Below, one piece after another: positions 1 through 64,000 of a stretch of DNA of 64,000 bases. The notes under the pieces are model-generated. The model was not told the DNA's origin and searched no databases. It was given only the letters and a program-made list of their open reading frames with translations. Made by a program: the position numbers and the translations under genes. Source of the stretch: Luteitalea sp. TBR-22. GTDB taxonomy: Bacteria > Acidobacteriota > Vicinamibacteria > Vicinamibacterales > Vicinamibacteraceae. The first letter of the stretch is position 1. Every line of letters begins with the position of its first letter. The stretch is taken from the NCBI RefSeq assembly GCF_016865485.1, contig NZ_AP024452.1, forward strand, positions 4,238,501 through 4,302,500, read 5' to 3'.

Positions 1-406
1 GGTTCAGCAGCCGCGTGAGCCAGGTGACCTGCGGCAGCGCCGCCTCGTTGCGGATGCCGATCTCGAGCAGCGCCACGAGGTCGTCGGTGCGGAAATGCCC
101 GGCCATCCACGACTCGCCCACGCCGATGTCGCCCCGCGACGCGAACGCGTCGAAGAACGCCTCGTCGTCGATCCAGAGGGTCGCGTGAAGCGACGAGCCA
201 GGGTCGCCGCCGCCGTGGACCGTGCCGTCGGGCAGGTGGACCGTGAGGCGACCGACCGCCAGCGCCGGCAGGGCGGCGATGAGGCGGGCCTTGGCCAGGC
301 GCCCGATCAGGCCGGGCGAGGACGTCCGGCGCAGTCGCGCCTCCGGGACCGTCAGGGCGGCATCGAAGGAACCGAACCGGCTCTCGCCGTCGAAGTGTTC
401 ACTCAC
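1..406 (-). CDS. Cyclopropane-fatty-acyl-phospholipid synthase-type methyltransferase, N-terminal part only
   Basis: This is the first 135 codons of a SAM-dependent methyltransferase of the CFA synthase family, which adds a methyl/methylene group to the double bond of membrane phospholipid acyl chains. The visible part matches the family's N-terminal domain: the stretch GRLTVHLPDG, then a DDEAFFDAF segment and the diagnostic GDIGVGESWMAG followed by TDDLVALL. The SAM-binding Rossmann domain lies beyond the left edge. The start is a GTG at 406, 25 bp after the stop of the DUF1365 gene, so it is the third gene of a minus-strand operon with a DUF1365 and an FAD protein. Family assignment is confident; substrate is not. 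Confidence 0.85.
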   Translation of the reverse strand, partial: MSEHFDGESRFGSFDAALTVPEARLRRTSSPGLIGRLAKARLIAALPALAVGRLTVHLPDGTVHGGGDPGSSLHATLWIDDEAFFDAFASRGDIGVGESWMAGHFRTDDLVALLEIGIRNEAALPQVTWLTRLLN

Positions 407-431
407 GCGGAAGCGTCTCCAGGTCTGCGCG

Positions 432-1178
432 TCAGGGCTGCGTCTGGCGCGCGGCGTCCGGCGCGTACGCCGGCTTGTCGCGGAACGGCACGCCCTTCCA
501 CCAGAGGCGCAGGGCCTCCCAGTGGATGGCGGCAATCACCTGCGCGGTGACCAGCGGTTGGCGGGCCAGCAGCCCGGCCAGGGCGCCATCGGTGAGACGC
601 TTCCGGCGCAGCGCAAGTCTCGCCTCGAAGCGTCGATCCTCCCCTACCGTCAGGTCGATGCCGACTGTCAGGTCTTCGCCGGGCGCCTCGAGGGCGAACC
701 GGTACGTGCCGTCGAGGCCGAAGAACGGCGACACGTGGAACTCCTTCTTGTGCGTCGGGGCCTCCGACGGCAGCACGTACACGTGGCGCTCGCCATACGT
801 GTTGTTCACCTCGGCCACCACCGTCGCGAGACGGCCGTCCGGGTCGAAGCAGTAGAAGAAGCTGACCGGATTGAACACGTACCCGGCCACCCGGCAGTGG
901 GTGAGCAGCAGGACCCGGCCGCCGGGCCAGGCGTGGCCGCGCGACACCAGCGCGTGCTCGATGGCCGCCCGCAGCGGCCGGCCGTCGAGGTGATCGGCAT
1001 CGTGCAGGCCGACCAGCCGCCGGCGGTTGTATCCGAGCAACCGGTGCGTGCCATTGATCCGCCCGACCTCGTCGAGGTCGAACAGGTGCATGTAGGTGCC
1101 GTACTCGAAGGCGTGGCGGGGCGCCGAGCGGGCGTGCCAGACACGCCCGCGGTACAACCAGCCGATCGGCCGCGTCAC
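432..1178 (-). CDS. DUF1365 family protein
   Basis: 248-residue DUF1365 protein, recognisable by its N-terminal LYRGRVWHARSAPRHAF segment, the central NPVSFFYCF motif and VVAEVNNTYGERHVYVL. No transmembrane segment is obvious. The family's reaction is not firmly established; it is typically encoded beside FAD amine-oxidase-like proteins and CFA-type methyltransferases, as here, and has been linked to processing of unsaturated or methylated phospholipid acyl chains. The GTG start at 1178 overlaps the stop of the upstream FAD gene by 4 bp, implying translational coupling. A longer reading frame continues upstream in this phase but is antisense-free overlap with the FAD gene, so the GTG is preferred. 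Confidence 0.88.
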   Translation of the reverse strand: MTRPIGWLYRGRVWHARSAPRHAFEYGTYMHLFDLDEVGRINGTHRLLGYNRRRLVGLHDADHLDGRPLRAAIEHALVSRGHAWPGGRVLLLTHCRVAGYVFNPVSFFYCFDPDGRLATVVAEVNNTYGERHVYVLPSEAPTHKKEFHVSPFFGLDGTYRFALEAPGEDLTVGIDLTVGEDRRFEARLALRRKRLTDGALAGLLARQPLVTAQVIAAIHWEALRLWWKGVPFRDKPAYAPDAARQTQP

Positions 1179-2425
1179 AGCCGCGCCCCGAACCGCTCGG
1201 TGACGCGGAGCGCCGACACCAGGCCGTCCTCGTGGAAGCCGTAGCGCAGGTGGGCCCCGCAAAAGAAGGTGTGCCGCTCCCCGTTGATCGCCTCGACCCT
1301 GGCCTGCGCGGTCACCGCCGAGCGGTCGAGCACCGGGTGCGTGTAGTCCATCGCCGCGAGGATCTCGCCCCGCGGCTGCTCGCGCGGGTTCAGGGTGACG
1401 CAGTACTGCGTGTCGCCCGGCACGCCCTGCAGCCGGTTCAGGTGGTAGGTGAGCGAGACCGGGGCCGTGGCGTCGCGGCAGTCGTGGATGTCGCAGTTCC
1501 ACGAAGCCCAGGCGCGGCGCGTCCGCGGCAGGACGGACGCATCGGTGTGCAGGATCGTCCGGTTGGTCGAGTACCTGAAGGCGCCCAGCGCCTCCTGCTC
1601 GGCCGGCGACGCATCGGCCAGCAGGGCCAGCGCCGTGTCGGCGTGCGTCGCGATGATGACGCGGTCGAAGCGCTCCGTCGTGCCCATACCGGTTTCCACT
1701 TCGACGCCCGCCGGCAGCCGCACGATTCGCTGCACCGGGGTGGCCACATGGATGGGCCCCGACACGCGGGCGGCGATCGCCTCGACGTACGCCCGGCTGC
1801 CGCCGGTCACCGTGCGCCACGGCGGCGCCCCCGACGCGGCCAGCAGCCCGTGGTTCTCGTAGAACTGCAGGATCGTCCGGGCCGGCGCCTCCATCATGTC
1901 GGCGAACGAGGCCGACCAGATTGCGCCGCCCATGGGCAGGACGAAGTGCTGCGTCAGGTGCCGCGAGAAGCCTTCCCGGTGCAGGAACCCGCCCAGCGTC
2001 AGGTCGTATCCCTCGGCCGACTGCAGCAGCCGCCGCGACGCGCGGAAGTACCGCACGATCTCGACGAGCATCCGCATGTGCCGGGGATCGAGGACCCGCC
2101 AGCGCTGCGCCACCAGCGACGAGATCGACTGACTGGCGTACTCGAGCCCGCACCGACGGCACCGCACCCCGAAGCACATGTCGGTGGCGTGCGAGCCGAC
2201 GCCCAGTTGCCGCAGGAGCTCGATGAAGTTCGGGTACGTCCGCTCGTTGAACACCAGGAAGCCGGTGTCCAGCGGCACGAGCCCGCCGGGTCCGGGGATG
2301 GCGTGCGTGTGGGCGTGACCGCCGAGCCGTGGCTCACGCTCGAACAACGTGACGTGGTGCTGGCGGGACAGCACGTAGGCGGCCCCGAGGCCGGAGATGC
2401 CCGATCCGATGACGGCGATGCGCAC
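1175..2425 (-). CDS. FAD-dependent amine-oxidase-like oxidoreductase
   Basis: 416-residue flavoprotein with an N-terminal dinucleotide-binding fingerprint (AVIGSGISGLGAAYVLS, then a FEREPRLGGHAHTH segment) typical of the NAD(P)-binding/amine oxidase superfamily close to phytoene-desaturase-like proteins. It is the first gene of the operon with DUF1365 and the CFA-type methyltransferase, and this trio suggests modification of phospholipid acyl chains, for example oxidation of a methylated chain. The GTG at 2425 places the Rossmann motif right at the N-terminus and leaves 79 bp to the divergent peptidase gene; longer in-frame extensions would run into that gene's control region. Confidence 0.88.
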   Translation of the reverse strand: MRIAVIGSGISGLGAAYVLSRQHHVTLFEREPRLGGHAHTHAIPGPGGLVPLDTGFLVFNERTYPNFIELLRQLGVGSHATDMCFGVRCRRCGLEYASQSISSLVAQRWRVLDPRHMRMLVEIVRYFRASRRLLQSAEGYDLTLGGFLHREGFSRHLTQHFVLPMGGAIWSASFADMMEAPARTILQFYENHGLLAASGAPPWRTVTGGSRAYVEAIAARVSGPIHVATPVQRIVRLPAGVEVETGMGTTERFDRVIIATHADTALALLADASPAEQEALGAFRYSTNRTILHTDASVLPRTRRAWASWNCDIHDCRDATAPVSLTYHLNRLQGVPGDTQYCVTLNPREQPRGEILAAMDYTHPVLDRSAVTAQARVEAINGERHTFFCGAHLRYGFHEDGLVSALRVTERFGARL

Positions 2426-2504
2426 GAGTGAGGGGGGCGCCCTGCGAGGCGCGGCCGGCCACAGTCTACGACGCCTGCGGCACGCTCCCCGATACAATCG
2501 GTGC

Positions 2505-4166
2505 GTGTCTCGCTCCGCCCGCCTGCTGCCGCTTGCGACACTGGTCCTCGTGGCCACGGTCGCCGACTCCCGGCTGCCTGCCCAGACCGCGCCGCAGCCG
2601 GCCAGGACCACCCAGGCCTCGCCCCGGGCGCCGAAGCCGCCGAAGGGCCCCGCCGGGGCCGACGCCATCACCGACCTGGGGTTGCGCGCCCACCTCGGCT
2701 TCATCGCCTCGGACGCCCTCGAGGGCCGCAAGGCGCCGTCGCGCGGGCTCGACGCCGCCGCAGCCTATCTCGTCGCGCAGCTCACGCGCCTCGGGCTGAA
2801 GCCGGCCGGCGACGCCGGCTCGTACCTGCAGGCCATTGCCCTCACGCGGCGGACGGTGCGGCTCGACAAGACCGTGCTGGCCGTCGGATCGAAGACGCTC
2901 GCGTACGGCGACGACTTCCTGCCGGGCAGCGCACCCGGCGCGGTCGAAGCAGGCGTGGTGTACGTGGGCAACGGCTCGGTGATCAAGTCGCGCGGCGTGG
3001 ATCCCTACAAGGGCGTCGACGTCACCGGCAAGATCGTCGTCACGCACATGGGCCTGCCCTCCGGCTTCGCCCGTGGCGACCTGAAAGGCCCGCAAGGCGA
3101 GGATTGGGCCCTGCCGGAGGCCGCCGCGCGGGCCCGTGGCGCCGTCGGCGTGCTCTACCTGCCCGACTACGCGACGCTGGCCCGCTGGGCCGACACGCGC
3201 GACGCCCGCCACTCCGGCGGGTCGGTCTCGGTGGACGCCTTCACGAAGGACACGCGGCTGCTGCCGTCGGCAACCCTGTCGGCCAGCGGCGTCGGCCTCC
3301 TGTTCTCCGGCCAGAAGGTCGGCGCCCAGGAGGCCTTCCAGCGCGCGCTGCGTCGAGAACCGGCCGAGCCGTTCGTGTTGAGCGGCGTCACCGTGCGACT
3401 CGATGTGCCGACCACCGACGAGGCCCTGACCACCAACAACGTCGTCGCGGTGCTCGAAGGCAGCGACCCGGCGCTCGCCGGTGAGTACGTCGCGCTGGGT
3501 GCGCACTACGACCACCTGGGCACGGCGCCCAGGCCCGACGCCGCAGGCGACACCATCTACAACGGCGCCGACGATGACGGGTCGGGAACGGTGGGCCTGC
3601 TCGCCATCGCCGAGGCATTCGCCACCACCAGGCCGCGCCCGAAGCGCTCGCTGCTCTTCGTGTGGCACACGGGCGAGGAGTCGGGCCTCTGGGGCTCGCG
3701 CTACTTCACCGAACACCCCACCATCCCGCTCGACCGCGTCGTCGCGCAACTGAACATCGACATGATCGGCCGCGGGCGGCCCATCGGATCGCCGCGCGCC
3801 AGCAACCCCCTGGCGCTCACCGAGCTCGACAGCGTGTACGTCGTGGGCTCGAAGCGGTTGTCGACCGAGCTCGGGAGCCTCGTCGAACGCGTCAACGCCG
3901 GGTACCACGGCTTGCGCCTCGACTACACGCTCGACGCGCCGAACGACCCGGCCAACATCTACCAGCGCAGCGACCACTACCAGTACGCCAAGCACGGCAT
4001 CCCGATCGCGTTCTTCTTCACGGGCGTGCACGAGGACTACCACGGGCTCGACGACGAGATCGACGAGATCGACTTCCCGAAGCTGCGACGCATCTCGCAG
4101 ACGGTGTACGGCATCGCCCGCGAGCTCGCCACCCGCCGCGATCGCCCGAAGGTGGACGCGCGATGA
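2505..4166 (+). CDS. Secreted M28-family zinc aminopeptidase with PA domain
   Basis: 553-residue exported metallopeptidase. A hydrophobic signal (LLPLATLVLVATVADS) follows the GTG start. The central part (about residues 110-310) reads as a PA (protease-associated) domain inserted before the peptidase core. The M28 co-catalytic zinc site is intact: GAHYDHLG (His near 332), NGADDDGSG (Asp near 355), HTGEESGLWGS (Glu near 390), NIDMIGRG (Asp near 419) and a late histidine near 491 or in VHEDYHGLDD. Such enzymes release N-terminal amino acids from peptides in the periplasm or outside the cell. The stop overlaps the following VOC gene by 4 bp. Upstream in-frame starts overlap the divergent FAD gene and were not used. 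Confidence 0.93.
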   Translation: MSRSARLLPLATLVLVATVADSRLPAQTAPQPARTTQASPRAPKPPKGPAGADAITDLGLRAHLGFIASDALEGRKAPSRGLDAAAAYLVAQLTRLGLKPAGDAGSYLQAIALTRRTVRLDKTVLAVGSKTLAYGDDFLPGSAPGAVEAGVVYVGNGSVIKSRGVDPYKGVDVTGKIVVTHMGLPSGFARGDLKGPQGEDWALPEAAARARGAVGVLYLPDYATLARWADTRDARHSGGSVSVDAFTKDTRLLPSATLSASGVGLLFSGQKVGAQEAFQRALRREPAEPFVLSGVTVRLDVPTTDEALTTNNVVAVLEGSDPALAGEYVALGAHYDHLGTAPRPDAAGDTIYNGADDDGSGTVGLLAIAEAFATTRPRPKRSLLFVWHTGEESGLWGSRYFTEHPTIPLDRVVAQLNIDMIGRGRPIGSPRASNPLALTELDSVYVVGSKRLSTELGSLVERVNAGYHGLRLDYTLDAPNDPANIYQRSDHYQYAKHGIPIAFFFTGVHEDYHGLDDEIDEIDFPKLRRISQTVYGIARELATRRDRPKVDAR

Positions 4167-5119
4167 TTCCTGGATTGCTCGGCCTGCATCACGTGACGGC
4201 GACCGTCGACCAGGCGCAGCCGGACCTCGACTTCTGCCTCGGCGTCCTGGGGCTGCGGCTGGTCAAGCAGACGGTCAATTTCGACAACCACCGGGTCTTC
4301 CACTTCTATTACGGCGACCGGCGCGGCGCGCCCGGCACCATCTGGACCACGTTCCCCTATCACGGCCAGGGCGTGCGGGTCGGGACCATCGGCGCGGGGC
4401 AGGTGGTGTCGACGGCCTTCTCGGTGCCGGTCGCCTCGCTGCCATGGTGGCAGGACCGACTCGCGGCGGCCGGTGTCGCGCTGCTCGCCACGGACGCGCG
4501 CCCCGACGATGCGCCGCGCCTGCGCCTGCACGACCCGTCCGGCCTGGTGATGGAACTGGTGGGCAGCGAGCAGGACGAGCGCGCGCCGTGGACCAACGGC
4601 GGCGTCGGTGAGGAACAGGCGATCCGGGGCCTGCACTCGGTCGCCCTGCACGTGCACGACGCAGGACCGACGCTGGACTTCCTGCACGAGGTCCTCGGGT
4701 GCACCGTGCATCACGGTGACGGCGACGCGGCGGTGGTGGACGTGGGCCGCGGCGGCCCGGGCGCGCGTCTCGAGGTGCGGAGCGGTGGGGGCGTGCCGCG
4801 CGGGATCAACGGCATCGGCACCGTGCACCACGTGGCGCTCGCCATCGGGAGCGAGGACGAGCAGGCCGCCCTGCGCGAGGCGCTCGTGCTCCTCGGCGTC
4901 GAGGTGACGCCGGTCAGGGACCGGCAGTACTTCCGATCGATCTACTTCCGGGAACCCGGAGGCGTGCTGATCGAGGTGGCCACGGTCGACCCGGGCTTCA
5001 CGTGGGACGAGCCCCTCGACGCCCTCGGCACGTCGCTCCGGCTGCCGTCATGGCAGGAGGCGGATCGGGCCGCAATCGCCGCTGGCCTGCCGCCCATCCG
5101 CGTGTCCCCGGCGCGCTGA
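4163..5119 (+). CDS. Two-domain VOC protein, ring-cleaving dioxygenase family
   Basis: 318 residues forming two glyoxalase/bleomycin-resistance (VOC) halves, like the MhqO/MhqA/PcpA group of extradiol hydroquinone dioxygenases. Each half begins with a metal-ligand type segment (GLHHVTAT at residue 7 and GTVHHVALAI near residue 220) and the second half ends with the LIEVATVDPGF segment holding the expected glutamate ligand. Homologues use Fe(II) or Mn(II) to open quinol rings and are often part of quinone or thiol-stress defence. It overlaps the upstream peptidase by ATGA, so the two are co-transcribed. The family is clear; the actual ring substrate cannot be read from the sequence. Confidence 0.88.
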   Translation: MIPGLLGLHHVTATVDQAQPDLDFCLGVLGLRLVKQTVNFDNHRVFHFYYGDRRGAPGTIWTTFPYHGQGVRVGTIGAGQVVSTAFSVPVASLPWWQDRLAAAGVALLATDARPDDAPRLRLHDPSGLVMELVGSEQDERAPWTNGGVGEEQAIRGLHSVALHVHDAGPTLDFLHEVLGCTVHHGDGDAAVVDVGRGGPGARLEVRSGGGVPRGINGIGTVHHVALAIGSEDEQAALREALVLLGVEVTPVRDRQYFRSIYFREPGGVLIEVATVDPGFTWDEPLDALGTSLRLPSWQEADRAAIAAGLPPIRVSPAR

Positions 5120-5178
5120 TCGGCCCCCAGCCACGCCCCGCCGGGGTGCCAGGCCGACGGTGACCCGCGCGGCGTGCC

Positions 5179-5212
5179 TTGACAGCCAGGTGTACTAGTC
5201 GTACTAATACAC
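5179..5212 (+). promoter_or_regulatory. Promoter with overlapping 23-bp palindromic operator for the GntR operon
   Basis: A perfect -35 box TTGACA (5179-5184) is followed after 17 bp by TACTAA (5202-5207), a fair -10 box. From 5190 to 5212 lies an imperfect palindrome with arms GTGTA / TACAC and inner arms TAGT / ACTA around a 3-nt centre, covering the -10 box. This is the layout of YtrA-subfamily GntR operators, so self-repression is likely. The expected transcription start falls on or within 2 nt of the GTG start codon at 5215, so the mRNA may be leaderless. Confidence 0.75.
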
Positions 5213-5214
5213 TT

Positions 5215-5619
5215 GTGTTGCCGTTCCGCATCGAGCTCGTGCCCGGCGTGCCGGTCTACGAGCAGCTCGTCGCCGCCGTCACGCGGGCCATCGTCTCGGG
5301 GGATCTCGCCCCCGGCGATGCGTTCCCGTCGGTGCGGGCGCTGAGCCAGGCGCTGCGGATCAACCCCAACACCGCGCAGAAGGCGGTGGCGCAACTCACC
5401 ACCCTGGGGCTGCTGCAGGTGCATCCCGGCGTCGGCACGCGCGTCGCGCAGCCGCCGCCGGCGCCCCGCGCGGCCAGCACTCGCGAACTCCGGCCCGCCG
5501 CTGCCGACCTCGTGCTCGAGGCGCGGCGACGCGGTCTCTCCCTCCCGGACCTGCAGGACCTGCTCGAGGCGGAGTGGCAGCGCCTCGAGCCTTCTCGACG
5601 AGGCACTCGCCGTGACTGA
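5215..5619 (+). CDS. GntR-family (YtrA subfamily) transcriptional regulator
   Basis: 134 residues: a winged helix-turn-helix (about residues 10-75) with the GntR signature VPVYEQLV, LAPGDAFPSVRALSQ and INPNTAQKAVAQL, followed by a short C-terminal tail instead of a large ligand-binding domain. That size and the linked ABC transporter are typical of the YtrA subfamily, which represses its own operon until an inducing (often cell-envelope-active) compound appears. GTG at 5215 is chosen because it sits directly behind the promoter/operator and just before the domain; TTG at 5218 is possible. Its 3' end overlaps the ATPase gene by 8 bp. Confidence 0.9.
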   Translation: MLPFRIELVPGVPVYEQLVAAVTRAIVSGDLAPGDAFPSVRALSQALRINPNTAQKAVAQLTTLGLLQVHPGVGTRVAQPPPAPRAASTRELRPAAADLVLEARRRGLSLPDLQDLLEAEWQRLEPSRRGTRRD

Positions 5620-6532
5620 TCCGGTCGTCACCCACGCCCTCGGCAAGACGTTCGGGAAACGCACCGCGCTGCACGACGTGTCGCTGCGCGTGCCGGCCGG
5701 CCAGGCAGTCGGCCTCATCGGCGCCAACGGCGCCGGCAAGTCGACGCTGCTCAAGGTGCTGGTCAACCTCCAGCTGCCCTCGTCCGGGCGCGCCGAGGTC
5801 CTCGGACAGGACTCGAGGAAGCTCGAGGCGACGGTGTTCGAGCGCGTCGGCTACATGGCCGAGGGACAGCACCTGCCTGCCGTGCAGACGGTTGCCGACC
5901 TGCTCGCCTACTGCCGCCCGTTCTACACCCGGTGGGACGACGCCCTGGCGACGCGCCTGTTGCGGACGCTGGACCTGTCGCCATCGACCGGGCTGCCGCG
6001 CGGCTCCCGTGGCGAGCGGATGAAGGCCGCGCTGGTCGCGACCCTCGCGTTCCATCCCGAGGTGCTCATCCTCGACGAGCCGCTCGAGGGCCTCGATCCG
6101 CTCACGCGCGAACAGGTGGTGGACGGCCTGCTCGAACTGGTGAGCGCCGAGGGCACCACGGTATTGCTCGCATCGCACGACCTCGACGTGCTCGAGCGCC
6201 TGCTCGACCAGGTGGCGATGCTGCACGACGGCGGGCTCGTGTTCCAGGAACCGCTGGAGGCGCTGCAGGCCCGCTACCGGCTCGTCGAAGTGACGGGCGC
6301 CGGCGCGACGCCCGGCCTGCCGTTGCCTGCGGGGTGCATCGACGGCCGCGAGATCGCCGGCGGCGTGCGCTTCCTGGCCACCGACTTCGAGGGCGACCAC
6401 GTGCCGGAGGGACTGCGGCAGGCATTCCCGGGCGCGCGCATCCACGTCACGCGACCGGCCCTGCGCGAGGCCTTCGTCGCGCACGCCCGCGCGCTGCGCC
6501 ACGACCGCGACACGAACCGGGGTGCGGCATGA
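5612..6532 (+). CDS. ABC transporter ATP-binding protein
   Basis: 306-residue ABC ATPase. Walker A is GANGAGKST (about residue 37), Walker B is EVLILDEPLEGLDP, and the switch histidine is in LLASHDLDVLE. The signature motif is eroded: GSRGERMKAAL stands where LSGGQ is usual, as in several GntR-linked YtrB-like exporters. A C-terminal extension of about 80 residues resembles the regulatory tail of antibiotic-export ATPases. It starts at GTG 5612 inside the end of the GntR gene and its stop overlaps the next gene by 4 bp, so the whole GntR-ATPase-membrane cluster is one transcript. It should energise the two following membrane proteins. Confidence 0.92.
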   Translation: MTDPVVTHALGKTFGKRTALHDVSLRVPAGQAVGLIGANGAGKSTLLKVLVNLQLPSSGRAEVLGQDSRKLEATVFERVGYMAEGQHLPAVQTVADLLAYCRPFYTRWDDALATRLLRTLDLSPSTGLPRGSRGERMKAALVATLAFHPEVLILDEPLEGLDPLTREQVVDGLLELVSAEGTTVLLASHDLDVLERLLDQVAMLHDGGLVFQEPLEALQARYRLVEVTGAGATPGLPLPAGCIDGREIAGGVRFLATDFEGDHVPEGLRQAFPGARIHVTRPALREAFVAHARALRHDRDTNRGAA

Positions 6533-8172
6533 GCCACGTGTGGCATCTCGTGACGCACGACCTGCAGGCGCATCGCGGGATCCTGCTCGCGTGGCTGGCC
6601 ACCGTGATTGCCCTGCCGCTCGTCGCATGCCTGCCGTGGTCGGATCAACGGACCACCGGGTTCGGCGTGGCTGCGGCAATCGGCCTCCAGGCGGCACGCG
6701 TCCTGCTCGGCATGGCGGCCATCGCGTCGATCGTGCAGGCGGACAGCCCGATCGACGATCGTTCGTTCTGGCGGACGCGGCCGATCACCGCACGCACGCT
6801 GGCGCGCGCCCATCTGGCCACCGTGGTGGGGCTCTTTGTCGGCATCCCGATGCTCGTCGTCCTGGCCACGGGCATCGTGGTGGGCCTGCCGATGGCGCAG
6901 TGGCCGTCGGTGCTGGCCCAGGTGGCCATCACCGAACTGGCGTGTGCCGGTCTCTCGCTGCTGGTCGCGACGCGAACACGGGGACTCGCGCCGTTCCTCA
7001 TCTGGATCGTGCTCGCGGTCCTCATCGCCTTCACGCTGCCGCTCGGCGTCCATGAAGTGGGCCGCCTGCTCTTCGGGCGCGAACTCCTTCGGACTACGGA
7101 CACGTGGCTGGTGCTGCGGGTCTGGACCCTCGTCGGAGCGCTGGCCCTGCCTGCGCTCTTCCTCGTGGCGATGGCCGGACCGCGACGGCAGCGGTGGCTG
7201 CTGGCCGGCGTGCTGGCAGTGGCGGCGCTCTCGACAGGCGTGTGGTTCATCCCCGGACTGCGACGCACGCCGCCCATTCCGACGGACGCAGGCCTGTCGC
7301 CGACACCGCGGACGATCCGTGCCATCGACGTCCCCGGGCCGCCGGGAGGCGTCGCCCTCGTGCTCGATGTGGGGCCTGTCTCGACCGAACTCCGCGACAC
7401 GTGGCTGGTGTCCAGATTCCAGGGGCGCCTGACCATCGACGGCATCGTGCGTCCGGTAGATGAATTCGCCGAGACGAGACGATTCACCCGAGGGCAAGGC
7501 CGCCTGGGCGACCCCGGCATCACACCGCCGGGCGTGGCCAGGATCCTCACCGTCTTCGACGTCGACACGCACAGGAGACTGACCGGGACCCGCGTGCGCC
7601 TCGACGCCGGGGTGACCGCCACCGTGGTGCGGCGCATCACGGAAGGTTCGGCCCGGCTGACCCCAGGCGCAACCATCCTCACGAGCCACTCGCGGCTCAC
7701 GCTGCAGGAGGTGACAGAGCTGGGCCTGACGGCGGAGGGACGACCGGCGCTCACGGTCCGCGGCCTCGAGGTCGGCCTCGAACCCGGCGCGCTGCTCATG
7801 CACCAGCACGTGTACATGCTCCGCGACCGCTCGACCGGGTGCGAAGTGGGCCTTGCGCAGTCCTCGCCGGAGGGGACTCGCAGCATCACCAACGCGGCAC
7901 GCCTGCCGACACTGGTGCGTCCGTTCAGCGCGGACCGCGTCGTCATGCGCGTATCGCACGCCCCGCGCTGCGAGTTCGACGCCGCGCGTGCCGACATCGC
8001 GATGCGCACGTACGAGTACCTGCAGGTGCCTCAGGGGTGGTTCTCGCTCGACTTCACCGTGCCCCCGACCGGCGGCACGTACACGCCGACACCGTCGGCA
8101 GGGCCGCCGCGCGCCCACCTCCCGGCCGCGGCGCGACGCGAGGACGGCGGCTGGAGCGGAGGTCCGGCATGA
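6529..8172 (+). CDS. Membrane subunit of the GntR-linked ABC exporter, copy 1
   Basis: 547 residues. The N-terminal half carries several transmembrane segments (for example residues 15-35, 40-65, 95-120, 125-150, 160-185 and around 215-260); the C-terminal half (from about residue 270) is mostly polar and beta-rich and probably extracytoplasmic. It has no close textbook family but its place behind the ATPase and its topology make it the permease partner. The next gene is a paralogue: both begin with almost the same sequence (WHLV, then HDLQAHRGILLAWLATVIA) and share the PRRQR motif after the last helix. ATGA overlaps join it to both neighbours. Confidence 0.75.
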   Translation: MSHVWHLVTHDLQAHRGILLAWLATVIALPLVACLPWSDQRTTGFGVAAAIGLQAARVLLGMAAIASIVQADSPIDDRSFWRTRPITARTLARAHLATVVGLFVGIPMLVVLATGIVVGLPMAQWPSVLAQVAITELACAGLSLLVATRTRGLAPFLIWIVLAVLIAFTLPLGVHEVGRLLFGRELLRTTDTWLVLRVWTLVGALALPALFLVAMAGPRRQRWLLAGVLAVAALSTGVWFIPGLRRTPPIPTDAGLSPTPRTIRAIDVPGPPGGVALVLDVGPVSTELRDTWLVSRFQGRLTIDGIVRPVDEFAETRRFTRGQGRLGDPGITPPGVARILTVFDVDTHRRLTGTRVRLDAGVTATVVRRITEGSARLTPGATILTSHSRLTLQEVTELGLTAEGRPALTVRGLEVGLEPGALLMHQHVYMLRDRSTGCEVGLAQSSPEGTRSITNAARLPTLVRPFSADRVVMRVSHAPRCEFDAARADIAMRTYEYLQVPQGWFSLDFTVPPTGGTYTPTPSAGPPRAHLPAAARREDGGWSGGPA

Positions 8173-9695
8173 GCCAGGTGTGGCACCTCGTGCGGCACGA
8201 CCTGCAGGCGCATCGCGGGATCCTGCTCGCGTGGCTGGCGACCGTGATTGCCCTGCCGCTCATCGCATTCCTGCCGTGGTCCGATCGACTGGCCGCCGGG
8301 GTCGGGGTGGGTGCGGCCGTCGCTTTCCAGGCGGCGCGCGTCCTGCTCGGCATGACGGCCGTCGCGTCGATGGTGCAGGCGGGCAGTCCCATCGACGACC
8401 AGGCCTTCTGGCGCACGCGGCCCCTGGCGCCCCACGCGCTCGCAGCAGCCCACATCGTCACGGCCGCGGCGCTCTTCGTGCTGCTCCCGACGCTCGTGGT
8501 GTTGCTCGTCGCCGTGGCGCTGGACCTCCCGCGATCGCATTGGCTGTCGTCGGCCGTGCAGGTCTTCGCCACGGAGAGCGCGCTGGCGGGCTTCGGCCTG
8601 GTGGTGGCGTCGCGCACGCGCGGCATCGCCACGTTCATCGTCGCCGCGGTGGTCGGCCTGGCCACGACGTTCTTCCTGGTGGGCGCGCTTGGCGAGGTGC
8701 GGCGCCTCCTGGAGTGGCCGGGGTACCTGCAGATGGCCGATCCATCCAAGGCCCTCTGGGCGATGATCGTGATCGCGGCCCTGCTGCTGCCCTTGCTGTT
8801 CGTCGTCGCCATGGCCGGTCCGCGAAGACAACGCACGTTCCTCGCGGGCGTGCTGGTGGTGCTCGTGCTGTGCGTGGGGGTGTGGTTCGTCCCGGCCCTT
8901 CGCTTCGAACCGCCCCCCCTGCTCGACGCCAACCTGTCCTTCACGTCCGCGTCGGTGCGCCTCGATCCGGTGCCCGGCTCACCGGGGGCGGCGTCGCTCG
9001 TGCTCGTCGCCACGCCGAGGAACACCCTGCCGGGAGACGAATGGCGGCTCTCGCTCAAGTACGGCAAGCTGGTGACGTCGGCCGGAACCAGGTGGCTGAA
9101 GGGGACCGCGCCAGGCTACGTGCCCCCGCTGGCCAGCCGGGATGTGCCGGTGGTGATCGCGGTCCTGTCGGCGTCGGAGGTGAAGGCCCTGGCCGGCACG
9201 TCCGTCCGCATCGACGCGGAGCTGCACGGCAACGTCGACCGTCAGGTCATCGAGGCGCGCGCCGTGCTGGCGCCAGGTGCACGCCTCTCCACCGACCACC
9301 AGCAGCTGTCAGTGTTGCGAGGCCTCGACGGCGAGCCGGATCCGGTCAGCCGCAGGCGCCCCGTCGTCGAGGCCCTCGAGATCTACCTCTCGACGTGGAA
9401 GCTCGGTTTCCGGCACGGGCATGCGTACGTCGTCAGGGATCGGGCGCGTGGCTGCGAGTTGAACGGCTATGCCTGGCCGACGCCGCGCTCGCGCGTGCTG
9501 CGGTGGGCGCTGCTGCCGACGCTCATGCCTCCCTTCACGGTCATGCGCGTCCAGTTGTCGGAGCGCATCGCGGCCGAGTGCACGGTCGACCATCGCGACG
9601 CCGAGATCGAGATGCGCTCGATCGGGACACAGGCGGTGAGCAACGTGCCCGTGTCGCTCGAGTTCACGATGCCGGCGACGACGCCAGCGCCGTGA
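8169..9695 (+). CDS. Membrane subunit of the GntR-linked ABC exporter, copy 2
   Basis: 508 residues, the tandem paralogue of the preceding gene. The first 30 residues are nearly identical, and the DNA coding for DLQAHRGILLAWL is identical over about 40 nt, while the remainder has diverged strongly. Layout is the same: a membrane half with about six helices, the AGPRRQR segment, then a soluble beta-rich half ending in an EFTMPATTPAP tail. The pair probably forms a heterodimeric permease with the upstream ATPase. The start overlaps the previous stop by 4 bp. Function as an exporter is inferred from context alone. Confidence 0.75.
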   Translation: MSQVWHLVRHDLQAHRGILLAWLATVIALPLIAFLPWSDRLAAGVGVGAAVAFQAARVLLGMTAVASMVQAGSPIDDQAFWRTRPLAPHALAAAHIVTAAALFVLLPTLVVLLVAVALDLPRSHWLSSAVQVFATESALAGFGLVVASRTRGIATFIVAAVVGLATTFFLVGALGEVRRLLEWPGYLQMADPSKALWAMIVIAALLLPLLFVVAMAGPRRQRTFLAGVLVVLVLCVGVWFVPALRFEPPPLLDANLSFTSASVRLDPVPGSPGAASLVLVATPRNTLPGDEWRLSLKYGKLVTSAGTRWLKGTAPGYVPPLASRDVPVVIAVLSASEVKALAGTSVRIDAELHGNVDRQVIEARAVLAPGARLSTDHQQLSVLRGLDGEPDPVSRRRPVVEALEIYLSTWKLGFRHGHAYVVRDRARGCELNGYAWPTPRSRVLRWALLPTLMPPFTVMRVQLSERIAAECTVDHRDAEIEMRSIGTQAVSNVPVSLEFTMPATTPAP

Positions 9696-9751
9696 ACGCC
9701 ACACGGTCCCCGTCGAGATAGCTTCTGCCCTCTCAGGGGCCACCATGGATC

Positions 9752-10504
9752 ATGGGCGCCCTGATCTCCCGTATCGCGGCGCTTGCGCTGGCCGCACTCG
9801 TCGTCGCGCGATCGCCACCGGATCCGGCTTCCGTGGGCAACCCGGCGTCGGGCCTCCGCACGATCGAGGTGGGCACAGGTGGCAGGCCTGTTCTGCTGCT
9901 CCACGGCTACTCGTCGGCGCCGGCCGAGTGGCTGCCGTTCACGGTCACCCTGATGTCGGGCACCGACACCCGTTTCGTGTTTCCTGAGGGCATGACGAAG
10001 GGGGCGCGCGGCACGGGGCGCGCATGGTGGCCGCTCGACCTGTCGTCGCACGTGAGCGGCACGGGTCTTCCCGACCTCACGCGCACGCGCCCGCAAGGCC
10101 TTGCCGATGCGGCCGCACGGGTCCGGACCCTGCTCGGCGAGGTGACCACCCGGCTCGGCGGCAGGCGCGAGGACCTGGTGCTCGGCGGCTTCTCGCAGGG
10201 CGCGATGGTCAGCGCCGAGGTCGCCTTCCGCAGTGACGTCCCCCTGCGCGCGCTCGTGTTGCTCTCCCCCACCGTGATCGACGAACCCAGTTGGCGCCAG
10301 GGCCTGTCGGCCCGTCGTGGCCTGCGCGTGTTCGTCGCCCACGGCCGGCAGGACGACGTCCTGTCGTTCGCCCTCACCTCACGGTGGGCCGAGACGATGC
10401 GGACCGCCGGGCTCGACGTCACCTGGGTGCCGTTCGACGGCAAGCACGAGATCCCGTCGTCGGTGGTCGAGGCCCTGAACGCGTTCCTCGGGAAGGCACC
10501 GTAG
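9752..10504 (+). CDS. Alpha/beta hydrolase, phospholipase/carboxylesterase type, probably exported
   Basis: 250 residues with the alpha/beta-hydrolase catalytic triad: nucleophile in GGFSQGAM, aspartate in HGRQDDVLSF and histidine in FDGKHEIPSS; the oxyanion region is LLLHGYSSAPAEW. This arrangement fits the carboxylesterase/acyl-protein-thioesterase branch. A short hydrophobic N-terminus (residues 5-20) may be a signal peptide. It follows the exporter operon after 56 bp and may have its own promoter. The TAG stop lies inside a dispersed repeat. Substrate unknown. Confidence 0.85.
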   Translation: MGALISRIAALALAALVVARSPPDPASVGNPASGLRTIEVGTGGRPVLLLHGYSSAPAEWLPFTVTLMSGTDTRFVFPEGMTKGARGTGRAWWPLDLSSHVSGTGLPDLTRTRPQGLADAAARVRTLLGEVTTRLGGRREDLVLGGFSQGAMVSAEVAFRSDVPLRALVLLSPTVIDEPSWRQGLSARRGLRVFVAHGRQDDVLSFALTSRWAETMRTAGLDVTWVPFDGKHEIPSSVVEALNAFLGKAP

Positions 10505-10590
10505 CCGTAGGTGCAGTCGTGGCCGTCGACGTTCACGTCGACGGTCAGCAACGCGTCGAGCTGAAGCTCGACGCCTACGCCTGGCGAGGG
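10501..10590. repeat. Dispersed double-hairpin repeat (TTCA/TGAA loop family)
   Basis: Two adjacent hairpins: arms GTCGACG / CGTCGAC around a TTCA loop (about 10526-10543) and arms GTCGAGC / GCTCGAC around a TGAA loop (about 10554-10571). The same pair recurs at 26.5 kb with a compensated stem change. The repeat starts with the stop codon of the esterase gene. Confidence 0.85.
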
Positions 10591-10709
10591 AACCGAGCTC
10601 AGCGTGGACTCGTCTGCTACCAATGTGATATCACTTCGACATCACCCACTGCGGCCGGGCTGGGCCGCCAGCCCCGGGCAGGGCCGGGACACCGAGGAGA
10701 TGACGGGCG

Positions 10710-11576
10710 ATGATTCGCGAGCGTGAACGTCAGACGATGAATGGCGTGGCGGTGCTGGTGGTCGGTCTGGTGGGTCTGCTGTTGGGGATCCTCTGGCTGG
10801 TGCTGGCGGCCAGGCAGAAGGACGGCCTGCAGGTGGCGGCGGCGGCCGCGACGCTGGTGGCCGCAGGGTTCGTGCTCGCCGGCCTGTTCACGGTGGCGCC
10901 GAACGAGGCGCAGGTACTCCAGCTCTTCGGCGACTACGTGGGCACGGTGCGGCAGCCTGGCCTCCGCTGGGCGAACCCCTTCTTCACCAAGCACAAGGTG
11001 TCGACCCGCGTGCGCAACTTCGAGTCGGCGCACCTGAAGGTGAACGACCTCGAGGGCAACCCCATCGAGATTGCCGCGGTGGTGGTGTGGAAGGTCGTGG
11101 ACACGGCGGAAGCCAGCTTCGAGGTGGACGACTACAACAATTACGTCCACGTGCAGAGCGAAGCGGCGCTGCGCAACCTGGCGACCATCTACCCGTACGA
11201 CTCGCATGACGACCACGAGTCGCTGCGCGGAACGACGGCCAAGATCGCCGACCACCTGAAGCAGGAAATCCATGACCGCCTGATCAAGGCCGGCGTCGAG
11301 GTGCTCGAGGCGCGCATCAGCCACCTGGCGTACGCGCCGGAAATCGCGGCGGCCATGCTGCAGCGGCAGCAGGCCGGCGCCATCATCGCGGCGCGGCAGC
11401 GCATCGTCGAGGGCGCCGTCGGGATGGTGGAGATGGCGCTCGAGATGCTCTCGGCCAAGCAGGTCGTGCAGCTCGACGAGGAGCGCAAGGCGCAGATGGT
11501 CAGCAACCTGCTCGTGGTCCTCTGCGGCGAGCGCGGCACGCAGCCGGTGGTCAACGCCGGCACCATCTACCAGTAA
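10710..11576 (+). CDS. SPFH/Band 7 domain membrane protein
   Basis: 288 residues: two N-terminal hydrophobic stretches (residues 10-33 and 41-65), then an SPFH (stomatin/prohibitin/flotillin/HflK) domain from [17 protein letters not shown] to about residue 220, then a helical C-terminus. Members oligomerise at the membrane and organise lipid domains or regulate membrane proteases. The close spacing (67 bp) to a small ribbon-helix-helix gene is a recurrent SPFH arrangement. ATG 10710 follows a GAGGAG ribosome-binding site; ATG 10737 is an alternative that keeps the first helix. Confidence 0.9.
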
Positions 11577-11643
11577 GCGAAGGCCGACGGGGTCGGGTCA
11601 CGACGACCGGCCCCGTCCCGTTTCCCACGCCACAGCCGACCCC

Positions 11644-11853
11644 ATGGCTTCCTCTCGCCGATCGTTCCTGCTGCGCATCGACCCCGCCGTCCTGGACGCC
11701 GTCCAGCGGTGGGCCAACGACGACCTGCGCAGCCTGAACGGCCAGGTGGAGTTCCTGCTGCGTCGCGCCCTGGCCGACGCCGGCCGCGAGCCGCGGGCCG
11801 CGCGCGAGCGCGCCGATGGTGTCGATGAGGATGACGAGAAACGGTCGACGTGA
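11644..11853 (+). CDS. Small ribbon-helix-helix (Arc/CopG-like) protein
   Basis: 69 residues with the Arc/CopG pattern: a beta strand (SFLLRIDPAV), helix 1 (LDAVQRWANDD), a turn with SLNGQ and helix 2 (VEFLLRRALADAG), then a charged tail. Such proteins bind DNA as dimers or serve as antitoxins; no toxin gene is next to it, and its steady partner here is the SPFH gene upstream. The last codons and the TGA stop are made by a dispersed palindrome: the stop is part of the TGAA loop. Function is inferred from fold only. Confidence 0.75.
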   Translation: MASSRRSFLLRIDPAVLDAVQRWANDDLRSLNGQVEFLLRRALADAGREPRAARERADGVDEDDEKRST

Positions 11854-12042
11854 ACGTCGACCGCCACGAGCTGAGGGGATGCGCGCCTCGAGGCTCGTGG
11901 GCGCCGACCTTCAGGTCGGCGCGCGGGATCGTCTCGAGGCGTAGCTGCCGGCCTTGGCCGGCAGTCAGGGATCATTCGCGAATGATCGCTGACCGTCGCC
12001 CAAGGGCGACGGCTACCGACGTCACGCGTCAGGCGTCAATCA
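11844..12042. repeat. Cluster of five to six consecutive palindromes plus a TGACGC octamer array
   Basis: In order: GTCGACG-TGAA-CGTCGAC (11844-11861); CCACGAGC (11864-11871) pairing with GCTCGTGG (11893-11900); GCGCCGACC-TTCA-GGTCGGCGC (11901-11922); CTGCCGGCC-TT-GGCCGGCAG (11945-11964); GATCATTCGCGAATGATC (11970-11987, perfect); CCGTCGCCC-AA-GGGCGACGG (11993-12012). It ends in degenerate TGACGCC/TGACGCG units that run into the desaturase stop codon. It supplies the stop of the RHH gene on one side and of the desaturase on the other. Confidence 0.9.
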
Positions 12043-12897
12043 CGCGTCGGCTTCGGCGGCTTCCGGATCGACGCGTGCCGCCGTCCGCTCACGCGCTTCG
12101 CGGTAGATGCGCTCCGGCACCGGCTGGAGGTCCCAGGCCAGGCCGAGCAGGCTCATCGCCTTGATCACGTACCAGGTCGGATCGAACTCCCACCAGTAGA
12201 AGCCGTTGCGCGCCGAACGCTGGTAGCGGTGGTGGTTGTTGTGCCAGCCCTCGCCGACCGCGAACAGCGCCGTGATGGGGTTGTTGCGCGACTCGTCAAC
12301 CGTGTCGAACCGCCGCGAGCCGTACAGATGGTTGATCGTGTTGATCGCGAACGTCGCGTGGGCGAGCGTCATCGTCGGCAGCAGGAAGCCCCACGCGAGC
12401 CACTGCAAGCCGCCGTACAGGTACAACGCGATGGCCATCAGCAGCGGCGGCGCCCAGTAGTACTCGTCGAGCAGCCGCAGTTCCCGGTACTTGCCGAAGT
12501 CGCGCACCACCGGGTTGCTCTCCGGGAGGTGGTCGTGACGCATGTCGTTCAGGAACCAGCCGAGATGCGCGTGATAGAAGCCGCTGATGATCGGGCTGTG
12601 CGGGTCGCCCTCGCGGTCGGCGAACTTGTGGTGGGTCACGTGATGGCCCGCCCACCACAACGGCCCCTTCTGCATCGCGGCGCAGCCGATGAGGGCCCAC
12701 ACGAACTGCGTGACCCGCCCCATCCTGAAGGCGCGGTGGGCGAAGTAGCGGTGGTAGGTCAGCGTTAGGCCGATCGCGCGCAGGAAGTGCGAGACCGCCC
12801 AGAGGGCCAGCATGCCTGCGCTGAACGGCACGAACAGCACCAGGAGCGACGAGGCCTGGACGACCCAGAACAGGGAGGCCGTGATCTTCTTCTTCAT
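12040..12897 (-). CDS. Membrane fatty-acid (acyl-CoA delta-9 type) desaturase
   Basis: 285-residue integral-membrane di-iron desaturase. The three histidine clusters are present: HRYFAH (His49-His54), HHVTHH (residues 85-90) and HNNHH near residue 217. Hydrophobic spans surround residues 12-45, 62-80 and 135-175. Enzymes of this class introduce a cis double bond into C16-C18 acyl chains using O2 and an electron donor, adjusting membrane fluidity; they could provide substrate for the CFA-type methyltransferase at the left edge. The stop codon falls in a repeat array and the gene has no partner in the same operon apart from the small gene 24 bp upstream. Confidence 0.93.
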   Translation of the reverse strand: MKKKITASLFWVVQASSLLVLFVPFSAGMLALWAVSHFLRAIGLTLTYHRYFAHRAFRMGRVTQFVWALIGCAAMQKGPLWWAGHHVTHHKFADREGDPHSPIISGFYHAHLGWFLNDMRHDHLPESNPVVRDFGKYRELRLLDEYYWAPPLLMAIALYLYGGLQWLAWGFLLPTMTLAHATFAINTINHLYGSRRFDTVDESRNNPITALFAVGEGWHNNHHRYQRSARNGFYWWEFDPTWYVIKAMSLLGLAWDLQPVPERIYREARERTAARVDPEAAEADA

Positions 12898-12921
12898 GCA
12901 GCCGCGTGAAGGGGGGCGAGC

Positions 12922-13146
12922 CTAGCCCTCTTCTTCGTACTCTTCCTCTTCCGGGGGACCGAGTCGGGTGGAAGGACGCAGCGACTCGCGCGTGTCGAAC
13001 AGCGGCAGGCCGGCCACGTGCAGCGTGGACGCGCACTGCGGCGACTTGTCGGCAACGACGACGACCACCGGGCTGCCTTCGACGCCCTCGCGGAACGTGA
13101 TGCGGCACCCGCAGGCGAGCCGGGCGTGGGTGAAGCCTTTGAGCAT
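12922..13146 (-). CDS. Small conserved-looking protein of unknown function
   Basis: 74 residues starting MLKGFTHARLACGCRI, with a CGC pair, a second lone cysteine in SPQCAS, a valine-rich strand VVVVVADKS and a strongly acidic end EEEEYEEEG. It lies 24 bp upstream of the desaturase on the same strand. I do not recognise a family. The two early cysteines could bind a metal or form a disulfide. The ATG at 13146 is used; further upstream in the same frame the DNA is a dispersed repeat that encodes the telltale CPERSRR peptide, so longer starts are rejected. Confidence 0.55.
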   Translation of the reverse strand: MLKGFTHARLACGCRITFREGVEGSPVVVVVADKSPQCASTLHVAGLPLFDTRESLRPSTRLGPPEEEEYEEEG

Positions 13147-13204
13147 CTGGTGCACTGCGCCCGACCGATGCCCCGCGACGGCGGGCCTGGTCGACGGCAC
13201 AGGG

Positions 13205-13535
13205 CGATCATAGCACCCGCCTTCGCCCTTCGGGCTTCGGCGGGGCTCCGCCTCGGAACGCTGAACGCCGAACGGGCGGCTTGGGTCCCTCACGCCCGAT
13301 AGGGTGCAGTCTCCCCTTCGGCTTCGCTCAGGGCAAGCGACCGCGCCGTCAGGCGAGCTCACGTACTAACGGCGGGGTGGGACACCCCGCCCTACCTTGG
13401 TGCGTGGCACAGCCCGCCCTACCTTGGTGCGCGGCACAGCCCGCCCTACCTCGGTATCGTGGGACACCCCCACCTACCCGACGTTCGGCGGTTCCCGACT
13501 CCCGACTCCCGACTCCCGATTCCCGACTCCCGTCC
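13205..13535. repeat. Composite repeat junction between two convergent-like operons
   Basis: No gene is seen in this 390-base gap. Three repeat kinds lie side by side: a segment at about 13210-13345 of the CPERSRR-encoding type with GGCTTCGCTCAGGGC; a hairpin of the TAGGGC family at 13368-13396 (arms GGCGGGGTG / CACCCCGCC, loop GGA) with two truncated CCCGCCCTACC copies to about 13460; and a tandem octamer array (unit GACTCCCG) at 13496-13535 that abuts the TlpA stop codon. Confidence 0.85.
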
Positions 13536-14084
13536 CTAGAGCAGTCGCTTGATTTCCGTCTCCATCTGCTCCTGCGAGGCCAGACCCATGTGGCGCTTGC
13601 AGATGGTGCCGTCGCGCTTGATCATCAGCGTCACCGGCAGGCCCCAGAACGGGCCGAACGCTTCCTGCACGTCCTCACGGTCGTTGGCGAGCAGCAGCGG
13701 GTAGTTGACCTTGTACTCGTCCTTGAACGGCTTGAGCAGGGCCGGGTCGTCGTCGATCTGCACGCCGAGGAAGGCCACGCCCTTGGCCCGGTACTGCTCC
13801 TGCAGCTTGACGAACATGGGCGTCTCGAACTTGCAGGGGCCGCACCAGGTCGCGAAGAAGTTCATCATCACGACCTTGCCCTTGTAGTCGGCCAGGTTGA
13901 CCACCTTGCCGTCGACGTCCTTGACCTTGAAGGCGTAGTTGGCAGGCTTGGCCTTGGCCTCGCAGGCGACGGCCGGGGCCGCCGCCGCCGACGCCGAGGT
14001 CTCGGTCCCGAGGGGGATGAACGGCACCGCCGCCAGCCCGAGCCCGAGCGCGGCGACGCCGGCAACAATCCAGCGCATGTTCAT
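13536..14084 (-). CDS. TlpA/ResA-type thiol-disulfide oxidoreductase
   Basis: 182 residues: a signal anchor (residues 4-24), an alanine-rich linker with a lone Cys41, and a thioredoxin-fold domain with the redox pair in ATWCGPC (Cys81, Cys84) and the cis-proline loop in GLPVTLMI. Proteins of this type reduce or isomerise disulfides outside the cytoplasm, often for cytochrome c maturation, which suits the large c-type cytochrome proteins at 37-41 kb. It is the last gene of the sigma/anti-sigma operon, 34 bp after the anti-sigma stop. Its TAG is immediately followed by an octamer array. Confidence 0.92.
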   Translation of the reverse strand: MNMRWIVAGVAALGLGLAAVPFIPLGTETSASAAAAPAVACEAKAKPANYAFKVKDVDGKVVNLADYKGKVVMMNFFATWCGPCKFETPMFVKLQEQYRAKGVAFLGVQIDDDPALLKPFKDEYKVNYPLLLANDREDVQEAFGPFWGLPVTLMIKRDGTICKRHMGLASQEQMETEIKRLL

Positions 14085-14118
14085 ACTGATTCCACCTTAA
14101 CCCCTTCCGGGGGTGGTG

Positions 14119-14886
14119 TCACTCCGCGTCGCGGAATTCCCGGGCCAGGCGGGACAGGGTGTCGGGGGCCAGGTCGCCGACTACGGCGAACGACTGGTCG
14201 CCCTCGGCCCAGACCTCGGCGTGCTGGCCGAGGAAGTCGTGCGCGACGGTCTCGGCTCCCACCGGGTACTCGCTCCGCGGCATCACGAAGACCGACACGG
14301 TGTGCCCCTCGACCTCGTACAGCAGGTGGGCGAGGTGACCGTGGCCGTAGAGGCAGCGGCGCACGCCGACCAACGAGGCCTTGCGGGTGGCGGGCGGCGC
14401 CGGCACCTTCGGCGACCAGCCGTACTGCTGCGCCCACTCCTTCATCGCCTGCACCGGGTTCATCGTCGTTTCGGGCGACACCAGGCGTACGCACTTCAGG
14501 TGGTCGAGCGCGAGTTGGGCCGCCAGGACGGTCGACGAGGCGCTCGTGAGCCCGTAGCCGAGCACGCCCAGCAGGGCGAGCAGCACCGTAGCCGCCACCG
14601 GCATCCGCAGCGGCGCCCAGCGACGAACGGCCGGACGGGCCGGTCGCGTTGCGGCGATGCGGGCGCGGAGGGCGTCGGGCGCCCGGCCGACCAGCGTCGC
14701 GGCACGGGCCCGCAACAGGGCGTGCATCTCGCGCTGCGTCCGCAGGCTGCGCTGGCAGGCGCCGCATGCCGCGAGGTGCGCGGCGACGGCCGGCGCAAGG
14801 GGCTGTCCCTCGGGGGCTTCGGCAAGCTCCGTGAGCAGCGGGGCGATCTCGGTACAGGAATCCTTCATGGCAACGGTCACAGGCAC
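14119..14886 (-). CDS. Anti-sigma factor with zinc-finger (zf-HC2) domain
   Basis: 255 residues. The N-terminal 60 residues carry the anti-sigma zinc-finger pattern (an early Cys in MKDSCTEI, then AAHLAACGACQ), followed by one membrane span around residues 94-112 (PVAATVLLALLGVLGYGL) and a periplasmic domain. It should hold the co-transcribed ECF sigma factor inactive at the membrane. GTG 14886 is preferred since GGGGAG stands 6 nt upstream; the ATG at 14868 has no ribosome site. It lies 11 bp after the sigma stop. Confidence 0.87.
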   Translation of the reverse strand: MPVTVAMKDSCTEIAPLLTELAEAPEGQPLAPAVAAHLAACGACQRSLRTQREMHALLRARAATLVGRAPDALRARIAATRPARPAVRRWAPLRMPVAATVLLALLGVLGYGLTSASSTVLAAQLALDHLKCVRLVSPETTMNPVQAMKEWAQQYGWSPKVPAPPATRKASLVGVRRCLYGHGHLAHLLYEVEGHTVSVFVMPRSEYPVGAETVAHDFLGQHAEVWAEGDQSFAVVGDLAPDTLSRLAREFRDAE

Positions 14887-14897
14887 GGTCTACTCCC

Positions 14898-15554
14898 CTA
14901 CGACGACGCAGACGTGGCCGAGGCCCCCGTGGGGGGCGCGCCGGCGGTGGGGGCGGCCCCGCCGCGGGCCCGGGCCGCGACGAGGTGCTGATGCAATTGT
15001 TTCCGGCCCCGGGCAATCCGGGACATCACGGTACCGACGGGAATGCCGAGGATGCCGGCAATCTCCTGGTAGCTGCAGTCCTCGACGTCGCGCAGCCACA
15101 CGGCCTCGCGGAACGCGTCGGGCAGGGCATCGAGTGCCTGCTGCAGGTCGCTGTCCATCGTCGACCGCAGCAGCTGGCGCTCCGGATTGTCGTCAGGAGC
15201 CTCGAGCGGCAGGCGCTCGACCACCTCGCTGTCGACGTCGACCGGCTGTCGACTCGCGCCACGCCGGTCGTTGCGGAACGTGTTGTGGAGGATGGTGAAC
15301 AGCCAGGCCTTCAGGTTGGTGCCCTCGCGGAACTTCGGCGAGAAGCGCACGACCTTGAGGTAGGTGTCCTGCACCAGGTCCTCGGCCGCCGCGGGGTTGC
15401 GCGTCAGCTTGAGGGCCATGCCGTACAGGCTGTTCAGGTAGTCGAGCGGATCGGCCGCCGCGACCTCGTCGCGATCCTGGGCCCCGCGGATCACCCGGGG
15501 CAGCCAGCGGGAACCCGAAGGCAATGCCATGGAGGAGGACGGGCGGGGTTCCAT
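14898..15554 (-). CDS. ECF (RpoE-type, sigma-70 family) RNA polymerase sigma factor
   Basis: 218 residues with sigma region 2 (DPLDYLNSLYGMALKLTRN, AEDLVQDTYLKVV, LKAWLFTILHNTFRND) and region 4 (LPDAFREAVWLRDVEDC, YQEIAGILGIPVGTVMSR). The core recruits RNA polymerase to the promoters of a stress regulon and is controlled by the anti-sigma protein encoded next. The start is uncertain: ATG 15554 sits just behind a GGTGGAG sequence, ATG 15530 would give 210 residues, and the frame is open further upstream without homology. The C-terminus is alanine/proline-rich. The 230 bases between this gene and the divergent outer-membrane protein gene hold the control regions of both; no clear boxes were identified. 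Confidence 0.88.
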   Translation of the reverse strand: MEPRPSSSMALPSGSRWLPRVIRGAQDRDEVAAADPLDYLNSLYGMALKLTRNPAAAEDLVQDTYLKVVRFSPKFREGTNLKAWLFTILHNTFRNDRRGASRQPVDVDSEVVERLPLEAPDDNPERQLLRSTMDSDLQQALDALPDAFREAVWLRDVEDCSYQEIAGILGIPVGTVMSRIARGRKQLHQHLVAARARGGAAPTAGAPPTGASATSASS

Positions 15555-15784
15555 CTCCACCCAGAACACCGAGGGGAGACGGTTTATTCCCGCACCGGGA
15601 ACTGCGGCAGTATAGCGGCCTCGTGCGGCCACGTCGGCCGGAAATGCGTCAAACTGGGTTGGTGACGAGCCGTGCCGCTCTCGACGGATTGCCGGGTACC
15701 CCCAGCACGAGTACCATGACGCCATCCGAGCTGCCCAGCTTTGTGTCCAGCGCCCTGCCCTTTCGCACGACCCGAGGAGAATGC

Positions 15785-18700
15785 ATGGAAACGCCGTTGC
15801 GTGCGTGGCGGCGCACCGCTGCCCTAGGCGTCCTGGTGGCGTCCCTGGCGGCGCCCGCGCTCGCGCAGACGCCCTTCGTGCCGTACTTCGGCAAGAACGA
15901 GGTCCGGTACGACTCCTTCAAGTGGCAGATCTACACGACCGACCACTTCGAGATCTACTACTACCCGGAGACCGAGCAGCACCTCGAACGGGTGGCCGGA
16001 TACGCGGAAAGCGCCTATCAGAAGCTCTCCTCGGAACTGAAGCACGACCTGGCGTTCAAGATCCCGCTGCTGATCTTCAAGACGCAGTCGGAATTCCAGC
16101 AGCAGAACGTGATCCCGGGCGCGGTGAGCGAGGGCGTGGCGGCGTTTGCCGAGCCGACCCGCAACCGCATGCTGTTGCCGGTCGATGAGCCGCCCGACCA
16201 GCTCTACCGGCTGATCACGCACGAGCTGACGCACATCTTCGAGTTCGACATCATCCCGCGCTCGCTGGTGCGCCGTACGGTGCCCCTGTGGGTGGACGAG
16301 GGGCTGGCCGACTACATGGCCGGCGTCTGGCGCCCGCTCGACCTGATGACGGTGCGCGATGCGACGGTGGCCGACATCATCCCGAAGATGACCAAGTTCG
16401 AGGGGTACGGGCAGTTCACCAACCCGCGCCTGGTCTACAACCTCGGGCACGCCTGCTTCGAGTTCATCGAGGCCAAGTGGGGCAAGGAAGGCATCCGCCA
16501 GTACCTCTTCTCGCTGCGCAAGAGCGTCATCGGCGGCGGCGAGGCCGCGTACGAGGAGGCCCTGCGCGTCACGGCCGACGAGTTCGACCAGCAGTTCGAG
16601 AAGTACATGAAGGACCGGTTCAAGCCCTTCCGCGACAAGGAGCGCCCCGCCGACTACGGGCGCGACCTCGCGCCGGAGCGCGGCGAGACCAAGTTCACCG
16701 CGGTCCTGACCGTGGAGCCCTCGCCCTCGGGCGAGTTGCTGGCGGCCGCCGCCGGCAACGGCAAGGAAGGCGAGCTCGACATCGTCCTGCTGTCGACCAA
16801 GGACCGCACCGTCGTGCGCAACCTGACCCCCGGGTTCAGCAAGGACACCGGCTTCGAGTACATCGCGGTGCCCGGCGCGCGCTGGAACACCGTCCCCTGG
16901 ATCTCGTGGGCGCCGACCGGCGACCGGATCGCCTATTTCGTCCGCACCGAGAAGCAGCGGTCGCTGATCATCCAGAACGTGGTGACCGGCAAGATCGAGA
17001 AGCGGTACTACCTGGCGACCGTCGACGCGCCGGAGTCACCGGAGTTCTCCAAGGACGGGCGCAAGATCTACTTCTCGGCCCTGCGCAACGCCATCGGCGA
17101 CATCTTCGAGATCGACCTCGAGTCGAGCGAGGTCCGCAACCTGACCTCCGACGAGTTCGCCGACTACGCGCCGACGATCTCGCCCGACGGCACGTTCGTG
17201 GTGTACCTGGCGCGCATCAGCGGCAACGACAAGCTGTTCCGCCTCGACCTGGCGAGCGGCAAGAAGACGCAGCTCACCTTCGGCACGCAGGACGAGGCCG
17301 CGGCGCAGTTCCTCGACGCCAATACGCTGGTGTTCCCGTCGACGGCACTCGACCCGGCCGCGCCGGCCGATCCCGAGGTGGTCAAGAACGGGCAGATCTT
17401 CAACCTGTGGACGCTCGACCTCAAGGGCGGCGGGCTGAAGCAGTACACCGACGCGCTCACCAGCAACGTGTCGCCGGTGGTCCTCGGCAGCAACGAGGCC
17501 GACGGCCCGAAGGTCGCCTTCGTCACCTACTTCAAGGGCGAGTACGGCATCCACACGCTGAACCTGAAGGAGCCGATTGCCGCGGCGGCCTCCGCCGACT
17601 TCGGCGAGCCCGGCCCGGTGATCGACTTCCAGGCACCGCTGACGCACACGCTGATCCCGGCCAACAACCGGGTGAAGGGGCGGTTCGAGAAGATGTTCCT
17701 CGACGGCCGCCCGCCGATCAACGTCGGCGTCACCAGCGGCGGCGACCTGTTCGGCGGCACGGCGATCTCGTTCAGCGACGTGCTCGGCGACCAGAACTTC
17801 ACGTTCTTCGCCGCCTCGGTGTCGCAGTACCGCACGTTCGCGGGCTCGTACACGAACCTGTCGCGTCGCGTGCAGTACTCCATCCAGGGGTACTCGCAGA
17901 CGCAGTTCTACTACGGCCTCGTGCCGGGCTTCTACGACCCGTCGCTGACCTACTTCCTCGATCGCGACGACGCGATCGCGACCCGGTCGATCGACGGCGG
18001 CAGCATCTTCGCGATCTACCCGTTCAACCGCTACACGCGCCTCGAGATGTCGGGCGGCGTCTCCTGGTACCACGACGAGTTCGAGAACCAGCAGCTCGAC
18101 GACTACTCGCAGCAGTACCAGCAGTCGGTGTACGGAACCACCGTGTTCAACGAGGGCCTGTCGGTGCCGCTGACCGTCGCCCTGACGCGCGAGACCACGG
18201 TCTTCCGCGAGTACGGCCCGCTGGCCGGCCACACGTTCCGCGCCTCGTACTCGATTGCGCCCAAGATCGGCAACTCGTTGTCGCGCCAGACCTTCGACGG
18301 CGACTTCCGGTACTACCAGCGGATCGGCACCAACGGCGTCGCGGCCTTCCGCTTCCGCGGCTTCAACAGCTTCGGCGACACGCCCGACTACTTCTTCTAC
18401 GGCGGCAACTCGGAACTGCGCGGCTACGACTACCTGCAGTTTGTCGGCAACAAGGGCTTCTTCGCCAACGCCGAACTGCGGTTCCCGCTCATCGAGGCGA
18501 TGCTGACGCCGATCGGCGTGCTCGGCGGGGTGCGCGGCGTGGCCTACGCCGGCATCGCCGGCGCCAGCCTGCTCGGACGGCCGACCACCACCGGCTTCAG
18601 CACGGGCGCGCAGACCGAGCAGTACAAGTTCGCCACGTCGGAGGCGACCACGGTGCAGCCGATCATCGGCTTCACGCAGGACCCGGCGACCGGCTTCCCG

Positions 18701-18931
18701 GTCGCGGTGTACGGCAACCCGGTCGTCATCGACGGGTTCCGGCTGCAGGACGGCCGCGCCTCCTACGGCATCGGGCTCGAGACGTTCCTGCTCGGCTTCC
18801 CGATCCACTTCGACTGGTCCTGGCGGACCCTGTTCAACCGGGACTGGGAAGACATCGCCTTCTCGTACCTCGGCGGCAGCGAGGAATTCCGCAAGCCGCG
18901 CTTCCAGGTGTGGATCGGGTACGACTTCTGA
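15785..18931 (+). CDS. Outer-membrane protein: peptidase-MA-like metalloprotease, beta-propeller and BamA-like barrel
   Basis: 1048 residues. A signal peptide (residues 1-27, cut after ALAQ) leads into a gluzincin-like domain with HELTH (His146, Glu147, His150) and a downstream glutamate in WVDEGLADY (Glu172). Residues of about 290-600 contain repeated TolB/WD40-like blades (for example SPEFSKDGRKIYFSA and APTISPDGTFVVY). Residues of about 630-1048 match a surface-antigen/BamA-type beta barrel, with many aromatic strand ends, a terminal GYDF and an RGY segment (ELRGYDYLQF). It is therefore likely an outer-membrane-anchored protease exposed to one side. A GAGGAGA ribosome site precedes ATG 15785. 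Members of this architecture occur in Acidobacteriota; the substrate is unknown. Confidence 0.88.
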   Translation: METPLRAWRRTAALGVLVASLAAPALAQTPFVPYFGKNEVRYDSFKWQIYTTDHFEIYYYPETEQHLERVAGYAESAYQKLSSELKHDLAFKIPLLIFKTQSEFQQQNVIPGAVSEGVAAFAEPTRNRMLLPVDEPPDQLYRLITHELTHIFEFDIIPRSLVRRTVPLWVDEGLADYMAGVWRPLDLMTVRDATVADIIPKMTKFEGYGQFTNPRLVYNLGHACFEFIEAKWGKEGIRQYLFSLRKSVIGGGEAAYEEALRVTADEFDQQFEKYMKDRFKPFRDKERPADYGRDLAPERGETKFTAVLTVEPSPSGELLAAAAGNGKEGELDIVLLSTKDRTVVRNLTPGFSKDTGFEYIAVPGARWNTVPWISWAPTGDRIAYFVRTEKQRSLIIQNVVTGKIEKRYYLATVDAPESPEFSKDGRKIYFSALRNAIGDIFEIDLESSEVRNLTSDEFADYAPTISPDGTFVVYLARISGNDKLFRLDLASGKKTQLTFGTQDEAAAQFLDANTLVFPSTALDPAAPADPEVVKNGQIFNLWTLDLKGGGLKQYTDALTSNVSPVVLGSNEADGPKVAFVTYFKGEYGIHTLNLKEPIAAAASADFGEPGPVIDFQAPLTHTLIPANNRVKGRFEKMFLDGRPPINVGVTSGGDLFGGTAISFSDVLGDQNFTFFAASVSQYRTFAGSYTNLSRRVQYSIQGYSQTQFYYGLVPGFYDPSLTYFLDRDDAIATRSIDGGSIFAIYPFNRYTRLEMSGGVSWYHDEFENQQLDDYSQQYQQSVYGTTVFNEGLSVPLTVALTRETTVFREYGPLAGHTFRASYSIAPKIGNSLSRQTFDGDFRYYQRIGTNGVAAFRFRGFNSFGDTPDYFFYGGNSELRGYDYLQFVGNKGFFANAELRFPLIEAMLTPIGVLGGVRGVAYAGIAGASLLGRPTTTGFSTGAQTEQYKFATSEATTVQPIIGFTQDPATGFPVAVYGNPVVIDGFRLQDGRASYGIGLETFLLGFPIHFDWSWRTLFNRDWEDIAFSYLGGSEEFRKPRFQVWIGYDF

Positions 18932-18937
18932 CGGAAA

Positions 18938-19022
18938 AGGTAAGAAGAGTAGAAGGGTAGAAGGTAGAAGGCAGGGCGGGAAGGAAGAAGGAAGAAGGAC
19001 GAAGGACGAAGGGTGAAGGGGC
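18938..19022. repeat. Purine-rich 7-8-nt tandem array (GAAGGAC type)
   Basis: Degenerate units around AGAAGGGT, GAAGGAAGAAG and GACGAAGG run on from 7-8 nt after the outer-membrane protein stop. The 16-mer AAGAAGAGTAGAAGGG here (18950-18965 region) reappears exactly inverted at about 19728-19743, so the two arrays face each other across the TPR-like gene. Confidence 0.8.
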
Positions 19023-19067
19023 GGTGGCCGGTATTGGCCCCGCCCCTTTTCATGTCTCCGGATGGGG

Positions 19068-19622
19068 TCAGCGCGGAATGGCGTAGGCGCGTTCGCGGAG
19101 GGCGTCGGCTTCGGCTTGCAGGGCCTTGCGGCGGGGGGCACTGGTTTCGACGTGCTCGGCGTACGCCTCGAGGACCGCTGCCTTCTGCGTGAGGACGTCG
19201 CGTGCGCGCGGGTCGGTCTTCAGGACCTCGTCGAGCATCGACTTCGCCTCGTCGAGCAGCAGCCTGGCGTCCGGCCGCGCGACCCCGGGGCGCGAGGCCG
19301 CAGACTTGAGGAACATCGCGGCCTCTTCGCGCATTGCCGCGTCCCTGGGCACGTTCGCCCGCGCCGTGGCCAGCGCGGGCGGCACGAGATCACGCCGGCC
19401 GGCCGAGAGCAGCAGTTCGACACGCAGGTAGTGCGCCGCCGGGAACCACGGCTGCGTCGCGCTGTACTTCTCGTAGATGTCGGCCGCCTCCATGGCCTTG
19501 CCGTCCTTGGCCAGCGCCTCGGCCTGGCGCGTCGCCTGCATCCATCCTGGCGGCGTCGCCATCGGCCCCGGCACCACGGCGGCCTGCGCCGCCAGCAGCC
19601 ACACCCACAGCATCCCGATCAT
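19068..19622 (-). CDS. Exported TPR-like protein of unknown function
   Basis: 184 residues: signal peptide (MIGMLWVWLLAAQAAVVPG) followed by an all-helical region with repeat-like helix pairs (QAEALAKDGKAMEAADIYEKY, PAAHYLRVELLLSAGRRDL, ARLLLDEAKSMLDEVLK, AVLEAYAEHVET), resembling tetratricopeptide helices that mediate protein contacts. No enzyme motif is seen. The ATG at 19622 has GGAGG about 7 nt upstream; upstream starts at 19628 and 19646 would lengthen the signal. It is monocistronic and sits between two inverted purine-rich arrays. Confidence 0.7.
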   Translation of the reverse strand: MIGMLWVWLLAAQAAVVPGPMATPPGWMQATRQAEALAKDGKAMEAADIYEKYSATQPWFPAAHYLRVELLLSAGRRDLVPPALATARANVPRDAAMREEAAMFLKSAASRPGVARPDARLLLDEAKSMLDEVLKTDPRARDVLTQKAAVLEAYAEHVETSAPRRKALQAEADALRERAYAIPR

Positions 19623-19651
19623 CGGCATCCTCCCTCCGAGGGCCACGCCGG

Positions 19652-19744
19652 TCGTCCTTCTCCGGCCCGTCTTCGTCCTTCGGTCCTTCTTCCTTTATCC
19701 TTCGAGCAGTTTCTTCTGCCTTCTCCCCTTCTACTCTTCTTCCC
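19652..19744. repeat. Pyrimidine-rich tandem array, inverted partner of the 18.9-kb array
   Basis: Units around CGTCCTTC, GTCCTTCTTC and CTTCTGCCTTCTCC run up to the start codon of the thioesterase gene. The end, CCCTTCTACTCTTCTT, is the exact reverse complement of part of the array at 18938-19022. It therefore forms the 5' untranslated region of the thioesterase. Confidence 0.8.
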
Positions 19745-20236
19745 TTGGCCCCAACAGCTCACTCCCCCGCCGCGTCCCTGACCGAGATGGTCCAGGTCGT
19801 CCTTCCCAACGACGCCAACCCCCTTGGCTACATCCTCGGTGGCACGGTGATGCACCTGATCGACATCGCCGGGGCGATCGCCTGCTTCCGCCATGCGCGG
19901 CAGCGGGTGGTCACGGCCGCCGTCGACGGGCTGCAGTTCCTGCACCCGATCAAGGTCGGCGACCTGATCATCCTGAAGGCCGAGGTCACCGCCACCTTCC
20001 GCACGTCGATGGAAGTGGAGGTGCGGGTGATGAGCGAGAAGACGCTCACCGGCGAGCGGATGCTCACCTCGCACGCGTACCTCACGTTCGTCGCCATCGA
20101 CGCCGACGGGCGCCGTGTCGAGGTGCCCGACCTCGTGCTGGAGACCGACGCCGAGCGCCGGCGCGCCGAACAGGCCCGCGTGCGGCGTGATGCCCGCCTC
20201 GCCGCCAAGACCAGCCTCGCCGCGACCGAGTCGTAG
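19745..20236 (+). CDS. Acyl-CoA thioesterase, hotdog fold (YciA/BACH type)
   Basis: 163 residues of the hotdog-fold acyl-CoA thioesterase family: TEMVQVVLPNDANPLGYILGG starts the fold, followed by VMHLIDIAGAIACFRH (the core helix with the catalytic aspartate) and the strand DGLQFLHPIKVGDLI. Enzymes of this type hydrolyse acyl-CoA to free acid and CoA in the cytoplasm, as a control on acyl-CoA pools. TTG at 19745 leaves room for the usual N-terminal segment before LTEMVQV; the next candidate, ATG 19788, would trim the first strand. The stop TAG lies within a repeat of the GTAGCCGTCG type. Confidence 0.87.
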   Translation: MAPTAHSPAASLTEMVQVVLPNDANPLGYILGGTVMHLIDIAGAIACFRHARQRVVTAAVDGLQFLHPIKVGDLIILKAEVTATFRTSMEVEVRVMSEKTLTGERMLTSHAYLTFVAIDADGRRVEVPDLVLETDAERRRAEQARVRRDARLAAKTSLAATES

Positions 20237-20408
20237 CCGTTGCCCTTCGTCAGCCCCGAGGTCGTCGCCCTCGCATTTTCGCCGAGGTCGTAGCCGTCGC
20301 CCTCTCGCCGAGGTCGTAGCCGTCGCCCTTGGGCGACGGTCAGTGATGACTCACGACCGCCTCACCGTCGTCATTGACGAACGGCGCGGTGGGACACCGC
20401 GCCCTACC
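20234..20408. repeat. Repeat junction with GTAGCCGTCG units and two hairpins
   Basis: Three GTCGTAGCCGTYGCC starts follow each other, the last forming the full hairpin CCGTCGCCC-TT-GGGCGACGG (20320-20339) with the trailer GGTCAGTGATGA. A TAGGGC-family hairpin (arms GGCGCGGTG / CACCGCGCC, loop GGA) lies at 20384-20404. The junction contains the stop codons of both converging genes (thioesterase TAG, VWFA gene TAG). Confidence 0.88.
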
Positions 20409-21579
20409 TGGTGAAGAAGCCCTGACGCGTCCTGACCGTCACGCCGGGCCGCGACACCGACACGCTCACCGGCACGAAGCGCGCCCTGCCGCGATCGTCG
20501 AACGTGCCGTCGGGCGGCACGTACGCGAGCACGTAGTACCCCTGCTCCACCGTCATCAATCGCGAGAGCAGGTCCGCCACGTCGTTGCTGGCGCGGAAGT
20601 AGAGGCCGCCGAGTTGGTCGGCGGCGGCGTGCAGCCCTTCGTTCAGCTCTACCCGCCCACCGCCACTGACCGAGACGACGCCGAGCACGTTGACCGCGTG
20701 CACCGTGACGCCGGAAGCGGCGGCGACCTGCCCGAGGCGACGGAACCGTGCCGCGACGTCGTTGTACCGCATGCCCTCCAGCACGCCCCACCATGTGCCC
20801 GACCCGCCGCCCGGCTCGACGTCCCGATCGTTCACCCGCAACGTGAGGTACTCGGACAGCAGCACCACGACCTTGCGCCCGGGCAACGGCTTCAGGTTCA
20901 CGATCAGGGAGTTGAGGCTGCCCAGCGTCCCTTCGAGGAAGACACGGTCACCGCTCCCATTGCTGGCCCCGTGCGCACCCGACCGGCTCACCACGCCGCC
21001 GCGCCAGCGATTGACCTTGTAGCGCATACCCGCGACCGAGCTCAGCAGAGTCGATCGGTCTGCCGTGAGCCGGGTCGTTGGATTGCCCAGTTCCCCCGTG
21101 CGCAGCAGCCCGACCTCGACGCCCGGCGGTAGTTCCTTCGAGAAGAGCGCGCGCAGGCCGACCTTGACGCGGTCGAACGCGTCGGGGGACATCGCGAGGT
21201 CGTCGATGAGGAAGATCCAGGGTTCCCCGTCGACGAGCACCGGGGCGGGCGCGGCGGGCGCCTCGGAAGGCGATGGCGACGGAATGGCGGTCGCCGCAGC
21301 AGGCGCGGCGGGCGGAGCCGCGGCGGTGAGGCGCGTCTGGAAGCGCAGATCGCGCAACGGCACGGGCGTGCCGGCCTGGCGAACCGTCACCTCTTCCTTG
21401 CGGATGTCGGTGACCGCGCGCCCGTCCCTATCCACGAAGATCGCGTCGAACTGCACGATCTCGGCTGTTGCACGGAAGCCTGCCGGCTGGCTCGCGTCCT
21501 GAGCACCTGAACCGCCGGCGAGGAGTACGGACACGCCGACGACGAACGGAGCGACCCTCCATGAATGGCCAGGACGCAT
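20404..21579 (-). CDS. VWFA-related secreted protein (Acidobacteria type)
   Basis: 391 residues. A signal peptide (residues 9-26, ending GGSGAQ) precedes a beta-sandwich region (AEIVQFDAIFVDRDGRAVTDIRKEEVTVRQ) that is the hallmark of the VWFA-related Acidobacterial domain, then a proline/alanine linker and a von Willebrand factor A-like domain with IFLIDDLAMSPDAFDRVK in place of the classic metal-binding DxSxS, followed by LPGRKVVVLLSEYL. The MIDAS is thus degenerate, so metal-dependent adhesion is doubtful. The last strand reads VTVRTRQGFFTR, another family feature. Function unknown; many paralogues are usual in this phylum. Confidence 0.85.
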   Translation of the reverse strand: MRPGHSWRVAPFVVGVSVLLAGGSGAQDASQPAGFRATAEIVQFDAIFVDRDGRAVTDIRKEEVTVRQAGTPVPLRDLRFQTRLTAAAPPAAPAAATAIPSPSPSEAPAAPAPVLVDGEPWIFLIDDLAMSPDAFDRVKVGLRALFSKELPPGVEVGLLRTGELGNPTTRLTADRSTLLSSVAGMRYKVNRWRGGVVSRSGAHGASNGSGDRVFLEGTLGSLNSLIVNLKPLPGRKVVVLLSEYLTLRVNDRDVEPGGGSGTWWGVLEGMRYNDVAARFRRLGQVAAASGVTVHAVNVLGVVSVSGGGRVELNEGLHAAADQLGGLYFRASNDVADLLSRLMTVEQGYYVLAYVPPDGTFDDRGRARFVPVSVSVSRPGVTVRTRQGFFTR

Positions 21580-21599
21580 GGCGATGGTGGCTGTCCCTG

Positions 21600-21909
21600 T
21601 CCCGTCGGTAGCCGTGCCCTCACAGGGTTCGTAGCCGTCGCCCTAGGGCGACGGTCAGTGGTGATTCGATACCGTGCACGACGGCCGGCGCGGAGAGCGC
21701 CGACCTGGAGGTGGCTCTGCCTTCCCTGACATATTCCCTGACCGTCGGCCAACGCGCCGCGATGCGCGCCTCACCGCCAAGGCCAGCCTCGCCGGCACTT
21801 AGAGGTAGGGCGGCGTGTCCCACGCCGCCGTCATCGACCAACGGCGCGGTGGGACACCGCGCCCTACCTTCCGAGAAATCCGCCGTTACACGTCAGACGT
21901 CAAACGTCA
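21600..21909. repeat. Repeat junction, mosaic of three families
   Basis: No gene in this 327-base gap. It holds CCGTCGCCC-TA-GGGCGACGG (21635-21654) with the GGTCAGTGGTGA trailer, diverged GCCGGCGCGGAGAGCGCCG material, two TAGGGC-family hairpins in opposite orientation (21806-21830 with arms GGCGGCGTG / CACGCCGCC; 21841-21863 with arms GGCGCGGTG / CACCGCGCC), and a TGACGT-type array at 21883-21909 that contains the TGA of the aspartyl-protease-like gene. Confidence 0.88.
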
Positions 21910-23457
21910 ATTGTCCAGCCGCATCAACCCCTCGTCGATGTCGAGGGTGACGGTGTACTTGCTGAGGAACTTGTGGCCGAGGATGCCGCCGAGCTCGTAG
22001 CCGAGGAGCACGCTCGGGGCGCGCAGGTTGAGCACCACCAGCGACGTCCGGGCCATGCGCACGTCGTCGACCTCGAGGTCGACGCCCGGGAGCAGGAAGG
22101 CATCGCGGTCCCAGCCCGAGGATCCGTACACGCGCAGCGGGATGCGGCGGAAGCGCCCGAGCTGCTCGAGGCCGACGGCGGCGGTGCGGCTGATCGAGAT
22201 GGCCTGGCCGCCCGTGTCGACGACGAAGGCGGCGGGCCGATCGCCGTTGACGCGGCCACGCACGGTCGCGAGGCGATGCATCCAGAGCGGCGCTTCCATT
22301 GCGGGGGTGCCGGCGCCCGGAGCCTTCGGGAGGGCGCGCGCGACGTAGAGTTGCCGGGTGTCGTAGTCGACGCGCATCGACAGGCCCAGCGCCAGCGGCG
22401 AGAACGCGTCGATGTCGGCCGTCGGCCACTTCCGCAGCGGCGGGTCCTTGATCATCGTCGGCACGTGCTCGACCTTCAGGCTGCCGATCTCGAGCTTGTT
22501 GATGCGCGCCAGCTTGAGTCGGCGCAACCCGACGTCGCCGACACCGGCGCTGAGCGTCTCGGCCACCGAGTACACCTGCGCGCGCTGCGCGGCGTCTTCC
22601 GACAGCACCGTCATCTCCGCACCCGTGTCGAGCACGAGGTCGCGCGTCAGCCGGCCGTTGATCCGGGCCTTCACGAACAGCTTCTCGCGCTCGACGGTGA
22701 ACGGGATGACGTGCACCGCGCCGGCGACCTCCGGACTCATCGAGATCGGCGGACGCTCGTCGAAGTGCCGGAGGAACTTCATGCGCGCCTTGGCGAGCTT
22801 GATCTGGTCCTTGAAGCCCTTCTCGGGCAGGTACTGCAGGTAGCGCTGCAGTTCCTCGGCCGCGACCTCGTACTTGCCGAGGCGCTCGAGGAAGTAGGCG
22901 CGGGCGTGGTGGTACTCGGCCACCTCTCGGTCCTGCTCGATGGCGCGCTCGACGGCGACCAGGGCATCGGCGGTCTTGCCGCGCGCGTCGAGGATGCGCG
23001 CGATGCCGTACAGGGCGGCCGGGTAGCGCGAGTCGAGGGTGAGGGCCGCGGTGTAGCGGGCGTTGGCTTCCTCGAAGTGGCCAGTGCTCCACAAGGTCTC
23101 GCCGTGCAGCGCGAGGTCCTCCGCGCCGACCGTCGACGTGATGAGGCTGCTGGCCTCCTTCTCGGCGCGCCCGAAGTCGCCGACGCGCAGCAACGCCCGC
23201 ACCGCCATGCGGGTGGCCGGCACCTTGAGGTCCGGGTCGTAATCACGCGCCCGGACCAGGGCGGCCACGGCCTCCCGGTACTTGGCATCCTGGAACAACT
23301 GGGTACCGCGGGCCAGTTCGGCCTGGGCGGTCAGCGGCGCTCCGGCTTCGGGGACGCTCGTGGCCAGCAACACGGCCACGGCGACAGCCGAGAGCCCGCC
23401 CAGGAGGCGGGGGCTGACGAGACGACGAGGGGCGACGAGACGGGGCATGCTCACCAT
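21907..23457 (-). CDS. Exported TPR protein with two retropepsin-like aspartyl protease lobes
   Basis: 516 residues: signal region (residues 10-38), TPR-like helical pairs (residues about 45-225, for example ALHGETLWSTGHFEEANARY and PAALYGIARILDARGK), then two pepsin-like lobes. Each lobe has the catalytic D-T-G triplet with a hydrophobic run before it: LVLDTGAEMTVLS (lobe 1) and FVVDTGGQAISIS (lobe 2), and flap-type glycines (ILGHKFLSKY). Having both lobes on one chain means it could fold into an active site without dimerising, unlike most bacterial single-lobe clan AA proteins. Periplasmic location is expected. Stop TGA is in a repeat array. Confidence 0.85.
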   Translation of the reverse strand: MVSMPRLVAPRRLVSPRLLGGLSAVAVAVLLATSVPEAGAPLTAQAELARGTQLFQDAKYREAVAALVRARDYDPDLKVPATRMAVRALLRVGDFGRAEKEASSLITSTVGAEDLALHGETLWSTGHFEEANARYTAALTLDSRYPAALYGIARILDARGKTADALVAVERAIEQDREVAEYHHARAYFLERLGKYEVAAEELQRYLQYLPEKGFKDQIKLAKARMKFLRHFDERPPISMSPEVAGAVHVIPFTVEREKLFVKARINGRLTRDLVLDTGAEMTVLSEDAAQRAQVYSVAETLSAGVGDVGLRRLKLARINKLEIGSLKVEHVPTMIKDPPLRKWPTADIDAFSPLALGLSMRVDYDTRQLYVARALPKAPGAGTPAMEAPLWMHRLATVRGRVNGDRPAAFVVDTGGQAISISRTAAVGLEQLGRFRRIPLRVYGSSGWDRDAFLLPGVDLEVDDVRMARTSLVVLNLRAPSVLLGYELGGILGHKFLSKYTVTLDIDEGLMRLDN

Positions 23458-23532
23458 CCTGGCCGGCGCGAGCCGGCGGAAACTTCCCGTATAGGACAGC
23501 GTCGGACGCCGTCTCGTCCCCGCGAGCGGCGC

Positions 23533-23793
23533 CTATTTCTGGTAGTGCTGCGCGTTCTTCTCGATGTACGACTTCCACTGGTCGGGCACTTCGTCCATCG
23601 CGAAGATGGCCTCGACGGGGCACGCCGGCACGCACGCGCCGCAGTCGATGCACTCGTCGGGGTGGATGAACAGCATCTGCGCTGCCTCGTGATCCCCCTC
23701 GTCCTTCCGCGGGTGGATGCAGTCGACGGGGCACACGTCCACGCAGGCCGTGTCCTTGGTCCCGATGCAGGGTTCGGTAATAACGTACGCCAC
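23533..23793 (-). CDS. 7Fe-type ferredoxin
   Basis: 86-residue ferredoxin. The first cluster motif is [14 protein letters not shown], where the seven-residue gap points to a [3Fe-4S] cluster as in Azotobacter FdI-like proteins, and the second is [12 protein letters not shown] for [4Fe-4S]. It carries single electrons in the cytoplasm. GTG 23793 has AGGAGGA about 5 nt upstream. It lies 20 bp after the IclR regulator gene on the same strand and is likely co-transcribed. The redox partner is unknown. Confidence 0.92.
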
Positions 23794-23813
23794 GAGTCCT
23801 CCTGAGAAAAGCC

Positions 23814-24572
23814 TTATTGCTGGGTGACCGGCTCGCGCCGGGCTGGCAACGCCGGCCCGACCTCGGCCGACAGGTATCCGAGCCGCACGGACGTCGCCCG
23901 TGCGAGGTCCCACGCCGCCGGCACGTGCGCATCGTGCAGCGGCCCTTCCCCGCGCCCGTGGGAGAACACCCCCACGCGCGCCACTTCCTGGCCCCGGTAG
24001 TCGCGCACCGGCGCGCAGGCGCAGTTCAGGCGGTAGCCATCGGCCGCCCCGTCGGCCCCGAACCGGCGCACCACCGCCTCGGAGTCGGCGACGTCGCCCG
24101 CCGCGCACAACCGCGCGCAACTGAGGCGTCGCTGCTGCCCTTCGGCGTAGAACAGCGAGCAATGCCCGGGCATCGGCTTGCCGTACGCCGTGTACATGGC
24201 GGCGGGCACGTCCTGCCCGCCCCACACGTAGGTCACCTCGCCGGCCGGCAACGAGACGAACGCACGAGCCGACGTCCGGGACGCGTACTCCCGCAGCGGC
24301 GGATACGCATGCAGCCGGAGTTCGGACCCGTTGAGGTACCGAAAGCTCATGTCGAGCAGCTTGAGGGTGAGCACGTACTGTCCGCCCTCGCCCTCCTGCC
24401 GCACGAAGCCGCGCCGCCGCAAGACGAGCAGCAGGCGATGCGCCGTGGCCGCAGGCAAACCGGCCTGCCGCGCGAGATCGCGCAGCGGCATCCCCGCGGG
24501 CTCCCCGCTCAGCACCTCCAGGAGGTGCAACGCCTTGTCTGCCGAGCTCTGGGCGGCCACTTTGCGTTCCAT
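23814..24572 (-). CDS. IclR-family transcriptional regulator
   Basis: 252 residues: winged helix at residues 8-75 ([47 protein letters not shown]) and an IclR effector domain to about residue 240 ([34 protein letters not shown]). Such regulators sense aromatic or short organic acids. ATG 24572 is chosen as the first start before the domain; the frame is open further up but a 19-bp palindrome lies at -3 to -21. The ferredoxin gene 20 bp downstream is the only co-directional neighbour. The rich cysteine content of the effector domain (SCARLC, NCAC) is unusual and could indicate metal or redox sensing. Confidence 0.88.
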
Positions 24573-24574
24573 CA

Positions 24575-24593
24575 GGCGGAACGCCGTTCCGCC
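24575..24593. promoter_or_regulatory. 19-bp near-perfect palindrome at the IclR start, likely operator
   Basis: GGCGGAACG-C-CGTTCCGCC lies 3 bp upstream of the IclR start codon and resembles the GGAAC/GTTCC half-sites bound by several IclR members. A dimer here would block translation initiation or transcription of the IclR-ferredoxin pair. No other copy was noticed in the window. Confidence 0.6.
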
Positions 24594-24655
24594 CAATGAA
24601 AGATACAGAGTGGGCCTGGTGGGAACAAGGCCAAATCCGGTCGGGGTTCGCTGTG

Positions 24656-24792
24656 GTGGCAATTTGAAATTTGGAATTTGAAATTCACGCGGCGAGGGCC
24701 TTTGGCCACTCGCCTCGGGATGTCGCGCGCGGCAAGGCCGGCAGCCGGCCGCCGACCAATTTCAAATTTCAAATTTCAAATTGCCACCGCGA
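24656..24792. repeat. Inverted pair of AT-rich heptamer arrays (AATTTGA)
   Basis: GGCAATTTGAAATTTGG with AATTTGAAATTC (24660-24689) faces its inverse, ATTTCAAATTTCAAATTTC with AATTGCC (24757-24787), across 67 bp of GC-rich DNA. Together they can form a long cruciform or RNA stem. It lies between the divergent IclR and cupredoxin genes, so this is promoter space for both. Confidence 0.85.
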
Positions 24793-24803
24793 TAATCGGG
24801 CGC

Positions 24804-25202
24804 ATGCACCACCGCCTCATCCGCACGGTCGCCTCCTGCGCTGCCCTGCTCGGCATGGCCGCATGTGGGGGTGGCAGTGGCTCCACGCCCACCACGCCCA
24901 CGCCGCCCGCCGCGAGCGGGCCGACGATGACGATCGATGCCGGCGGCGTGCTTTCGCCCAAGGAACTCGTGGTGTCGCCCGGCACCCGCGTCCGGTTCAC
25001 CAACCAGAGCAGCCGCGCCCGACAGGTGAGCTCGGACCCCCATCCCGAACACACCGATTGCCCCGAGATCAATCAGGTCGGCTTCCTTGCCTCGGGCCAG
25101 ACCAAGGAGACCGGGAACCTCAACGTCGTGCGCACCTGCGGGATCCACGATCACGACGACCCGAGCAACGCCAACATGCGAGCGCGGATAGTCGTCAGGT
25201 AG
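24804..25202 (+). CDS. Lipoprotein with cupredoxin-like domain
   Basis: 132 residues. The signal ends in a lipobox (LLGMAAC) and a Gly/Ser/Thr/Pro linker leads to a small beta-barrel domain. The copper-site pattern of cupredoxins is suggested by a histidine early (SSDPHPEHTDCP) and the late TCGIHDHDD segment with Cys and His. It would be an outer- or inner-membrane-anchored periplasmic electron carrier. The FG-GAP gene 88 bp downstream may be its neighbour in function. The TAG stop is directly followed by a tandem octamer array. Copper binding is inferred. Confidence 0.72.
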   Translation: MHHRLIRTVASCAALLGMAACGGGSGSTPTTPTPPAASGPTMTIDAGGVLSPKELVVSPGTRVRFTNQSSRARQVSSDPHPEHTDCPEINQVGFLASGQTKETGNLNVVRTCGIHDHDDPSNANMRARIVVR

Positions 25203-25269
25203 GAGCCGGGCACCGGGCACCGGGCATCGGGCATCGGGCGCCGGGCGCCGGGCGCCGGGTGCCGGGAGA
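25200..25269. repeat. Tandem octamer array (unit CCGGGCAC/GCCGGGCG)
   Basis: About eight copies of an 8-nt unit that drifts from CCGGGCAC via CGGGCATC to CGGGCGC. It starts in the codon directly after the cupredoxin stop and runs to within 22 bp of the start of the FG-GAP gene. Confidence 0.9.
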
Positions 25270-25290
25270 TTACGCGTTACCCTGTCGCGC

Positions 25291-26487
25291 ATGCAGCAGC
25301 GCTGGGCGTTCTCACTGGTGCTCGGACTGGGCCTGGGCGGCGCGTTTCTGGCGGCCAGGGGCTCGCAGTCCGCGGCCGTGCCGACCTTCACGAAGGTGAT
25401 CCTCGACGGCGCGTTTCGCGCCGAGGGGGTCGCGCTGGCCGACGTCAATCGCGACGGCCGCATCGACGTGATGGCCGGCAACGCCTGGTACGCGGCGCCG
25501 GCAGCCGAAGCGGTCTCGGCGGCGGGAGCATGGAAGCGCCACGAGATCGCGCCGCTCGAGCCGTTCGACGCCCCGACCGGCTACTCCAACGCCTTCCACA
25601 CCTTCGCCCTCGACGTGAACGGCGACGGCTGGCCCGACCAGATCGTGCTCGGCTTCCCCGGCGATCCCGCCATCTGGCGAGCCAATCCCGGGCCGCGCGG
25701 CGGCCAGTGGCGCGCGCAGCAGGCCACACCGACCACCGGCAACGAGTCGCCGGCGCTGGCCCGCCTGGTACGCGGACGCGGCCCGGTCCTGGTGATGGGC
25801 ACGAGCGAGGAACGGTTGTCGTGGCTCGCGCCCGCGTCCTCGCCGTCGGCGCCCTTCGAGTCGCACCCGATCAGCACGCCGAAGCACCCGTCCGCCCATC
25901 GCTACGCGCATGGCCTCGGCGTCGGCGACCTCGATGGCGACGGCCGCGCCGACGTGGTCAGTACGCAGGGCTACTGGCTGGCCCCGGAGCGCCCCGGCGA
26001 AACGCCGTGGCCGTTCACGCCGGTCGATCTCGGCCCCGACGCCGCGCACATGGCCGTCTACGACGTGAGCGGCGACGGCCTGGCCGACATCGTGGCCAGC
26101 GCCGCACACCAGATCGGCGTGTGGTGGTTCGAGCAGCGCCGCACCGAGGCCGGCCGGACCTTCGTCAGGCACGCCATCGACGACAGCTTCTCGCAGTCGC
26201 ACGCCCTCGACGTCGGTGACATCGACAACGACGGCATCGCCGACGTCGTCACCGGCAAGCGCCGATGGGCGCACGGGCCGACCGGCGATCCGCAGCCGAA
26301 TGCGCCGGGCGTCCTCTACTGGTTCCGGCCGCGCCGCACGCCCCAGGGCGTCACGTGGACCAGGCACCTGATCGACGACACGTCAGGCGTGGGCAACCAG
26401 GTGGTGGTGGGCGACGTCGACGGCGACGGCCGCCTCGACGTGGCGAGCGCCAACAAGCACGGCGTGTTCGTGTTCCTGCAGCGGTAG
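25291..26487 (+). CDS. Secreted FG-GAP/VCBS-repeat protein
   Basis: 398 residues: signal peptide (residues 5-24, AFSLVLGLGLGGAFLAARG) and five or more FG-GAP/VCBS blades whose calcium-binding loops are clear: DVNRDGRIDV, DVNGDGWPDQ, DLDGDGRADV, DVSGDGLADI, DIDNDGIADV and DVDGDGRLDV. Such chains fold into a seven-bladed beta propeller outside the cell and are involved in binding rather than catalysis. It begins 88 bp after the cupredoxin lipoprotein, behind an octamer array. The downstream gene is on the opposite strand. Confidence 0.88.
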   Translation: MQQRWAFSLVLGLGLGGAFLAARGSQSAAVPTFTKVILDGAFRAEGVALADVNRDGRIDVMAGNAWYAAPAAEAVSAAGAWKRHEIAPLEPFDAPTGYSNAFHTFALDVNGDGWPDQIVLGFPGDPAIWRANPGPRGGQWRAQQATPTTGNESPALARLVRGRGPVLVMGTSEERLSWLAPASSPSAPFESHPISTPKHPSAHRYAHGLGVGDLDGDGRADVVSTQGYWLAPERPGETPWPFTPVDLGPDAAHMAVYDVSGDGLADIVASAAHQIGVWWFEQRRTEAGRTFVRHAIDDSFSQSHALDVGDIDNDGIADVVTGKRRWAHGPTGDPQPNAPGVLYWFRPRRTPQGVTWTRHLIDDTSGVGNQVVVGDVDGDGRLDVASANKHGVFVFLQR

Positions 26488-26498
26488 CGCGCTGCGCC

Positions 26499-26566
26499 GT
26501 CGTAGCCGTCGACATTCATGTCGACGGTCAGTTGCGCGTCGAGCTGAAGCTCGACGCCCACGAACC
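26499..26566. repeat. Dispersed double-hairpin repeat (TTCA/TGAA loops)
   Basis: Matches the 10.5-kb copy. GTCGACA / TGTCGAC replaces GTCGACG / CGTCGAC (a compensated base-pair change) around the TTCA loop, and the GTCGAGC-TGAA-GCTCGAC hairpin follows. It fills the 91-base gap between the convergent FG-GAP gene and the PLP-enzyme gene. Confidence 0.88.
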
Positions 26567-26578
26567 GATGATGCGCAT

Positions 26579-27730
26579 TCAGCTGGCGTGCACGAGGTCG
26601 TCCATCACGGCCAGCGCCGCGTCGATCTCCTCGTCGGTCGTGTAGAAGTGCGGCGCCATCCGGATGCCCGCGTTGGGGCGATGGTCGATGATCACGCCGC
26701 GCGCGAGCAGGTCGGCGGCCACGCGCGCGCTGTCGGGCACGTCGAGCGTCACCGTCCCGCCCCGCCAGGCGTCGTCCTGCGGCGTGCGCACGCGCCAGCC
26801 GCGGGCGGCAGCGTGATCCATGATGCGGCGCGTCTGCCGCAACGACCTGGCGCGGATGGCCTCGACGCCGACCTCGTTGACGATCCGATAGCCGGCCTGC
26901 GCGATCATCCAGGCCGACACGTTCGGCGTGCCCGACGCGAAGCGCGCCTCGCCCTCGGCCGGATCGAGCGCCCCGGTCTCGAAGGCGAACGGCCGCGCGT
27001 GCGCCGCCCACCCCGTGGCGGCAGGCACGACCGCCGCCGCGACGTCGGGACGCGCGTACAGGTACCCGGCACCCGGCCCGCCACACAGCCATTTCACCGA
27101 TCCGCCGACCGCGAAGTCCACGTCGAGCGACGTGAGGTCGAGCGGCACCGTACCGGTCGCCTGGTAGACGTCGAGCACCACGCGCGCGCCCACCGCGTGC
27201 GCCCGCTCGATGATCGGCCGCACGTCGGTGATGGCCGAACTCCGGAACAGCACCAACGAGCAGCAGACCAGCGCCGTCCGCTCGTCGATGCGGGAGAGCC
27301 ATGGCTCGACCGGCTGCGTCAGCCCGTCCGGCGACGGCACGTACACGACCTCGGCGCCGTGGCGACGCCAGCCCTCGAACACGTACTGGTTGGTCGGGAA
27401 GTCGAGCTCGGCGACGACGAGGCGCCGGCGCGGGCCGGTGAAGTCCAGCGACGAGACGATCGCCGATTGCGCCACCGACACGTTCTGCACCATCGTCACG
27501 GTGCCCGCCGGCACGCCGAGCAACGGCGCGAGCAGGTCGCCCGTCTGCCGGCTCGTCTCCCACCAGCCCTCCGACCACGCCCGCACGCCACGGCTCGCCC
27601 ACGCGTCGAGGAACGCGTCGGCCTGCGCCCGGGCAGCGCGCGGCATCGCGCCGAGCGAGTGGCTGACCAGGTACGTGCACGTGTCGAGGATCGGGAACTC
27701 GGCGCGCCAGCGCAGGAGCGGGTCGGTCAT
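26579..27730 (-). CDS. Class V aminotransferase-fold PLP enzyme, kynureninase-like
   Basis: 383 residues of fold-type I. The PLP lysine is in GGSVKWLCGGPGAGYLY, the pocket aspartate in VVLDVYQATGTVPL, and the N-terminus has the LVSHSLGAMPRAA segment that resembles kynureninase and class V aminotransferases. The substrate cannot be told. The start overlaps the DUF1499 gene upstream by 4 bp. A very long in-frame extension through to 30 kb is an antisense shadow of the kinase gene. Confidence 0.87.
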   Translation of the reverse strand: MTDPLLRWRAEFPILDTCTYLVSHSLGAMPRAARAQADAFLDAWASRGVRAWSEGWWETSRQTGDLLAPLLGVPAGTVTMVQNVSVAQSAIVSSLDFTGPRRRLVVAELDFPTNQYVFEGWRRHGAEVVYVPSPDGLTQPVEPWLSRIDERTALVCCSLVLFRSSAITDVRPIIERAHAVGARVVLDVYQATGTVPLDLTSLDVDFAVGGSVKWLCGGPGAGYLYARPDVAAAVVPAATGWAAHARPFAFETGALDPAEGEARFASGTPNVSAWMIAQAGYRIVNEVGVEAIRARSLRQTRRIMDHAAARGWRVRTPQDDAWRGGTVTLDVPDSARVAADLLARGVIIDHRPNAGIRMAPHFYTTDEEIDAALAVMDDLVHAS

Positions 27731-28476
27731 CGCATCGCCTCGAGGGTTCGGCGCAGGTCGTCGAGGAACGTCCGGATGCGGCGGGCGTTGGTGCCCAGGT
27801 CGCTGCGGCCGATGCGCGACTTCGAGCGCATGTCGACGCGGGTGCCGCCACGAGCCGCGGCGCGCAGCCGCACGACGATGTCGTCCTTGAACCGGAACCA
27901 GCGAGTCGTCGCCACCGCCTCGAGCCTGCCCTCCGCTTCGTCGTCGCCGACGATGGCCCAGCCGGCACGGGTCATGGCGGCCCGGACCGCCGCGTGGACG
28001 CGGGCCCGGTCGACGGGCGTCTCCAGCGGGCCGAGGTCGGGCCAGGCGGCGCGTTGCTGGGCGGCGACCTCCGGCCCGTCGTACTCGGGGGGATTCATGG
28101 CGCCCCGCCGGAGCGGCAGGACGTCGACAAACAGCGGCGGGTCGTCGGTGTCGGTGGTGATGTCGTGGATGGGAGGCACGGTGCGTCCGGTGCGGGCCCA
28201 GCCCGCGGGAACGGCGGCGGCGATGACGGTGCCGGCAAGGATGGCGCCGAGCGCCAGCCATGCGCTGCGCGTGAGCATGCGCCGCCAGCGCAGGGCCGTC
28301 AAGGCGAGCAGCGCGCCGAGCAGCTGGCCGGCCACCGCGGCAGCGACCAGCCGGAAGCTGCCGGCCAACGAGAGATAGCCCGCGTCGTAGCCCGGCCCGG
28401 CGGCAGCCAGCGCCAGCACCCCCGCGGCCAGCAGCACGGCAGCCGCGGTGAGGAGGACGCGTGGGGCGCGGGGCAT
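27727..28476 (-). CDS. DUF1499 family membrane protein
   Basis: 249 residues: three membrane helices (about residues 7-27, 40-62 and 72-90) followed by the DUF1499 domain (residues about 105-245), recognisable from PPIHDITTDTDDPPLF, RFKDDIVVRLR and SRIGRSDLGTNARRIR. Function unknown. It shares its promoter gap (127 bp) with the divergent hybrid kinase and overlaps the PLP enzyme gene by ATGA. Confidence 0.88.
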   Translation of the reverse strand: MPRAPRVLLTAAAVLLAAGVLALAAAGPGYDAGYLSLAGSFRLVAAAVAGQLLGALLALTALRWRRMLTRSAWLALGAILAGTVIAAAVPAGWARTGRTVPPIHDITTDTDDPPLFVDVLPLRRGAMNPPEYDGPEVAAQQRAAWPDLGPLETPVDRARVHAAVRAAMTRAGWAIVGDDEAEGRLEAVATTRWFRFKDDIVVRLRAAARGGTRVDMRSKSRIGRSDLGTNARRIRTFLDDLRRTLEAMR

Positions 28477-28603
28477 GGCTCTTGGACCGGCAAGGTCGCG
28501 GTTCCGTTCCCGGGAGGCGCGGCGAGCGTTCTACACTCATGTGCCCGTCGAGCTGTCTCCCGCGGGGGGGACGTCCGTGCAGCCCGGCCGGCAATCCCCT
28601 GGC

Positions 28604-31600
28604 ATGCCTGCCTCCTGCCGCCGCCTGCTCCTGATCTGTCTGTGGCTCGCCACGGGGGCGGTCGCGTCTGCGCAGCCGACGGCCCGCTTGATTGTCGATC
28701 ACTGGCAGGTCGAGGACGGGCTGCCGCAGAACACCATCACGAGCATCGCGCAGGACGAGCAGGGCTATCTCTGGATTGCCACGCGCAAGGGCCTGGCGCG
28801 CTTCGACGGCGCACAGTTCACCTCCCCCGGCCGGGTCGGTGGCATCGACCTCGGCAACCTGCGCCTGACCTCGGTGCTCCCCGACGAGAACGGCGCACTG
28901 TGGGTCGGGACGTACGGATCGGGCGTCCTCCGGATCGCCAACGGCGACGTGCTCCGGTACGGGCGGGCCGAAGGCGTGCCGCACGACGTGGTCTGGGACC
29001 TTTCGCGGGACCGGCTCGGCCGCGTGTGGCTCGCCTCGTCGCGCGGCGCCCGCGTCTTCGAGGGCGGACGCTGGCAGGCCCCGCCGCTGCCGCCGGACCT
29101 GGCCACCGACGGCGTCAACGGCGTCTACCACGCACGCAACGGCCGCTTGTGGCTGGCCACCTCGCGCCACGGGCTGGTCGCCATCGCCGGCGACGGCACG
29201 GTGCGGCGGTATGGCCCGGCCGAGGGCGTCCCGAGCCAGGTGTCCTCGGTGGCCGAAACACCGGACGGCGCCATCTGGGCAGCCACCTCGCAGGGCGCCA
29301 TCAGGATGCTCGACGAACAGGTCACCAGGTTCAGCACGGCGGAAGGGCTGCCCGTCGAGCGCGTGCTGCAGGTCCTGGTCGACCGTCGCGGCGTCGTGTG
29401 GATGGCGACGCACGGCGGTGGCCTCGTGCGCTACGACGGCGCGCGCTTCGAGTCGGTGCGCCGGGCGGAGGGCCTCACCAGTGACTACCTCATCGCCCTC
29501 ACCGAAGATCGCGACGGCGCCCTGTGGGTCGGCACGCTGTCGGCAGGACTGAACCGTCTGGCCCCGGCCGCCCGCGAACTGCTCGACACCCGCGCCGGCC
29601 TGCCGCCGTTCCCGGTGACCACGGTCTACCAGCGCGGCCAGACCCGTCACTGGTGGATCGGCACGTACGGCGGCGGGCTGGTCAGCCTGCTGGAGGGGGT
29701 CGTGCGGGTCTACACGAAGGCCGACGGGCTGCCGAGCAACGCCATCACCACCGTCGCCGGCGGGACGGGCGACAGCGTGTGGGTCGGCACCAACGGCGCG
29801 GGCGCCTTCCGCTTCGAGAACGGCCGCGTCGTGGAACGGGTCGGGCCGGAGGTGACCGGCGCCTCGCTCCGCACCATCGAGGCCTCGCGGGGCGTCGTGT
29901 GGTTCGGGGGCAATGGGCTGGTGCGCTACGAGCACGGGCAGATGCGCCGGTACGGGGAGGCCGACGGCCTCAAGAGCCCCGAGGTGCGGGTCATCTACGC
30001 CGTCAATGACCGCGTGTGGGTCGGCACCTACGGCGGCGGCCTGCAGAGCCTCGAGCCCGACGGGCGCTTCGTCGACTACGGCGAGCGCGAAGGCCTGACC
30101 AACCCCTTCGTCACCTCCCTGCATCACGATCGATCCGACGTCCTCTGGATCGGCACCTACGGCGGCGGGTTGTTCGCCCTGCGCAACGGCCGCATCTCGG
30201 GCATCACCACTCGCGACGGCCTGCCCGACGACGTGGTGTTCGACGTGATGGAGGACAACCTCGGGCGCTTGTGGCTGACCGGCTCGCAGGGGCTGGCGGT
30301 GGTGCGGATGGCCGACGTCCACACGCGCCTGGACGGCCGCGGCGGCCTGTTATCGGTCACCCAGTACGGGCGGGCGGAAGGCGTGCCGGGCAGCGACGGC
30401 ACCGACGGCAACCAGCCCCTGAGCTGGCTCGGCACCGACGGCCGGCTCTGGTTCGCCACCGTCGAGGGCCTGGTCGTCTTCGACCCGACCGAGGTCGCCG
30501 ACCGGCCGCGAGCGCCGACCGTGGGCATCGACGGCGTGCGGGTCAACCAGCAGACCGTGCCGCTCACGGCCCTGTCGTCGCCCTTGCGTTCGCGTAACCT
30601 CGAGGTGACCTACAGCGCCCCCTACCTGGTCGGCGGCCGGGCGGTGCAGTACGAGTACCGCCTGAGCGGGCTCGACAATGCGTGGGTCGACGCCGGCACC
30701 TCCCGCGTCGCCGCCTTCACCAACCTGGCGCCGGGCGAGTACCACTTCGAGGTCCGGGCGCGGGCCCGCCGCGGCGAGCCTCCCGGCCCGGTGCGCACGC
30801 TCACCTTCACGGTGCCGGCGCGCTTCTACGAGACCCGCTGGTTCCTCGCGCTGGCGACCGGCCTGCTCGCGCTGGCCATCGTCGGCGTCGTGCGCTGGCG
30901 CCTGGAGCGCCTTCGCGCCGACCAGCAGCAACTGCAGCGACTGGTCGACGAGCGGACGGCGGCCCTGCGCCACGAGATGCTCGAGCGCGAGCGGGCCGAG
31001 CGGGAACGGCGCGTGCTCGACGAACGCATCCAGCAGGCGCAGCGGCTCGAGAGCCTCGGCGTGCTGGCAGGCGGGGTGGCGCACGACTTCAACAACCTGC
31101 TGGTCGGCGTGCTCGGCGAGGCGAGCCTCGCGCTGGCCGAGTTGGCGACCGACGCACCGGGGCGCCCGCACGTGGAGCGCATCGAGCGCGCCGCGCTGCG
31201 CGCCAGCGAGCTGACCTCGCAGATGCTCGCCTACTCGGGTCGCGGGCGGTTCATCGTGCTGCCCGTCAAGCTCGAGGGACTCGTCGAGGAGGTGCGCGAG
31301 TTGCTCGGCTCGGTGATCCCGCGCACCGTCACGGTCTCGCTCGACTTCCCGCGGCACCTCCCGCTGGTGGCCGGTGACCCGTCGCAGTTGCGGCAGGTGG
31401 TGATGAACCTCATCACCAACGCGTCGGATGCGATCGGTCCCGCCGGCGGCGAGATCCGGATCTCGGCCGGGATGCGCACGCTGCGGCCCGGCGAAGCGGC
31501 GACGTCGCACCAGCCCGGCGCCCTCGGCCTCACGCCGGGCGACTACGTGTGGCTCGAGGTGCGCGACAACGGCGTCGGGATGGACGCCGACACGCAAGCC

Positions 31601-32242
31601 CGGATCTTCGACCCGTTCTTCACGACCAAGCCGGCCGGACGCGGCCTCGGCCTGGCGGCCGTGCAGGGCATCGTGCGCAGCCATGGCGGCCGGATCCTGG
31701 TGTCCAGTCAGCCCTCGGTCGGGACCACGTTCACCCTGCTCTTCCCCTGCGGTCGCCCGACCGACGAGACCGAGCCCGTCGTGCCGCCAGCCGCCCCGCA
31801 CGAGGCACCAACCGCGCCCGCTGCGCCGGTCGTGGCCGCCAGCGAGGCACCGGCCCTGCACGTGCTCGTCGTCGACGACGAGCGGCTGGTGCGCGACGTG
31901 GCGCGCGTCGCCCTCCGCCGGGCCGGGTACGTCGTCACCGAGGTGCCCACCGGCGAGGACGCGGTCGCGGCGTTCGACGCGCAACCGGACGCCTTCTCGC
32001 TGGTGGTGCTCGACCTCACGCTGCCGGGCATCCAGGGACGCGCCGTGCTCACCCACGTCCGCAGCCAGCGGCCCGACCTGCCGATCGTGCTGACCAGCGG
32101 GTACACGGCCGAGGAAGCCGGCGACCTCACCGCCGGCCCTCGCACGGTCTTCCTGCAGAAGCCCTGGCGCCCCGAGCAGTTGCTCCGGAGCGTGCGGGAA
32201 CTGGCCAGCGAGCAGGCCGGGGCGGCCGCCGACCGCGGCTGA
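28604..32242 (+). CDS. Hybrid sensor histidine kinase with LuxR-type propeller sensor
   Basis: 1212 residues. Signal peptide (CRRLLLICLWLATGAVASAQ), then about a dozen Reg_prop repeats forming two extracytoplasmic propellers (for example WIGTYGGGLVSL, ALWVGTLSAGL, RVWVGTYGGGLQSL), a Y_Y_Y domain (EYRLSGLDNAWVDAG), one membrane helix near residues 750-770 and a coiled coil. The kinase has its phospho-acceptor in GGVAHDFNNLL (His827), an HATPase domain (NLITNASDAI, RDNGVGMD, TTKPAGRGLGLA) and a C-terminal receiver with acceptor Asp1137 (VLDLTLPG). There is no DNA-binding output, so the phosphate goes to another protein. ATG 28604 gives a clean signal peptide; the GTG at 28577 is a weaker alternative. 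Confidence 0.93.
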   Translation: MPASCRRLLLICLWLATGAVASAQPTARLIVDHWQVEDGLPQNTITSIAQDEQGYLWIATRKGLARFDGAQFTSPGRVGGIDLGNLRLTSVLPDENGALWVGTYGSGVLRIANGDVLRYGRAEGVPHDVVWDLSRDRLGRVWLASSRGARVFEGGRWQAPPLPPDLATDGVNGVYHARNGRLWLATSRHGLVAIAGDGTVRRYGPAEGVPSQVSSVAETPDGAIWAATSQGAIRMLDEQVTRFSTAEGLPVERVLQVLVDRRGVVWMATHGGGLVRYDGARFESVRRAEGLTSDYLIALTEDRDGALWVGTLSAGLNRLAPAARELLDTRAGLPPFPVTTVYQRGQTRHWWIGTYGGGLVSLLEGVVRVYTKADGLPSNAITTVAGGTGDSVWVGTNGAGAFRFENGRVVERVGPEVTGASLRTIEASRGVVWFGGNGLVRYEHGQMRRYGEADGLKSPEVRVIYAVNDRVWVGTYGGGLQSLEPDGRFVDYGEREGLTNPFVTSLHHDRSDVLWIGTYGGGLFALRNGRISGITTRDGLPDDVVFDVMEDNLGRLWLTGSQGLAVVRMADVHTRLDGRGGLLSVTQYGRAEGVPGSDGTDGNQPLSWLGTDGRLWFATVEGLVVFDPTEVADRPRAPTVGIDGVRVNQQTVPLTALSSPLRSRNLEVTYSAPYLVGGRAVQYEYRLSGLDNAWVDAGTSRVAAFTNLAPGEYHFEVRARARRGEPPGPVRTLTFTVPARFYETRWFLALATGLLALAIVGVVRWRLERLRADQQQLQRLVDERTAALRHEMLERERAERERRVLDERIQQAQRLESLGVLAGGVAHDFNNLLVGVLGEASLALAELATDAPGRPHVERIERAALRASELTSQMLAYSGRGRFIVLPVKLEGLVEEVRELLGSVIPRTVTVSLDFPRHLPLVAGDPSQLRQVVMNLITNASDAIGPAGGEIRISAGMRTLRPGEAATSHQPGALGLTPGDYVWLEVRDNGVGMDADTQARIFDPFFTTKPAGRGLGLAAVQGIVRSHGGRILVSSQPSVGTTFTLLFPCGRPTDETEPVVPPAAPHEAPTAPAAPVVAASEAPALHVLVVDDERLVRDVARVALRRAGYVVTEVPTGEDAVAAFDAQPDAFSLVVLDLTLPGIQGRAVLTHVRSQRPDLPIVLTSGYTAEEAGDLTAGPRTVFLQKPWRPEQLLRSVRELASEQAGAAADRG

Positions 32243-32296
32243 CCCGCGTGCTACGATGACGAGGTGGGGTCCCGCCCGGGACGCCCGTCATCCCCC

Positions 32297-33223
32297 ATGA
32301 GCACCGTCGCCCCGCTCCACGTGATCCGCCCGCGCCAGCCCAAGCCCGAGTGGCTGAAGGTCAAGGCGCCCGGCTCCGAGAACTACCTGCGCCTGACCAA
32401 GCTGATGCGGGGCCTCGGACTGAACACCGTGTGCGAGGAAGCGCGCTGCCCGAACATCGGCGAGTGCTGGCACCACGGCACCGCGACCTTCATGATCCTG
32501 GGCGACGTGTGCACGCGCGCCTGCGGCTACTGCGCCGTGGCCCACGGCAAGCCCGCGACGCTCGACCTCGACGAGCCGCGTCGTGTCGCCGATGCCGTCA
32601 AGGTGCTCGGGCTGCAGTACGTGGTGATCACCTCGGTCGATCGGGACGACCTGGCCGACGGCGGCTCCGGGATCTTCGCCGAGACCATCACGCAGACCCG
32701 CGCGCTCTCCCCCGGCTGCCGCATCGAGGTCCTGATCCCCGACTTCCAGGGCAAGGCCGACCAGTTGCAGACGGTGCTCGACGCGCGCCCCGACGTGCTC
32801 AACCACAATACCGAGACGGTGCCCCGCCTGTACCGCAAGGCGCGCAGCGGCGGCAAGTACAGCCGCACCCTCGAGTTGCTCGAGCGCGCCAAGGCCTACG
32901 CCCCGTCCATTCCCACCAAGACCGGCGTGATGGTCGGCCTCGGTGAGGAGAAGGCCGAGCTGGTCGAGGTGTTCCGCGACCTGCGCAACATCAAGGTCGA
33001 CATCCTCACCATCGGGCAGTACCTCCGGCCGACCGAATCGCACCTCGAGATGGTGCGCTACTACACGCCCGAGGAGTTCCGCGAGCTCAAGGCGATCGCG
33101 CTCGACCTCGGATTCGGGCACGTCGAGTCCGGACCGCTGGTCCGCAGTTCGTACCACGCACACGAGCAGGCCGACAGCCTCGCCCAGGCCGGTGCGCCCG
33201 CAGGCGCCGCCGCCTGCCGCTAG
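32297..33223 (+). CDS. lipA: Lipoyl synthase
   Basis: 308 residues, a radical-SAM enzyme inserting two sulfurs into octanoyl groups bound to lipoyl domains. It has the auxiliary cluster motif Cys46-x4-Cys51-x5-Cys57 (TVCEEARCPNIGEC), the radical-SAM motif Cys72-x3-Cys76-x2-Cys79 (GDVCTRACGYC), and the conserved C-terminal RSSYHA. Its product is used by the E2 of the pyruvate dehydrogenase complex at 43-45 kb. ATG 32297 is the first start that gives the family's normal length. LipB, which usually precedes lipA, is not in this window. Confidence 0.97.
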   Translation: MSTVAPLHVIRPRQPKPEWLKVKAPGSENYLRLTKLMRGLGLNTVCEEARCPNIGECWHHGTATFMILGDVCTRACGYCAVAHGKPATLDLDEPRRVADAVKVLGLQYVVITSVDRDDLADGGSGIFAETITQTRALSPGCRIEVLIPDFQGKADQLQTVLDARPDVLNHNTETVPRLYRKARSGGKYSRTLELLERAKAYAPSIPTKTGVMVGLGEEKAELVEVFRDLRNIKVDILTIGQYLRPTESHLEMVRYYTPEEFRELKAIALDLGFGHVESGPLVRSSYHAHEQADSLAQAGAPAGAAACR

Positions 33224-33234
33224 CCCCTTCCGGG

Positions 33235-33981
33235 ATGGCAGGCGCGGCGTACCCGGTCCAGCGCCCGGTGCCACCGCGCCTGCGCGCAGCGCACACACGC
33301 ATCGTCGAGTGCGAGGCGTGTCCTCGCCTGCGCGCCTATTGCCGCGGCATCGCCGAGATCAGGCGCGCTGCCTTCCGTGATCAGGAATACTGGGCCCGCC
33401 CCGTGCCGGGGTTCGGCGATGCGTCCGCCCGCTTGCTGGTGCTCGGGCTCGCCCCGGCCGCGCACGGCGCCAACCGCACGGGTCGCGTGTTCACCGGCGA
33501 CGGCGTCAACGGGTCGGGCGACTTCCTGATGCGCGCGATGATGGCCGGCGGCTTCGCCAACCAGCCGACCTCGCACGATCCGCAGGACGGACTGCGGTAC
33601 ACGGACGCCTACGTGGCGGCCGCCGTCCGCTGTGCACCGCCGGACAACAAGCCGCTTCCGCAGGAGGTCGACACCTGCCTCGCGCACCTGGAGGCGGAAC
33701 TGGCCGCCCTGCCGCGTGTCGAGGTCGTGGTCGTGCTCGGCCGCATCGCCTACGACGCGTATCGGCGACTGCTGGCGCGTCGTGGCCTGAAGCTGCCCGC
33801 GGCGCCGTTCGCACACGGACACGTGGTGGCGGCCCCGGCCGCCGGCCTGCCGCTGGTGATCCAGTCGTACCATCCATCGCGCCAGAACACGCACACCGGG
33901 CGATTGACCGACGCGATGCTCGGCGACGTGTTCAGGCACGCGCGCGCCCTGCTCGACGGCCGCGAGGCAGGCCGCCCATGA
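33235..33981 (+). CDS. Uracil-DNA glycosylase, family 5 (UDGb type)
   Basis: 248 residues of the iron-sulfur uracil-DNA glycosylase superfamily. The N-terminal cysteines (VECEACPRLRAYC) are ligands of a 4Fe-4S cluster, and motif A reads GLAPAAHGANRTGRVFTGD, where the usual catalytic Asp/Asn is absent as in UDGb. Motif B is SYHPSRQNTHTGRLT. These enzymes excise uracil, hypoxanthine or xanthine from DNA, relevant in a GC-rich genome where cytosine deaminates readily. It begins 11 bp after lipA and overlaps the TauE gene by 4 bp. Confidence 0.92.
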   Translation: MAGAAYPVQRPVPPRLRAAHTRIVECEACPRLRAYCRGIAEIRRAAFRDQEYWARPVPGFGDASARLLVLGLAPAAHGANRTGRVFTGDGVNGSGDFLMRAMMAGGFANQPTSHDPQDGLRYTDAYVAAAVRCAPPDNKPLPQEVDTCLAHLEAELAALPRVEVVVVLGRIAYDAYRRLLARRGLKLPAAPFAHGHVVAAPAAGLPLVIQSYHPSRQNTHTGRLTDAMLGDVFRHARALLDGREAGRP

Positions 33982-34730
33982 CCTTCGGTTCGGGCAACGA
34001 CTTCACGGCGCTGGCTGCCGCCGCCCTCCTCATCGGCATCTCGAAGGGCGGGTTGGGCGGGCCGCTGCCGACCATGCTGGCCACGCTGATGCTGACGCAG
34101 CGCGGCAGCGTGGCGACGGCCGTCGCGCTGGCCACGCCGCTCCTGATGGTCGGCGACGCGTTCGCCATGTACACCTACTGGCGGGCGTGGGACCGGGAAC
34201 ACGCGCGCGCATTGATCCCGGCCGGCGTCGTCGGCGTGCTGATCGGGTTGTCGCTGCTGCGCGGGCTGCCGGATCGGTCGTTGCGGGTCGGGCTGGGGCT
34301 GGCCGGCCTGGTCGTCGTGGGCTACAAGATCTTCAGTCACTGGCGCGGCCGCGAGCACTACCAGCGGCGCGGCTGGCACGCGCCGCTCGCCGGCCTGTTG
34401 TCGGGCATCAGCTCGGGCATGCTCAACGCCGGCGGGCCACCGATCACCTCGTACCTGCTGCTCCAGCCGATCTCGCCGGTGACCTTCATGGGCATCACGA
34501 CGCTGTTCTTCGCCGTGATCAACACGCTGAAGATTCCCGGCTCGCTGATGGCCGGCGTCGTCACCGTACCGGCCCTGCTGTGGTCGCTGGCCTTCTGCCC
34601 GCTCGTCGCCGTGGGCGTGTACGCCGGCCGCTACTTCATCGCGCGCGTGCACCCCGAGCTGTTCGACCGCATCATGACGGCCATCCTCGTCTTCGCCTGC
34701 CTCTGGCTCATCGTCACGGCGTATCTCTGA
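33978..34730 (+). CDS. TSUP family (TauE/SafE) membrane transporter
   Basis: 250 residues with about eight transmembrane helices; the TSUP signature is visible as LIGISKGGLGGPLPTM near the N-terminus and as GMLNAGGPPITSYLL in the second half, the two inverted repeat elements of the family. Such proteins export sulfite, sulfonates or other anions. ATGA overlap with the uracil-DNA glycosylase suggests one transcript with lipA; a functional link is not obvious. Confidence 0.9.
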   Translation: MTFGSGNDFTALAAAALLIGISKGGLGGPLPTMLATLMLTQRGSVATAVALATPLLMVGDAFAMYTYWRAWDREHARALIPAGVVGVLIGLSLLRGLPDRSLRVGLGLAGLVVVGYKIFSHWRGREHYQRRGWHAPLAGLLSGISSGMLNAGGPPITSYLLLQPISPVTFMGITTLFFAVINTLKIPGSLMAGVVTVPALLWSLAFCPLVAVGVYAGRYFIARVHPELFDRIMTAILVFACLWLIVTAYL

Positions 34731-34762
34731 GCAGCGGCGACCTTCGTGTGAACCAGGTGCAG

Positions 34763-34878
34763 GCGTCGACCTTCAGGTCGACGCGCCCGCGCGGCAGCCG
34801 ACCGCCGACCTGAAGGTCGGCGGCTACGCCTGAGCGATTCGTCGGCGGCCAGCGTCAGGCGTTAAGCGTCAGGCGTTA
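34763..34878. repeat. Repeat junction: two inverse hairpins and a TGACGCC/TTAACGCC array
   Basis: GTCGACC-TTCA-GGTCGAC (34765-34782) is followed by its inverse type GCCGACC-TGAA-GGTCGGC (34804-34821), then two copies of GCGTCAGGCGTTA (reverse complement TAACGCCTGACGC) running into the TAA stop of proC. Confidence 0.9.
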
Positions 34879-35712
34879 CTTCGCCGTTTTCCCCAGCTGC
34901 TCGACGATGCGCGTCGCTTCCTCGACGGCGCGGGCGAGCACCGAGCGGATCTTGCCGTCCTCGAGCATCAGCACGCCGCCGATCGTGCAGCCGGCGGGCG
35001 TCGTCACGTCATCGCGCAGGGCGGCCGGGTGCCGACCGGTCTCGAGCACCATGCGGGCCGAGCCGAGCATCGTCTGGGCAACCAGTTGCAGCGCGAGGTC
35101 GCGCGGCAACCCGACGCGCACGCCGGCGTCGGCCATCGCTTCCATCATCAGGTACATGTAGGCCGGGCCGCTGCCACTGAGCGCCGTGACGGCGTTGCAG
35201 TAGGCCTCGTCGACGATGCGGCACCGCCCGACCGACGAGAAGATCCGCTCGGCCAGCTGCAGGTGCTCCTCGGTGGCGTGCGTGCCCGGCGCCACCACCG
35301 TCATGCCGGCGCCGACGACGCACGGCGTGTTCGGCATGGCGCGGACCCAGGCGATGGGCACCTCGAGCAGCTGCTCGAAGCGGGCGATCGTCACGCCCGC
35401 CAGGATCGACACCAGCAGCGTGTCCGAACGCACTCCGCCGCGTCGCAGAGCCTCGGCCACCTCGGCGGCCTGCTTTGGCTTGACGCAGATGAGAAGCACC
35501 GCGGTGTTGTCGAGGAGGGCGGCATAGTCGCGGACACAGGGGATGCCCAGCTCCGAGGCGACCTCATCGCAGGTCTCCTGCGAATGCGCGGCGGCCCACG
35601 CCTGTTCAGGCGCGAGCAGCCCTGCCTCGAAGAGGCCGCGCAGCAACGTGCGACCCATGACGCCGGCGCCGATGACGCCCAGGTGACGGTCGGGAGGGAG
35701 GAGGAGGCTCAT
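34876..35712 (-). CDS. proC: Pyrroline-5-carboxylate reductase
   Basis: 278 residues catalysing the last step of proline synthesis, NAD(P)H-dependent reduction of 1-pyrroline-5-carboxylate. The N-terminal Rossmann motif is GVIGAGVMGRTLLRG; the family motifs AMPNTPCVVGAGM and SGSGPAYMYLMMEAMADAGV are intact, and the C-terminus has the GCTIGGVLMLEDG segment of the dimerisation domain. It stands alone on the minus strand. The TAA stop is the first codon of a repeat array. Confidence 0.96.
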   Translation of the reverse strand: MSLLLPPDRHLGVIGAGVMGRTLLRGLFEAGLLAPEQAWAAAHSQETCDEVASELGIPCVRDYAALLDNTAVLLICVKPKQAAEVAEALRRGGVRSDTLLVSILAGVTIARFEQLLEVPIAWVRAMPNTPCVVGAGMTVVAPGTHATEEHLQLAERIFSSVGRCRIVDEAYCNAVTALSGSGPAYMYLMMEAMADAGVRVGLPRDLALQLVAQTMLGSARMVLETGRHPAALRDDVTTPAGCTIGGVLMLEDGKIRSVLARAVEEATRIVEQLGKTAK

Positions 35713-35721
35713 CGAGACACA

Positions 35722-35825
35722 GCATTGCAGAATTGCAGGAATCTCAGAATTTCACAGCGCCAGGTGCTCCGCCCAGAGGCGTGCCCTGCAATTCTGAACG
35801 TCTGCAATTGTGAAATTGCCGTGAT
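35722..35825. repeat. Inverted pair of AT-rich octamer arrays (GAATTGCA type)
   Basis: GCATTGCAGAATTGCAGG plus a CTCAGAATTTCAC run (35725-35755) faces CCTGCAATTCTGAACG plus TGCAATTGTGAAATTGCC (35789-35820) across 33 bp of GC-rich sequence. The right side abuts the TAG stop of the DUF1552 gene and the left side is 10 bp from the proC start, so it makes the 5' leader region of proC. Confidence 0.85.
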
Positions 35826-37220
35826 CTAGAGTCCCTCGAGCCGCGACGATGCGTCGCCGAAGCCGTCGAGGCGGACACCCATGCGATCCATGAGCGACAG
35901 GTGCAGGCTGCACACCTTGCGATTGGCGTCGCCCTTGTCCATGTAGTCGAGGATGCGGCCGGTCTTCAGGGTGCCGCCGCCCTTGCCGGTCAGCAGGATC
36001 GGCAACTGCTCGGCGCTGTGCAGGTCGCCGTCGAACAGGCTCGACGCACACATCAGGATCGAGTTGTCGAGCAGCGTCGTCTCGCCCTCGTGGATCGCCT
36101 TCATGCGCTCGGTGAGGTACGCGAACTGCGCGATGTGGAACTGGTTCGTCTTCAGGTACATCGCCTCCTTCGCGGCGACGCGCCCGTTGTGCGTGAGGTC
36201 GAGGTGCAGCGCGCCCTGCACGCCATCGACGAACTTGAAGTTCATCTGCGACAGGTCGTTGTTCAGCATCAGCGTCGCGACGCGCGTCTTGTCCATCTGG
36301 AAGGCCAGGACGACGAGGTCGAGCATCAGCTTCATGTGCGCGGGCACGTCCTGCGGCAGCTCGTGCTTCGGACGCGGCATGTCGGGCTGCGCCAGCGTCG
36401 GGCGCCACCCCTCGAGGCGCTCCTCCTTCGAGGCGCGCGCGATGCGTGTCTCGATGTCGCGGATGCCTTCGAAGTACTCGCCCAGCTTGTGATGGTCGTC
36501 GCGGCTGACGCGCGTGCGCAGGCTGCTGGCCTCCTCCTGCACGGCGTCGAGGATGCTGCGGTCGAGGGCGCGGCCCGTGCCGTCGCCGACAAGCCGATCG
36601 AAGACGCGTGCCGGGTAGATCTCCTTGGTCGCCGGCCGCGTCGGGGCGACCCACGAGAGGCTCGACCCGTACACCATCGAGAGGCCATCCTCGAGGCGGA
36701 GCTCGTTCGGCTCGACGCCGAGCACCAGGCTGGGCACGGCGGTCTGGCTGCCGATCGCGTTGGCGATGACCTGGTCCATCGACGTGCCGACGCGGATCAC
36801 GTCGGGGTCGAGGCTCACCGGCGCGCCCGACAGCAGGTTCATGCGTCCGAGGTGCGGACTGGTCGACGACAGTGCCGCGTGGCTGTAGAGGCCGCGCAGG
36901 AACACCATGTCCTCGCGGTGCGGCAGCATCGGCACCAGGCCGGGCCCGAGCTCCATCGTCGCGCCACTGCCCTTCGCCCACCAGTGCGCCGGCTCGACGC
37001 CGTTGGAGAAGTACACGATGCCGAGGCGCAGCGGCGGTCCCGCCGAAGCCCTGGCCGAGGCGGAGGCCTTGGCCGAGGCGAAGGCGGACGCCGACTCGAG
37101 CCAGGGCAATGCCAGGGCGACACCGACGCCACGCAGGAAATGACGGCGCGACGAGGCCGTCGGAGCAGTCCGACGGCGACGCCCCATCGGGGGCTGGAAC
37201 GGGCGGTCGAGATGACTCAT
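35826..37220 (-). CDS. DUF1552 family secreted protein
   Basis: 464 residues. A Tat-type signal is suggested by [21 protein letters not shown], then comes an alanine/serine repeat linker (residues 43-60) and the DUF1552 domain: [50 protein letters not shown] and [17 protein letters not shown]. The family is always next to a DUF1592/DUF1588 cytochrome gene, as here (ATGA overlap), in Acidobacteriota, Planctomycetes and Verrucomicrobia. Both are probably exported; function unknown. The small serine-alanine linker coincides with a DNA-level repeat. Confidence 0.92.
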
Positions 37221-40200
37221 GGGAGGCCTGCGCGGGCCGACGTGCCCGAGGTTGTCGGCGCGTGCGCCGGAAGGGGTGCGGGCGCCGGTGGCGTCGCGCC
37301 GCGCCCGACGCGCTGCCGGAACTGACGGCTCGTCGCGATCATCGTCGCGAGGTCGGCAAACGTCGCGTCGCCGCCCGCGCCGACCATCGCCGCGAGCAGC
37401 GGCCGATCGGAGGCCTGCGGGTTGCGCCCGAGCGCATACCCGATCATCTTGCGCGCGAGGGTCGTCAGCACCAGGCGCTCGTTGCGTTGCAGGTGCGACA
37501 GCAGCCCGTCGGTCGCCGTGATGGTCGAGCCGTCGCGGAACTCGCCGATCACGTCGACCGGCACGCCATCGGCGTAGGCCGCGCGACGACGGCCGACGGC
37601 GTCGAAGCCCTCGAGCGGGAAGCCGAGCGGATCGATGCGGAGGTGGCAGTTGGCGCAGGCCGCCCGGTTCTTGTGCTGCGCGAGGCGCTGCCGCAGCGTC
37701 TGCCCCTCGAAGCTCTTGTCGTCGGCAGGCAGCGTGCCCGCATCGGCCGGCGGCGGCGGCGTCGGCGTGCCGAGGATGCGCCGCAGCACCCAGTCGCCGC
37801 GCTTGACCGGGCTGGTGCGCAGCGGCGCCGACGTCGTGGTGAGCACCGCGCCGAGGCGCAGGGCGCCGCCCTTGTCGAATCGCGTCGCGTCGGGGACGCG
37901 TTGCATCGCGTCCTTCGACGTGACCGGCGCCTCGATGCCGTAGAAGGTCGCAAGGGTCGTGTTCAGGAACGCGTAGTCGGCGTGGAGGATTTCCTTCACC
38001 GGACGACGCTCGCGCACGAGGTATTCGAAGGTCGAGACGGCCTCGTCGTACATCGACGTGCGGACCGCGTCGGTGAACTCCGGGAAGCGGCCGGTGTCGA
38101 CGCCGCGGTACTGGTCGAAGTGGTAGAACCCGAGCCACTGGCCGAAGAACTCGGTGGAGAGCCGACGCGCCTTCGGGTCGGCCGTCATCCGGCGGACCTG
38201 CGCGGCGATGCCGCGGGGCGTGGCCAGCTCGCCTGCCGCCGCGGCGCGCCGCAGTTCGTCGTCGGGCACCGACGACCAGAGGAAGAAGCTGAGGCGACTG
38301 GCAATCTCCCACGAGTCGAGCCGGCCCTCGGTGAGGGCGGGCGCCGTCTCGAGGCGATAGAGGAATGCCGGCGACATCAGGATGCGCGCCAGCAGCGCGC
38401 GCGTCGCGCCGTCGTGATCGAGGCCCCGCGTCGTGCGCATGGCCCGGTAGAAGCCGCGCAACGTCGCCTGCTCCTGCGTCGTCAGCGGCCGGCGCCAGGC
38501 CCGGCTCGCGAACGCCAGCGCGTCGGAGACGTGCCCGGGCTCGGCGAGTCGGAGGTCGCGCTGCACGCGGACGTAGCGCTCGCGCAGCGCCTCGACATGC
38601 GGACGGACCGCCGCCGGCAGCGCCGCGATGCGGGCGGGCGTCATGTCGGCGATGCGCCGCGGTGCGTCGCCGACCTTGAAGTGGTCGAGCAGCATGCCGA
38701 GGTACGCGTCGTGATAGGGCCACGATCCGAACAGGTCCGTCCACGCCTGCTCGAGCCGCGCCCGCTCGACGCCGTCGACGATGTTGCGCGTGAAGAAGTC
38801 GTCGGTGCGCTGGTACTTCACCGTCGTCACGAACGCATCGTGCTCGGGACTGTTGTAGGTGTTGTCGAAGGGCGCCGGCACCGGATCCTTGTCGGCCGGG
38901 TTGGCCGCACCGTGCGAGTTGGGAGGCAGCAGCGCCACGTACTCGGCGATGCCGGCGCGGAAGGCGCGATAGCCCGCACTCGAGGCGTCGCCGAGGAACA
39001 TGCGCTGGCCTGGCGTGCGTGCCGGGCCCTTCGGCGTGTCGGCCACCATCACGCGCACCACATCGTCGCGATTGGCGCCGAGCGTCGCGGTGACGTGCAG
39101 TTCGGCGACGAGATCACCGGCATCGACGTCGATGGCCATCGACACGCCGGTCGTCGTCGCGAAGTCGTCGGGGCCGAGCGGCGTGCCGTCGGGGCTGCGC
39201 CCGAAGCCGAGGCGCTCGGCGTCGGCCGGCGCGAGCACCTCGCGCAGCGGACGCGACGACACGATCGGCCCGGGTTGGCGCGCGCGGATGATGGCCGGCG
39301 TGTCGTCGGGCTTCGGGGCAGGTGGCGGCGTGCGCAACACGACCCGCGCGTCGCGCCAGATGACGACCGGTGCCGCGGTCCCGGGGGCGCGGAGGGCGTC
39401 CACGGCGAGGTGCACCGTCCATGGGCCCGGGATACGCGACGTCGCTCGCCCGGGACGACGATTCAGCGCGTGCGTCCACGCGTGCCGCGATTCGACGCCG
39501 AGCGTGGTGTCGTCGAACACGAGCGGGTTCTCGTCGCCCTGCCCACCCGCTGCGAGGTCGCCACGCGCGAAGAACCAGCTCGGCCAGGTCACGAGCGCCG
39601 TCGTCATCGCGTCGCACTCGGCGCGGGCCGCGGCGATCGACGCCGCCCGGTCGGTCCCGGGCGCGGGCAGCCGCCGCCAGCGGTCGATCGTGAGGCTGGC
39701 CGGATAGCCGGCCGTCGGGCGCGCGACGACCGACGCGACGTGCTCGGCGAACCGTCCGGTGATGCCTTCGCGAGCGGCGAGCGCGCGGAGCGTCATCGTC
39801 GGCTCGCCCAGCGCGGCACGATGTCGGTAGTGCCAGGCCACGTAGAAGGCCTTGCCGTACCGGTCGAACCCGAAGGGCCGGCCGCCCTCTCCCGACACGA
39901 CGCGGAAGCCGTGTGCCGCGTAGAGCCCTTCGATGCGCGACAGCGCCGAGAGCTCGAGCCCCGTCTTGCCGGGGTCCTCGTAGAAGCCGAGCGGGCCGGC
40001 GCCGATCACCGCGTGCTCGGCGACCTGGCGCGCCGCCTCGAGGTAGCGCTCGACGGTGGTGTCCTGCACGAACTGCACGTCGCCGAAGTTGGCGAACCCC
40101 TCACCGCCGACGGCGTCGCTCGAGGCGTCGACCCCGGTCTTGACGTCGATCCCCGTGAGATCGTGGATCGCATAGGCGTACTCGGCGCTGGTGAGGCGGC

Positions 40201-40741
40201 GGACGGTGACCCGGCCGGGCTCGCCGGCGTGTCGCGCGTCGTACTGCGCAAGTGCACCGCGAATCCACGCCAGGGCGACCTCGCGCTGCGCATCGGTCGG
40301 CAGCGGGTCCTCGTCGGCCGGAGGCATCTCGCGCAGCTCGATGCGGTCGGCGATCCTCTGCCACTCCTCCCAGTGCGCGCCGACGTCCTCGACGGTCATC
40401 TTCTCGAGCAGGCCCTCGATGCTGATGCCGCCCTTCGGCTTCGAGGTGCCGTGGCAGTCGACGCAGAACTCGCGGAAGGTGGCCGCTGCGGCGCTCGGAT
40501 CGAGCGTCGCCGCGGCGCGATGGACGGGAGTCGGGAGTCGGGAGTCGGGAGTCGGGACGCGGGAGTCGGGAGTCGGGACGCGGGACGCGGGACTCGGTCG
40601 CGACCCAGGAGTCGCGCTGGCAGCAGCCGACGAGGCAAGCGAGGGCGCGACGGCGTTCCGCGATTGCGCGGAGATCGCCGACACCAACGCCACGACGAGG
40701 AGGCCGCCGACGGCCACCCTGTGCAAGGACCAGCTCACCAC
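37217..40741 (-). CDS. Secreted c-type cytochrome-like protein (DUF1592/DUF1588/DUF1595 architecture)
   Basis: 1174 residues. Signal peptide (residues 8-26), low-complexity linker (residues 47-74, encoded by an octamer array) and a CxxCH haem c motif in [17 protein letters not shown] (Cys93, Cys96, His97; PSD1/PSCyt type). DUF1587/DUF1592/DUF1595 segments follow in the second half ([59 protein letters not shown]), and DUF1588 contains a second CxxCH-like motif in [24 protein letters not shown]1585 ends the chain ([13 protein letters not shown]). It pairs with the DUF1552 gene. These proteins probably transfer electrons for an unknown extracellular oxidation. Confidence 0.93.
40520..40603. repeat. 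Octamer array inside the coding region of the DUF1592 gene
   Basis: Unit GGGAGTCG/GGGACGCG repeated about eight times. It is read in frame and encodes [19 protein letters not shown]-type peptides (residues 47-74) between the signal peptide and the haem domain. The same unit occurs as intergenic DNA at 13496-13535. Confidence 0.9.
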
Positions 40742-40807
40742 GGGATCCGGGTCGGATCTTACCGCAGGGCGGGTGCCGCGCGTCGGCCTTGGCCGACGGC
40801 CGCTCGG

Positions 40808-41518
40808 CTATCTCTGCAGCGACACGGGCGTACCCGGGACGAGATGCTCGACGCGGACGCCGGCCGGCAGCAGCGCCTCGAATGCCGGCACGGTGCCGGT
40901 CAGCAGCGGGAAGGTCGCAAAGTGCGTGGGCACGACGTGCCGGACGCCGAGGAACTCGACCGCCCTGGCGGCCTGTTCCGGGCCCATCGTGAAGCGATCG
41001 CCGATCGGGAGGATCGCGACGTCGGGGCGGTAGAGCTCGGCGAGCAGGCGCATGTCCGAGAACACGCACGTGTCGCCGGCGTGGTAGACGGTGTAGCCGT
41101 CCTCGAAGCGCACCATCAGGCCGGCCGGCGGGCCGAGATAGACGATGGCGCCGTCGTCGGTGACGAAGCCGCCGCTGTGGAAGGCCTGCGTCATCGTGAC
41201 GCGCAGGCCCTTCACGTCGATGGTGCCGCCGACGTTCATCGGCTCGAGCGCCGTCACACCCTGCGGCCCGAGCCACTGCGCGAGTTCCCAGGAGCCGACC
41301 ACCGTGGCGCCCGTCGCCCTGGCCACACGCACCAGGTCACCGATGTGGTCGTTGTGCCCGTGCGTGACCAGGATCACGTCGAGCGGCCCGTAGCCCTCGT
41401 GGAACTGCGCGGGACACGACGGGTTACCCGACAGGAAGGGATCGATCATCCCGCGCACGCCGCCGGGCGACGTGAACAGGAACGTGCCGTGGCCGAGCCA
41501 CGTGAGTTCGAGCGCCAT
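40808..41518 (-). CDS. Metal-dependent hydrolase, metallo-beta-lactamase fold (UPF0173 type)
   Basis: 236 residues. The fold's HxHxDH motif reads VTHGHNDHIGDL, with further ligands in AFHSGG, YHAGDTCVF and the late VPTHFATFP segment. It resembles the UPF0173/UlaG-like hydrolase group. Substrate unknown. It follows the PDH operon on the same strand but is separated from lpdA by about 150 bp including repeat DNA. Upstream of the stop (40.75-40.8 kb) only ordinary GC-rich sequence is seen. Confidence 0.9.
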   Translation of the reverse strand: MALELTWLGHGTFLFTSPGGVRGMIDPFLSGNPSCPAQFHEGYGPLDVILVTHGHNDHIGDLVRVARATGATVVGSWELAQWLGPQGVTALEPMNVGGTIDVKGLRVTMTQAFHSGGFVTDDGAIVYLGPPAGLMVRFEDGYTVYHAGDTCVFSDMRLLAELYRPDVAILPIGDRFTMGPEQAARAVEFLGVRHVVPTHFATFPLLTGTVPAFEALLPAGVRVEHLVPGTPVSLQR

Positions 41519-41599
41519 GAATCCTCGCGATGCTGACGGCCTTCGGCCATTGCAGGCTCGCCGATGTGCGCCTGCGGCGCGGCGAGTTCGGCCGTCGGC

Positions 41600-41670
41600 C
41601 TTCATTGGTCGACCTTCGTCCTTCCCGATCCGCGATCCGCGCGTCCCGGTGCCCGGATCCCAGCGCCCGA
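41600..41670. repeat. Mixed octamer array downstream of lpdA
   Basis: Degenerate units of CCTTCGTC (the purine-rich type), GATCCGCG repeated twice, and GTGCCCGGATCCC. It directly abuts the lpdA stop codon and separates lpdA from the hydrolase gene. GATCCGCGATCCGCG recurs at 51.08 kb, 9 nt after the DUF1080 stop. Confidence 0.8.
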
Positions 41671-43083
41671 CTACTTCTTCGGCTTGTAGTAATTCGTGGC
41701 CGTGCCGAAGAAGACCTCGGCCGACTCCATCACGGTCTCGCTGAGCGTCGGGTGCGCGTGGATCGTCATCTTGAGATCGCTCGCGGTCGCGGCCATCTCC
41801 ACCGCCAGCACGCCCTCGGCGATCATCTCGCCGGCGTTGACGCCGACGATGCCGACGCCGAGCACGCGCTCGGTCTTCGGCTCGATGATCAACTTGGTCA
41901 GACCGTCGTTGCGATCGACGGTCGTCGCCCGCCCCGACGCGCCCCACGGGAACTTCGCGACCTCGACGGCGATGCCGCGCTCCTGTGCCTCGGCTTCCGT
42001 GAGGCCACACCAGGCGAGTTCGGGGTCGGTGAACACCACCGCCGGGATCGCGGCCGGCTCGAACGCGACCTTGTGCCCCGCGATGTGCTCGACGGCGATC
42101 TTGGCGTCGTAGGTCGCCTTGTGCGCCAGCATCGGGTCGCCGGCGACGTCACCGATGGCGTAGATGTGCGGCACCGTCGTGCGGCGCTGGGGGTCGACGG
42201 TGATGAAGCCGCGTGCCGTGACCTCGACGCCGGTCGTCTCGATGCCCGGGATGTGCCCGTTCGGCCGACGCCCGATCGACACGAGGATCTGGTCGAACAC
42301 CTGCGTCTTCTGTTCGAGCTCGCCCTCGAAGGTGACGTGCACGCCGTCGGCCTTCTCCTCCATGTTGGCGACCTTGGTGCTCGTGAGCACCTGCTTGCAG
42401 ATCTTGCGGATCCGCTTGGCGAGCACGTTCACCAGGTCCTTGTCGGCACCGGGGAGCAGGCGGTCGATCATCTCGACCACCGACACCTCGCTGCCGAGTG
42501 CCGCGTACACGCTGCCGAGTTCGAGGCCGATGTAGCCGCCGCCGATGACCAGCAACCGCTTCGGGATCTGCGACAGCTCGAGCGCGCCGGTCGAGTCGAG
42601 CAACCGCTCCTTGCTGACGTTGACGTTGGGCAGCGTGGCCGGGCGCGATCCGGTGGCGATGATCAGCTTCTCGAACCTGACGACCTGCTCGCCGCCCGCC
42701 GTCAGCGCCACCTTGAGCGTGTGCGCATCGACGAAGCTGCCGCGCCCCTGCAGGTAGGTGATCTTGCGCTGGCGCGTCAGTTGACCGAGGCCGCCCGTGA
42801 GCCGGTCGACGACGCCCTGCTTGAAGTTGCGCAGGCGCGCGACGTCGATGGTCGGCGGGCCGAAGTCGATGCCCCAGTTGGAGGCGTGCTTGGTCTCCTC
42901 GAGCAGCTTGGCGACGTGCAGCAGCGCCTTGGACGGGATGCAGCCGCGGTAGGTGCACACGCCACCGGGATTGGCCTCCTCGTCGACGAGGATGACCGGC
43001 ATGCCGAGATCGGCGGCCAGGAACGCCGCGGCGTGACCGCCGGGGCCGGCGCCCAGGACGACGAGTGGAGTGGGGTCTGCCAT
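41671..43083 (-). CDS. lpdA: Dihydrolipoyl dehydrogenase (E3)
   Basis: 470 residues; reoxidises dihydrolipoyl groups of E2 with FAD and NAD+. FAD-binding VVLGAGPGGHAAAFLA, the redox disulfide in GGVCTYRGCIPSK (Cys43, Cys48), NAD-binding VIGGGYIGLELGSVYAALG, the IYAIGDVAG segment and the C-terminal active-site HAHPTLSE are all there. It is the third gene of the aceE-aceF-lpdA set, in pathway order. The start ATG 43083 follows 174 bp of array DNA, so a separate ribosome site is needed; CCAGAGGGATTCC lies just upstream (AGAGGG). Confidence 0.96.
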   Translation of the reverse strand: MADPTPLVVLGAGPGGHAAAFLAADLGMPVILVDEEANPGGVCTYRGCIPSKALLHVAKLLEETKHASNWGIDFGPPTIDVARLRNFKQGVVDRLTGGLGQLTRQRKITYLQGRGSFVDAHTLKVALTAGGEQVVRFEKLIIATGSRPATLPNVNVSKERLLDSTGALELSQIPKRLLVIGGGYIGLELGSVYAALGSEVSVVEMIDRLLPGADKDLVNVLAKRIRKICKQVLTSTKVANMEEKADGVHVTFEGELEQKTQVFDQILVSIGRRPNGHIPGIETTGVEVTARGFITVDPQRRTTVPHIYAIGDVAGDPMLAHKATYDAKIAVEHIAGHKVAFEPAAIPAVVFTDPELAWCGLTEAEAQERGIAVEVAKFPWGASGRATTVDRNDGLTKLIIEPKTERVLGVGIVGVNAGEMIAEGVLAVEMAATASDLKMTIHAHPTLSETVMESAEVFFGTATNYYKPKK

Positions 43084-43089
43084 TGGAAT

Positions 43090-43260
43090 CCCTCTGGCTC
43101 GAGGCTCAGGGCTCGAGGCTCGGAGAGCATCCCGAGCCTCGGGCCTCACCGCGGACGATGTCGCCGCCGCGTCCTGAGCCACGAGCAATCTTTCTGAGCC
43201 CTGAGCCGTGAGCCTCGAGCCTGTTCGTTTGAGCCCTGAGCCTTGAGCCGTGAGCCTCTA
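43090..43260. repeat. Octamer array between aceF and lpdA (GGCTCA type)
   Basis: Units such as GAGCCTCG, GAGCCCTGA, GAGCCGTGA and GAGCCTTGA are repeated on both sides of a spacer (43.10-43.15 kb and 43.19-43.26 kb). The right block abuts and contains the stop of aceF. The whole gap is inside the PDH operon, so it is transcribed. Confidence 0.88.
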
Positions 43261-44937
43261 GAGTGCCAACAAGAACGGCTGCTCGAGCGCCTCGGCCACG
43301 AAGCGGAGGAAGCGCATCGCATCGGCGCCGTCGATGACGCGGTGGTCGTACGAGAGCGACAGCGGCAGCATGAGTCGCGGCTCGAAGCTCTCGCCGTTCC
43401 ACACCGGCTCCATCGCCGATCGCGACATGCCCATGATCGCCACCTCGGGGTGGTTGACGATCGGCGTGAAGTGCGTGCCGCCGATGCCGCCGAGGTTGGT
43501 GATCGTGAAGCAGCCGCCCGACATCTCCTCCAGCGACAGCTTGCCGGCGCGGGCCTTCTCGGCCAGCTGCGCGATCTCGGCCGAGATCTGCGTGATCGAC
43601 TTCTGATCGACGTCCTTGAGCACCGGCACGAGCAGGCCGCGCTCGGTGTCGACGGCGATGCCGATGTTCAGGTACGACTTGTAGACGACCTCTTCCTTCG
43701 CGAGGTCGACCGAGGCGTTGAACTGCGGGAACTTGCGCATCGCCACCGCGATCACCTTGGTGATGATCGACGTGACGGTGAGCTTGCCGCCGCCGGCCTC
43801 GACGCGCTTGGCAAACTGCTTGCGCAGCTGCTCGAGCGCCGTGATGTCGACCTTCTCGCACTGGGTGACGTGCGGGATGGTGTGCCAGCTGGCGACCATG
43901 TGCTCGGCCGTCTTGCGGCGGATGCCGCGCATCGGCTTGCGCTCCACGGCGCCGAACTGGCTGAAGTCCGGCAGCGGCTCTGACGCGAAGCCCGCGGCCG
44001 CCGCGCCGGCCTGACCGGCCGGACCGGCCACCTTGCCGGTGATGACGTTCTTGGCGTGGGCGCGCACGTCGGCGTCGCTGATGCGCCCGCCGGGACCGCT
44101 GCCGGGCACGTCGGCGATGTCGAGGCCGAGTTCCCGGGCGAGGCGACGCACCGCCGGCGAGGCCGGCACGTTGGGCCGTGGCGGCGCGACCGAGCCGTCG
44201 GGGAGCGGCGCGGCCGGGCCGCGCGTCGCCACCGACACGTGGCCGGGAACGGGGGCCATCGGCAACCCGCGCTCGGCGCGCAGTTCCGGCACCGTCGGCT
44301 GCACGGCGGCCACCGTGGCCGGCGGCGCCGACGCGGTCTGCGCCGCACCGTCGAGCACGAGCACCACCTGCCCGACGGCGACCTTGTCGCCGTCCTTCAC
44401 CGCGACTTCCTTGACCGTCCCGGCCGACGGCGACGGCACTTCGACGGTCGCCTTGTCGGTCTCGAGTTCGAGGATCCCCTGATCCTGCGAGACCGAGTCG
44501 CCGACCTTGACGAGTACCTTCAGGACGTCGCCGCCCTTGACGTTCTCGCCGAGCGACGGCACCGTCACCTCGATGCGAGCGCCGCCGGTCGGGGCCGGCG
44601 CGGGCGGCGCCGTGGGCACCGGCTCGGCCTTGTCCTGTTGGTCGACGGCGGCCGCGGCGGCCTTCTGCACCTGCGCGGCCCCGGTCGGGGCCGCCGATGC
44701 CTCGCCGCTCACCGTGAAGATCACCTGCCCCACGTCGATGCGATCGCCTTCCTTGACCTTGACCTCGGCCACGGTGCCGGCAATCGTCGAGGGCACTTCG
44801 ACCGTCGCCTTGTCGGTCTCGAGCTCGAGCACCGCCTGGTCGACAGCCACCACGTCGCCGGCCTTGACCAGCACCCGGAGCACATCCCCCGCCTTGACGT
44901 TGTCGCCGAGCGAGGGCAGCGTGAATTGGTTTGCCAT
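43258..44937 (-). CDS. aceF: Dihydrolipoamide acetyltransferase (E2 of pyruvate dehydrogenase)
   Basis: 559 residues. Two lipoyl domains, each with the modified lysine in ELETDKATVEVPS (Lys43 in the first; the second spans about residues 121-195), an E1/E3-binding domain (residues about 248-285, ASPAVRRLARELGLD followed by PGSGPGGRISDAD), and the catalytic core ending in SYDHRVIDGADAM (His near 532). The two lipoyl domains differ from the three of E. coli AceF. It follows aceE by 19 bp and depends on lipoyl synthase. Proline/alanine-rich linkers separate the domains. Confidence 0.96.
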   Translation of the reverse strand: MANQFTLPSLGDNVKAGDVLRVLVKAGDVVAVDQAVLELETDKATVEVPSTIAGTVAEVKVKEGDRIDVGQVIFTVSGEASAAPTGAAQVQKAAAAAVDQQDKAEPVPTAPPAPAPTGGARIEVTVPSLGENVKGGDVLKVLVKVGDSVSQDQGILELETDKATVEVPSPSAGTVKEVAVKDGDKVAVGQVVLVLDGAAQTASAPPATVAAVQPTVPELRAERGLPMAPVPGHVSVATRGPAAPLPDGSVAPPRPNVPASPAVRRLARELGLDIADVPGSGPGGRISDADVRAHAKNVITGKVAGPAGQAGAAAAGFASEPLPDFSQFGAVERKPMRGIRRKTAEHMVASWHTIPHVTQCEKVDITALEQLRKQFAKRVEAGGGKLTVTSIITKVIAVAMRKFPQFNASVDLAKEEVVYKSYLNIGIAVDTERGLLVPVLKDVDQKSITQISAEIAQLAEKARAGKLSLEEMSGGCFTITNLGGIGGTHFTPIVNHPEVAIMGMSRSAMEPVWNGESFEPRLMLPLSLSYDHRVIDGADAMRFLRFVAEALEQPFLLAL

Positions 44938-44956
44938 GAGCGTTGCGATGCCTTGA

Positions 44957-47635
44957 TTACGCGTGCGCGGGGTTGGCCTTCTCGGGGTTGATGCCGAGAT
45001 CCTTGAAGGCGGCCTGCGCCACCTTGACGTCGATCTGCTTCTCGCGCGCGAGCAGCGACAGGGTCGCCGCGACGACGTGCCGCGCGTCGACCTCGAAGTG
45101 GTCGCGCAACGCCTCGCGGCTCTCGCTGCGGCCGAAGCCGTCGGTGCCGAGCAGCGCCATCGGCTGCGAGACGTGATGGTCGATGCCGGCCGGCATCAGC
45201 TTCACGTAGTCGGAGGCGGCCACCACTACGCCCGGGGCGCCGGCCAACTGCTGGCCGACCCAGGACGCGCGCGGCGCCTCGGCCGGGTGGAGCATGTTCC
45301 ACCGATCGACGGCGAGACAGTCGCGCTGCAGTTCGGTGTAGCTGGTGACGCTCCACACGTCGGCGGCCACGCCGTACTTCTCGAGCATCGCGGCCGCGTC
45401 GATGACGCCGGGCAGGATCGCGCCGCTGCCGAGCAGTTGCGCGTGCGCCTTGGCCTTCTTCAGGCCGGAGGCCTTGAACTTGTACAGGCCCTTGATGATC
45501 CCCTCTTCCGTGCCGGCGGGCATGGGCGGCATCTCGTAGTTGCCGTTCATCAGGGTGAGGTAATAGAAGACGCTCTCGTCGTCGCGGTACATGCGACGGA
45601 GGCCGTCCTTGATGATCACGGCGATCTCGTAGGCGAACGCCGGGTCGTAGGCGATGCAGTTGGGCACCGACGAAGCCACCAGGTGGCTGTGGCCGTCCTG
45701 GTGCTGCAGGCCCTCGCCGTTCAGCGTCGTCCGGCCCGCCGTGCCGCCCAGCAGGAAGCCGCGCGTCCGCATGTCGGCGGCGGCCCAGATCAGGTCGGCG
45801 ACCCGCTGGAAGCCGAACATCGAGTAGTAGATGTAGAACGGAATCGCGTTGATGCCGTGCGTCGCGTAGGAGGTGCCCGCGGCGATGAACGACGACATCG
45901 AGCCGGCCTCGGTGATGCCTTCCTCGAGGATCTGCCCGTCCTTGGCTTCCTTGTAGTACAGCAGCTGATCGCTGTCGATCGGGTCGTACAGCTGGCCCGT
46001 CGACGAGTAGATGCCGACCTGCCGGAACAGCGCCTCCATGCCGAAGGTGCGCGCCTCGTCGGGGACGATCGGCACCACCAGCTTGCCGAACTCCTTGTCG
46101 CGCAGCATCTTGGTCAGCATCCGCACGAACGCCATCGTCGTCGAGATGGCGCGGCCGTCCGAGCCGTTGAGGAACTCGGCGAAGCTCTCGTCGAGGCCGG
46201 CGAACTCGATCCGCGGCGCGTCGGTGCGGCGCTGCGGCAGGTAGCCGCCGAGGGCGGCGCGCTTCTCCTGCAGGTACGTCATCTCCGTGCTGTTCTCCGC
46301 CGGGCGGTAGAACGGCATCTTGACGACATCCTCGTCGCTCAGCGGGATGTTGAAGCGCGTGCGGAAGCTGAGGACCTCTTCCTCGTTCAGCTTCTTCTGC
46401 TGGTGCGTCGGGTTCTTGCCCTCGCCCGATTCGCCGAGGCCGTAGCCCTTGATGGTGCGCGCCAGCACCACGGTCGGCCGGCCGCTCGACTCGGTGGCCT
46501 GCTTGTAGGCCGCGTAGACCTTCTCCGGGTCGTGGCCGCCGAGGCGCAGCTTCTTCAGCTGGTCGTCGGAGAGGTGCTTGACCAGCTCGAGCAGCTGCGG
46601 GTACTTGCCGAAGAACTTCTCGCGCACGTAGGCGCCGTCGGAGACCGACAGGCGCTGGTACTCGCCGTCGACGATCTCGGCCATGCGTTGCGCCAGCAGG
46701 CCCGTCTTGTCGCGCGCCAGCAGGTCGTCCCACTCGCTGCCCCAGATCACCTTGATGACGTTCCAGCCAGCGCCGCGGAACGCGCCCTCGAGTTCCTGGA
46801 TGATCGAGCCGTTGCCGCGCACCGGCCCGTCGAGGCGCTGCAGGTTGCAGTTGATGACGAAGATCAGGTTGTCGAGCTTCTCCCGCGAGGCGAGCGTCAG
46901 CGCGCCGAGCGTCTCGGGCTCGTCGGTCTCGCCGTCGCCGAGGAACGCCCACACCTTGTTCTTCGTGGTCTTCTTCAGGCCGCGGTGCTCGAGGTACCGC
47001 CAGAAGCGCGCCTGGTAGATCGCCATGATCGGGCCGAGGCCCATCGACACCGTCGGCACCTGCCAGAAATTCGGCATCAGCCACGGGTGCGGGTACGACG
47101 ACAGGCCGCCGCCCTCGGCGAGCTCGCGGCGGAAGTTCTCGAGGTGCTGCTGCGTCAGCCGGCCCTCGAGGAACGCGCGGGCGTAGATGCCGGGCGAGGC
47201 ATGGCCCTGAAAGAACACCAGGTCGCCGCCCTCGGGATGCTCCGGGCCGCGGAAGAAGTGGTTGAAGCCCACCTCGTACAGCGTGGCCGACGAGGCGAAC
47301 GTCGAGATGTGGCCGCCGATGCCGTCCGAGTTCTTGTTGGCGCGCACCACCATGGCCATCGCGTTCCAGCGGACCAGGCTCTTGATGCGGCGCTCGATCT
47401 CGCGGCTGCCCGGGAAGGGCTGCTGATGCTCCGGCGAGATCGTGTTGATGTACGGCGTGTGCGCCGAGAACGGAAGTGGCACGCCCTTGTGGCGGGCGTA
47501 CGACTCGAGCGCGTCGAGCAGTTGCGCCACGCGCTCGCGACCTTCATGCGTGATCACCCAGTCGAGCGAGTCGATCCACTCCTGGGTCTCGATGGCGGCG
47601 GTGGTGTCCTGGACGTCCTGGGGGCCGTTGGTCAT
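44957..47635 (-). CDS. aceE: Pyruvate dehydrogenase E1, homodimeric type
   Basis: 892 residues (E. coli 887). Thiamine pyrophosphate-dependent oxidative decarboxylation of pyruvate and transfer to E2. The N-terminal half has the histidines GGHISTF and GHASPGIYAR; the ThDP-Mg motif is WAFLGDGETDEPE with NLIFVINCNLQRLDGP; further blocks are YGLGESGEGKNPTHQQKK and VGIYSSTGQLYDPIDSDQ. It starts the aceE-aceF-lpdA operon; the 97-bp gap to the divergent peptidase gene must hold the promoters of both, including an AT-rich stretch at 47713-47725. Confidence 0.97.
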   Translation of the reverse strand: MTNGPQDVQDTTAAIETQEWIDSLDWVITHEGRERVAQLLDALESYARHKGVPLPFSAHTPYINTISPEHQQPFPGSREIERRIKSLVRWNAMAMVVRANKNSDGIGGHISTFASSATLYEVGFNHFFRGPEHPEGGDLVFFQGHASPGIYARAFLEGRLTQQHLENFRRELAEGGGLSSYPHPWLMPNFWQVPTVSMGLGPIMAIYQARFWRYLEHRGLKKTTKNKVWAFLGDGETDEPETLGALTLASREKLDNLIFVINCNLQRLDGPVRGNGSIIQELEGAFRGAGWNVIKVIWGSEWDDLLARDKTGLLAQRMAEIVDGEYQRLSVSDGAYVREKFFGKYPQLLELVKHLSDDQLKKLRLGGHDPEKVYAAYKQATESSGRPTVVLARTIKGYGLGESGEGKNPTHQQKKLNEEEVLSFRTRFNIPLSDEDVVKMPFYRPAENSTEMTYLQEKRAALGGYLPQRRTDAPRIEFAGLDESFAEFLNGSDGRAISTTMAFVRMLTKMLRDKEFGKLVVPIVPDEARTFGMEALFRQVGIYSSTGQLYDPIDSDQLLYYKEAKDGQILEEGITEAGSMSSFIAAGTSYATHGINAIPFYIYYSMFGFQRVADLIWAAADMRTRGFLLGGTAGRTTLNGEGLQHQDGHSHLVASSVPNCIAYDPAFAYEIAVIIKDGLRRMYRDDESVFYYLTLMNGNYEMPPMPAGTEEGIIKGLYKFKASGLKKAKAHAQLLGSGAILPGVIDAAAMLEKYGVAADVWSVTSYTELQRDCLAVDRWNMLHPAEAPRASWVGQQLAGAPGVVVAASDYVKLMPAGIDHHVSQPMALLGTDGFGRSESREALRDHFEVDARHVVAATLSLLAREKQIDVKVAQAAFKDLGINPEKANPAHA

Positions 47636-47732
47636 GAGAATTCTGAATCCTGTAGCCAGGCGGGCTGCGCGGCAGAGTCCGCTTCCGGACCGCGCCGGGG
47701 TATGAACAACGCTTTACATTATCATTCGCCGC

Positions 47733-49463
47733 ATGATGGGTACCAGTCGCGTCCCCCCTGCCGGCGTCCGTGCCGGCGCTTCGATGGCCGTCCTGGCCCT
47801 GGCCGCCTGCATGGCCCTCCTCCCGGCGAGGCCGGAAGCCCGGTCCGGCCAGGCGCCCGCCGCCCCGGCGCGCCAGGACCTGCAGGCGATGGCCGCCCGC
47901 TTCGCGCCGGCCGACATCGGCGCCGACCTGTCGAAACTCCCGGAATCGGAGCGCACCGCCCTCCGCCACCTGATCGAAGCCTCCCGCATCGTCGACGGCC
48001 TGTTCCTGCGGCAGGTGTATGCCGGCAACCCGGCCCTGCTCCTGCAGTTGCAGGGCGACCGGACGCCCGAGGGGCAGGCCCGCCTGCGGTACTTCCTCCT
48101 GAACAAGGGGCCATGGTCGCGCCTCGACGCGGCGGCGCCCTTCATCGACGGCGTCGGCGAGAAGCCGCACGGCGCGAACTTCTACCCGGCCGGCGCCAGC
48201 AAGGCCGACATCGAGCAGTGGATCGCCGGCCTGTCGGCCGCCGAGAAGGCGCAGGCACAGGGCTTCTTCACCACGATCCGCCGCGGCGCGGACGGAAAGT
48301 TCATGACGGTGCCCTACACCGTGGAATACCAGGGCGAGCTGGCGCTGATGGCCGGGCACCTCCGCGCCGCCGCGAAGGCCACCACGCAGCCCTCGCTGAA
48401 GAAGTTCCTCGAGAGCCGCGCCGCCGCGCTGCTCTCCAACGACTACTACGCGTCGGACGTCGCGTGGATGGAACTCGACGCCTCCATCGAGCCGACCATC
48501 GGCCCCTACGAGGTCTACGAGGACGAGTGGTTCGCCGCCAAGGCCGCCTTCGAGGCCTTCATCACCCTGCGCGACGACGCCGAGACGGCCAAGCTCGCGA
48601 AGTTCTCGAGCCAGCTCCAGGGCCTCGAGAACCGGCTGCCCATCGACCCGGCCTGGCGCAACCCGAAGCTCGGAGCGCTGTCGCCGATCCGCGTCGTCAA
48701 CGTCGTGTTCAGCGCCGGCGACGGCAACCGCGGCGTGCAGACGGCGGCGTTCAACCTGCCCAACGACGAGAAGGTCGTCGAGGAGAAGGGCACCAAGCGC
48801 ACCATGCTGAAGAACACGCAGGAGGCGAAGTTCCGCCTCGTGCTGCAGCCGATCGCGAAGGTGGCGCTGGCGACCGACGACCAGGACAAGGTGCAGTTCG
48901 ACGCGTTCTTCACCCACATCCTGATGCACGAGCTGATGCACGGCCTCGGACCGAACAGCCTCACGGTGAGCGGGCAGAAGGTCACCGTGCGCTCGCAGCT
49001 GAAGGAGACCTACTCGACGCTCGAGGAGGCCAAGGCCGACATCTCGGGCCTGTGGGCGCTGCAGACGCTGGTCGACGACGGGGTCATCGACAAGGGGCTG
49101 GCCGACACGATGTACACGACGTTCCTGGCCTCGGCGTTCCGGTCGATCCGGTTCGGCACGACCGAGGCGCACGGCCGCGGCATCGCCATCCAGCTGAACA
49201 CCCTGCTGGACGCCGGTGCGTTCGTCGTCAACCCCGATGGCACGTTCCGGGTGGAGCCGACGAAGATCCGCGAGGCCGTGAAGGCCCTCACCACCGAGAT
49301 CATGACCGTGCAGGCCAGGGGCGACTACGCCGCCGCCAAGGCTCTGATGGCGCGCGCGACGATTCGTCCGCAGGTGCAGAAGGTGCTCGATCGGCTGGTG
49401 GGCGTGCCGGTGGACATCGAGCCGCGCTTCACGAGCGCGGAGCAGTTGATGGCTCGGAGGTAG
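47733..49463 (+). CDS. DPP III-like (M49-related) zinc peptidase
   Basis: 576 residues, exported: the leader has a LALAAC lipobox-like site and hydrophobic run. The fold resembles dipeptidyl-peptidase III relatives: MHELMHGLGPNSL carries a HExxH zinc motif (rather than the DPP III HExxGH), and EEAKADISG supplies the third ligand. Further family-like blocks are YEVYEDEWFAAKAAFEA and NLPNDEKVVEEKGTKR. Bacterial homologues are often annotated as Zn-dependent hydrolases. The TAG stop is inside a repeat hairpin. The substrate is probably short peptides in the periplasm. Confidence 0.85.
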   Translation: MMGTSRVPPAGVRAGASMAVLALAACMALLPARPEARSGQAPAAPARQDLQAMAARFAPADIGADLSKLPESERTALRHLIEASRIVDGLFLRQVYAGNPALLLQLQGDRTPEGQARLRYFLLNKGPWSRLDAAAPFIDGVGEKPHGANFYPAGASKADIEQWIAGLSAAEKAQAQGFFTTIRRGADGKFMTVPYTVEYQGELALMAGHLRAAAKATTQPSLKKFLESRAAALLSNDYYASDVAWMELDASIEPTIGPYEVYEDEWFAAKAAFEAFITLRDDAETAKLAKFSSQLQGLENRLPIDPAWRNPKLGALSPIRVVNVVFSAGDGNRGVQTAAFNLPNDEKVVEEKGTKRTMLKNTQEAKFRLVLQPIAKVALATDDQDKVQFDAFFTHILMHELMHGLGPNSLTVSGQKVTVRSQLKETYSTLEEAKADISGLWALQTLVDDGVIDKGLADTMYTTFLASAFRSIRFGTTEAHGRGIAIQLNTLLDAGAFVVNPDGTFRVEPTKIREAVKALTTEIMTVQARGDYAAAKALMARATIRPQVQKVLDRLVGVPVDIEPRFTSAEQLMARR

Positions 49464-49537
49464 GGCGCGGTCTCCGACCGCGCCGTTCGTCGATCCGCCG
49501 GACCAACGGCGGGGTGGGGACACCCCGCCCTACCTTT
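49459..49537. repeat. Inverted pair of TAGGGC-family hairpins
   Basis: First hairpin GGCGCGGTC-TCC-GACCGCGCC (49464-49484), then, in opposite orientation, GGCGGGGTG-GGGA-CACCCCGCC (49508-49530). The first overlaps the stop codon of the peptidase gene (GGAGGTAGGGCGC). The two stems differ by compensating changes. Confidence 0.9.
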
Positions 49538-49540
49538 CCG

Positions 49541-50083
49541 TCAGAACACCACGGCCACGCGCAACCCGCCGCCGCGTGCGTTCACCAGGGGCATGAGCCT
49601 GACGTGCGTCGCGGCAGGCTCGCGGCGATACACGTCGTACTCGCGCGTGACCAGGGCATCGACGCCGACGCCGATCGCCGCCCCCACGCCGGCGTAGAAC
49701 AGCGCCGCGAGGCCGACCCAGCCCGCGTCCTCGGCCGGGGTGTCGCTGGCGAGCGCGGCGACGCCGACCAATCCGGCGCCACACCCCAGCCCGATGAGTG
49801 CGCCATTGCCCAGCGAGTCCTGCCGACGCTGTCGAATCGTGGCCACGTCGGCTTCCTGCCAGGCGCGGCGGTCGGGAGTGCCCAGGACGAGTTCGCTGGG
49901 CGTGAGCAGGGTGATACGGCCCGTCACTGCCTTGCCGGCGGCGTCGACGATGGTGACGGTCTGACCTTCGCGCACCAGGAGACGCAGTTCACCGAACGAG
50001 TGCGCCACGCCCTGGCCGAAGGCGACCGACGCGATCGTCAAGAGCGCCGCGGCGAGCAGCGACGCACGCAGGTGGGTCTGCAT
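49541..50083 (-). CDS. Exported membrane protein of unknown function
   Basis: 180 residues: signal peptide (MQTHLRASLLAAALLTIASVAFGQ), a short beta-rich domain (LRLLVREGQTVTIVDAAGKAV), then two glycine-rich membrane spans (residues about 95-113 and 122-143: GALIGLGCGAGLVGVAALA and LAALFYAGVGAAIGVGVDAL). The combination of a domain preceding a double glycine-zipper-like hairpin is seen in several uncharacterised Acidobacteriota proteins. ATG 50083 follows a GGGAGG ribosome site. It is not recognised as a named family. Confidence 0.68.
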   Translation of the reverse strand: MQTHLRASLLAAALLTIASVAFGQGVAHSFGELRLLVREGQTVTIVDAAGKAVTGRITLLTPSELVLGTPDRRAWQEADVATIRQRRQDSLGNGALIGLGCGAGLVGVAALASDTPAEDAGWVGLAALFYAGVGAAIGVGVDALVTREYDVYRREPAATHVRLMPLVNARGGGLRVAVVF

Positions 50084-50235
50084 GGGAACCTCCCGCCCAC
50101 GGAAGAGCAAGAGCCGTACCGTCGGGACATGGGCGCGGGAATGCGGTCTCCACGCGGCCGGTCCCGCCAGTGACGGCGATTCCCCGCTGGCGCGAAGGAT
50201 TCCCCGGCGGCCGGCTGTGCAAGAATCCGCGCACG

Positions 50236-51072
50236 ATGCCGCCCCGCGTGCCAGCCCTCCTCGTCGGCCTGCTCCTCGCCTCACCGGTGTACGCGCAGGC
50301 CCCCGACGTCGTCCACCTGTTCAACGGCAAGGACCTGTCGACGTTCACCACCTGGCTGGTCGACGACCACCGCGAGGATCCCGATCGCGTGTTCACGGTG
50401 GTCGACGCCATCGACGGCGCCCCGGCCATCCGCATCAGCGGGCAGAAGTACGGCGGCATCGCCACGCGCGAGGAGTTCGAGTCGTACCACCTCGTCGTCG
50501 AGTTCCGGTGGGGCGCGGTGACGTGGGCGCCGCGCAAGGCGCTGGCGCGCGACAGCGGCATCCTGGTGCACTGCCAGGGGCCGGACGGCAACACGAAGCC
50601 GGACTTCAACGGCCCGTGGATGCGGTCGATCGAGTCGCAGATCATCGAGGGCGGCGTCGGCGACTTCATCCTCGTGGCGGGCAGCGACGCGAGCGGCGCG
50701 CGGTTGGCGCCGGAGATGACGGCGACCGTCTCGCCCGACCGGCTGGGGCAGTTCCGCTTCGACCCGCAGGGCGCGCCGCGCCTGTTCACCAACGGCCAGC
50801 GGATCAACTGGTCGGGCCGCGACGTCGACCGCGGCAGTGCGCCGATCGGCTTCCGCGGTGTCGCCGACGTCGAGGGCCACGGCGCCGAGTGGACGCGCCT
50901 CGAGGTCATCGTCGAACCCGAGCGGATCACCAACATCGTCAACGGACACGTCGTCAACGTCGGCACCAGGCCGAGCCTGACGCGCGGCAGGATCATGATC
51001 CAGTCCGAAGGTGCGGAGATCTACTTCCGCCGCGTCGACCTGTATCCCCTGCCCGGAGCACGCCGTCGGTAG
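50236..51072 (+). CDS. DUF1080 (3-keto-disaccharide hydrolase) family protein
   Basis: 278 residues: signal peptide (residues 5-22, ending SPVYAQ) and one DUF1080 domain, a concanavalin/jelly-roll fold beginning VVHLFNGKDLSTFTTW, with the family blocks SYHLVVEFRWG, SGILVHCQGPDG, SIESQIIEGGVGDF, WTRLEVIVEPERITNIVNG and a late IMIQSEGAEIYFRRVDLYPL. Members hydrolyse oxidised glycosides or bind carbohydrate. Many paralogues exist in Acidobacteriota and Planctomycetes. Divergent from the preceding small gene. Confidence 0.9.
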   Translation: MPPRVPALLVGLLLASPVYAQAPDVVHLFNGKDLSTFTTWLVDDHREDPDRVFTVVDAIDGAPAIRISGQKYGGIATREEFESYHLVVEFRWGAVTWAPRKALARDSGILVHCQGPDGNTKPDFNGPWMRSIESQIIEGGVGDFILVAGSDASGARLAPEMTATVSPDRLGQFRFDPQGAPRLFTNGQRINWSGRDVDRGSAPIGFRGVADVEGHGAEWTRLEVIVEPERITNIVNGHVVNVGTRPSLTRGRIMIQSEGAEIYFRRVDLYPLPGARRR

Positions 51073-51090
51073 CCCCCCCGATCCGCGATC

Positions 51091-51126
51091 CGCGAGATCA
51101 ATATTTCCCGATTGTGATTTCTCGCG
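51091..51126. terminator. Hairpin downstream of the DUF1080 gene
   Basis: CGCGAGA (51091-51097) pairs with TCTCGCG (51120-51126) around an AT-rich loop, 18 bp after the stop. It has no U-tract, so its role as a terminator is only probable. Confidence 0.5.
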
Positions 51127-51733
51127 CCCTTGTCGCACCTCGGAGCTCGGGCGTAAGGTGGCTCCAGTACCGCCGGTGCCACCCCTCCGAGGGACACCAG
51201 CCAGGGCGGGAGGAGCGATGAACGAGGGTGATCCACCGTACGAGTCGGGGCGCGACGGGTGCCGCACGTGACACCGGTCGAGCCGCACGCCGACACCGTC
51301 AGGGCTGACACGTAGCCACCGTCACATGGGCCCGCTGCCCATCCGGCTTCTGCCGAACACGGACCGAGGCACCTGTCATCCCGGCGGACCACCGCTGAAC
51401 GTCGCAGGACTGCGAGGTGCTGATGCCGCAGGACACACCACCGGAAGTGAGGGCCGCGTAAGCCGATGACGACCATCATCTGCTTGCGTGGGATGCATCC
51501 CCGGTCACGCTGACGTCGGACGCCGCGACCCCGAGGCCACATGCGCCTCACCGGCAGCTGCCGACCGCCCATGACGACCACGGCAGCGCGACCCGGCCCC
51601 GAACGACAGGTACGAGAAACCCACCAGGTCTCACACCGGCCCGGCGCCATCCTCTGGCCCCGGGCCGATTCATTGTGAATGCCGCGATGCCGGAATGCCG
51701 GGAATGCCGAGGTAGGGCAAAGCGGCCTCGGTT
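51127..51733. other. Unassigned 0.6-kb stretch with only tiny reading frames
   Basis: No convincing gene. On the plus strand a 17-codon frame (51218-51271) has a good ribosome site (GGGAGGAG, 4 nt spacing) and overlaps by GTGA a second 15-codon frame; further short frames of 46-47 codons follow. On the minus strand, frames up to 209 codons lack homology and have the arginine/proline composition of antisense shadows. Could be a decayed gene or element, or an RNA gene; I cannot decide. Confidence 0.5.
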
Positions 51734-51734
51734 G

Positions 51735-51770
51735 AAGTCGTAGCCGTCGACCTTCAGGTCGATGGTCAGT
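51735..51770. repeat. Single TTCA-loop hairpin repeat
   Basis: GTAGCCGTCGACC-TTCA-GGTCGAT with the GGTCAGTGAT trailer (51741-51771). It is the same unit as at 10.5, 26.5, 34.8 and 52.4 kb. The last arm base has drifted (T instead of C). Confidence 0.85.
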
Positions 51771-51820
51771 GATCTCCCCGGACGATCGATCATCGACCGC
51801 ACCGGGATAGAAGTGTCCTG

Positions 51821-52399
51821 ATGCGCCACGACGCTCCCCCGCCGCGCCCGACCCGCGCGCAACTGCTCGCCTCGGCCGGTCGCCGCATCCCGGACCTGAT
51901 CGCGCGCGACCTCGACGTGCTGTTCTGCGGCATCAACCCGGGCCTGTACTCGGCGTTCACGGGCCTGCACTTCGCCAGGCCGGGCAACCGGTTCTGGCGC
52001 GCCCTGCATGAGGGTGGCCTCACGCCGACGCTGTTGCAGCCCTGGCAGCAGCAGGCGCTGCTCGCCGCGCGCCTCGGCATCACCAACCTGGTCATGCGGG
52101 CCACGGCCACCGCCGCGGAACTCGACGACGACGAACTGCGTGCCGGCCGACTGGCGCTCGAGAAGAAGGTGCGCCGCTACAGGCCGCTGGTGGTGGCGGT
52201 GGTCGGCATCGGCGCGTACCGCGTCGCCTTCGACCGCCCGAAGGCCGTCATCGGCCCGCAGCCGGAGACGCTCGCTGGTGCGCGGCTGTGGGTCGTGCCG
52301 AACACGAGTGGGCTCAACGCGAACCACCAGGCGGCGGACTTCGCCGAAGCGTTCGGGGCGCTGGCCCGTGCCGTGGACGACCTTCGTCGCCAGGTGTAG
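51821..52399 (+). CDS. mug: G/U mismatch-specific DNA glycosylase
   Basis: 192 residues of the Mug/TDG group: motif 1 LFCGINPGLYSAFTG (catalytic Asn in GINPG), the phosphate/intercalation segment VVPNTSGLNANHQ near the end and RFWRALHEGGLTP in the middle. It removes uracil (or ethenocytosine) opposite guanine. With the UDGb at 33 kb, the window holds two different uracil-excision enzymes. TAG stop in a repeat. Confidence 0.93.
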   Translation: MRHDAPPPRPTRAQLLASAGRRIPDLIARDLDVLFCGINPGLYSAFTGLHFARPGNRFWRALHEGGLTPTLLQPWQQQALLAARLGITNLVMRATATAAELDDDELRAGRLALEKKVRRYRPLVVAVVGIGAYRVAFDRPKAVIGPQPETLAGARLWVVPNTSGLNANHQAADFAEAFGALARAVDDLRRQV

Positions 52400-52462
52400 C
52401 CGTCGCGCTTACGCGACGGCTCGCCCACCTTCCGAGCGTAGGCGTCGACCTTCAGGTCGACG
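52397..52462. repeat. Two consecutive hairpin repeats after mug
   Basis: CCGTCGCG-CTTA-CGCGACGG (about 52400-52419) and GTCGACC-TTCA-GGTCGAC (52443-52460), each introduced by GTAGCC/GTAGGC. The first contains the mug stop. Confidence 0.88.
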
Positions 52463-52488
52463 GCTGGTGATGCACCGGCAAATGAACC

Positions 52489-52605
52489 GGGGAAGCGCGC
52501 GACCTGCCTTCCCCCTCCCAGAAGAGACAGACTGCGGCCTGGCGGCTCGCGCGCGCTTCCCCACTCCAACGACGGACAGGGCGCAGGCTTTCCCGGCGCC
52601 CTGTC
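52489..52605. terminator. Two long stem-loops in the mug to IS21 gap
   Basis: GGGGAAGCGCGCGA (52489-52502) pairs with TCGCGCGCGCTTCCCC (52547-52562), and GACAGGGCGC (52575-52584) pairs perfectly with GCGCCCTGTC (52596-52605). The 342-base gap holds no gene. The stems lie between the convergent mug and surface-protein genes and could be two-way terminators; no U-tracts seen. Confidence 0.5.
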
Positions 52606-52726
52606 AACAGTCCTCACCATACGAACAGCCACCCACGCTGCAGGGACGCCATGTCGCGACACCCGCACGACAAGTCACTACAAGGACGCGTCCACCGAGT
52701 AGGCGCTGGCCGACAGTGCCTACAGT

Positions 52727-52740
52727 GCTCTCGCAAGAGC
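52727..52740. terminator. Small palindrome at the IS21 insertion point
   Basis: GCTCT-CGCA-AGAGC is a perfect 5-bp stem directly beside the left end of the IS. The sequence CGCAAGAGCT from this palindrome is duplicated at 55272-55281, i.e. the element inserted at a hairpin immediately 3' of the FG-GAP/BACON protein gene. Confidence 0.6.
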
Positions 52741-52745
52741 TGGGC

Positions 52746-52792
52746 GCGCCGCTCGGAAAGTGATCCACTCGCCGCTCGGAAAGTAGACCACC
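52746..52792. repeat. IS21 left-end repeats L1 and L2
   Basis: Two direct copies of GCCGCTCGGAAAGT followed by GATCCAC (52748-52768) or AGACCAC (52771-52791), the expected transposase-binding repeats at an IS21 end. Confidence 0.88.
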
Positions 52793-52849
52793 TGAGGGTC
52801 CAGTGAGCGGGCTTGCCGGCGGGCGCGGCGCCGGGGTCCGCTGGAGAGG

Positions 52850-54328
52850 ATGCTCAGGATGGATCAGGTGCATGTGATCCGACACAAGGTGCTGGTCGAG
52901 GGGCGCACGCAGCGGGCGGTCGCGCGGGAGCTGGGGGTCTCGCGCGTGACGGTGAAGAAGTACCTGGCGCAGGCGGCGCCGGTGCGGCACGAGGCGCAGC
53001 CGCGGCCGCGGCCGGTGAGCGAGGCCGTCGGCCCGCGCATCGCCGCGCTGCTGGCGGAGTCGCCGCGGTGGACGACGGCCAAGCAGCGGCTGACCGCGAC
53101 GCGCCTGCACCAGCTGCTTCGCGCCGAGGGGTACGCGGTGGGCGTGACCGTGGTCAAAGAGGCGGTGGCCGAGTGGAAGCGCCAGCAGCGCGAGCCGCTC
53201 GTCCCGCTGACGTACCGGGCGGGCGAGCTAGCCCAAGTCGATTTCTTCGAGGTTGTCGTCGACGTCGCGGGCGTGCGTCGGAAGGCCTGGCTCTTTCTGC
53301 TGCGGCTGATGTACTCCGGCCGGGACTTCGGCTGGATCTACGAGCGGCAGGACCAGATCAGTTTCCTGGACGGGCACGTCCGCGCGTTTGCGCACCTGGG
53401 TGGCGTGCCGGCACGGATCGCCTACGACAATCTCAAGCCGGCGGTGGCCAAGATCCTCGCCGGCCGCGAGCGCGCGCTCACGCTGCGCTTTGCCGCGCTG
53501 GTCTCGCACTACCTGTATGAGCCGAGTTTCTGTCGGCCCGGCGTCGGCCACGACAAGGGCGGCGTCGAAGCGCGGGGCAAGGCGGTGCGCCTGCAGGCGC
53601 TGACGCCCATCCCGTCGGCCGACTCGCTCGACGCGATCAACACGGCGCTGCTGGCGCAGCTCGATGGCCGTGTCGACACGCGGCGCGCCGGCACCACCGA
53701 GACCATCGCCGCACGCTTTGCCGAGGAAGCGCGCCTGCTGTGGCCGCTCGACGTGCCGTTTGTCGCCGAGGCGCCGACGACGGTCAGCATCTCGCCGCGG
53801 GCCCTGGGCAAGGTGCACGGGGCGTGGTACTCGGTGCCGTGCGAGTGGGCCGACCTGGATCTGGTCGCGTGGGTGGGCGCGACGACGGTGACGATCGTGG
53901 GCCGCGAGGGCACGCGGATCACGCATCCGCGCCAGCCCTTTGGCGGCCGCTCGATCGACTACCGCCACTACCTCCGCGCGCTGGCGACCAAGCCCAAGGC
54001 GGTGCGGGAGATCCTGCCCGATCTCCTGCGGGATCTCGGCGCGCCGTTTCCGGCCGTGTGGGATCAGCTCGTCGCCGATCACACGCCCCTCGATGCGGCG
54101 CGGCAGCTGGCCACGATCCTCGGGGTGCTGACGGCCGAGGGCGCGTCGGCCGTGATCCCTCGCCTTGAGGAAGCGCTGCGGACCGGCGCCCCGGTGCGAC
54201 TCCCGCGGCGCGCCACGCGCGCCGTCGCCCTCGACGACGAGGCGCTGCCCGCGACGCTGCGCGACATCGAGGTCGCCAGCGGGATCGCCGCCGATTACGA
54301 CCAGTGGCTCCAGGACGGTGCCGCATGA
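52850..54328 (+). CDS. istA: IS21-family transposase IstA
   Basis: 492 residues: N-terminal helix-turn-helix (GRTQRAVARELGVSRVTVKKYL), an rve integrase core with the DDE residues in ELAQVDFFEVVVD, ARIAYDNLKPAVAK and a glutamate in HDKGGVEARGKAVR, and a C-terminal beta domain. It is the DNA-cleaving transposase. ATG 52850 is used (GGAGAGG nearby); ATG 52859 is an alternative. Its end overlaps istB by ATGA. Confidence 0.95.
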   Translation: MLRMDQVHVIRHKVLVEGRTQRAVARELGVSRVTVKKYLAQAAPVRHEAQPRPRPVSEAVGPRIAALLAESPRWTTAKQRLTATRLHQLLRAEGYAVGVTVVKEAVAEWKRQQREPLVPLTYRAGELAQVDFFEVVVDVAGVRRKAWLFLLRLMYSGRDFGWIYERQDQISFLDGHVRAFAHLGGVPARIAYDNLKPAVAKILAGRERALTLRFAALVSHYLYEPSFCRPGVGHDKGGVEARGKAVRLQALTPIPSADSLDAINTALLAQLDGRVDTRRAGTTETIAARFAEEARLLWPLDVPFVAEAPTTVSISPRALGKVHGAWYSVPCEWADLDLVAWVGATTVTIVGREGTRITHPRQPFGGRSIDYRHYLRALATKPKAVREILPDLLRDLGAPFPAVWDQLVADHTPLDAARQLATILGVLTAEGASAVIPRLEEALRTGAPVRLPRRATRAVALDDEALPATLRDIEVASGIAADYDQWLQDGAA

Positions 54329-55086
54329 GTGCGCCGACGATCACGCGCGATCTCGTCGTGGCGCATACGCGCGCCCTGAAGCTACCCGGGGTCGCGCGGC
54401 ACTTTGAAGCGCTCGCCCGGCAGGCCCAGGAGGCGCACTGGACCTACGAGGACTACCTGCACGAGGTGCTCAGCGCCGAGCAGGTCTCCCGCCATGAGTC
54501 GGTGATCCGCCAGCGGCTCCGCGAGGCGCGCTTCCCCGAGGTGAAGATGCTCGACACCTTTGACTTTGCGTCGGCCGAGGGCCTCAACCCCGCCCAGATC
54601 CAGACCCTGGCCCGCGGCGAGTGGGTGACGCGCCCCGAGAACCTGATCCTCGCCGGCCCGATCGGCACGGGCAAGACGCATCTGGCGATCGCGCTGGGCG
54701 TCGAGGCCACGCGGCAGAAGCGACGCGTGCTGTTTGCCCGTGCCGCCGACCTGGTGCGCCAGCTGCTCGAGGCCCGCGACGCACGCGAGCTCGGGCGCCT
54801 GCAGCGGCGGCTGCTCACGCAGGACGTGCTGATCATCGATGAACTGGGCTTCGTCCCGTCTGATCGGGTCGGCGGTGAACTGCTCTTCAACCTGCTCGCC
54901 GATCGCTACGAGCGTCGGGCGACGGTCGTGACGACCAACCTCGCGTTTGCCGAGTGGGTCACCGTCTTTGGCGGCGACGAGAAGCTGACCACCGCGCTGC
55001 TCGATCGCCTCGCGCACCACGCGACGGTGATCACCACCAAGGGCAAGAGCTATCGCATGAAGAAACGGAGAACCAGCGCCGCGTAG
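54325..55086 (+). CDS. istB: IS21-family helper ATPase IstB
   Basis: 253 residues. AAA+ ATPase of the DnaC/IstB class: Walker A GPIGTGKTHLAIALG, Walker B VLIIDELGFVPSD, and sensor-type residues in VVTTNLAFAEW, with the C-terminal HHATVITTKGKSYR. It helps IstA with target choice and strand transfer. Overlaps istA by 4 bp, the normal translationally coupled arrangement. Intact. Confidence 0.96.
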   Translation: MSAPTITRDLVVAHTRALKLPGVARHFEALARQAQEAHWTYEDYLHEVLSAEQVSRHESVIRQRLREARFPEVKMLDTFDFASAEGLNPAQIQTLARGEWVTRPENLILAGPIGTGKTHLAIALGVEATRQKRRVLFARAADLVRQLLEARDARELGRLQRRLLTQDVLIIDELGFVPSDRVGGELLFNLLADRYERRATVVTTNLAFAEWVTVFGGDEKLTTALLDRLAHHATVITTKGKSYRMKKRRTSAA

Positions 55087-55223
55087 CGCGGCGCACGGCC
55101 TGCAGCCGACCTAGCCCCTCAGAGCGGGGGCCAGGTCGCCCGCAGGCCGTCAGGACCACCCTCGCACCGAGGGCGGGGCAGCGGGCCTACCGGCTCGCTC
55201 CGCGTACAATCGAGGCCCCTCGG

Positions 55224-55271
55224 GTGGATCACTTTCCGAGCGGCCGACTGGTCTACTTTCTGAGCGGCGCC
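55224..55271. repeat. IS21 right-end repeats R1 and R2
   Basis: Inverse copies of the left repeats: GTGGATCACTTTCCGAGCGGC (55224-55244) and CTGGTCTACTTTCTGAGCGGC (55248-55268). One base differs from the left set. Confidence 0.88.
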
Positions 55272-55279
55272 CGCAAGAG

Positions 55280-58200
55280 CTACTGAATCTTGGTGGCAAC
55301 CAGATTGGTACCCGCGGCCAGGGGAGCCCCCGGCGCATCGACGTAGATCGCCTCCTCGACGACGATCTGTGGAATCGGCGCGCCGGCAGTCGCCCCAAGA
55401 GCCTCCACGACAATGCCAAACGACATCCGGTCCGTGATCCCGCCAAAATCCGGTCCGATCGCCGCATTGGTGCGTGATTGTGGAAGCAACGTGTAGGTTC
55501 TCTCCGCTTGCTCTCCGTCGGGGAACATTATCGTGACGCGAGCCAGTCCTGGCGTGGACGAGGTGTTGGCGATCAAGACGTACGTCTGCACGTTCAAGGG
55601 GCCACCGGTCTGCCCGAAGGCCATGCCCCACTTCGTACCCGACTCGGTGGCGCCAGACGAGTTGTGGGCTTCATGCCAGGACGCCCCATCACCCGGCCAC
55701 CACATGGCGCGTTCCACGATGATCGGAACGCCATTGACCGATTCGAGCCGCATGGCAAGGGCGACATCAGCCAGGGGATAGCCCCCCACACCAGGAATCT
55801 GCTCCATATCGACCCATATGCCAGACCTGGACGAGGCTGGCGCCGTAATGCGCTTCGAGAACGTCCGGCCATCGTCAAGGAGGTACGTCACCTGTACGTC
55901 GGCAGCGATGCTGTTCGGATTCGCGATGAGCACGAACTGATCGAAGAACGGCCCGGTTCGCCCTTCCGCGAGGAACCAGCGCGCGGCCGGCGCAGTGACG
56001 CCCATGCTCTCGTGCCCGGCGTTGAACGTTCGTCCCTGGTTGCTGCGGTACATCGCTCGCTCCACGATGAGTGGCGTGCCGTTGATGGACTCGATGACGG
56101 CACTGACCTCGGCGGCGGCAAGTGCACGCCCAAGGCCGGGGAACTCCTCGACGTTGACCCAGATGGTGGTCCGCGACTGAGGAGCGAGCCCGTACTCTTT
56201 CACGAGGGGAACGCCGCTGGTTCGCAGATAGCGAATCCTGGCTGTCACTGCCGTGCTGGAGGGGTTCTGCACCAGATAGAACAACTCGAAGCCACTGTGC
56301 GTGGCGCCTTCCGCAAGGTACCAGGTGGCCGACGGCACGACCGCGGCTTTCTCCGCATGTGCCCCGTACAGGCCGTGGCCTCCACCTCCCCAGGTCATGA
56401 TTCGATCCACGACGAGTGGTTGCGACGCGGTAACCACCGTTGAGAACTCCGCGTTCCACAGACCATACTCGCTCGGCCGGAAGCCGGCAGGGGACTGAGC
56501 GGGCACGAACACGGGGACCGTCAGCGGCGGCTGGCCTGTCTGCTGGAACGTCACATCGGCCACCGTGTCGGTGTCGGTGGGGTTGAGCAGCGCAATGATC
56601 GTATCGAAGAAGGACGACGTGGCGCCCTCGGCCAGGTACCGCGTAAGTACGCCGGATTGTGTCACGCTGACCATCCGGCCCGCTACCGTCACGGTGGCCG
56701 TCCGTGGGAATCCCGCCGTGGTCGGCGCCGCGGTGAGCGTGAGCGTACCGCTCCCTGTTCCACTGGCGGGGCTCACGGTCAGCCACGCCGCGTCGCTGTT
56801 GGCCGTCCACTCGGCGCCCGTAGGCGTGCTGGTGAGCGTGAGCATCTGGCTACCGCCGCTCGCGCGCGCGTTCCAGGCAGATGGCGTGACGCTGAACGTG
56901 GGAGCGCCGGCCTGAGTGACGGCCAGTACATGCCCGGCAATGGTCACGGAAGCCGACCGTGCCGTCCCCGTGCTATTGGCGGTTGCCACGATTGTCACCG
57001 CGCCACTACCCATCCCGCTGGCAGGACTCACAGTCAGCCAGGCGGTGCCGCTGAAGGCCGACCAGGTCGCACTGCTGACAGTGGCAGAGACCGTGACCGT
57101 CTGGCTGCCCCCGGCCCCAGGCGCCGCCCAGCTGCCAGGTGCCAACGTGAACGATGGTGTCTGTACGCTCGGAGTGGCAAACACATAGGCGGCCCCCGAG
57201 AAGGTCGCCTGTGTGTTCGCGGGATCGCCGTTCACTCCCGTGGCGGAACTGTCGTCTCCCTCGACCCCGACCACGATCGTGCCGTCAGCAATGGCCAACG
57301 CCGCGCCGAAAGCGTCTGCACTCCCGACCCAGGTCCTCTCAAAGACGTGACCTCCCTTCAGGTACTCACGCTGTGCCCACGTGCTCCCATTCCGAATGAA
57401 GGTATAGACCGCACCCGACGAGGCGGCGCTATTGTCTGCCTGGTTCCCGTTGACCCCGGTCGCAGCACTGTCTTCGCCATCGGCGCCAACGGCGAGGACG
57501 TCGCCCCAGATGGCGACGGCCACACCGAAGCGATCGGTGACCTCGGAATTGGACGCCTTCAGGTAGGCCTGCTGAGACCATCTGCCGGCCGCGCGTACGA
57601 ACACGTAGGCGGCGCCCGCAAACGAGGCGTTGTTGTCGGCTTGGTTCCCGTTCACGCCGTCGGCGGAACTCCCTTCTTGCGGAGCGCCGACGACAACCGT
57701 GTCTCCCCAATTGGCGACTGCGCCGCCAAATGCATCGCCTGCGCCGGTGTTGGACGCCTTCAGGTATGCCTGCTGCGTCCAGACCGCCCCTTCCCGGACG
57801 AACACGTACGCGGCTCCCGACTCCATCTTCGACAGGTCCTGCGCCCATTGGTCGCCGTTCACGCCGGTCGCGGAACCGGCTTCACTGTAGGCGCCTACGA
57901 CAAGCGTGTCTGCGTGAACGGAGACGGCGTTCCCGAAGTAGGCATGCTCCTGCGCGTTGGATGCCATCAGCTGAGCCTGATGGCTCCATGTCATCCCGCT
58001 CCTTAGGAATACATGGGCGACGCCCCCATTCCACAAACCGTGGCTGCCTCGTCCTCCGGACGCACCGACGACGATCGTTTCTCCAGAGATGGAGACCGCG
58101 GCACCGAAGTTGCTCCAGCTGTTGGTGTAAGACCCCTTCAGGTATGCCTGCTGACGCCAGGTGGTCCCCGTGCGGACGAACACGTAGGCCGCGCCAGCGT

Positions 58201-59326
58201 CTGCGACGCTGTTACTGGTTTGGTCACCATTCACCCTGGTGGCGGCGCTGTCCTCGGCATGGGCGCCGATCACGATGGTGTCGCCGTCGATGGCCACGGC
58301 AGAGCCGAAGGAGTCGCCGGCCTGCGTGTTCGATGCCTTCAGGTAGGCTTGCTGCGTCCACGTCGCACCCGTCCGCACGAACACGTAAGCCGCGCCTGAC
58401 TCCTGCGCGCGATCGTCGAGTTGGGCCCCGTTGACGCCCGTTGCCGCACTGTCGTCGCCGACGGCACCGATAACCACGGTGTCCCCGGAGATGGCCACTG
58501 AACGACCAAAATAGTGGTTGGACTGAGTGCTCGACGCCTTCAGATAGGCCTGCTGGGCGAGCGGGTCCACGGTGATGGGATACAGCGCGTCAGTATCATC
58601 GAGGCGGAGTCGGAGCGCATCGGGCGGCTGCTGCACAAATGTCGCCGGCAGACTCCTACCTCTGGCATCGACAACCGACAGCCCTGCGTAACGCGCTACC
58701 ACATCGCCAGCGGTGTTGATAAAGGCTACGTCCTTGCCGGCTGCTTCGAGCCGAGGCCGGAGGTCGCCCCGCACTTTCAGATCGAACTCGACTGCGCCTA
58801 CTCCGTCAGGCGCTCGGTGCAGGGTGTAGCCGTGCTCCAGTCCTCGCGCGTCGTTCACGTACCACTCGTCCAGCGCACTACCCCAGCGGTAGCTTAGCCG
58901 CTGCCCCTCGGACGTCACTGTGACCGGCGCGTCGACCTCGGCCAGCGAGTGTAACCTGCCCCACGCGCGTAGTTCGAGCCCCCAGGACCACGTCCGATCC
59001 TCAGGTTGGACTGTGAATCCGCGACCGTCGAAGTGCGTGGTCCAGTGCTGGGCACGGTTGCGTGCCAGATAGGCGCCACGCTTCGCCGGCACGACCGCAT
59101 CGCCTGCCCTTTCGTGAGCCTCGAGCAGCGCTGACCAGTCGTCCGAGGACAGCCCTGCCACCCGGACCGCCGACGGAACTGTGACTGTCGCCCCCCTCGC
59201 GGCCCGGGTGGGCGCGGCACGGAGGCTCGGCAGCCCGGACGGGATGGGCTTCAACCCATGCCAACCGCCCTGTGTGATCGCCAAACCGAGGGCGCACGTG
59301 ACCACCGCGTAGAAGCTTCTGCTCAT
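55280..59326 (-). CDS. Giant secreted FG-GAP / BACON / LAEG-module surface protein
   Basis: 1348 residues. Signal peptide (SFYAVVTCALGLAITQG), an N-terminal beta domain (residues about 90-260), seven FG-GAP-like blades (about 262-730; each with QQAYLKAS, a DSFGSAVAI-type start, VVIGA and a GAAYVF end), two BACON domains (about 740-930; SGTAWLTVSPASGMGSG and SDAAWLTVSPASGTGSG) and four LAEG modules to the end (residues about 935-1348; RYLAEGATSSFFDTI, WYLAEGATHSGFELF, WFLAEGRTGPFFDQF, WGMAFGQTGGPLNVQ) of the DUF5719-like kind. An exported adhesin or glycan-binding protein is likely. The TAG stop lies 8 bp from the right end of the IS21 element. Confidence 0.88.
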   Translation of the reverse strand: MSRSFYAVVTCALGLAITQGGWHGLKPIPSGLPSLRAAPTRAARGATVTVPSAVRVAGLSSDDWSALLEAHERAGDAVVPAKRGAYLARNRAQHWTTHFDGRGFTVQPEDRTWSWGLELRAWGRLHSLAEVDAPVTVTSEGQRLSYRWGSALDEWYVNDARGLEHGYTLHRAPDGVGAVEFDLKVRGDLRPRLEAAGKDVAFINTAGDVVARYAGLSVVDARGRSLPATFVQQPPDALRLRLDDTDALYPITVDPLAQQAYLKASSTQSNHYFGRSVAISGDTVVIGAVGDDSAATGVNGAQLDDRAQESGAAYVFVRTGATWTQQAYLKASNTQAGDSFGSAVAIDGDTIVIGAHAEDSAATRVNGDQTSNSVADAGAAYVFVRTGTTWRQQAYLKGSYTNSWSNFGAAVSISGETIVVGASGGRGSHGLWNGGVAHVFLRSGMTWSHQAQLMASNAQEHAYFGNAVSVHADTLVVGAYSEAGSATGVNGDQWAQDLSKMESGAAYVFVREGAVWTQQAYLKASNTGAGDAFGGAVANWGDTVVVGAPQEGSSADGVNGNQADNNASFAGAAYVFVRAAGRWSQQAYLKASNSEVTDRFGVAVAIWGDVLAVGADGEDSAATGVNGNQADNSAASSGAVYTFIRNGSTWAQREYLKGGHVFERTWVGSADAFGAALAIADGTIVVGVEGDDSSATGVNGDPANTQATFSGAAYVFATPSVQTPSFTLAPGSWAAPGAGGSQTVTVSATVSSATWSAFSGTAWLTVSPASGMGSGAVTIVATANSTGTARSASVTIAGHVLAVTQAGAPTFSVTPSAWNARASGGSQMLTLTSTPTGAEWTANSDAAWLTVSPASGTGSGTLTLTAAPTTAGFPRTATVTVAGRMVSVTQSGVLTRYLAEGATSSFFDTIIALLNPTDTDTVADVTFQQTGQPPLTVPVFVPAQSPAGFRPSEYGLWNAEFSTVVTASQPLVVDRIMTWGGGGHGLYGAHAEKAAVVPSATWYLAEGATHSGFELFYLVQNPSSTAVTARIRYLRTSGVPLVKEYGLAPQSRTTIWVNVEEFPGLGRALAAAEVSAVIESINGTPLIVERAMYRSNQGRTFNAGHESMGVTAPAARWFLAEGRTGPFFDQFVLIANPNSIAADVQVTYLLDDGRTFSKRITAPASSRSGIWVDMEQIPGVGGYPLADVALAMRLESVNGVPIIVERAMWWPGDGASWHEAHNSSGATESGTKWGMAFGQTGGPLNVQTYVLIANTSSTPGLARVTIMFPDGEQAERTYTLLPQSRTNAAIGPDFGGITDRMSFGIVVEALGATAGAPIPQIVVEEAIYVDAPGAPLAAGTNLVATKIQ

Positions 59327-59609
59327 GTCCCCTCCTCACCGGAGCCTGGACTGGCCACCTCGGCCGGTTCGGAAGGGCAATCGACCGCGGAGGGCGTGCG
59401 CAAGACGACACAATCGAGGTCTCACCCGCGTCAACTAGCGACATCTGTGTGACTGACGCACCTTGACGCGATCGTTGCAGGCCGCGCCGGCTCCTGCGGC
59501 CCAGCTAGCACTGGCGCCAATGCACCTGCGGCCACATGCAGACCGGCCGCCCGTGTTGGGCGAGCGGCCGGGTGTTCCGGTGATTGGGCCGCTCAACCCT
59601 GTTGCGGAC

Positions 59610-62600
59610 TCATGGCGTCTTGAAGTACAACGGTGTCGTATAGCCAGAACATCCCGCGGCGTTGCACGCGGCGACGTTCCACTTGTACGTTCGACCTCGC
59701 GTGAGCGAGGCAGTGTACGAGGTGCCGGTGACGTACGTATCCACCACGAGCGTGTTCGTTGTCATATCTCTGATGCCGATGCCGTGACTGGTCGCCCCAC
59801 TGGAACTCCCCCAGCTGACCGTCACCACGTTACTTCCCATCGTCGGGCCTGGGCTCGTGGTCCATCCTGGACTTGGGCTCGTGGGGGTTGTCGGTGCCAT
59901 GAGAACGCTCGGGGTGGTGAAGTACAGTCCCGTCGTGTACAACGAACACCCGGCCGCATTGCACGCCGAGACGTTCCATCGGTATGTGCGGCCGGCCGTC
60001 AGCAAGGCGGTGTGCGAGGTTCCGGTCACGTAGGTGTCGACCACGAGCGCGTTGGTGGTCATATCGCGGATGCCGAGACCGTAGGAGGTCGCGCCGCTGG
60101 AGACGCCCCACCCCACCGTAACGTTGCTGCTTCCCATGGTGGGCCCGGGGCTGCTCGTCGATCCTGGGCTCGGGCCGCTCGGGACCGATGGCGCGGCCAG
60201 CGCGGTCGGGGTCGTGAAGTACAGCGCGGTCGTGTACAACGAACACCCGGCACTGTTGCAAGCTGCGGCGTTCCAGCGATACGTGCGCCCCGACGAGAGG
60301 CTCGAGGTGTACGAGGTGCCCGTCACGTACGTGTCCACCACCAGCGCGCCCGTCGACACATCCAGAATCGCCACGCCGTAGTTGGTCGCACCGCTCGACG
60401 CGCCCCAACCGATCGTCACCGTGCTGCTTCCCGTCGTGGGCCCAGGACTGCTGATCGACCCGGGACTCGGGCTCGTGGGCGTCGCCGGCTTGGTCGGCGT
60501 ACTCCCACTCGTCGGCGTCGTGAAGTAGAGGACGGCGGTGTAGCTCGAACACCCGGCACTGTTGCAGGCCGCCACGTTCCACCGGTATGTGCGCCCCGAC
60601 GAGAGGCTCGCCGTGTAGGAGGTGCCCGTCACGTACGTGTCCACCACCAGCGCGCCCGTCGACACATCCAGGATCGCCAGGCCGTAGTTGGCCGCGCCGC
60701 TCGAGGCGCCCCACCCCACGGTGACTGAATTGCTCCCCGCTGTTGGGCCAGGACTGCTGGTGGACCCGGGACTCGGGCCCGTGGGCGTCGCGGGCTTGGT
60801 CGGCGTACTCCCACTCGTCGGCGTCGTGAAGTAGAGGACGGCGGTGTAGCTCGAACAGCCGGCACTGTTGCAGGCCGCCACGTTCCACCGATATGTGCGC
60901 CCCGACGAGAGGCTTGCGGTGTAGGAGGTGCCCGTCACGTACGTGTCCACCACCAGCGCGCCCGTCGACACATCCAGAATCGCCAGGCCGTAGTTGGCCG
61001 CGCCGCTCGAGGCGCCCCACCCCACGGTGACCGAACTGCTCCCCGTTGTTGGCCCAGGACTGCTGGTGGACCCGGGGCTCGGGCCCGGGGGCGTCGCGGG
61101 CTTGGTCGGCGTGCTCCCACTCGTCGGCGTCGTGAAGTAAAGGACCGCGGTGTATCTCGAACAGCCGGCACTGTTGCAGGCCGCGACGTTCCACCGGTAC
61201 GTGCGCCCCGCGCCGAGGTTGGCGGCATAGGCGGTTCCGGTCACGTGCGCGTCAACGACAAGGACATCCGTTCCCGAATCACGGACCACGACGTTGTAGC
61301 TGGTGGCCCCTGACGAAGCAGCCCAGGCTGCCGAGAAGACGTTGCTCGCCAGAGTCGGCCCCGGGTTGGCTGTCGCGCCAGGACTGGCACCACCAGGGGT
61401 CGCTGGCGTGGTCGTCTCGGCTGGAGTCGTGACGTACAACATGGGCGTCGGCGCGGAGCATCCCGCCGCGTTGCAGGCCGCTACATTCCACCGATAGAGG
61501 CGCCCGGTGCTCAGCGGCATCGTATAGGCGGCTCCGATCACTGACGTGTCGACCACGGTCGCTCCGGACGTCATGTCGACGAGCGCGAGCTGGTAGGTCG
61601 AGGCTCCAGTGGACGCGCCCCAGGTCATCGTCACGGCGCGGGTGCCAAGTAGGATCCCCGGAGCTGCCGTGGTACCCGGCGTCGCCCCGGCCGGCGTGGC
61701 AGGAACGGCGGCAGTGGTCCGCGTGGTGAAGTACACGGGAGCGGCGTAGGGAGAGCATCCCGCCGAGTTGCACGCGTTCGCGTTCCAGCGGTACTGTCCC
61801 CCCGCTCCGAGGTTGATCAGGTACCCAGGATCGCTGACTGTCGTGCTGACCACGAGCTGATCAGTGGTGAAATCGCGGACCGCCACGCCGTACCAGGTGG
61901 CGTCCGACGTCGCCTCCCAGGCCAGCCGTACCAGGGTGGTGTCGGTCGTGGGTCCCGGCGTCGATAAAGCTCCCGGGGTCAACCCTACAGGTGTCGAAGG
62001 GGCCGCTACATCGGTCGTCAGGAACTTCCGATCATCGCCAGTCGCTCGACCTGCGCTGTTGACTGCAACCACGCGGAAATGATGCTCAGTACCGGCAGGC
62101 AGTCCCGTGAGGCGCGTCGATACGGCCACAGCACTGTGCCCCGACCCGATGAGCACCGGGGGGGTCGCCTTCCCGTACGCGTTCGTCGCGCCCCACTCGA
62201 AGTGTACGTTGGTGGGCAGGCCGTTCGGCGTGACCATGGCAGCCAGGGCGGCATCGGACTTCGTGACGGAGTTCGGGCTTGCCGTAATGGCGACCGGCAC
62301 ATTGCTGACGTCCCCCTGGACGTTCAGGGTGAAGGACGAGGTGCGCACGGTGGCTCCAGCACGACCAACGACGGTGATCGTGAATGAGCCCTTGGGTGTC
62401 GCCTCGTTCGTCGACACCTGCAACACCCTCGCCCCTGTTCGAGCGCCGGCCGCGAATCGCGAGGTGGGCTTGAAGCGAGTCCCCGGTAAGCTCTGCCCAC
62501 CGGGTATTCCCTCGACACTCAGTGCCACTTCCGAACTCATGCCGGCCGCGGACTCGAGCAGGACCGACAGTTCCGCCGTCGCGCCTGGCCTCACTGTCAC

Positions 62601-64000
62601 TGACGACGGCGACGCAGTGAGGCTGAAGTCGCCCGTGACGCTCGCATTCGCCGAAGCGGTGCGGCCGACTTCGATGGCTCTCCACCCGTGCTTGGCCCAC
62701 CATGACCTGGCGTCTGTCTTGTGGTGCCATGCTCTCAAGAATGTCTCGAGCTCGAATGCTCGGCTCTTCGCATGCTGGATGTTGGCAACAGTCCTGCCGC
62801 CATCGTGCACGATGATGGTGCCCTTGGGATGTGTAGGCGTGGGCGCCGTGATGCCAATCACCAGCATGTAGTGCCCAAGATCCGTCTCTCCTGATTCTGG
62901 AAAGTCTATTTCATTCAATCTCGTCGAGTCGGCAGGCCAAGTCACTTGTGGGTAGAGCAGAACGATCAACGGGTGCCCTTGCTCGAGCGCGCGCACTATT
63001 TCCTCGGCGTTGACGGAACGATCCCAGCTCGGCACTCCACGCACTTGCATTTGACTGACCAGTTGGTCAGGATCCACTGCCCCGCCACATTCCCACGCCT
63101 TGCCGGTTCCGAGCACGATCGATTTGACGAGGTCGTTCGACACGCTGCCCAGCTTCTTGTAGTGGGCAATCGCCATGGCAGCAGTGTTGTGTCCGCATGT
63201 CCCGTTGATGTTCCTCAGTGCCCCAGTGCTGCCGCAGGTATCGTTCTGCATCCCGAACTGCGACCGCCATGGAACGTCCGTGAGGATGACGTCCTTCGAA
63301 GCCACGCCAAACGACGCAAGGGCTTCGGGAAAACTGGCCGTCGCAGCCTGGACGACGCTTGCGCCACCGTCCTCATCGTCGCCATCGAGCGATATCGACC
63401 CGTCCACTTGCGGCGAGTCACCAAGAACACCGGCCATCACCTCATCTCTGAGGACGGTGCCTAGCGCGTTGGTCCCTGCCGCCCACTTCTGGCCGGCAGC
63501 GTCCCAATACATGGCACGTTCGACGACGATGTTCGCTGGCGACGGCCCTGTTGATTCGATGAGCGCACCGAACCGCCGGCCGTCAGCGTCGGGGAACACG
63601 ACGCCCACGGGCACATTGAAGCGGCTGCGAGCGGCGACGCCGGTGAACTCCTGGACCGATACGCGCCCGTCATCGAACAGCAGTGAGACCCTGAGCGTCG
63701 CAGGCGTGTCGGAGACGTTGGCGATGAGGTAGTACGTCTCCACCGTTCGTGCCTTGTCGACCTCACCCTCGGCGACGGCCCAGCGGGTCCCCGCCGCCGT
63801 TGCACCTGCAGAGTTATGAGCCTCGTACCACCCGCCCTCGGGCCACCACATGGTTCTCTCGGCTACGAGCGGAACCCCGTTTGTGGAACGTATGGTCGTC
63901 GACACCGATGTGGAGGCGAGCTTCGAGTCCTCGAGATCGACCCAGATGTTGAAGCGGCTGTTTGGCGCGATGGTGTACTGCTTGGGAATCACCTCGCCGG
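59610..64000 (-). CDS. Giant secreted protein: LAEG modules, C39-like peptidase, eight fn3-type repeats (5' end missing)
   Basis: At least 1463 residues; the reading frame is open to the window edge so the N-terminus lies beyond. From the left edge of the protein: two LAEG-type modules (NIWVDLEDSKLAST, then WAVAEGEVDKARTVETYYLI), a papain-like peptidase domain of the C39-like type (residues about 235-430, Cys in TCGHNTAAMAIAHYKK and His in DLGHYMLVIGI), a beta domain (FSLTASPSSVTVRPGATAELS), one odd fibronectin-type repeat, and eight similar fn3-like repeats of about 100 residues, each ending near NVAACNSAGCS. Those repeats are tandem in DNA. Related to the next protein by its LAEG modules. 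Extracellular. Confidence 0.87.
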   Translation of the reverse strand, partial: GEVIPKQYTIAPNSRFNIWVDLEDSKLASTSVSTTIRSTNGVPLVAERTMWWPEGGWYEAHNSAGATAAGTRWAVAEGEVDKARTVETYYLIANVSDTPATLRVSLLFDDGRVSVQEFTGVAARSRFNVPVGVVFPDADGRRFGALIESTGPSPANIVVERAMYWDAAGQKWAAGTNALGTVLRDEVMAGVLGDSPQVDGSISLDGDDEDGGASVVQAATASFPEALASFGVASKDVILTDVPWRSQFGMQNDTCGSTGALRNINGTCGHNTAAMAIAHYKKLGSVSNDLVKSIVLGTGKAWECGGAVDPDQLVSQMQVRGVPSWDRSVNAEEIVRALEQGHPLIVLLYPQVTWPADSTRLNEIDFPESGETDLGHYMLVIGITAPTPTHPKGTIIVHDGGRTVANIQHAKSRAFELETFLRAWHHKTDARSWWAKHGWRAIEVGRTASANASVTGDFSLTASPSSVTVRPGATAELSVLLESAAGMSSEVALSVEGIPGGQSLPGTRFKPTSRFAAGARTGARVLQVSTNEATPKGSFTITVVGRAGATVRTSSFTLNVQGDVSNVPVAITASPNSVTKSDAALAAMVTPNGLPTNVHFEWGATNAYGKATPPVLIGSGHSAVAVSTRLTGLPAGTEHHFRVVAVNSAGRATGDDRKFLTTDVAAPSTPVGLTPGALSTPGPTTDTTLVRLAWEATSDATWYGVAVRDFTTDQLVVSTTVSDPGYLINLGAGGQYRWNANACNSAGCSPYAAPVYFTTRTTAAVPATPAGATPGTTAAPGILLGTRAVTMTWGASTGASTYQLALVDMTSGATVVDTSVIGAAYTMPLSTGRLYRWNVAACNAAGCSAPTPMLYVTTPAETTTPATPGGASPGATANPGPTLASNVFSAAWAASSGATSYNVVVRDSGTDVLVVDAHVTGTAYAANLGAGRTYRWNVAACNSAGCSRYTAVLYFTTPTSGSTPTKPATPPGPSPGSTSSPGPTTGSSSVTVGWGASSGAANYGLAILDVSTGALVVDTYVTGTSYTASLSSGRTYRWNVAACNSAGCSSYTAVLYFTTPTSGSTPTKPATPTGPSPGSTSSPGPTAGSNSVTVGWGASSGAANYGLAILDVSTGALVVDTYVTGTSYTASLSSGRTYRWNVAACNSAGCSSYTAVLYFTTPTSGSTPTKPATPTSPSPGSISSPGPTTGSSTVTIGWGASSGATNYGVAILDVSTGALVVDTYVTGTSYTSSLSSGRTYRWNAAACNSAGCSLYTTALYFTTPTALAAPSVPSGPSPGSTSSPGPTMGSSNVTVGWGVSSGATSYGLGIRDMTTNALVVDTYVTGTSHTALLTAGRTYRWNVSACNAAGCSLYTTGLYFTTPSVLMAPTTPTSPSPGWTTSPGPTMGSNVVTVSWGSSSGATSHGIGIRDMTTNTLVVDTYVTGTSYTASLTRGRTYKWNVAACNAAGCSGYTTPLYFKTP
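59630..61240. repeat. Tandem coding repeats of about 300 bp within the fn3 protein
   Basis: At least six units. The units beginning at 60481, 60787 and 61093 are spaced by exactly 306 bp (102 codons) and are almost identical in DNA; the leftward units are more diverged. Recent amplification in the middle and older units at the edges. Confidence 0.9.

Follow-up and report, generated by a model that had tools for sequence, protein, structure and literature searches.

A gene of Luteitalea sp. TBR-22, an acidobacterium isolated from duckweed (PMC8852301), ends in an array of fibronectin type III (FN3) domains whose DNA repeats with a period of 306 bp. The locus raises the question of how this array arose, how old its similar copies are and what a protein built in this way might do. 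The genome consists of one contig of 6,468,984 bases, of which we analysed a stretch of 64,000 nucleotides, positions 4238501–4302500 (the window). With flanking DNA added, the open frame of the FN3-array gene was found to reach extended position 65090. We prefer the ATG at extended position 65027 as its start because a Shine–Dalgarno-like GGAGGGA precedes it; this is the likelier start as judged from the sequence, and would give a protein of ∼1,805 aa. An export signal was recognised by eye around residues 70–85 of the longer frame, and the protein is probably exported or secreted. From N to C terminus, the signal is followed by an ASRAH/DUF5719-like block of four repeats, then a C39-like domain, a probable Ig-like domain, an FN3-like domain and eight FN3 units, as listed here.

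G000:C1:4298110-4303527, minus strand: full FN3-array gene, predicted ∼1,805 aa, start beyond the window
59610..64000, minus strand: in-window part of the FN3-array gene, the whole gene running to the ATG at extended-window 65027
63456..63998, minus strand: in-window end of the ASRAH/DUF5719-like block (four repeats), the rest running to extended 64763
62634..63287, minus strand: C39-like peptidase domain (Peptidase_C39_2)
62313..62633, minus strand: probable Ig-like domain, by eye, without Pfam match
62010..62312, minus strand: FN3-like domain without Cys pair, by eye
61713..62009, minus strand: FN3 unit U1
61416..61712, minus strand: FN3 unit U2
61110..61415, minus strand: FN3 unit U3, last part within the 306-bp repeat
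60804..61109, minus strand: FN3 unit U4, 96.4 % DNA identity to U5
60498..60803, minus strand: FN3 unit U5
60201..60497, minus strand: FN3 unit U6, 84.0 and 83.0 % DNA identity to U4 and U5
59904..60200, minus strand: FN3 unit U7
59613..59903, minus strand: FN3 unit U8, protein C terminus

Two different IS21-family elements, at 52746–55270 and extended 65398–67903 (L005), bracket the two-gene pair. Both contain IstA and IstB and have terminal inverted repeats, and one of them ends ∼10 bp from the stop codon of the neighbouring gene at 55280–59326. For the right neighbour, a homologue search returned partial and weak matches only.

The FN3 units and their cysteine pair

The eight units occupy the C terminus of the protein, with the last ending at its final residue, and from U1 to U8 their motifs are spaced by 99, 99, 102, 102, 102, 99 and 99 aa. 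The Pfam fn3 profile (PF00041) matched the array at 63.6 bits, well above its curated cut-off of 25, and ChitinaseA_N (PF08329) was the other top match. A sequence-only reading of this DNA had proposed that an ACNSAGC motif in every repeat adds a Cys pair to each module. The pair, spaced C-x4-C, is indeed present in all eight units and accounts for each of the 16 cysteines of the array; the exact string is found in five units, the other three having ACNAAGC.

An AlphaFold2 model of U4–U5, built on an alignment of 13 rows, had a mean pLDDT of 93.0; its pTM was 0.53, and the angle between the domains, hence the stiffness of the pair, is not fixed by the model. The modelled domains have the FN3 beta-sandwich fold, and the best Foldseek and VIA-align matches were FN3 proteins, headed by mouse CNTN6 FN1–FN3 (Z 13.7 over 179 residues, rmsd 3.5); as modelled, U4–U5 is a standard FN3 pair. 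Since the model places residues 72–81 in a strand and residues 84–85 in a short bridge, Cys80 and Cys85 should lie opposite one another on the two sides of a tight hairpin. Structure modelling had been suggested earlier as a check for disulfides, and this geometry fits a hairpin disulfide, which the Cys pair would form. The identical ACNSAGC string stands at the same place in a profile alignment with an FN3 domain of contactin-1 (PDB 2ee2), although contactin-1 is an animal neural cell-adhesion protein, unlike the bacterial array. The accessible part of PMC5562865 does not settle the question of disulfides in contactin FN3 domains, and the papers found on the FN3 FG loop together with a disulfide concern mainly engineered binders.

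Duplication and growth of the array

TRF identified a coding tandem repeat on the minus strand with a period of 306 and a score of 1634, which, together with the fn3 match, bears out the 306-bp coding repeat first read from the letters. It had also been claimed that units starting at 60481, 60787 and 61093 match over long runs. The first two are 96.1 % identical, but the copy from 61093 is only 71.6 % identical to both, and three near-identical units at these positions were therefore rejected; of the long runs, the longest exact match measures 65 bp for an offset of 306 and 61 bp for one of 612. With the cuts placed at the ACN motif instead, three 306-bp copies span 60264–61181:

60876..61181, minus strand: duplication copy A, hairpin to hairpin
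60570..60875, minus strand: duplication copy B, 95.4 % identical to A
60264..60569, minus strand: duplication copy C, 89.2 % identical to A and 89.2 % to B

Pairs of copies cut in this way show 14 (A/B), 33 and 33 differences, and in the best register, which begins near 60286–60293, every pair is at least 90.2 % identical. The offset-306 match runs over 60240–60904 at 92.3 %, and thus the stretch involved is 60240–61210. Identity at the same offset, taken at 598 control positions in the rest of the window, had a median of 31.7 % and peaked at 41.2 %, which excludes a chance origin of the repeat. When units were cut at domain borders, U3, U7 and U8 shared 59.5–71.6 % DNA identity among themselves and with the core, and U1 and U2 were 53–59 % identical to all other units. 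The outer units have accordingly diverged, as had been claimed (53–72 % mutually and to the core), with the exception of the last part of U3.

The age of the copies was gauged from dS and dN over codons 1–96 of every unit. U4 and U5 differ by eight silent and three replacement changes (dS/dN 0.109/0.014), U4–U6 and U5–U6 gave 0.405/0.073 and 0.450/0.078, respectively, and dS was at least 0.93 for the remaining pairs among U3–U8. In the close pairs dN falls well short of dS, a sign of purifying selection on the unit sequence. Furthermore, a protein tree of the units separated U2–U8 from all 10 foreign units (UFBoot 95) and placed U1 on the side of the foreign units, with most other nodes weak. 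The series of dS values, 0.11, then 0.41–0.45, then ≥ 0.93, points to stepwise growth with no fresh homogenisation. Of the recent amplification proposed earlier, the copies in register in the core and the separate standing of U2–U8 remain, but a very recent event was rejected, as even the closest pair has a dS of 0.109. Judged by these sequence comparisons, the array grew through stepwise tandem duplication, an ordinary growth route for such proteins, and some time has passed since its last duplication.

At both ends, the similar stretch stops within ∼60 bp of ACN codons, which belong to U3 and U6, and on this basis we infer that the crossover probably took place in the conserved hairpin. A crossover there would yield whole domains with the frame kept at each duplication, and suggests that the recombination site in a bacterial FN3 array is its most conserved hairpin rather than the domain linkers.

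Relatives and the other domains

The FN3 array was not found in the four congeners and two other family members searched. Across 60 relatives (E ≤ 0.001) three genomes were matched, TBR-22 itself included, and the two non-self matches were weak (29–34 % identity); among 297 genomes of the phylum the FN3 profile matched seven, again including its own, the other six having one or two units apiece. The unit profile is thus rare in its home phylum. The U4–U5 pair had no plasmid or phage match, and the array as a single query had no PDB sequence match. Similar units were found, in one scan of genome contigs, at eight loci in genomes of other groups, with record titles naming Gemmatimonadetes, Porphyrobacter, Caulobacteraceae, Undibacterium, Halochromatium, Verrucomicrobiota, Myxococcales and Proteobacteria. 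The proteins at these loci have one to three full units each, some with partial units as well. In an alignment (A1) that left out the unit of L037, the partial units and the first unit of L033, Y, W, ACN and GCS never vary and all 18 chosen units have the Cys pair; in the unit of L037, S replaces the second cysteine. Enzyme domains were found by Pfam in three of seven scanned relative ORFs (an M23 peptidase in L033 and L036, an alpha/beta hydrolase in L032) and in none of the other four, and in L035, L036 and L038 the FN3 unit is located away from the C terminus. The TBR-22 array belongs among the known bacterial extracellular FN3 arrays (PF00041), which it resembles in fold, motif positions and, in some relatives, an accessory place beside hydrolases; it differs from the usual ones in that each unit contains a Cys pair and a 306-bp segment has been duplicated locally.

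Two of these loci show a repeat or a possible trace of one. In the Myxococcales protein (L038:8541-8935), the same FN3 unit precedes a repeat spaced by 285 bp, whose copies show no difference over the 60-base stretches that were compared. The Caulobacteraceae MAG (L034) has N runs inside its FN3 region, at 319–574 and 774–997, the second bordered on both sides by one short sequence, as may be expected of a collapsed near-identical repeat, with masking as the alternative.

The C39-like domain matched Peptidase_C39_2 (PF13529) at 24.5 bits against a cut-off of 24 only when scanned alone, and a scan of the complete in-window protein did not list it. Candidate catalytic C, H and D residues were read by eye; L036 also carries a below-cut-off C39_2 match, and two alignments with it left the presumed catalytic cysteines unmatched. 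Searches with this domain found one match in 60 relatives, its own genome, and two in 297 genomes, of which the non-self one was weak and had four stops; there was no plasmid match, nor a PDB sequence match for the domain as a single query.

The N-terminal block is a part separate from the 306-bp repeat and belongs to a set of paralogous proteins. A model of one repeat, taken from the neighbouring gene and built on six alignment rows, two of them from the FN3-array protein, had a pLDDT of 83.4 and formed an ASRT-like beta-sandwich, matching TM1070 (1nc7; Z 12.7 over 104 residues, rmsd 2.8) and ASRT (Z 10.8), with the next unrelated structure at 6.6. On the strength of this model the four-repeat block is a member of the ASRAH superfamily. 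A sugar-binding role is predicted for ASRAH domains, according to the part of PMC2739507 available to us, which was the only paper on topic among the matches listed; no literature was found on DUF5719. At least 22 proteins of the TBR-22 genome contain the block, 21 of them at the extreme C terminus. In 20 paralogous frames, picked from pattern and block matches rather than by a full census, it ends 0–10 residues from the C terminus, the FN3-array protein being the exception in sharing the fold and tetrad arrangement at its N terminus; DUF5719 matched 14 of the 20 at E-values up to 5, the best being 4.5e-13. Block matches were present in 16 of 60 searched genomes, many with at least ∼20, and loci L041–L058 are among those carrying the four-repeat block. 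The block may be a general attachment tail. The neighbouring gene has its own copy:

55280-59326: neighbouring gene, with a block at 55283-56644 at its C-terminal end

Its protein has FG-GAP_2 repeats and BACON domains ahead of the ASRAH block. In genome G002, 8.7 kb separate the left neighbour's homologue from a gene with a C-terminal tetrad, which is suggestive only.

Possible function and competing explanations

The best account we can offer, with about as much speaking for it as against it, is that the protein is a C39-like hydrolase, probably exported, in which one block would hold glycans and the FN3 tail, braced by disulfides, was lengthened by unequal crossing-over. An exchange of this kind between adjacent units, within the conserved YRWNVAACNxAGC hairpin, would enlarge the core, and the putative C39-like head would act as an extracellular hydrolase, with a predicted hold on glycan through the N-terminal ASRAH-type block. 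Braced by disulfides and linked by prolines, the FN3 array would form a stiff accessory tail, resistant to proteases, which determines reach and contributes further substrate-binding contacts; more copies would make it longer and more avid, and copy number would drift slowly without a dedicated switching device. A broader proposal, which we regard as a long shot, is that the ASRAH tetrad is a general glycan-attachment module in the at least 22 proteins, normally C-terminal and here the N-terminal anchor of an enzyme whose FN3 stalk grows and shrinks by hairpin recombination. Hairpin recombination and the larger, little-studied ASRAH-tetrad set indicated in Luteitalea do not, either of them alone, alter current understanding.

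The array could also have grown neutrally, its unit number having no functional effect; we consider this somewhat unlikely, although the failure to find the array in the six congeners and family members speaks against a conserved need. The low dN in close pairs counts against it in that the unit sequence is kept, but does not extend to a role for unit number. Unlikely, too, is that gene conversion among old units, and not duplication, made the core alike. The longest identical-codon run in U6 exceeds that of shuffled sequences (p 0.0018 and 0.0034; 0.0055 and 0.044 when restricted to same-residue codons), so that U6 may contain a converted patch; these p values, however, are uncorrected, and the core has the 102-aa period and its linker across three joints, all others being 99 aa, as duplication predicts. 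Of the gene conversion suggested by the sequence-only reading, such a patch may stand, but an array whose minimum dS is 0.109 has not been freshly homogenised.

Tandem repeats are frequently misassembled, which counts for an assembly artefact, yet we hold this to be extremely improbable as every copy differs, the frame is intact and the mean MinION read exceeds the 2.4-kb array. The TBR-22 assembly combined Illumina and MinION data, with a mean MinION read of 11,446 bp (PMC8852301). A Periscope-type stalk, in which near-identical domains recombine often and length differs within a strain, altering the reach of the head, appears decidedly unlikely. As described in the part of PMC8201768 available to us, the screen for Periscope Proteins takes tandem repeats of > 50 residues with ≥ 80 % protein identity; with this threshold applied without T-REKS, three TBR-22 units pass (99, 86 and 85 of 102 residues), and exact tracts of up to 65 bp persist. 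The likeness thus lies in highly similar, folded tandem domains. The sequence-only reading expected the protein to vary in length between cells; the comparison here covered a single genome of the species, and such variation would be a prediction of the Periscope reading. Periscope stalks also project an N-terminal functional domain from a surface anchor. Against it, only three of eight units pass and the others are mostly diverged, the closest pair was not recently homogenised by its dS, and the array sits at a free C terminus with no anchor recognised beyond it. Further short tandem repeats lie elsewhere in the window, at 13377–13478, 20226–20329 and 40525–40597.
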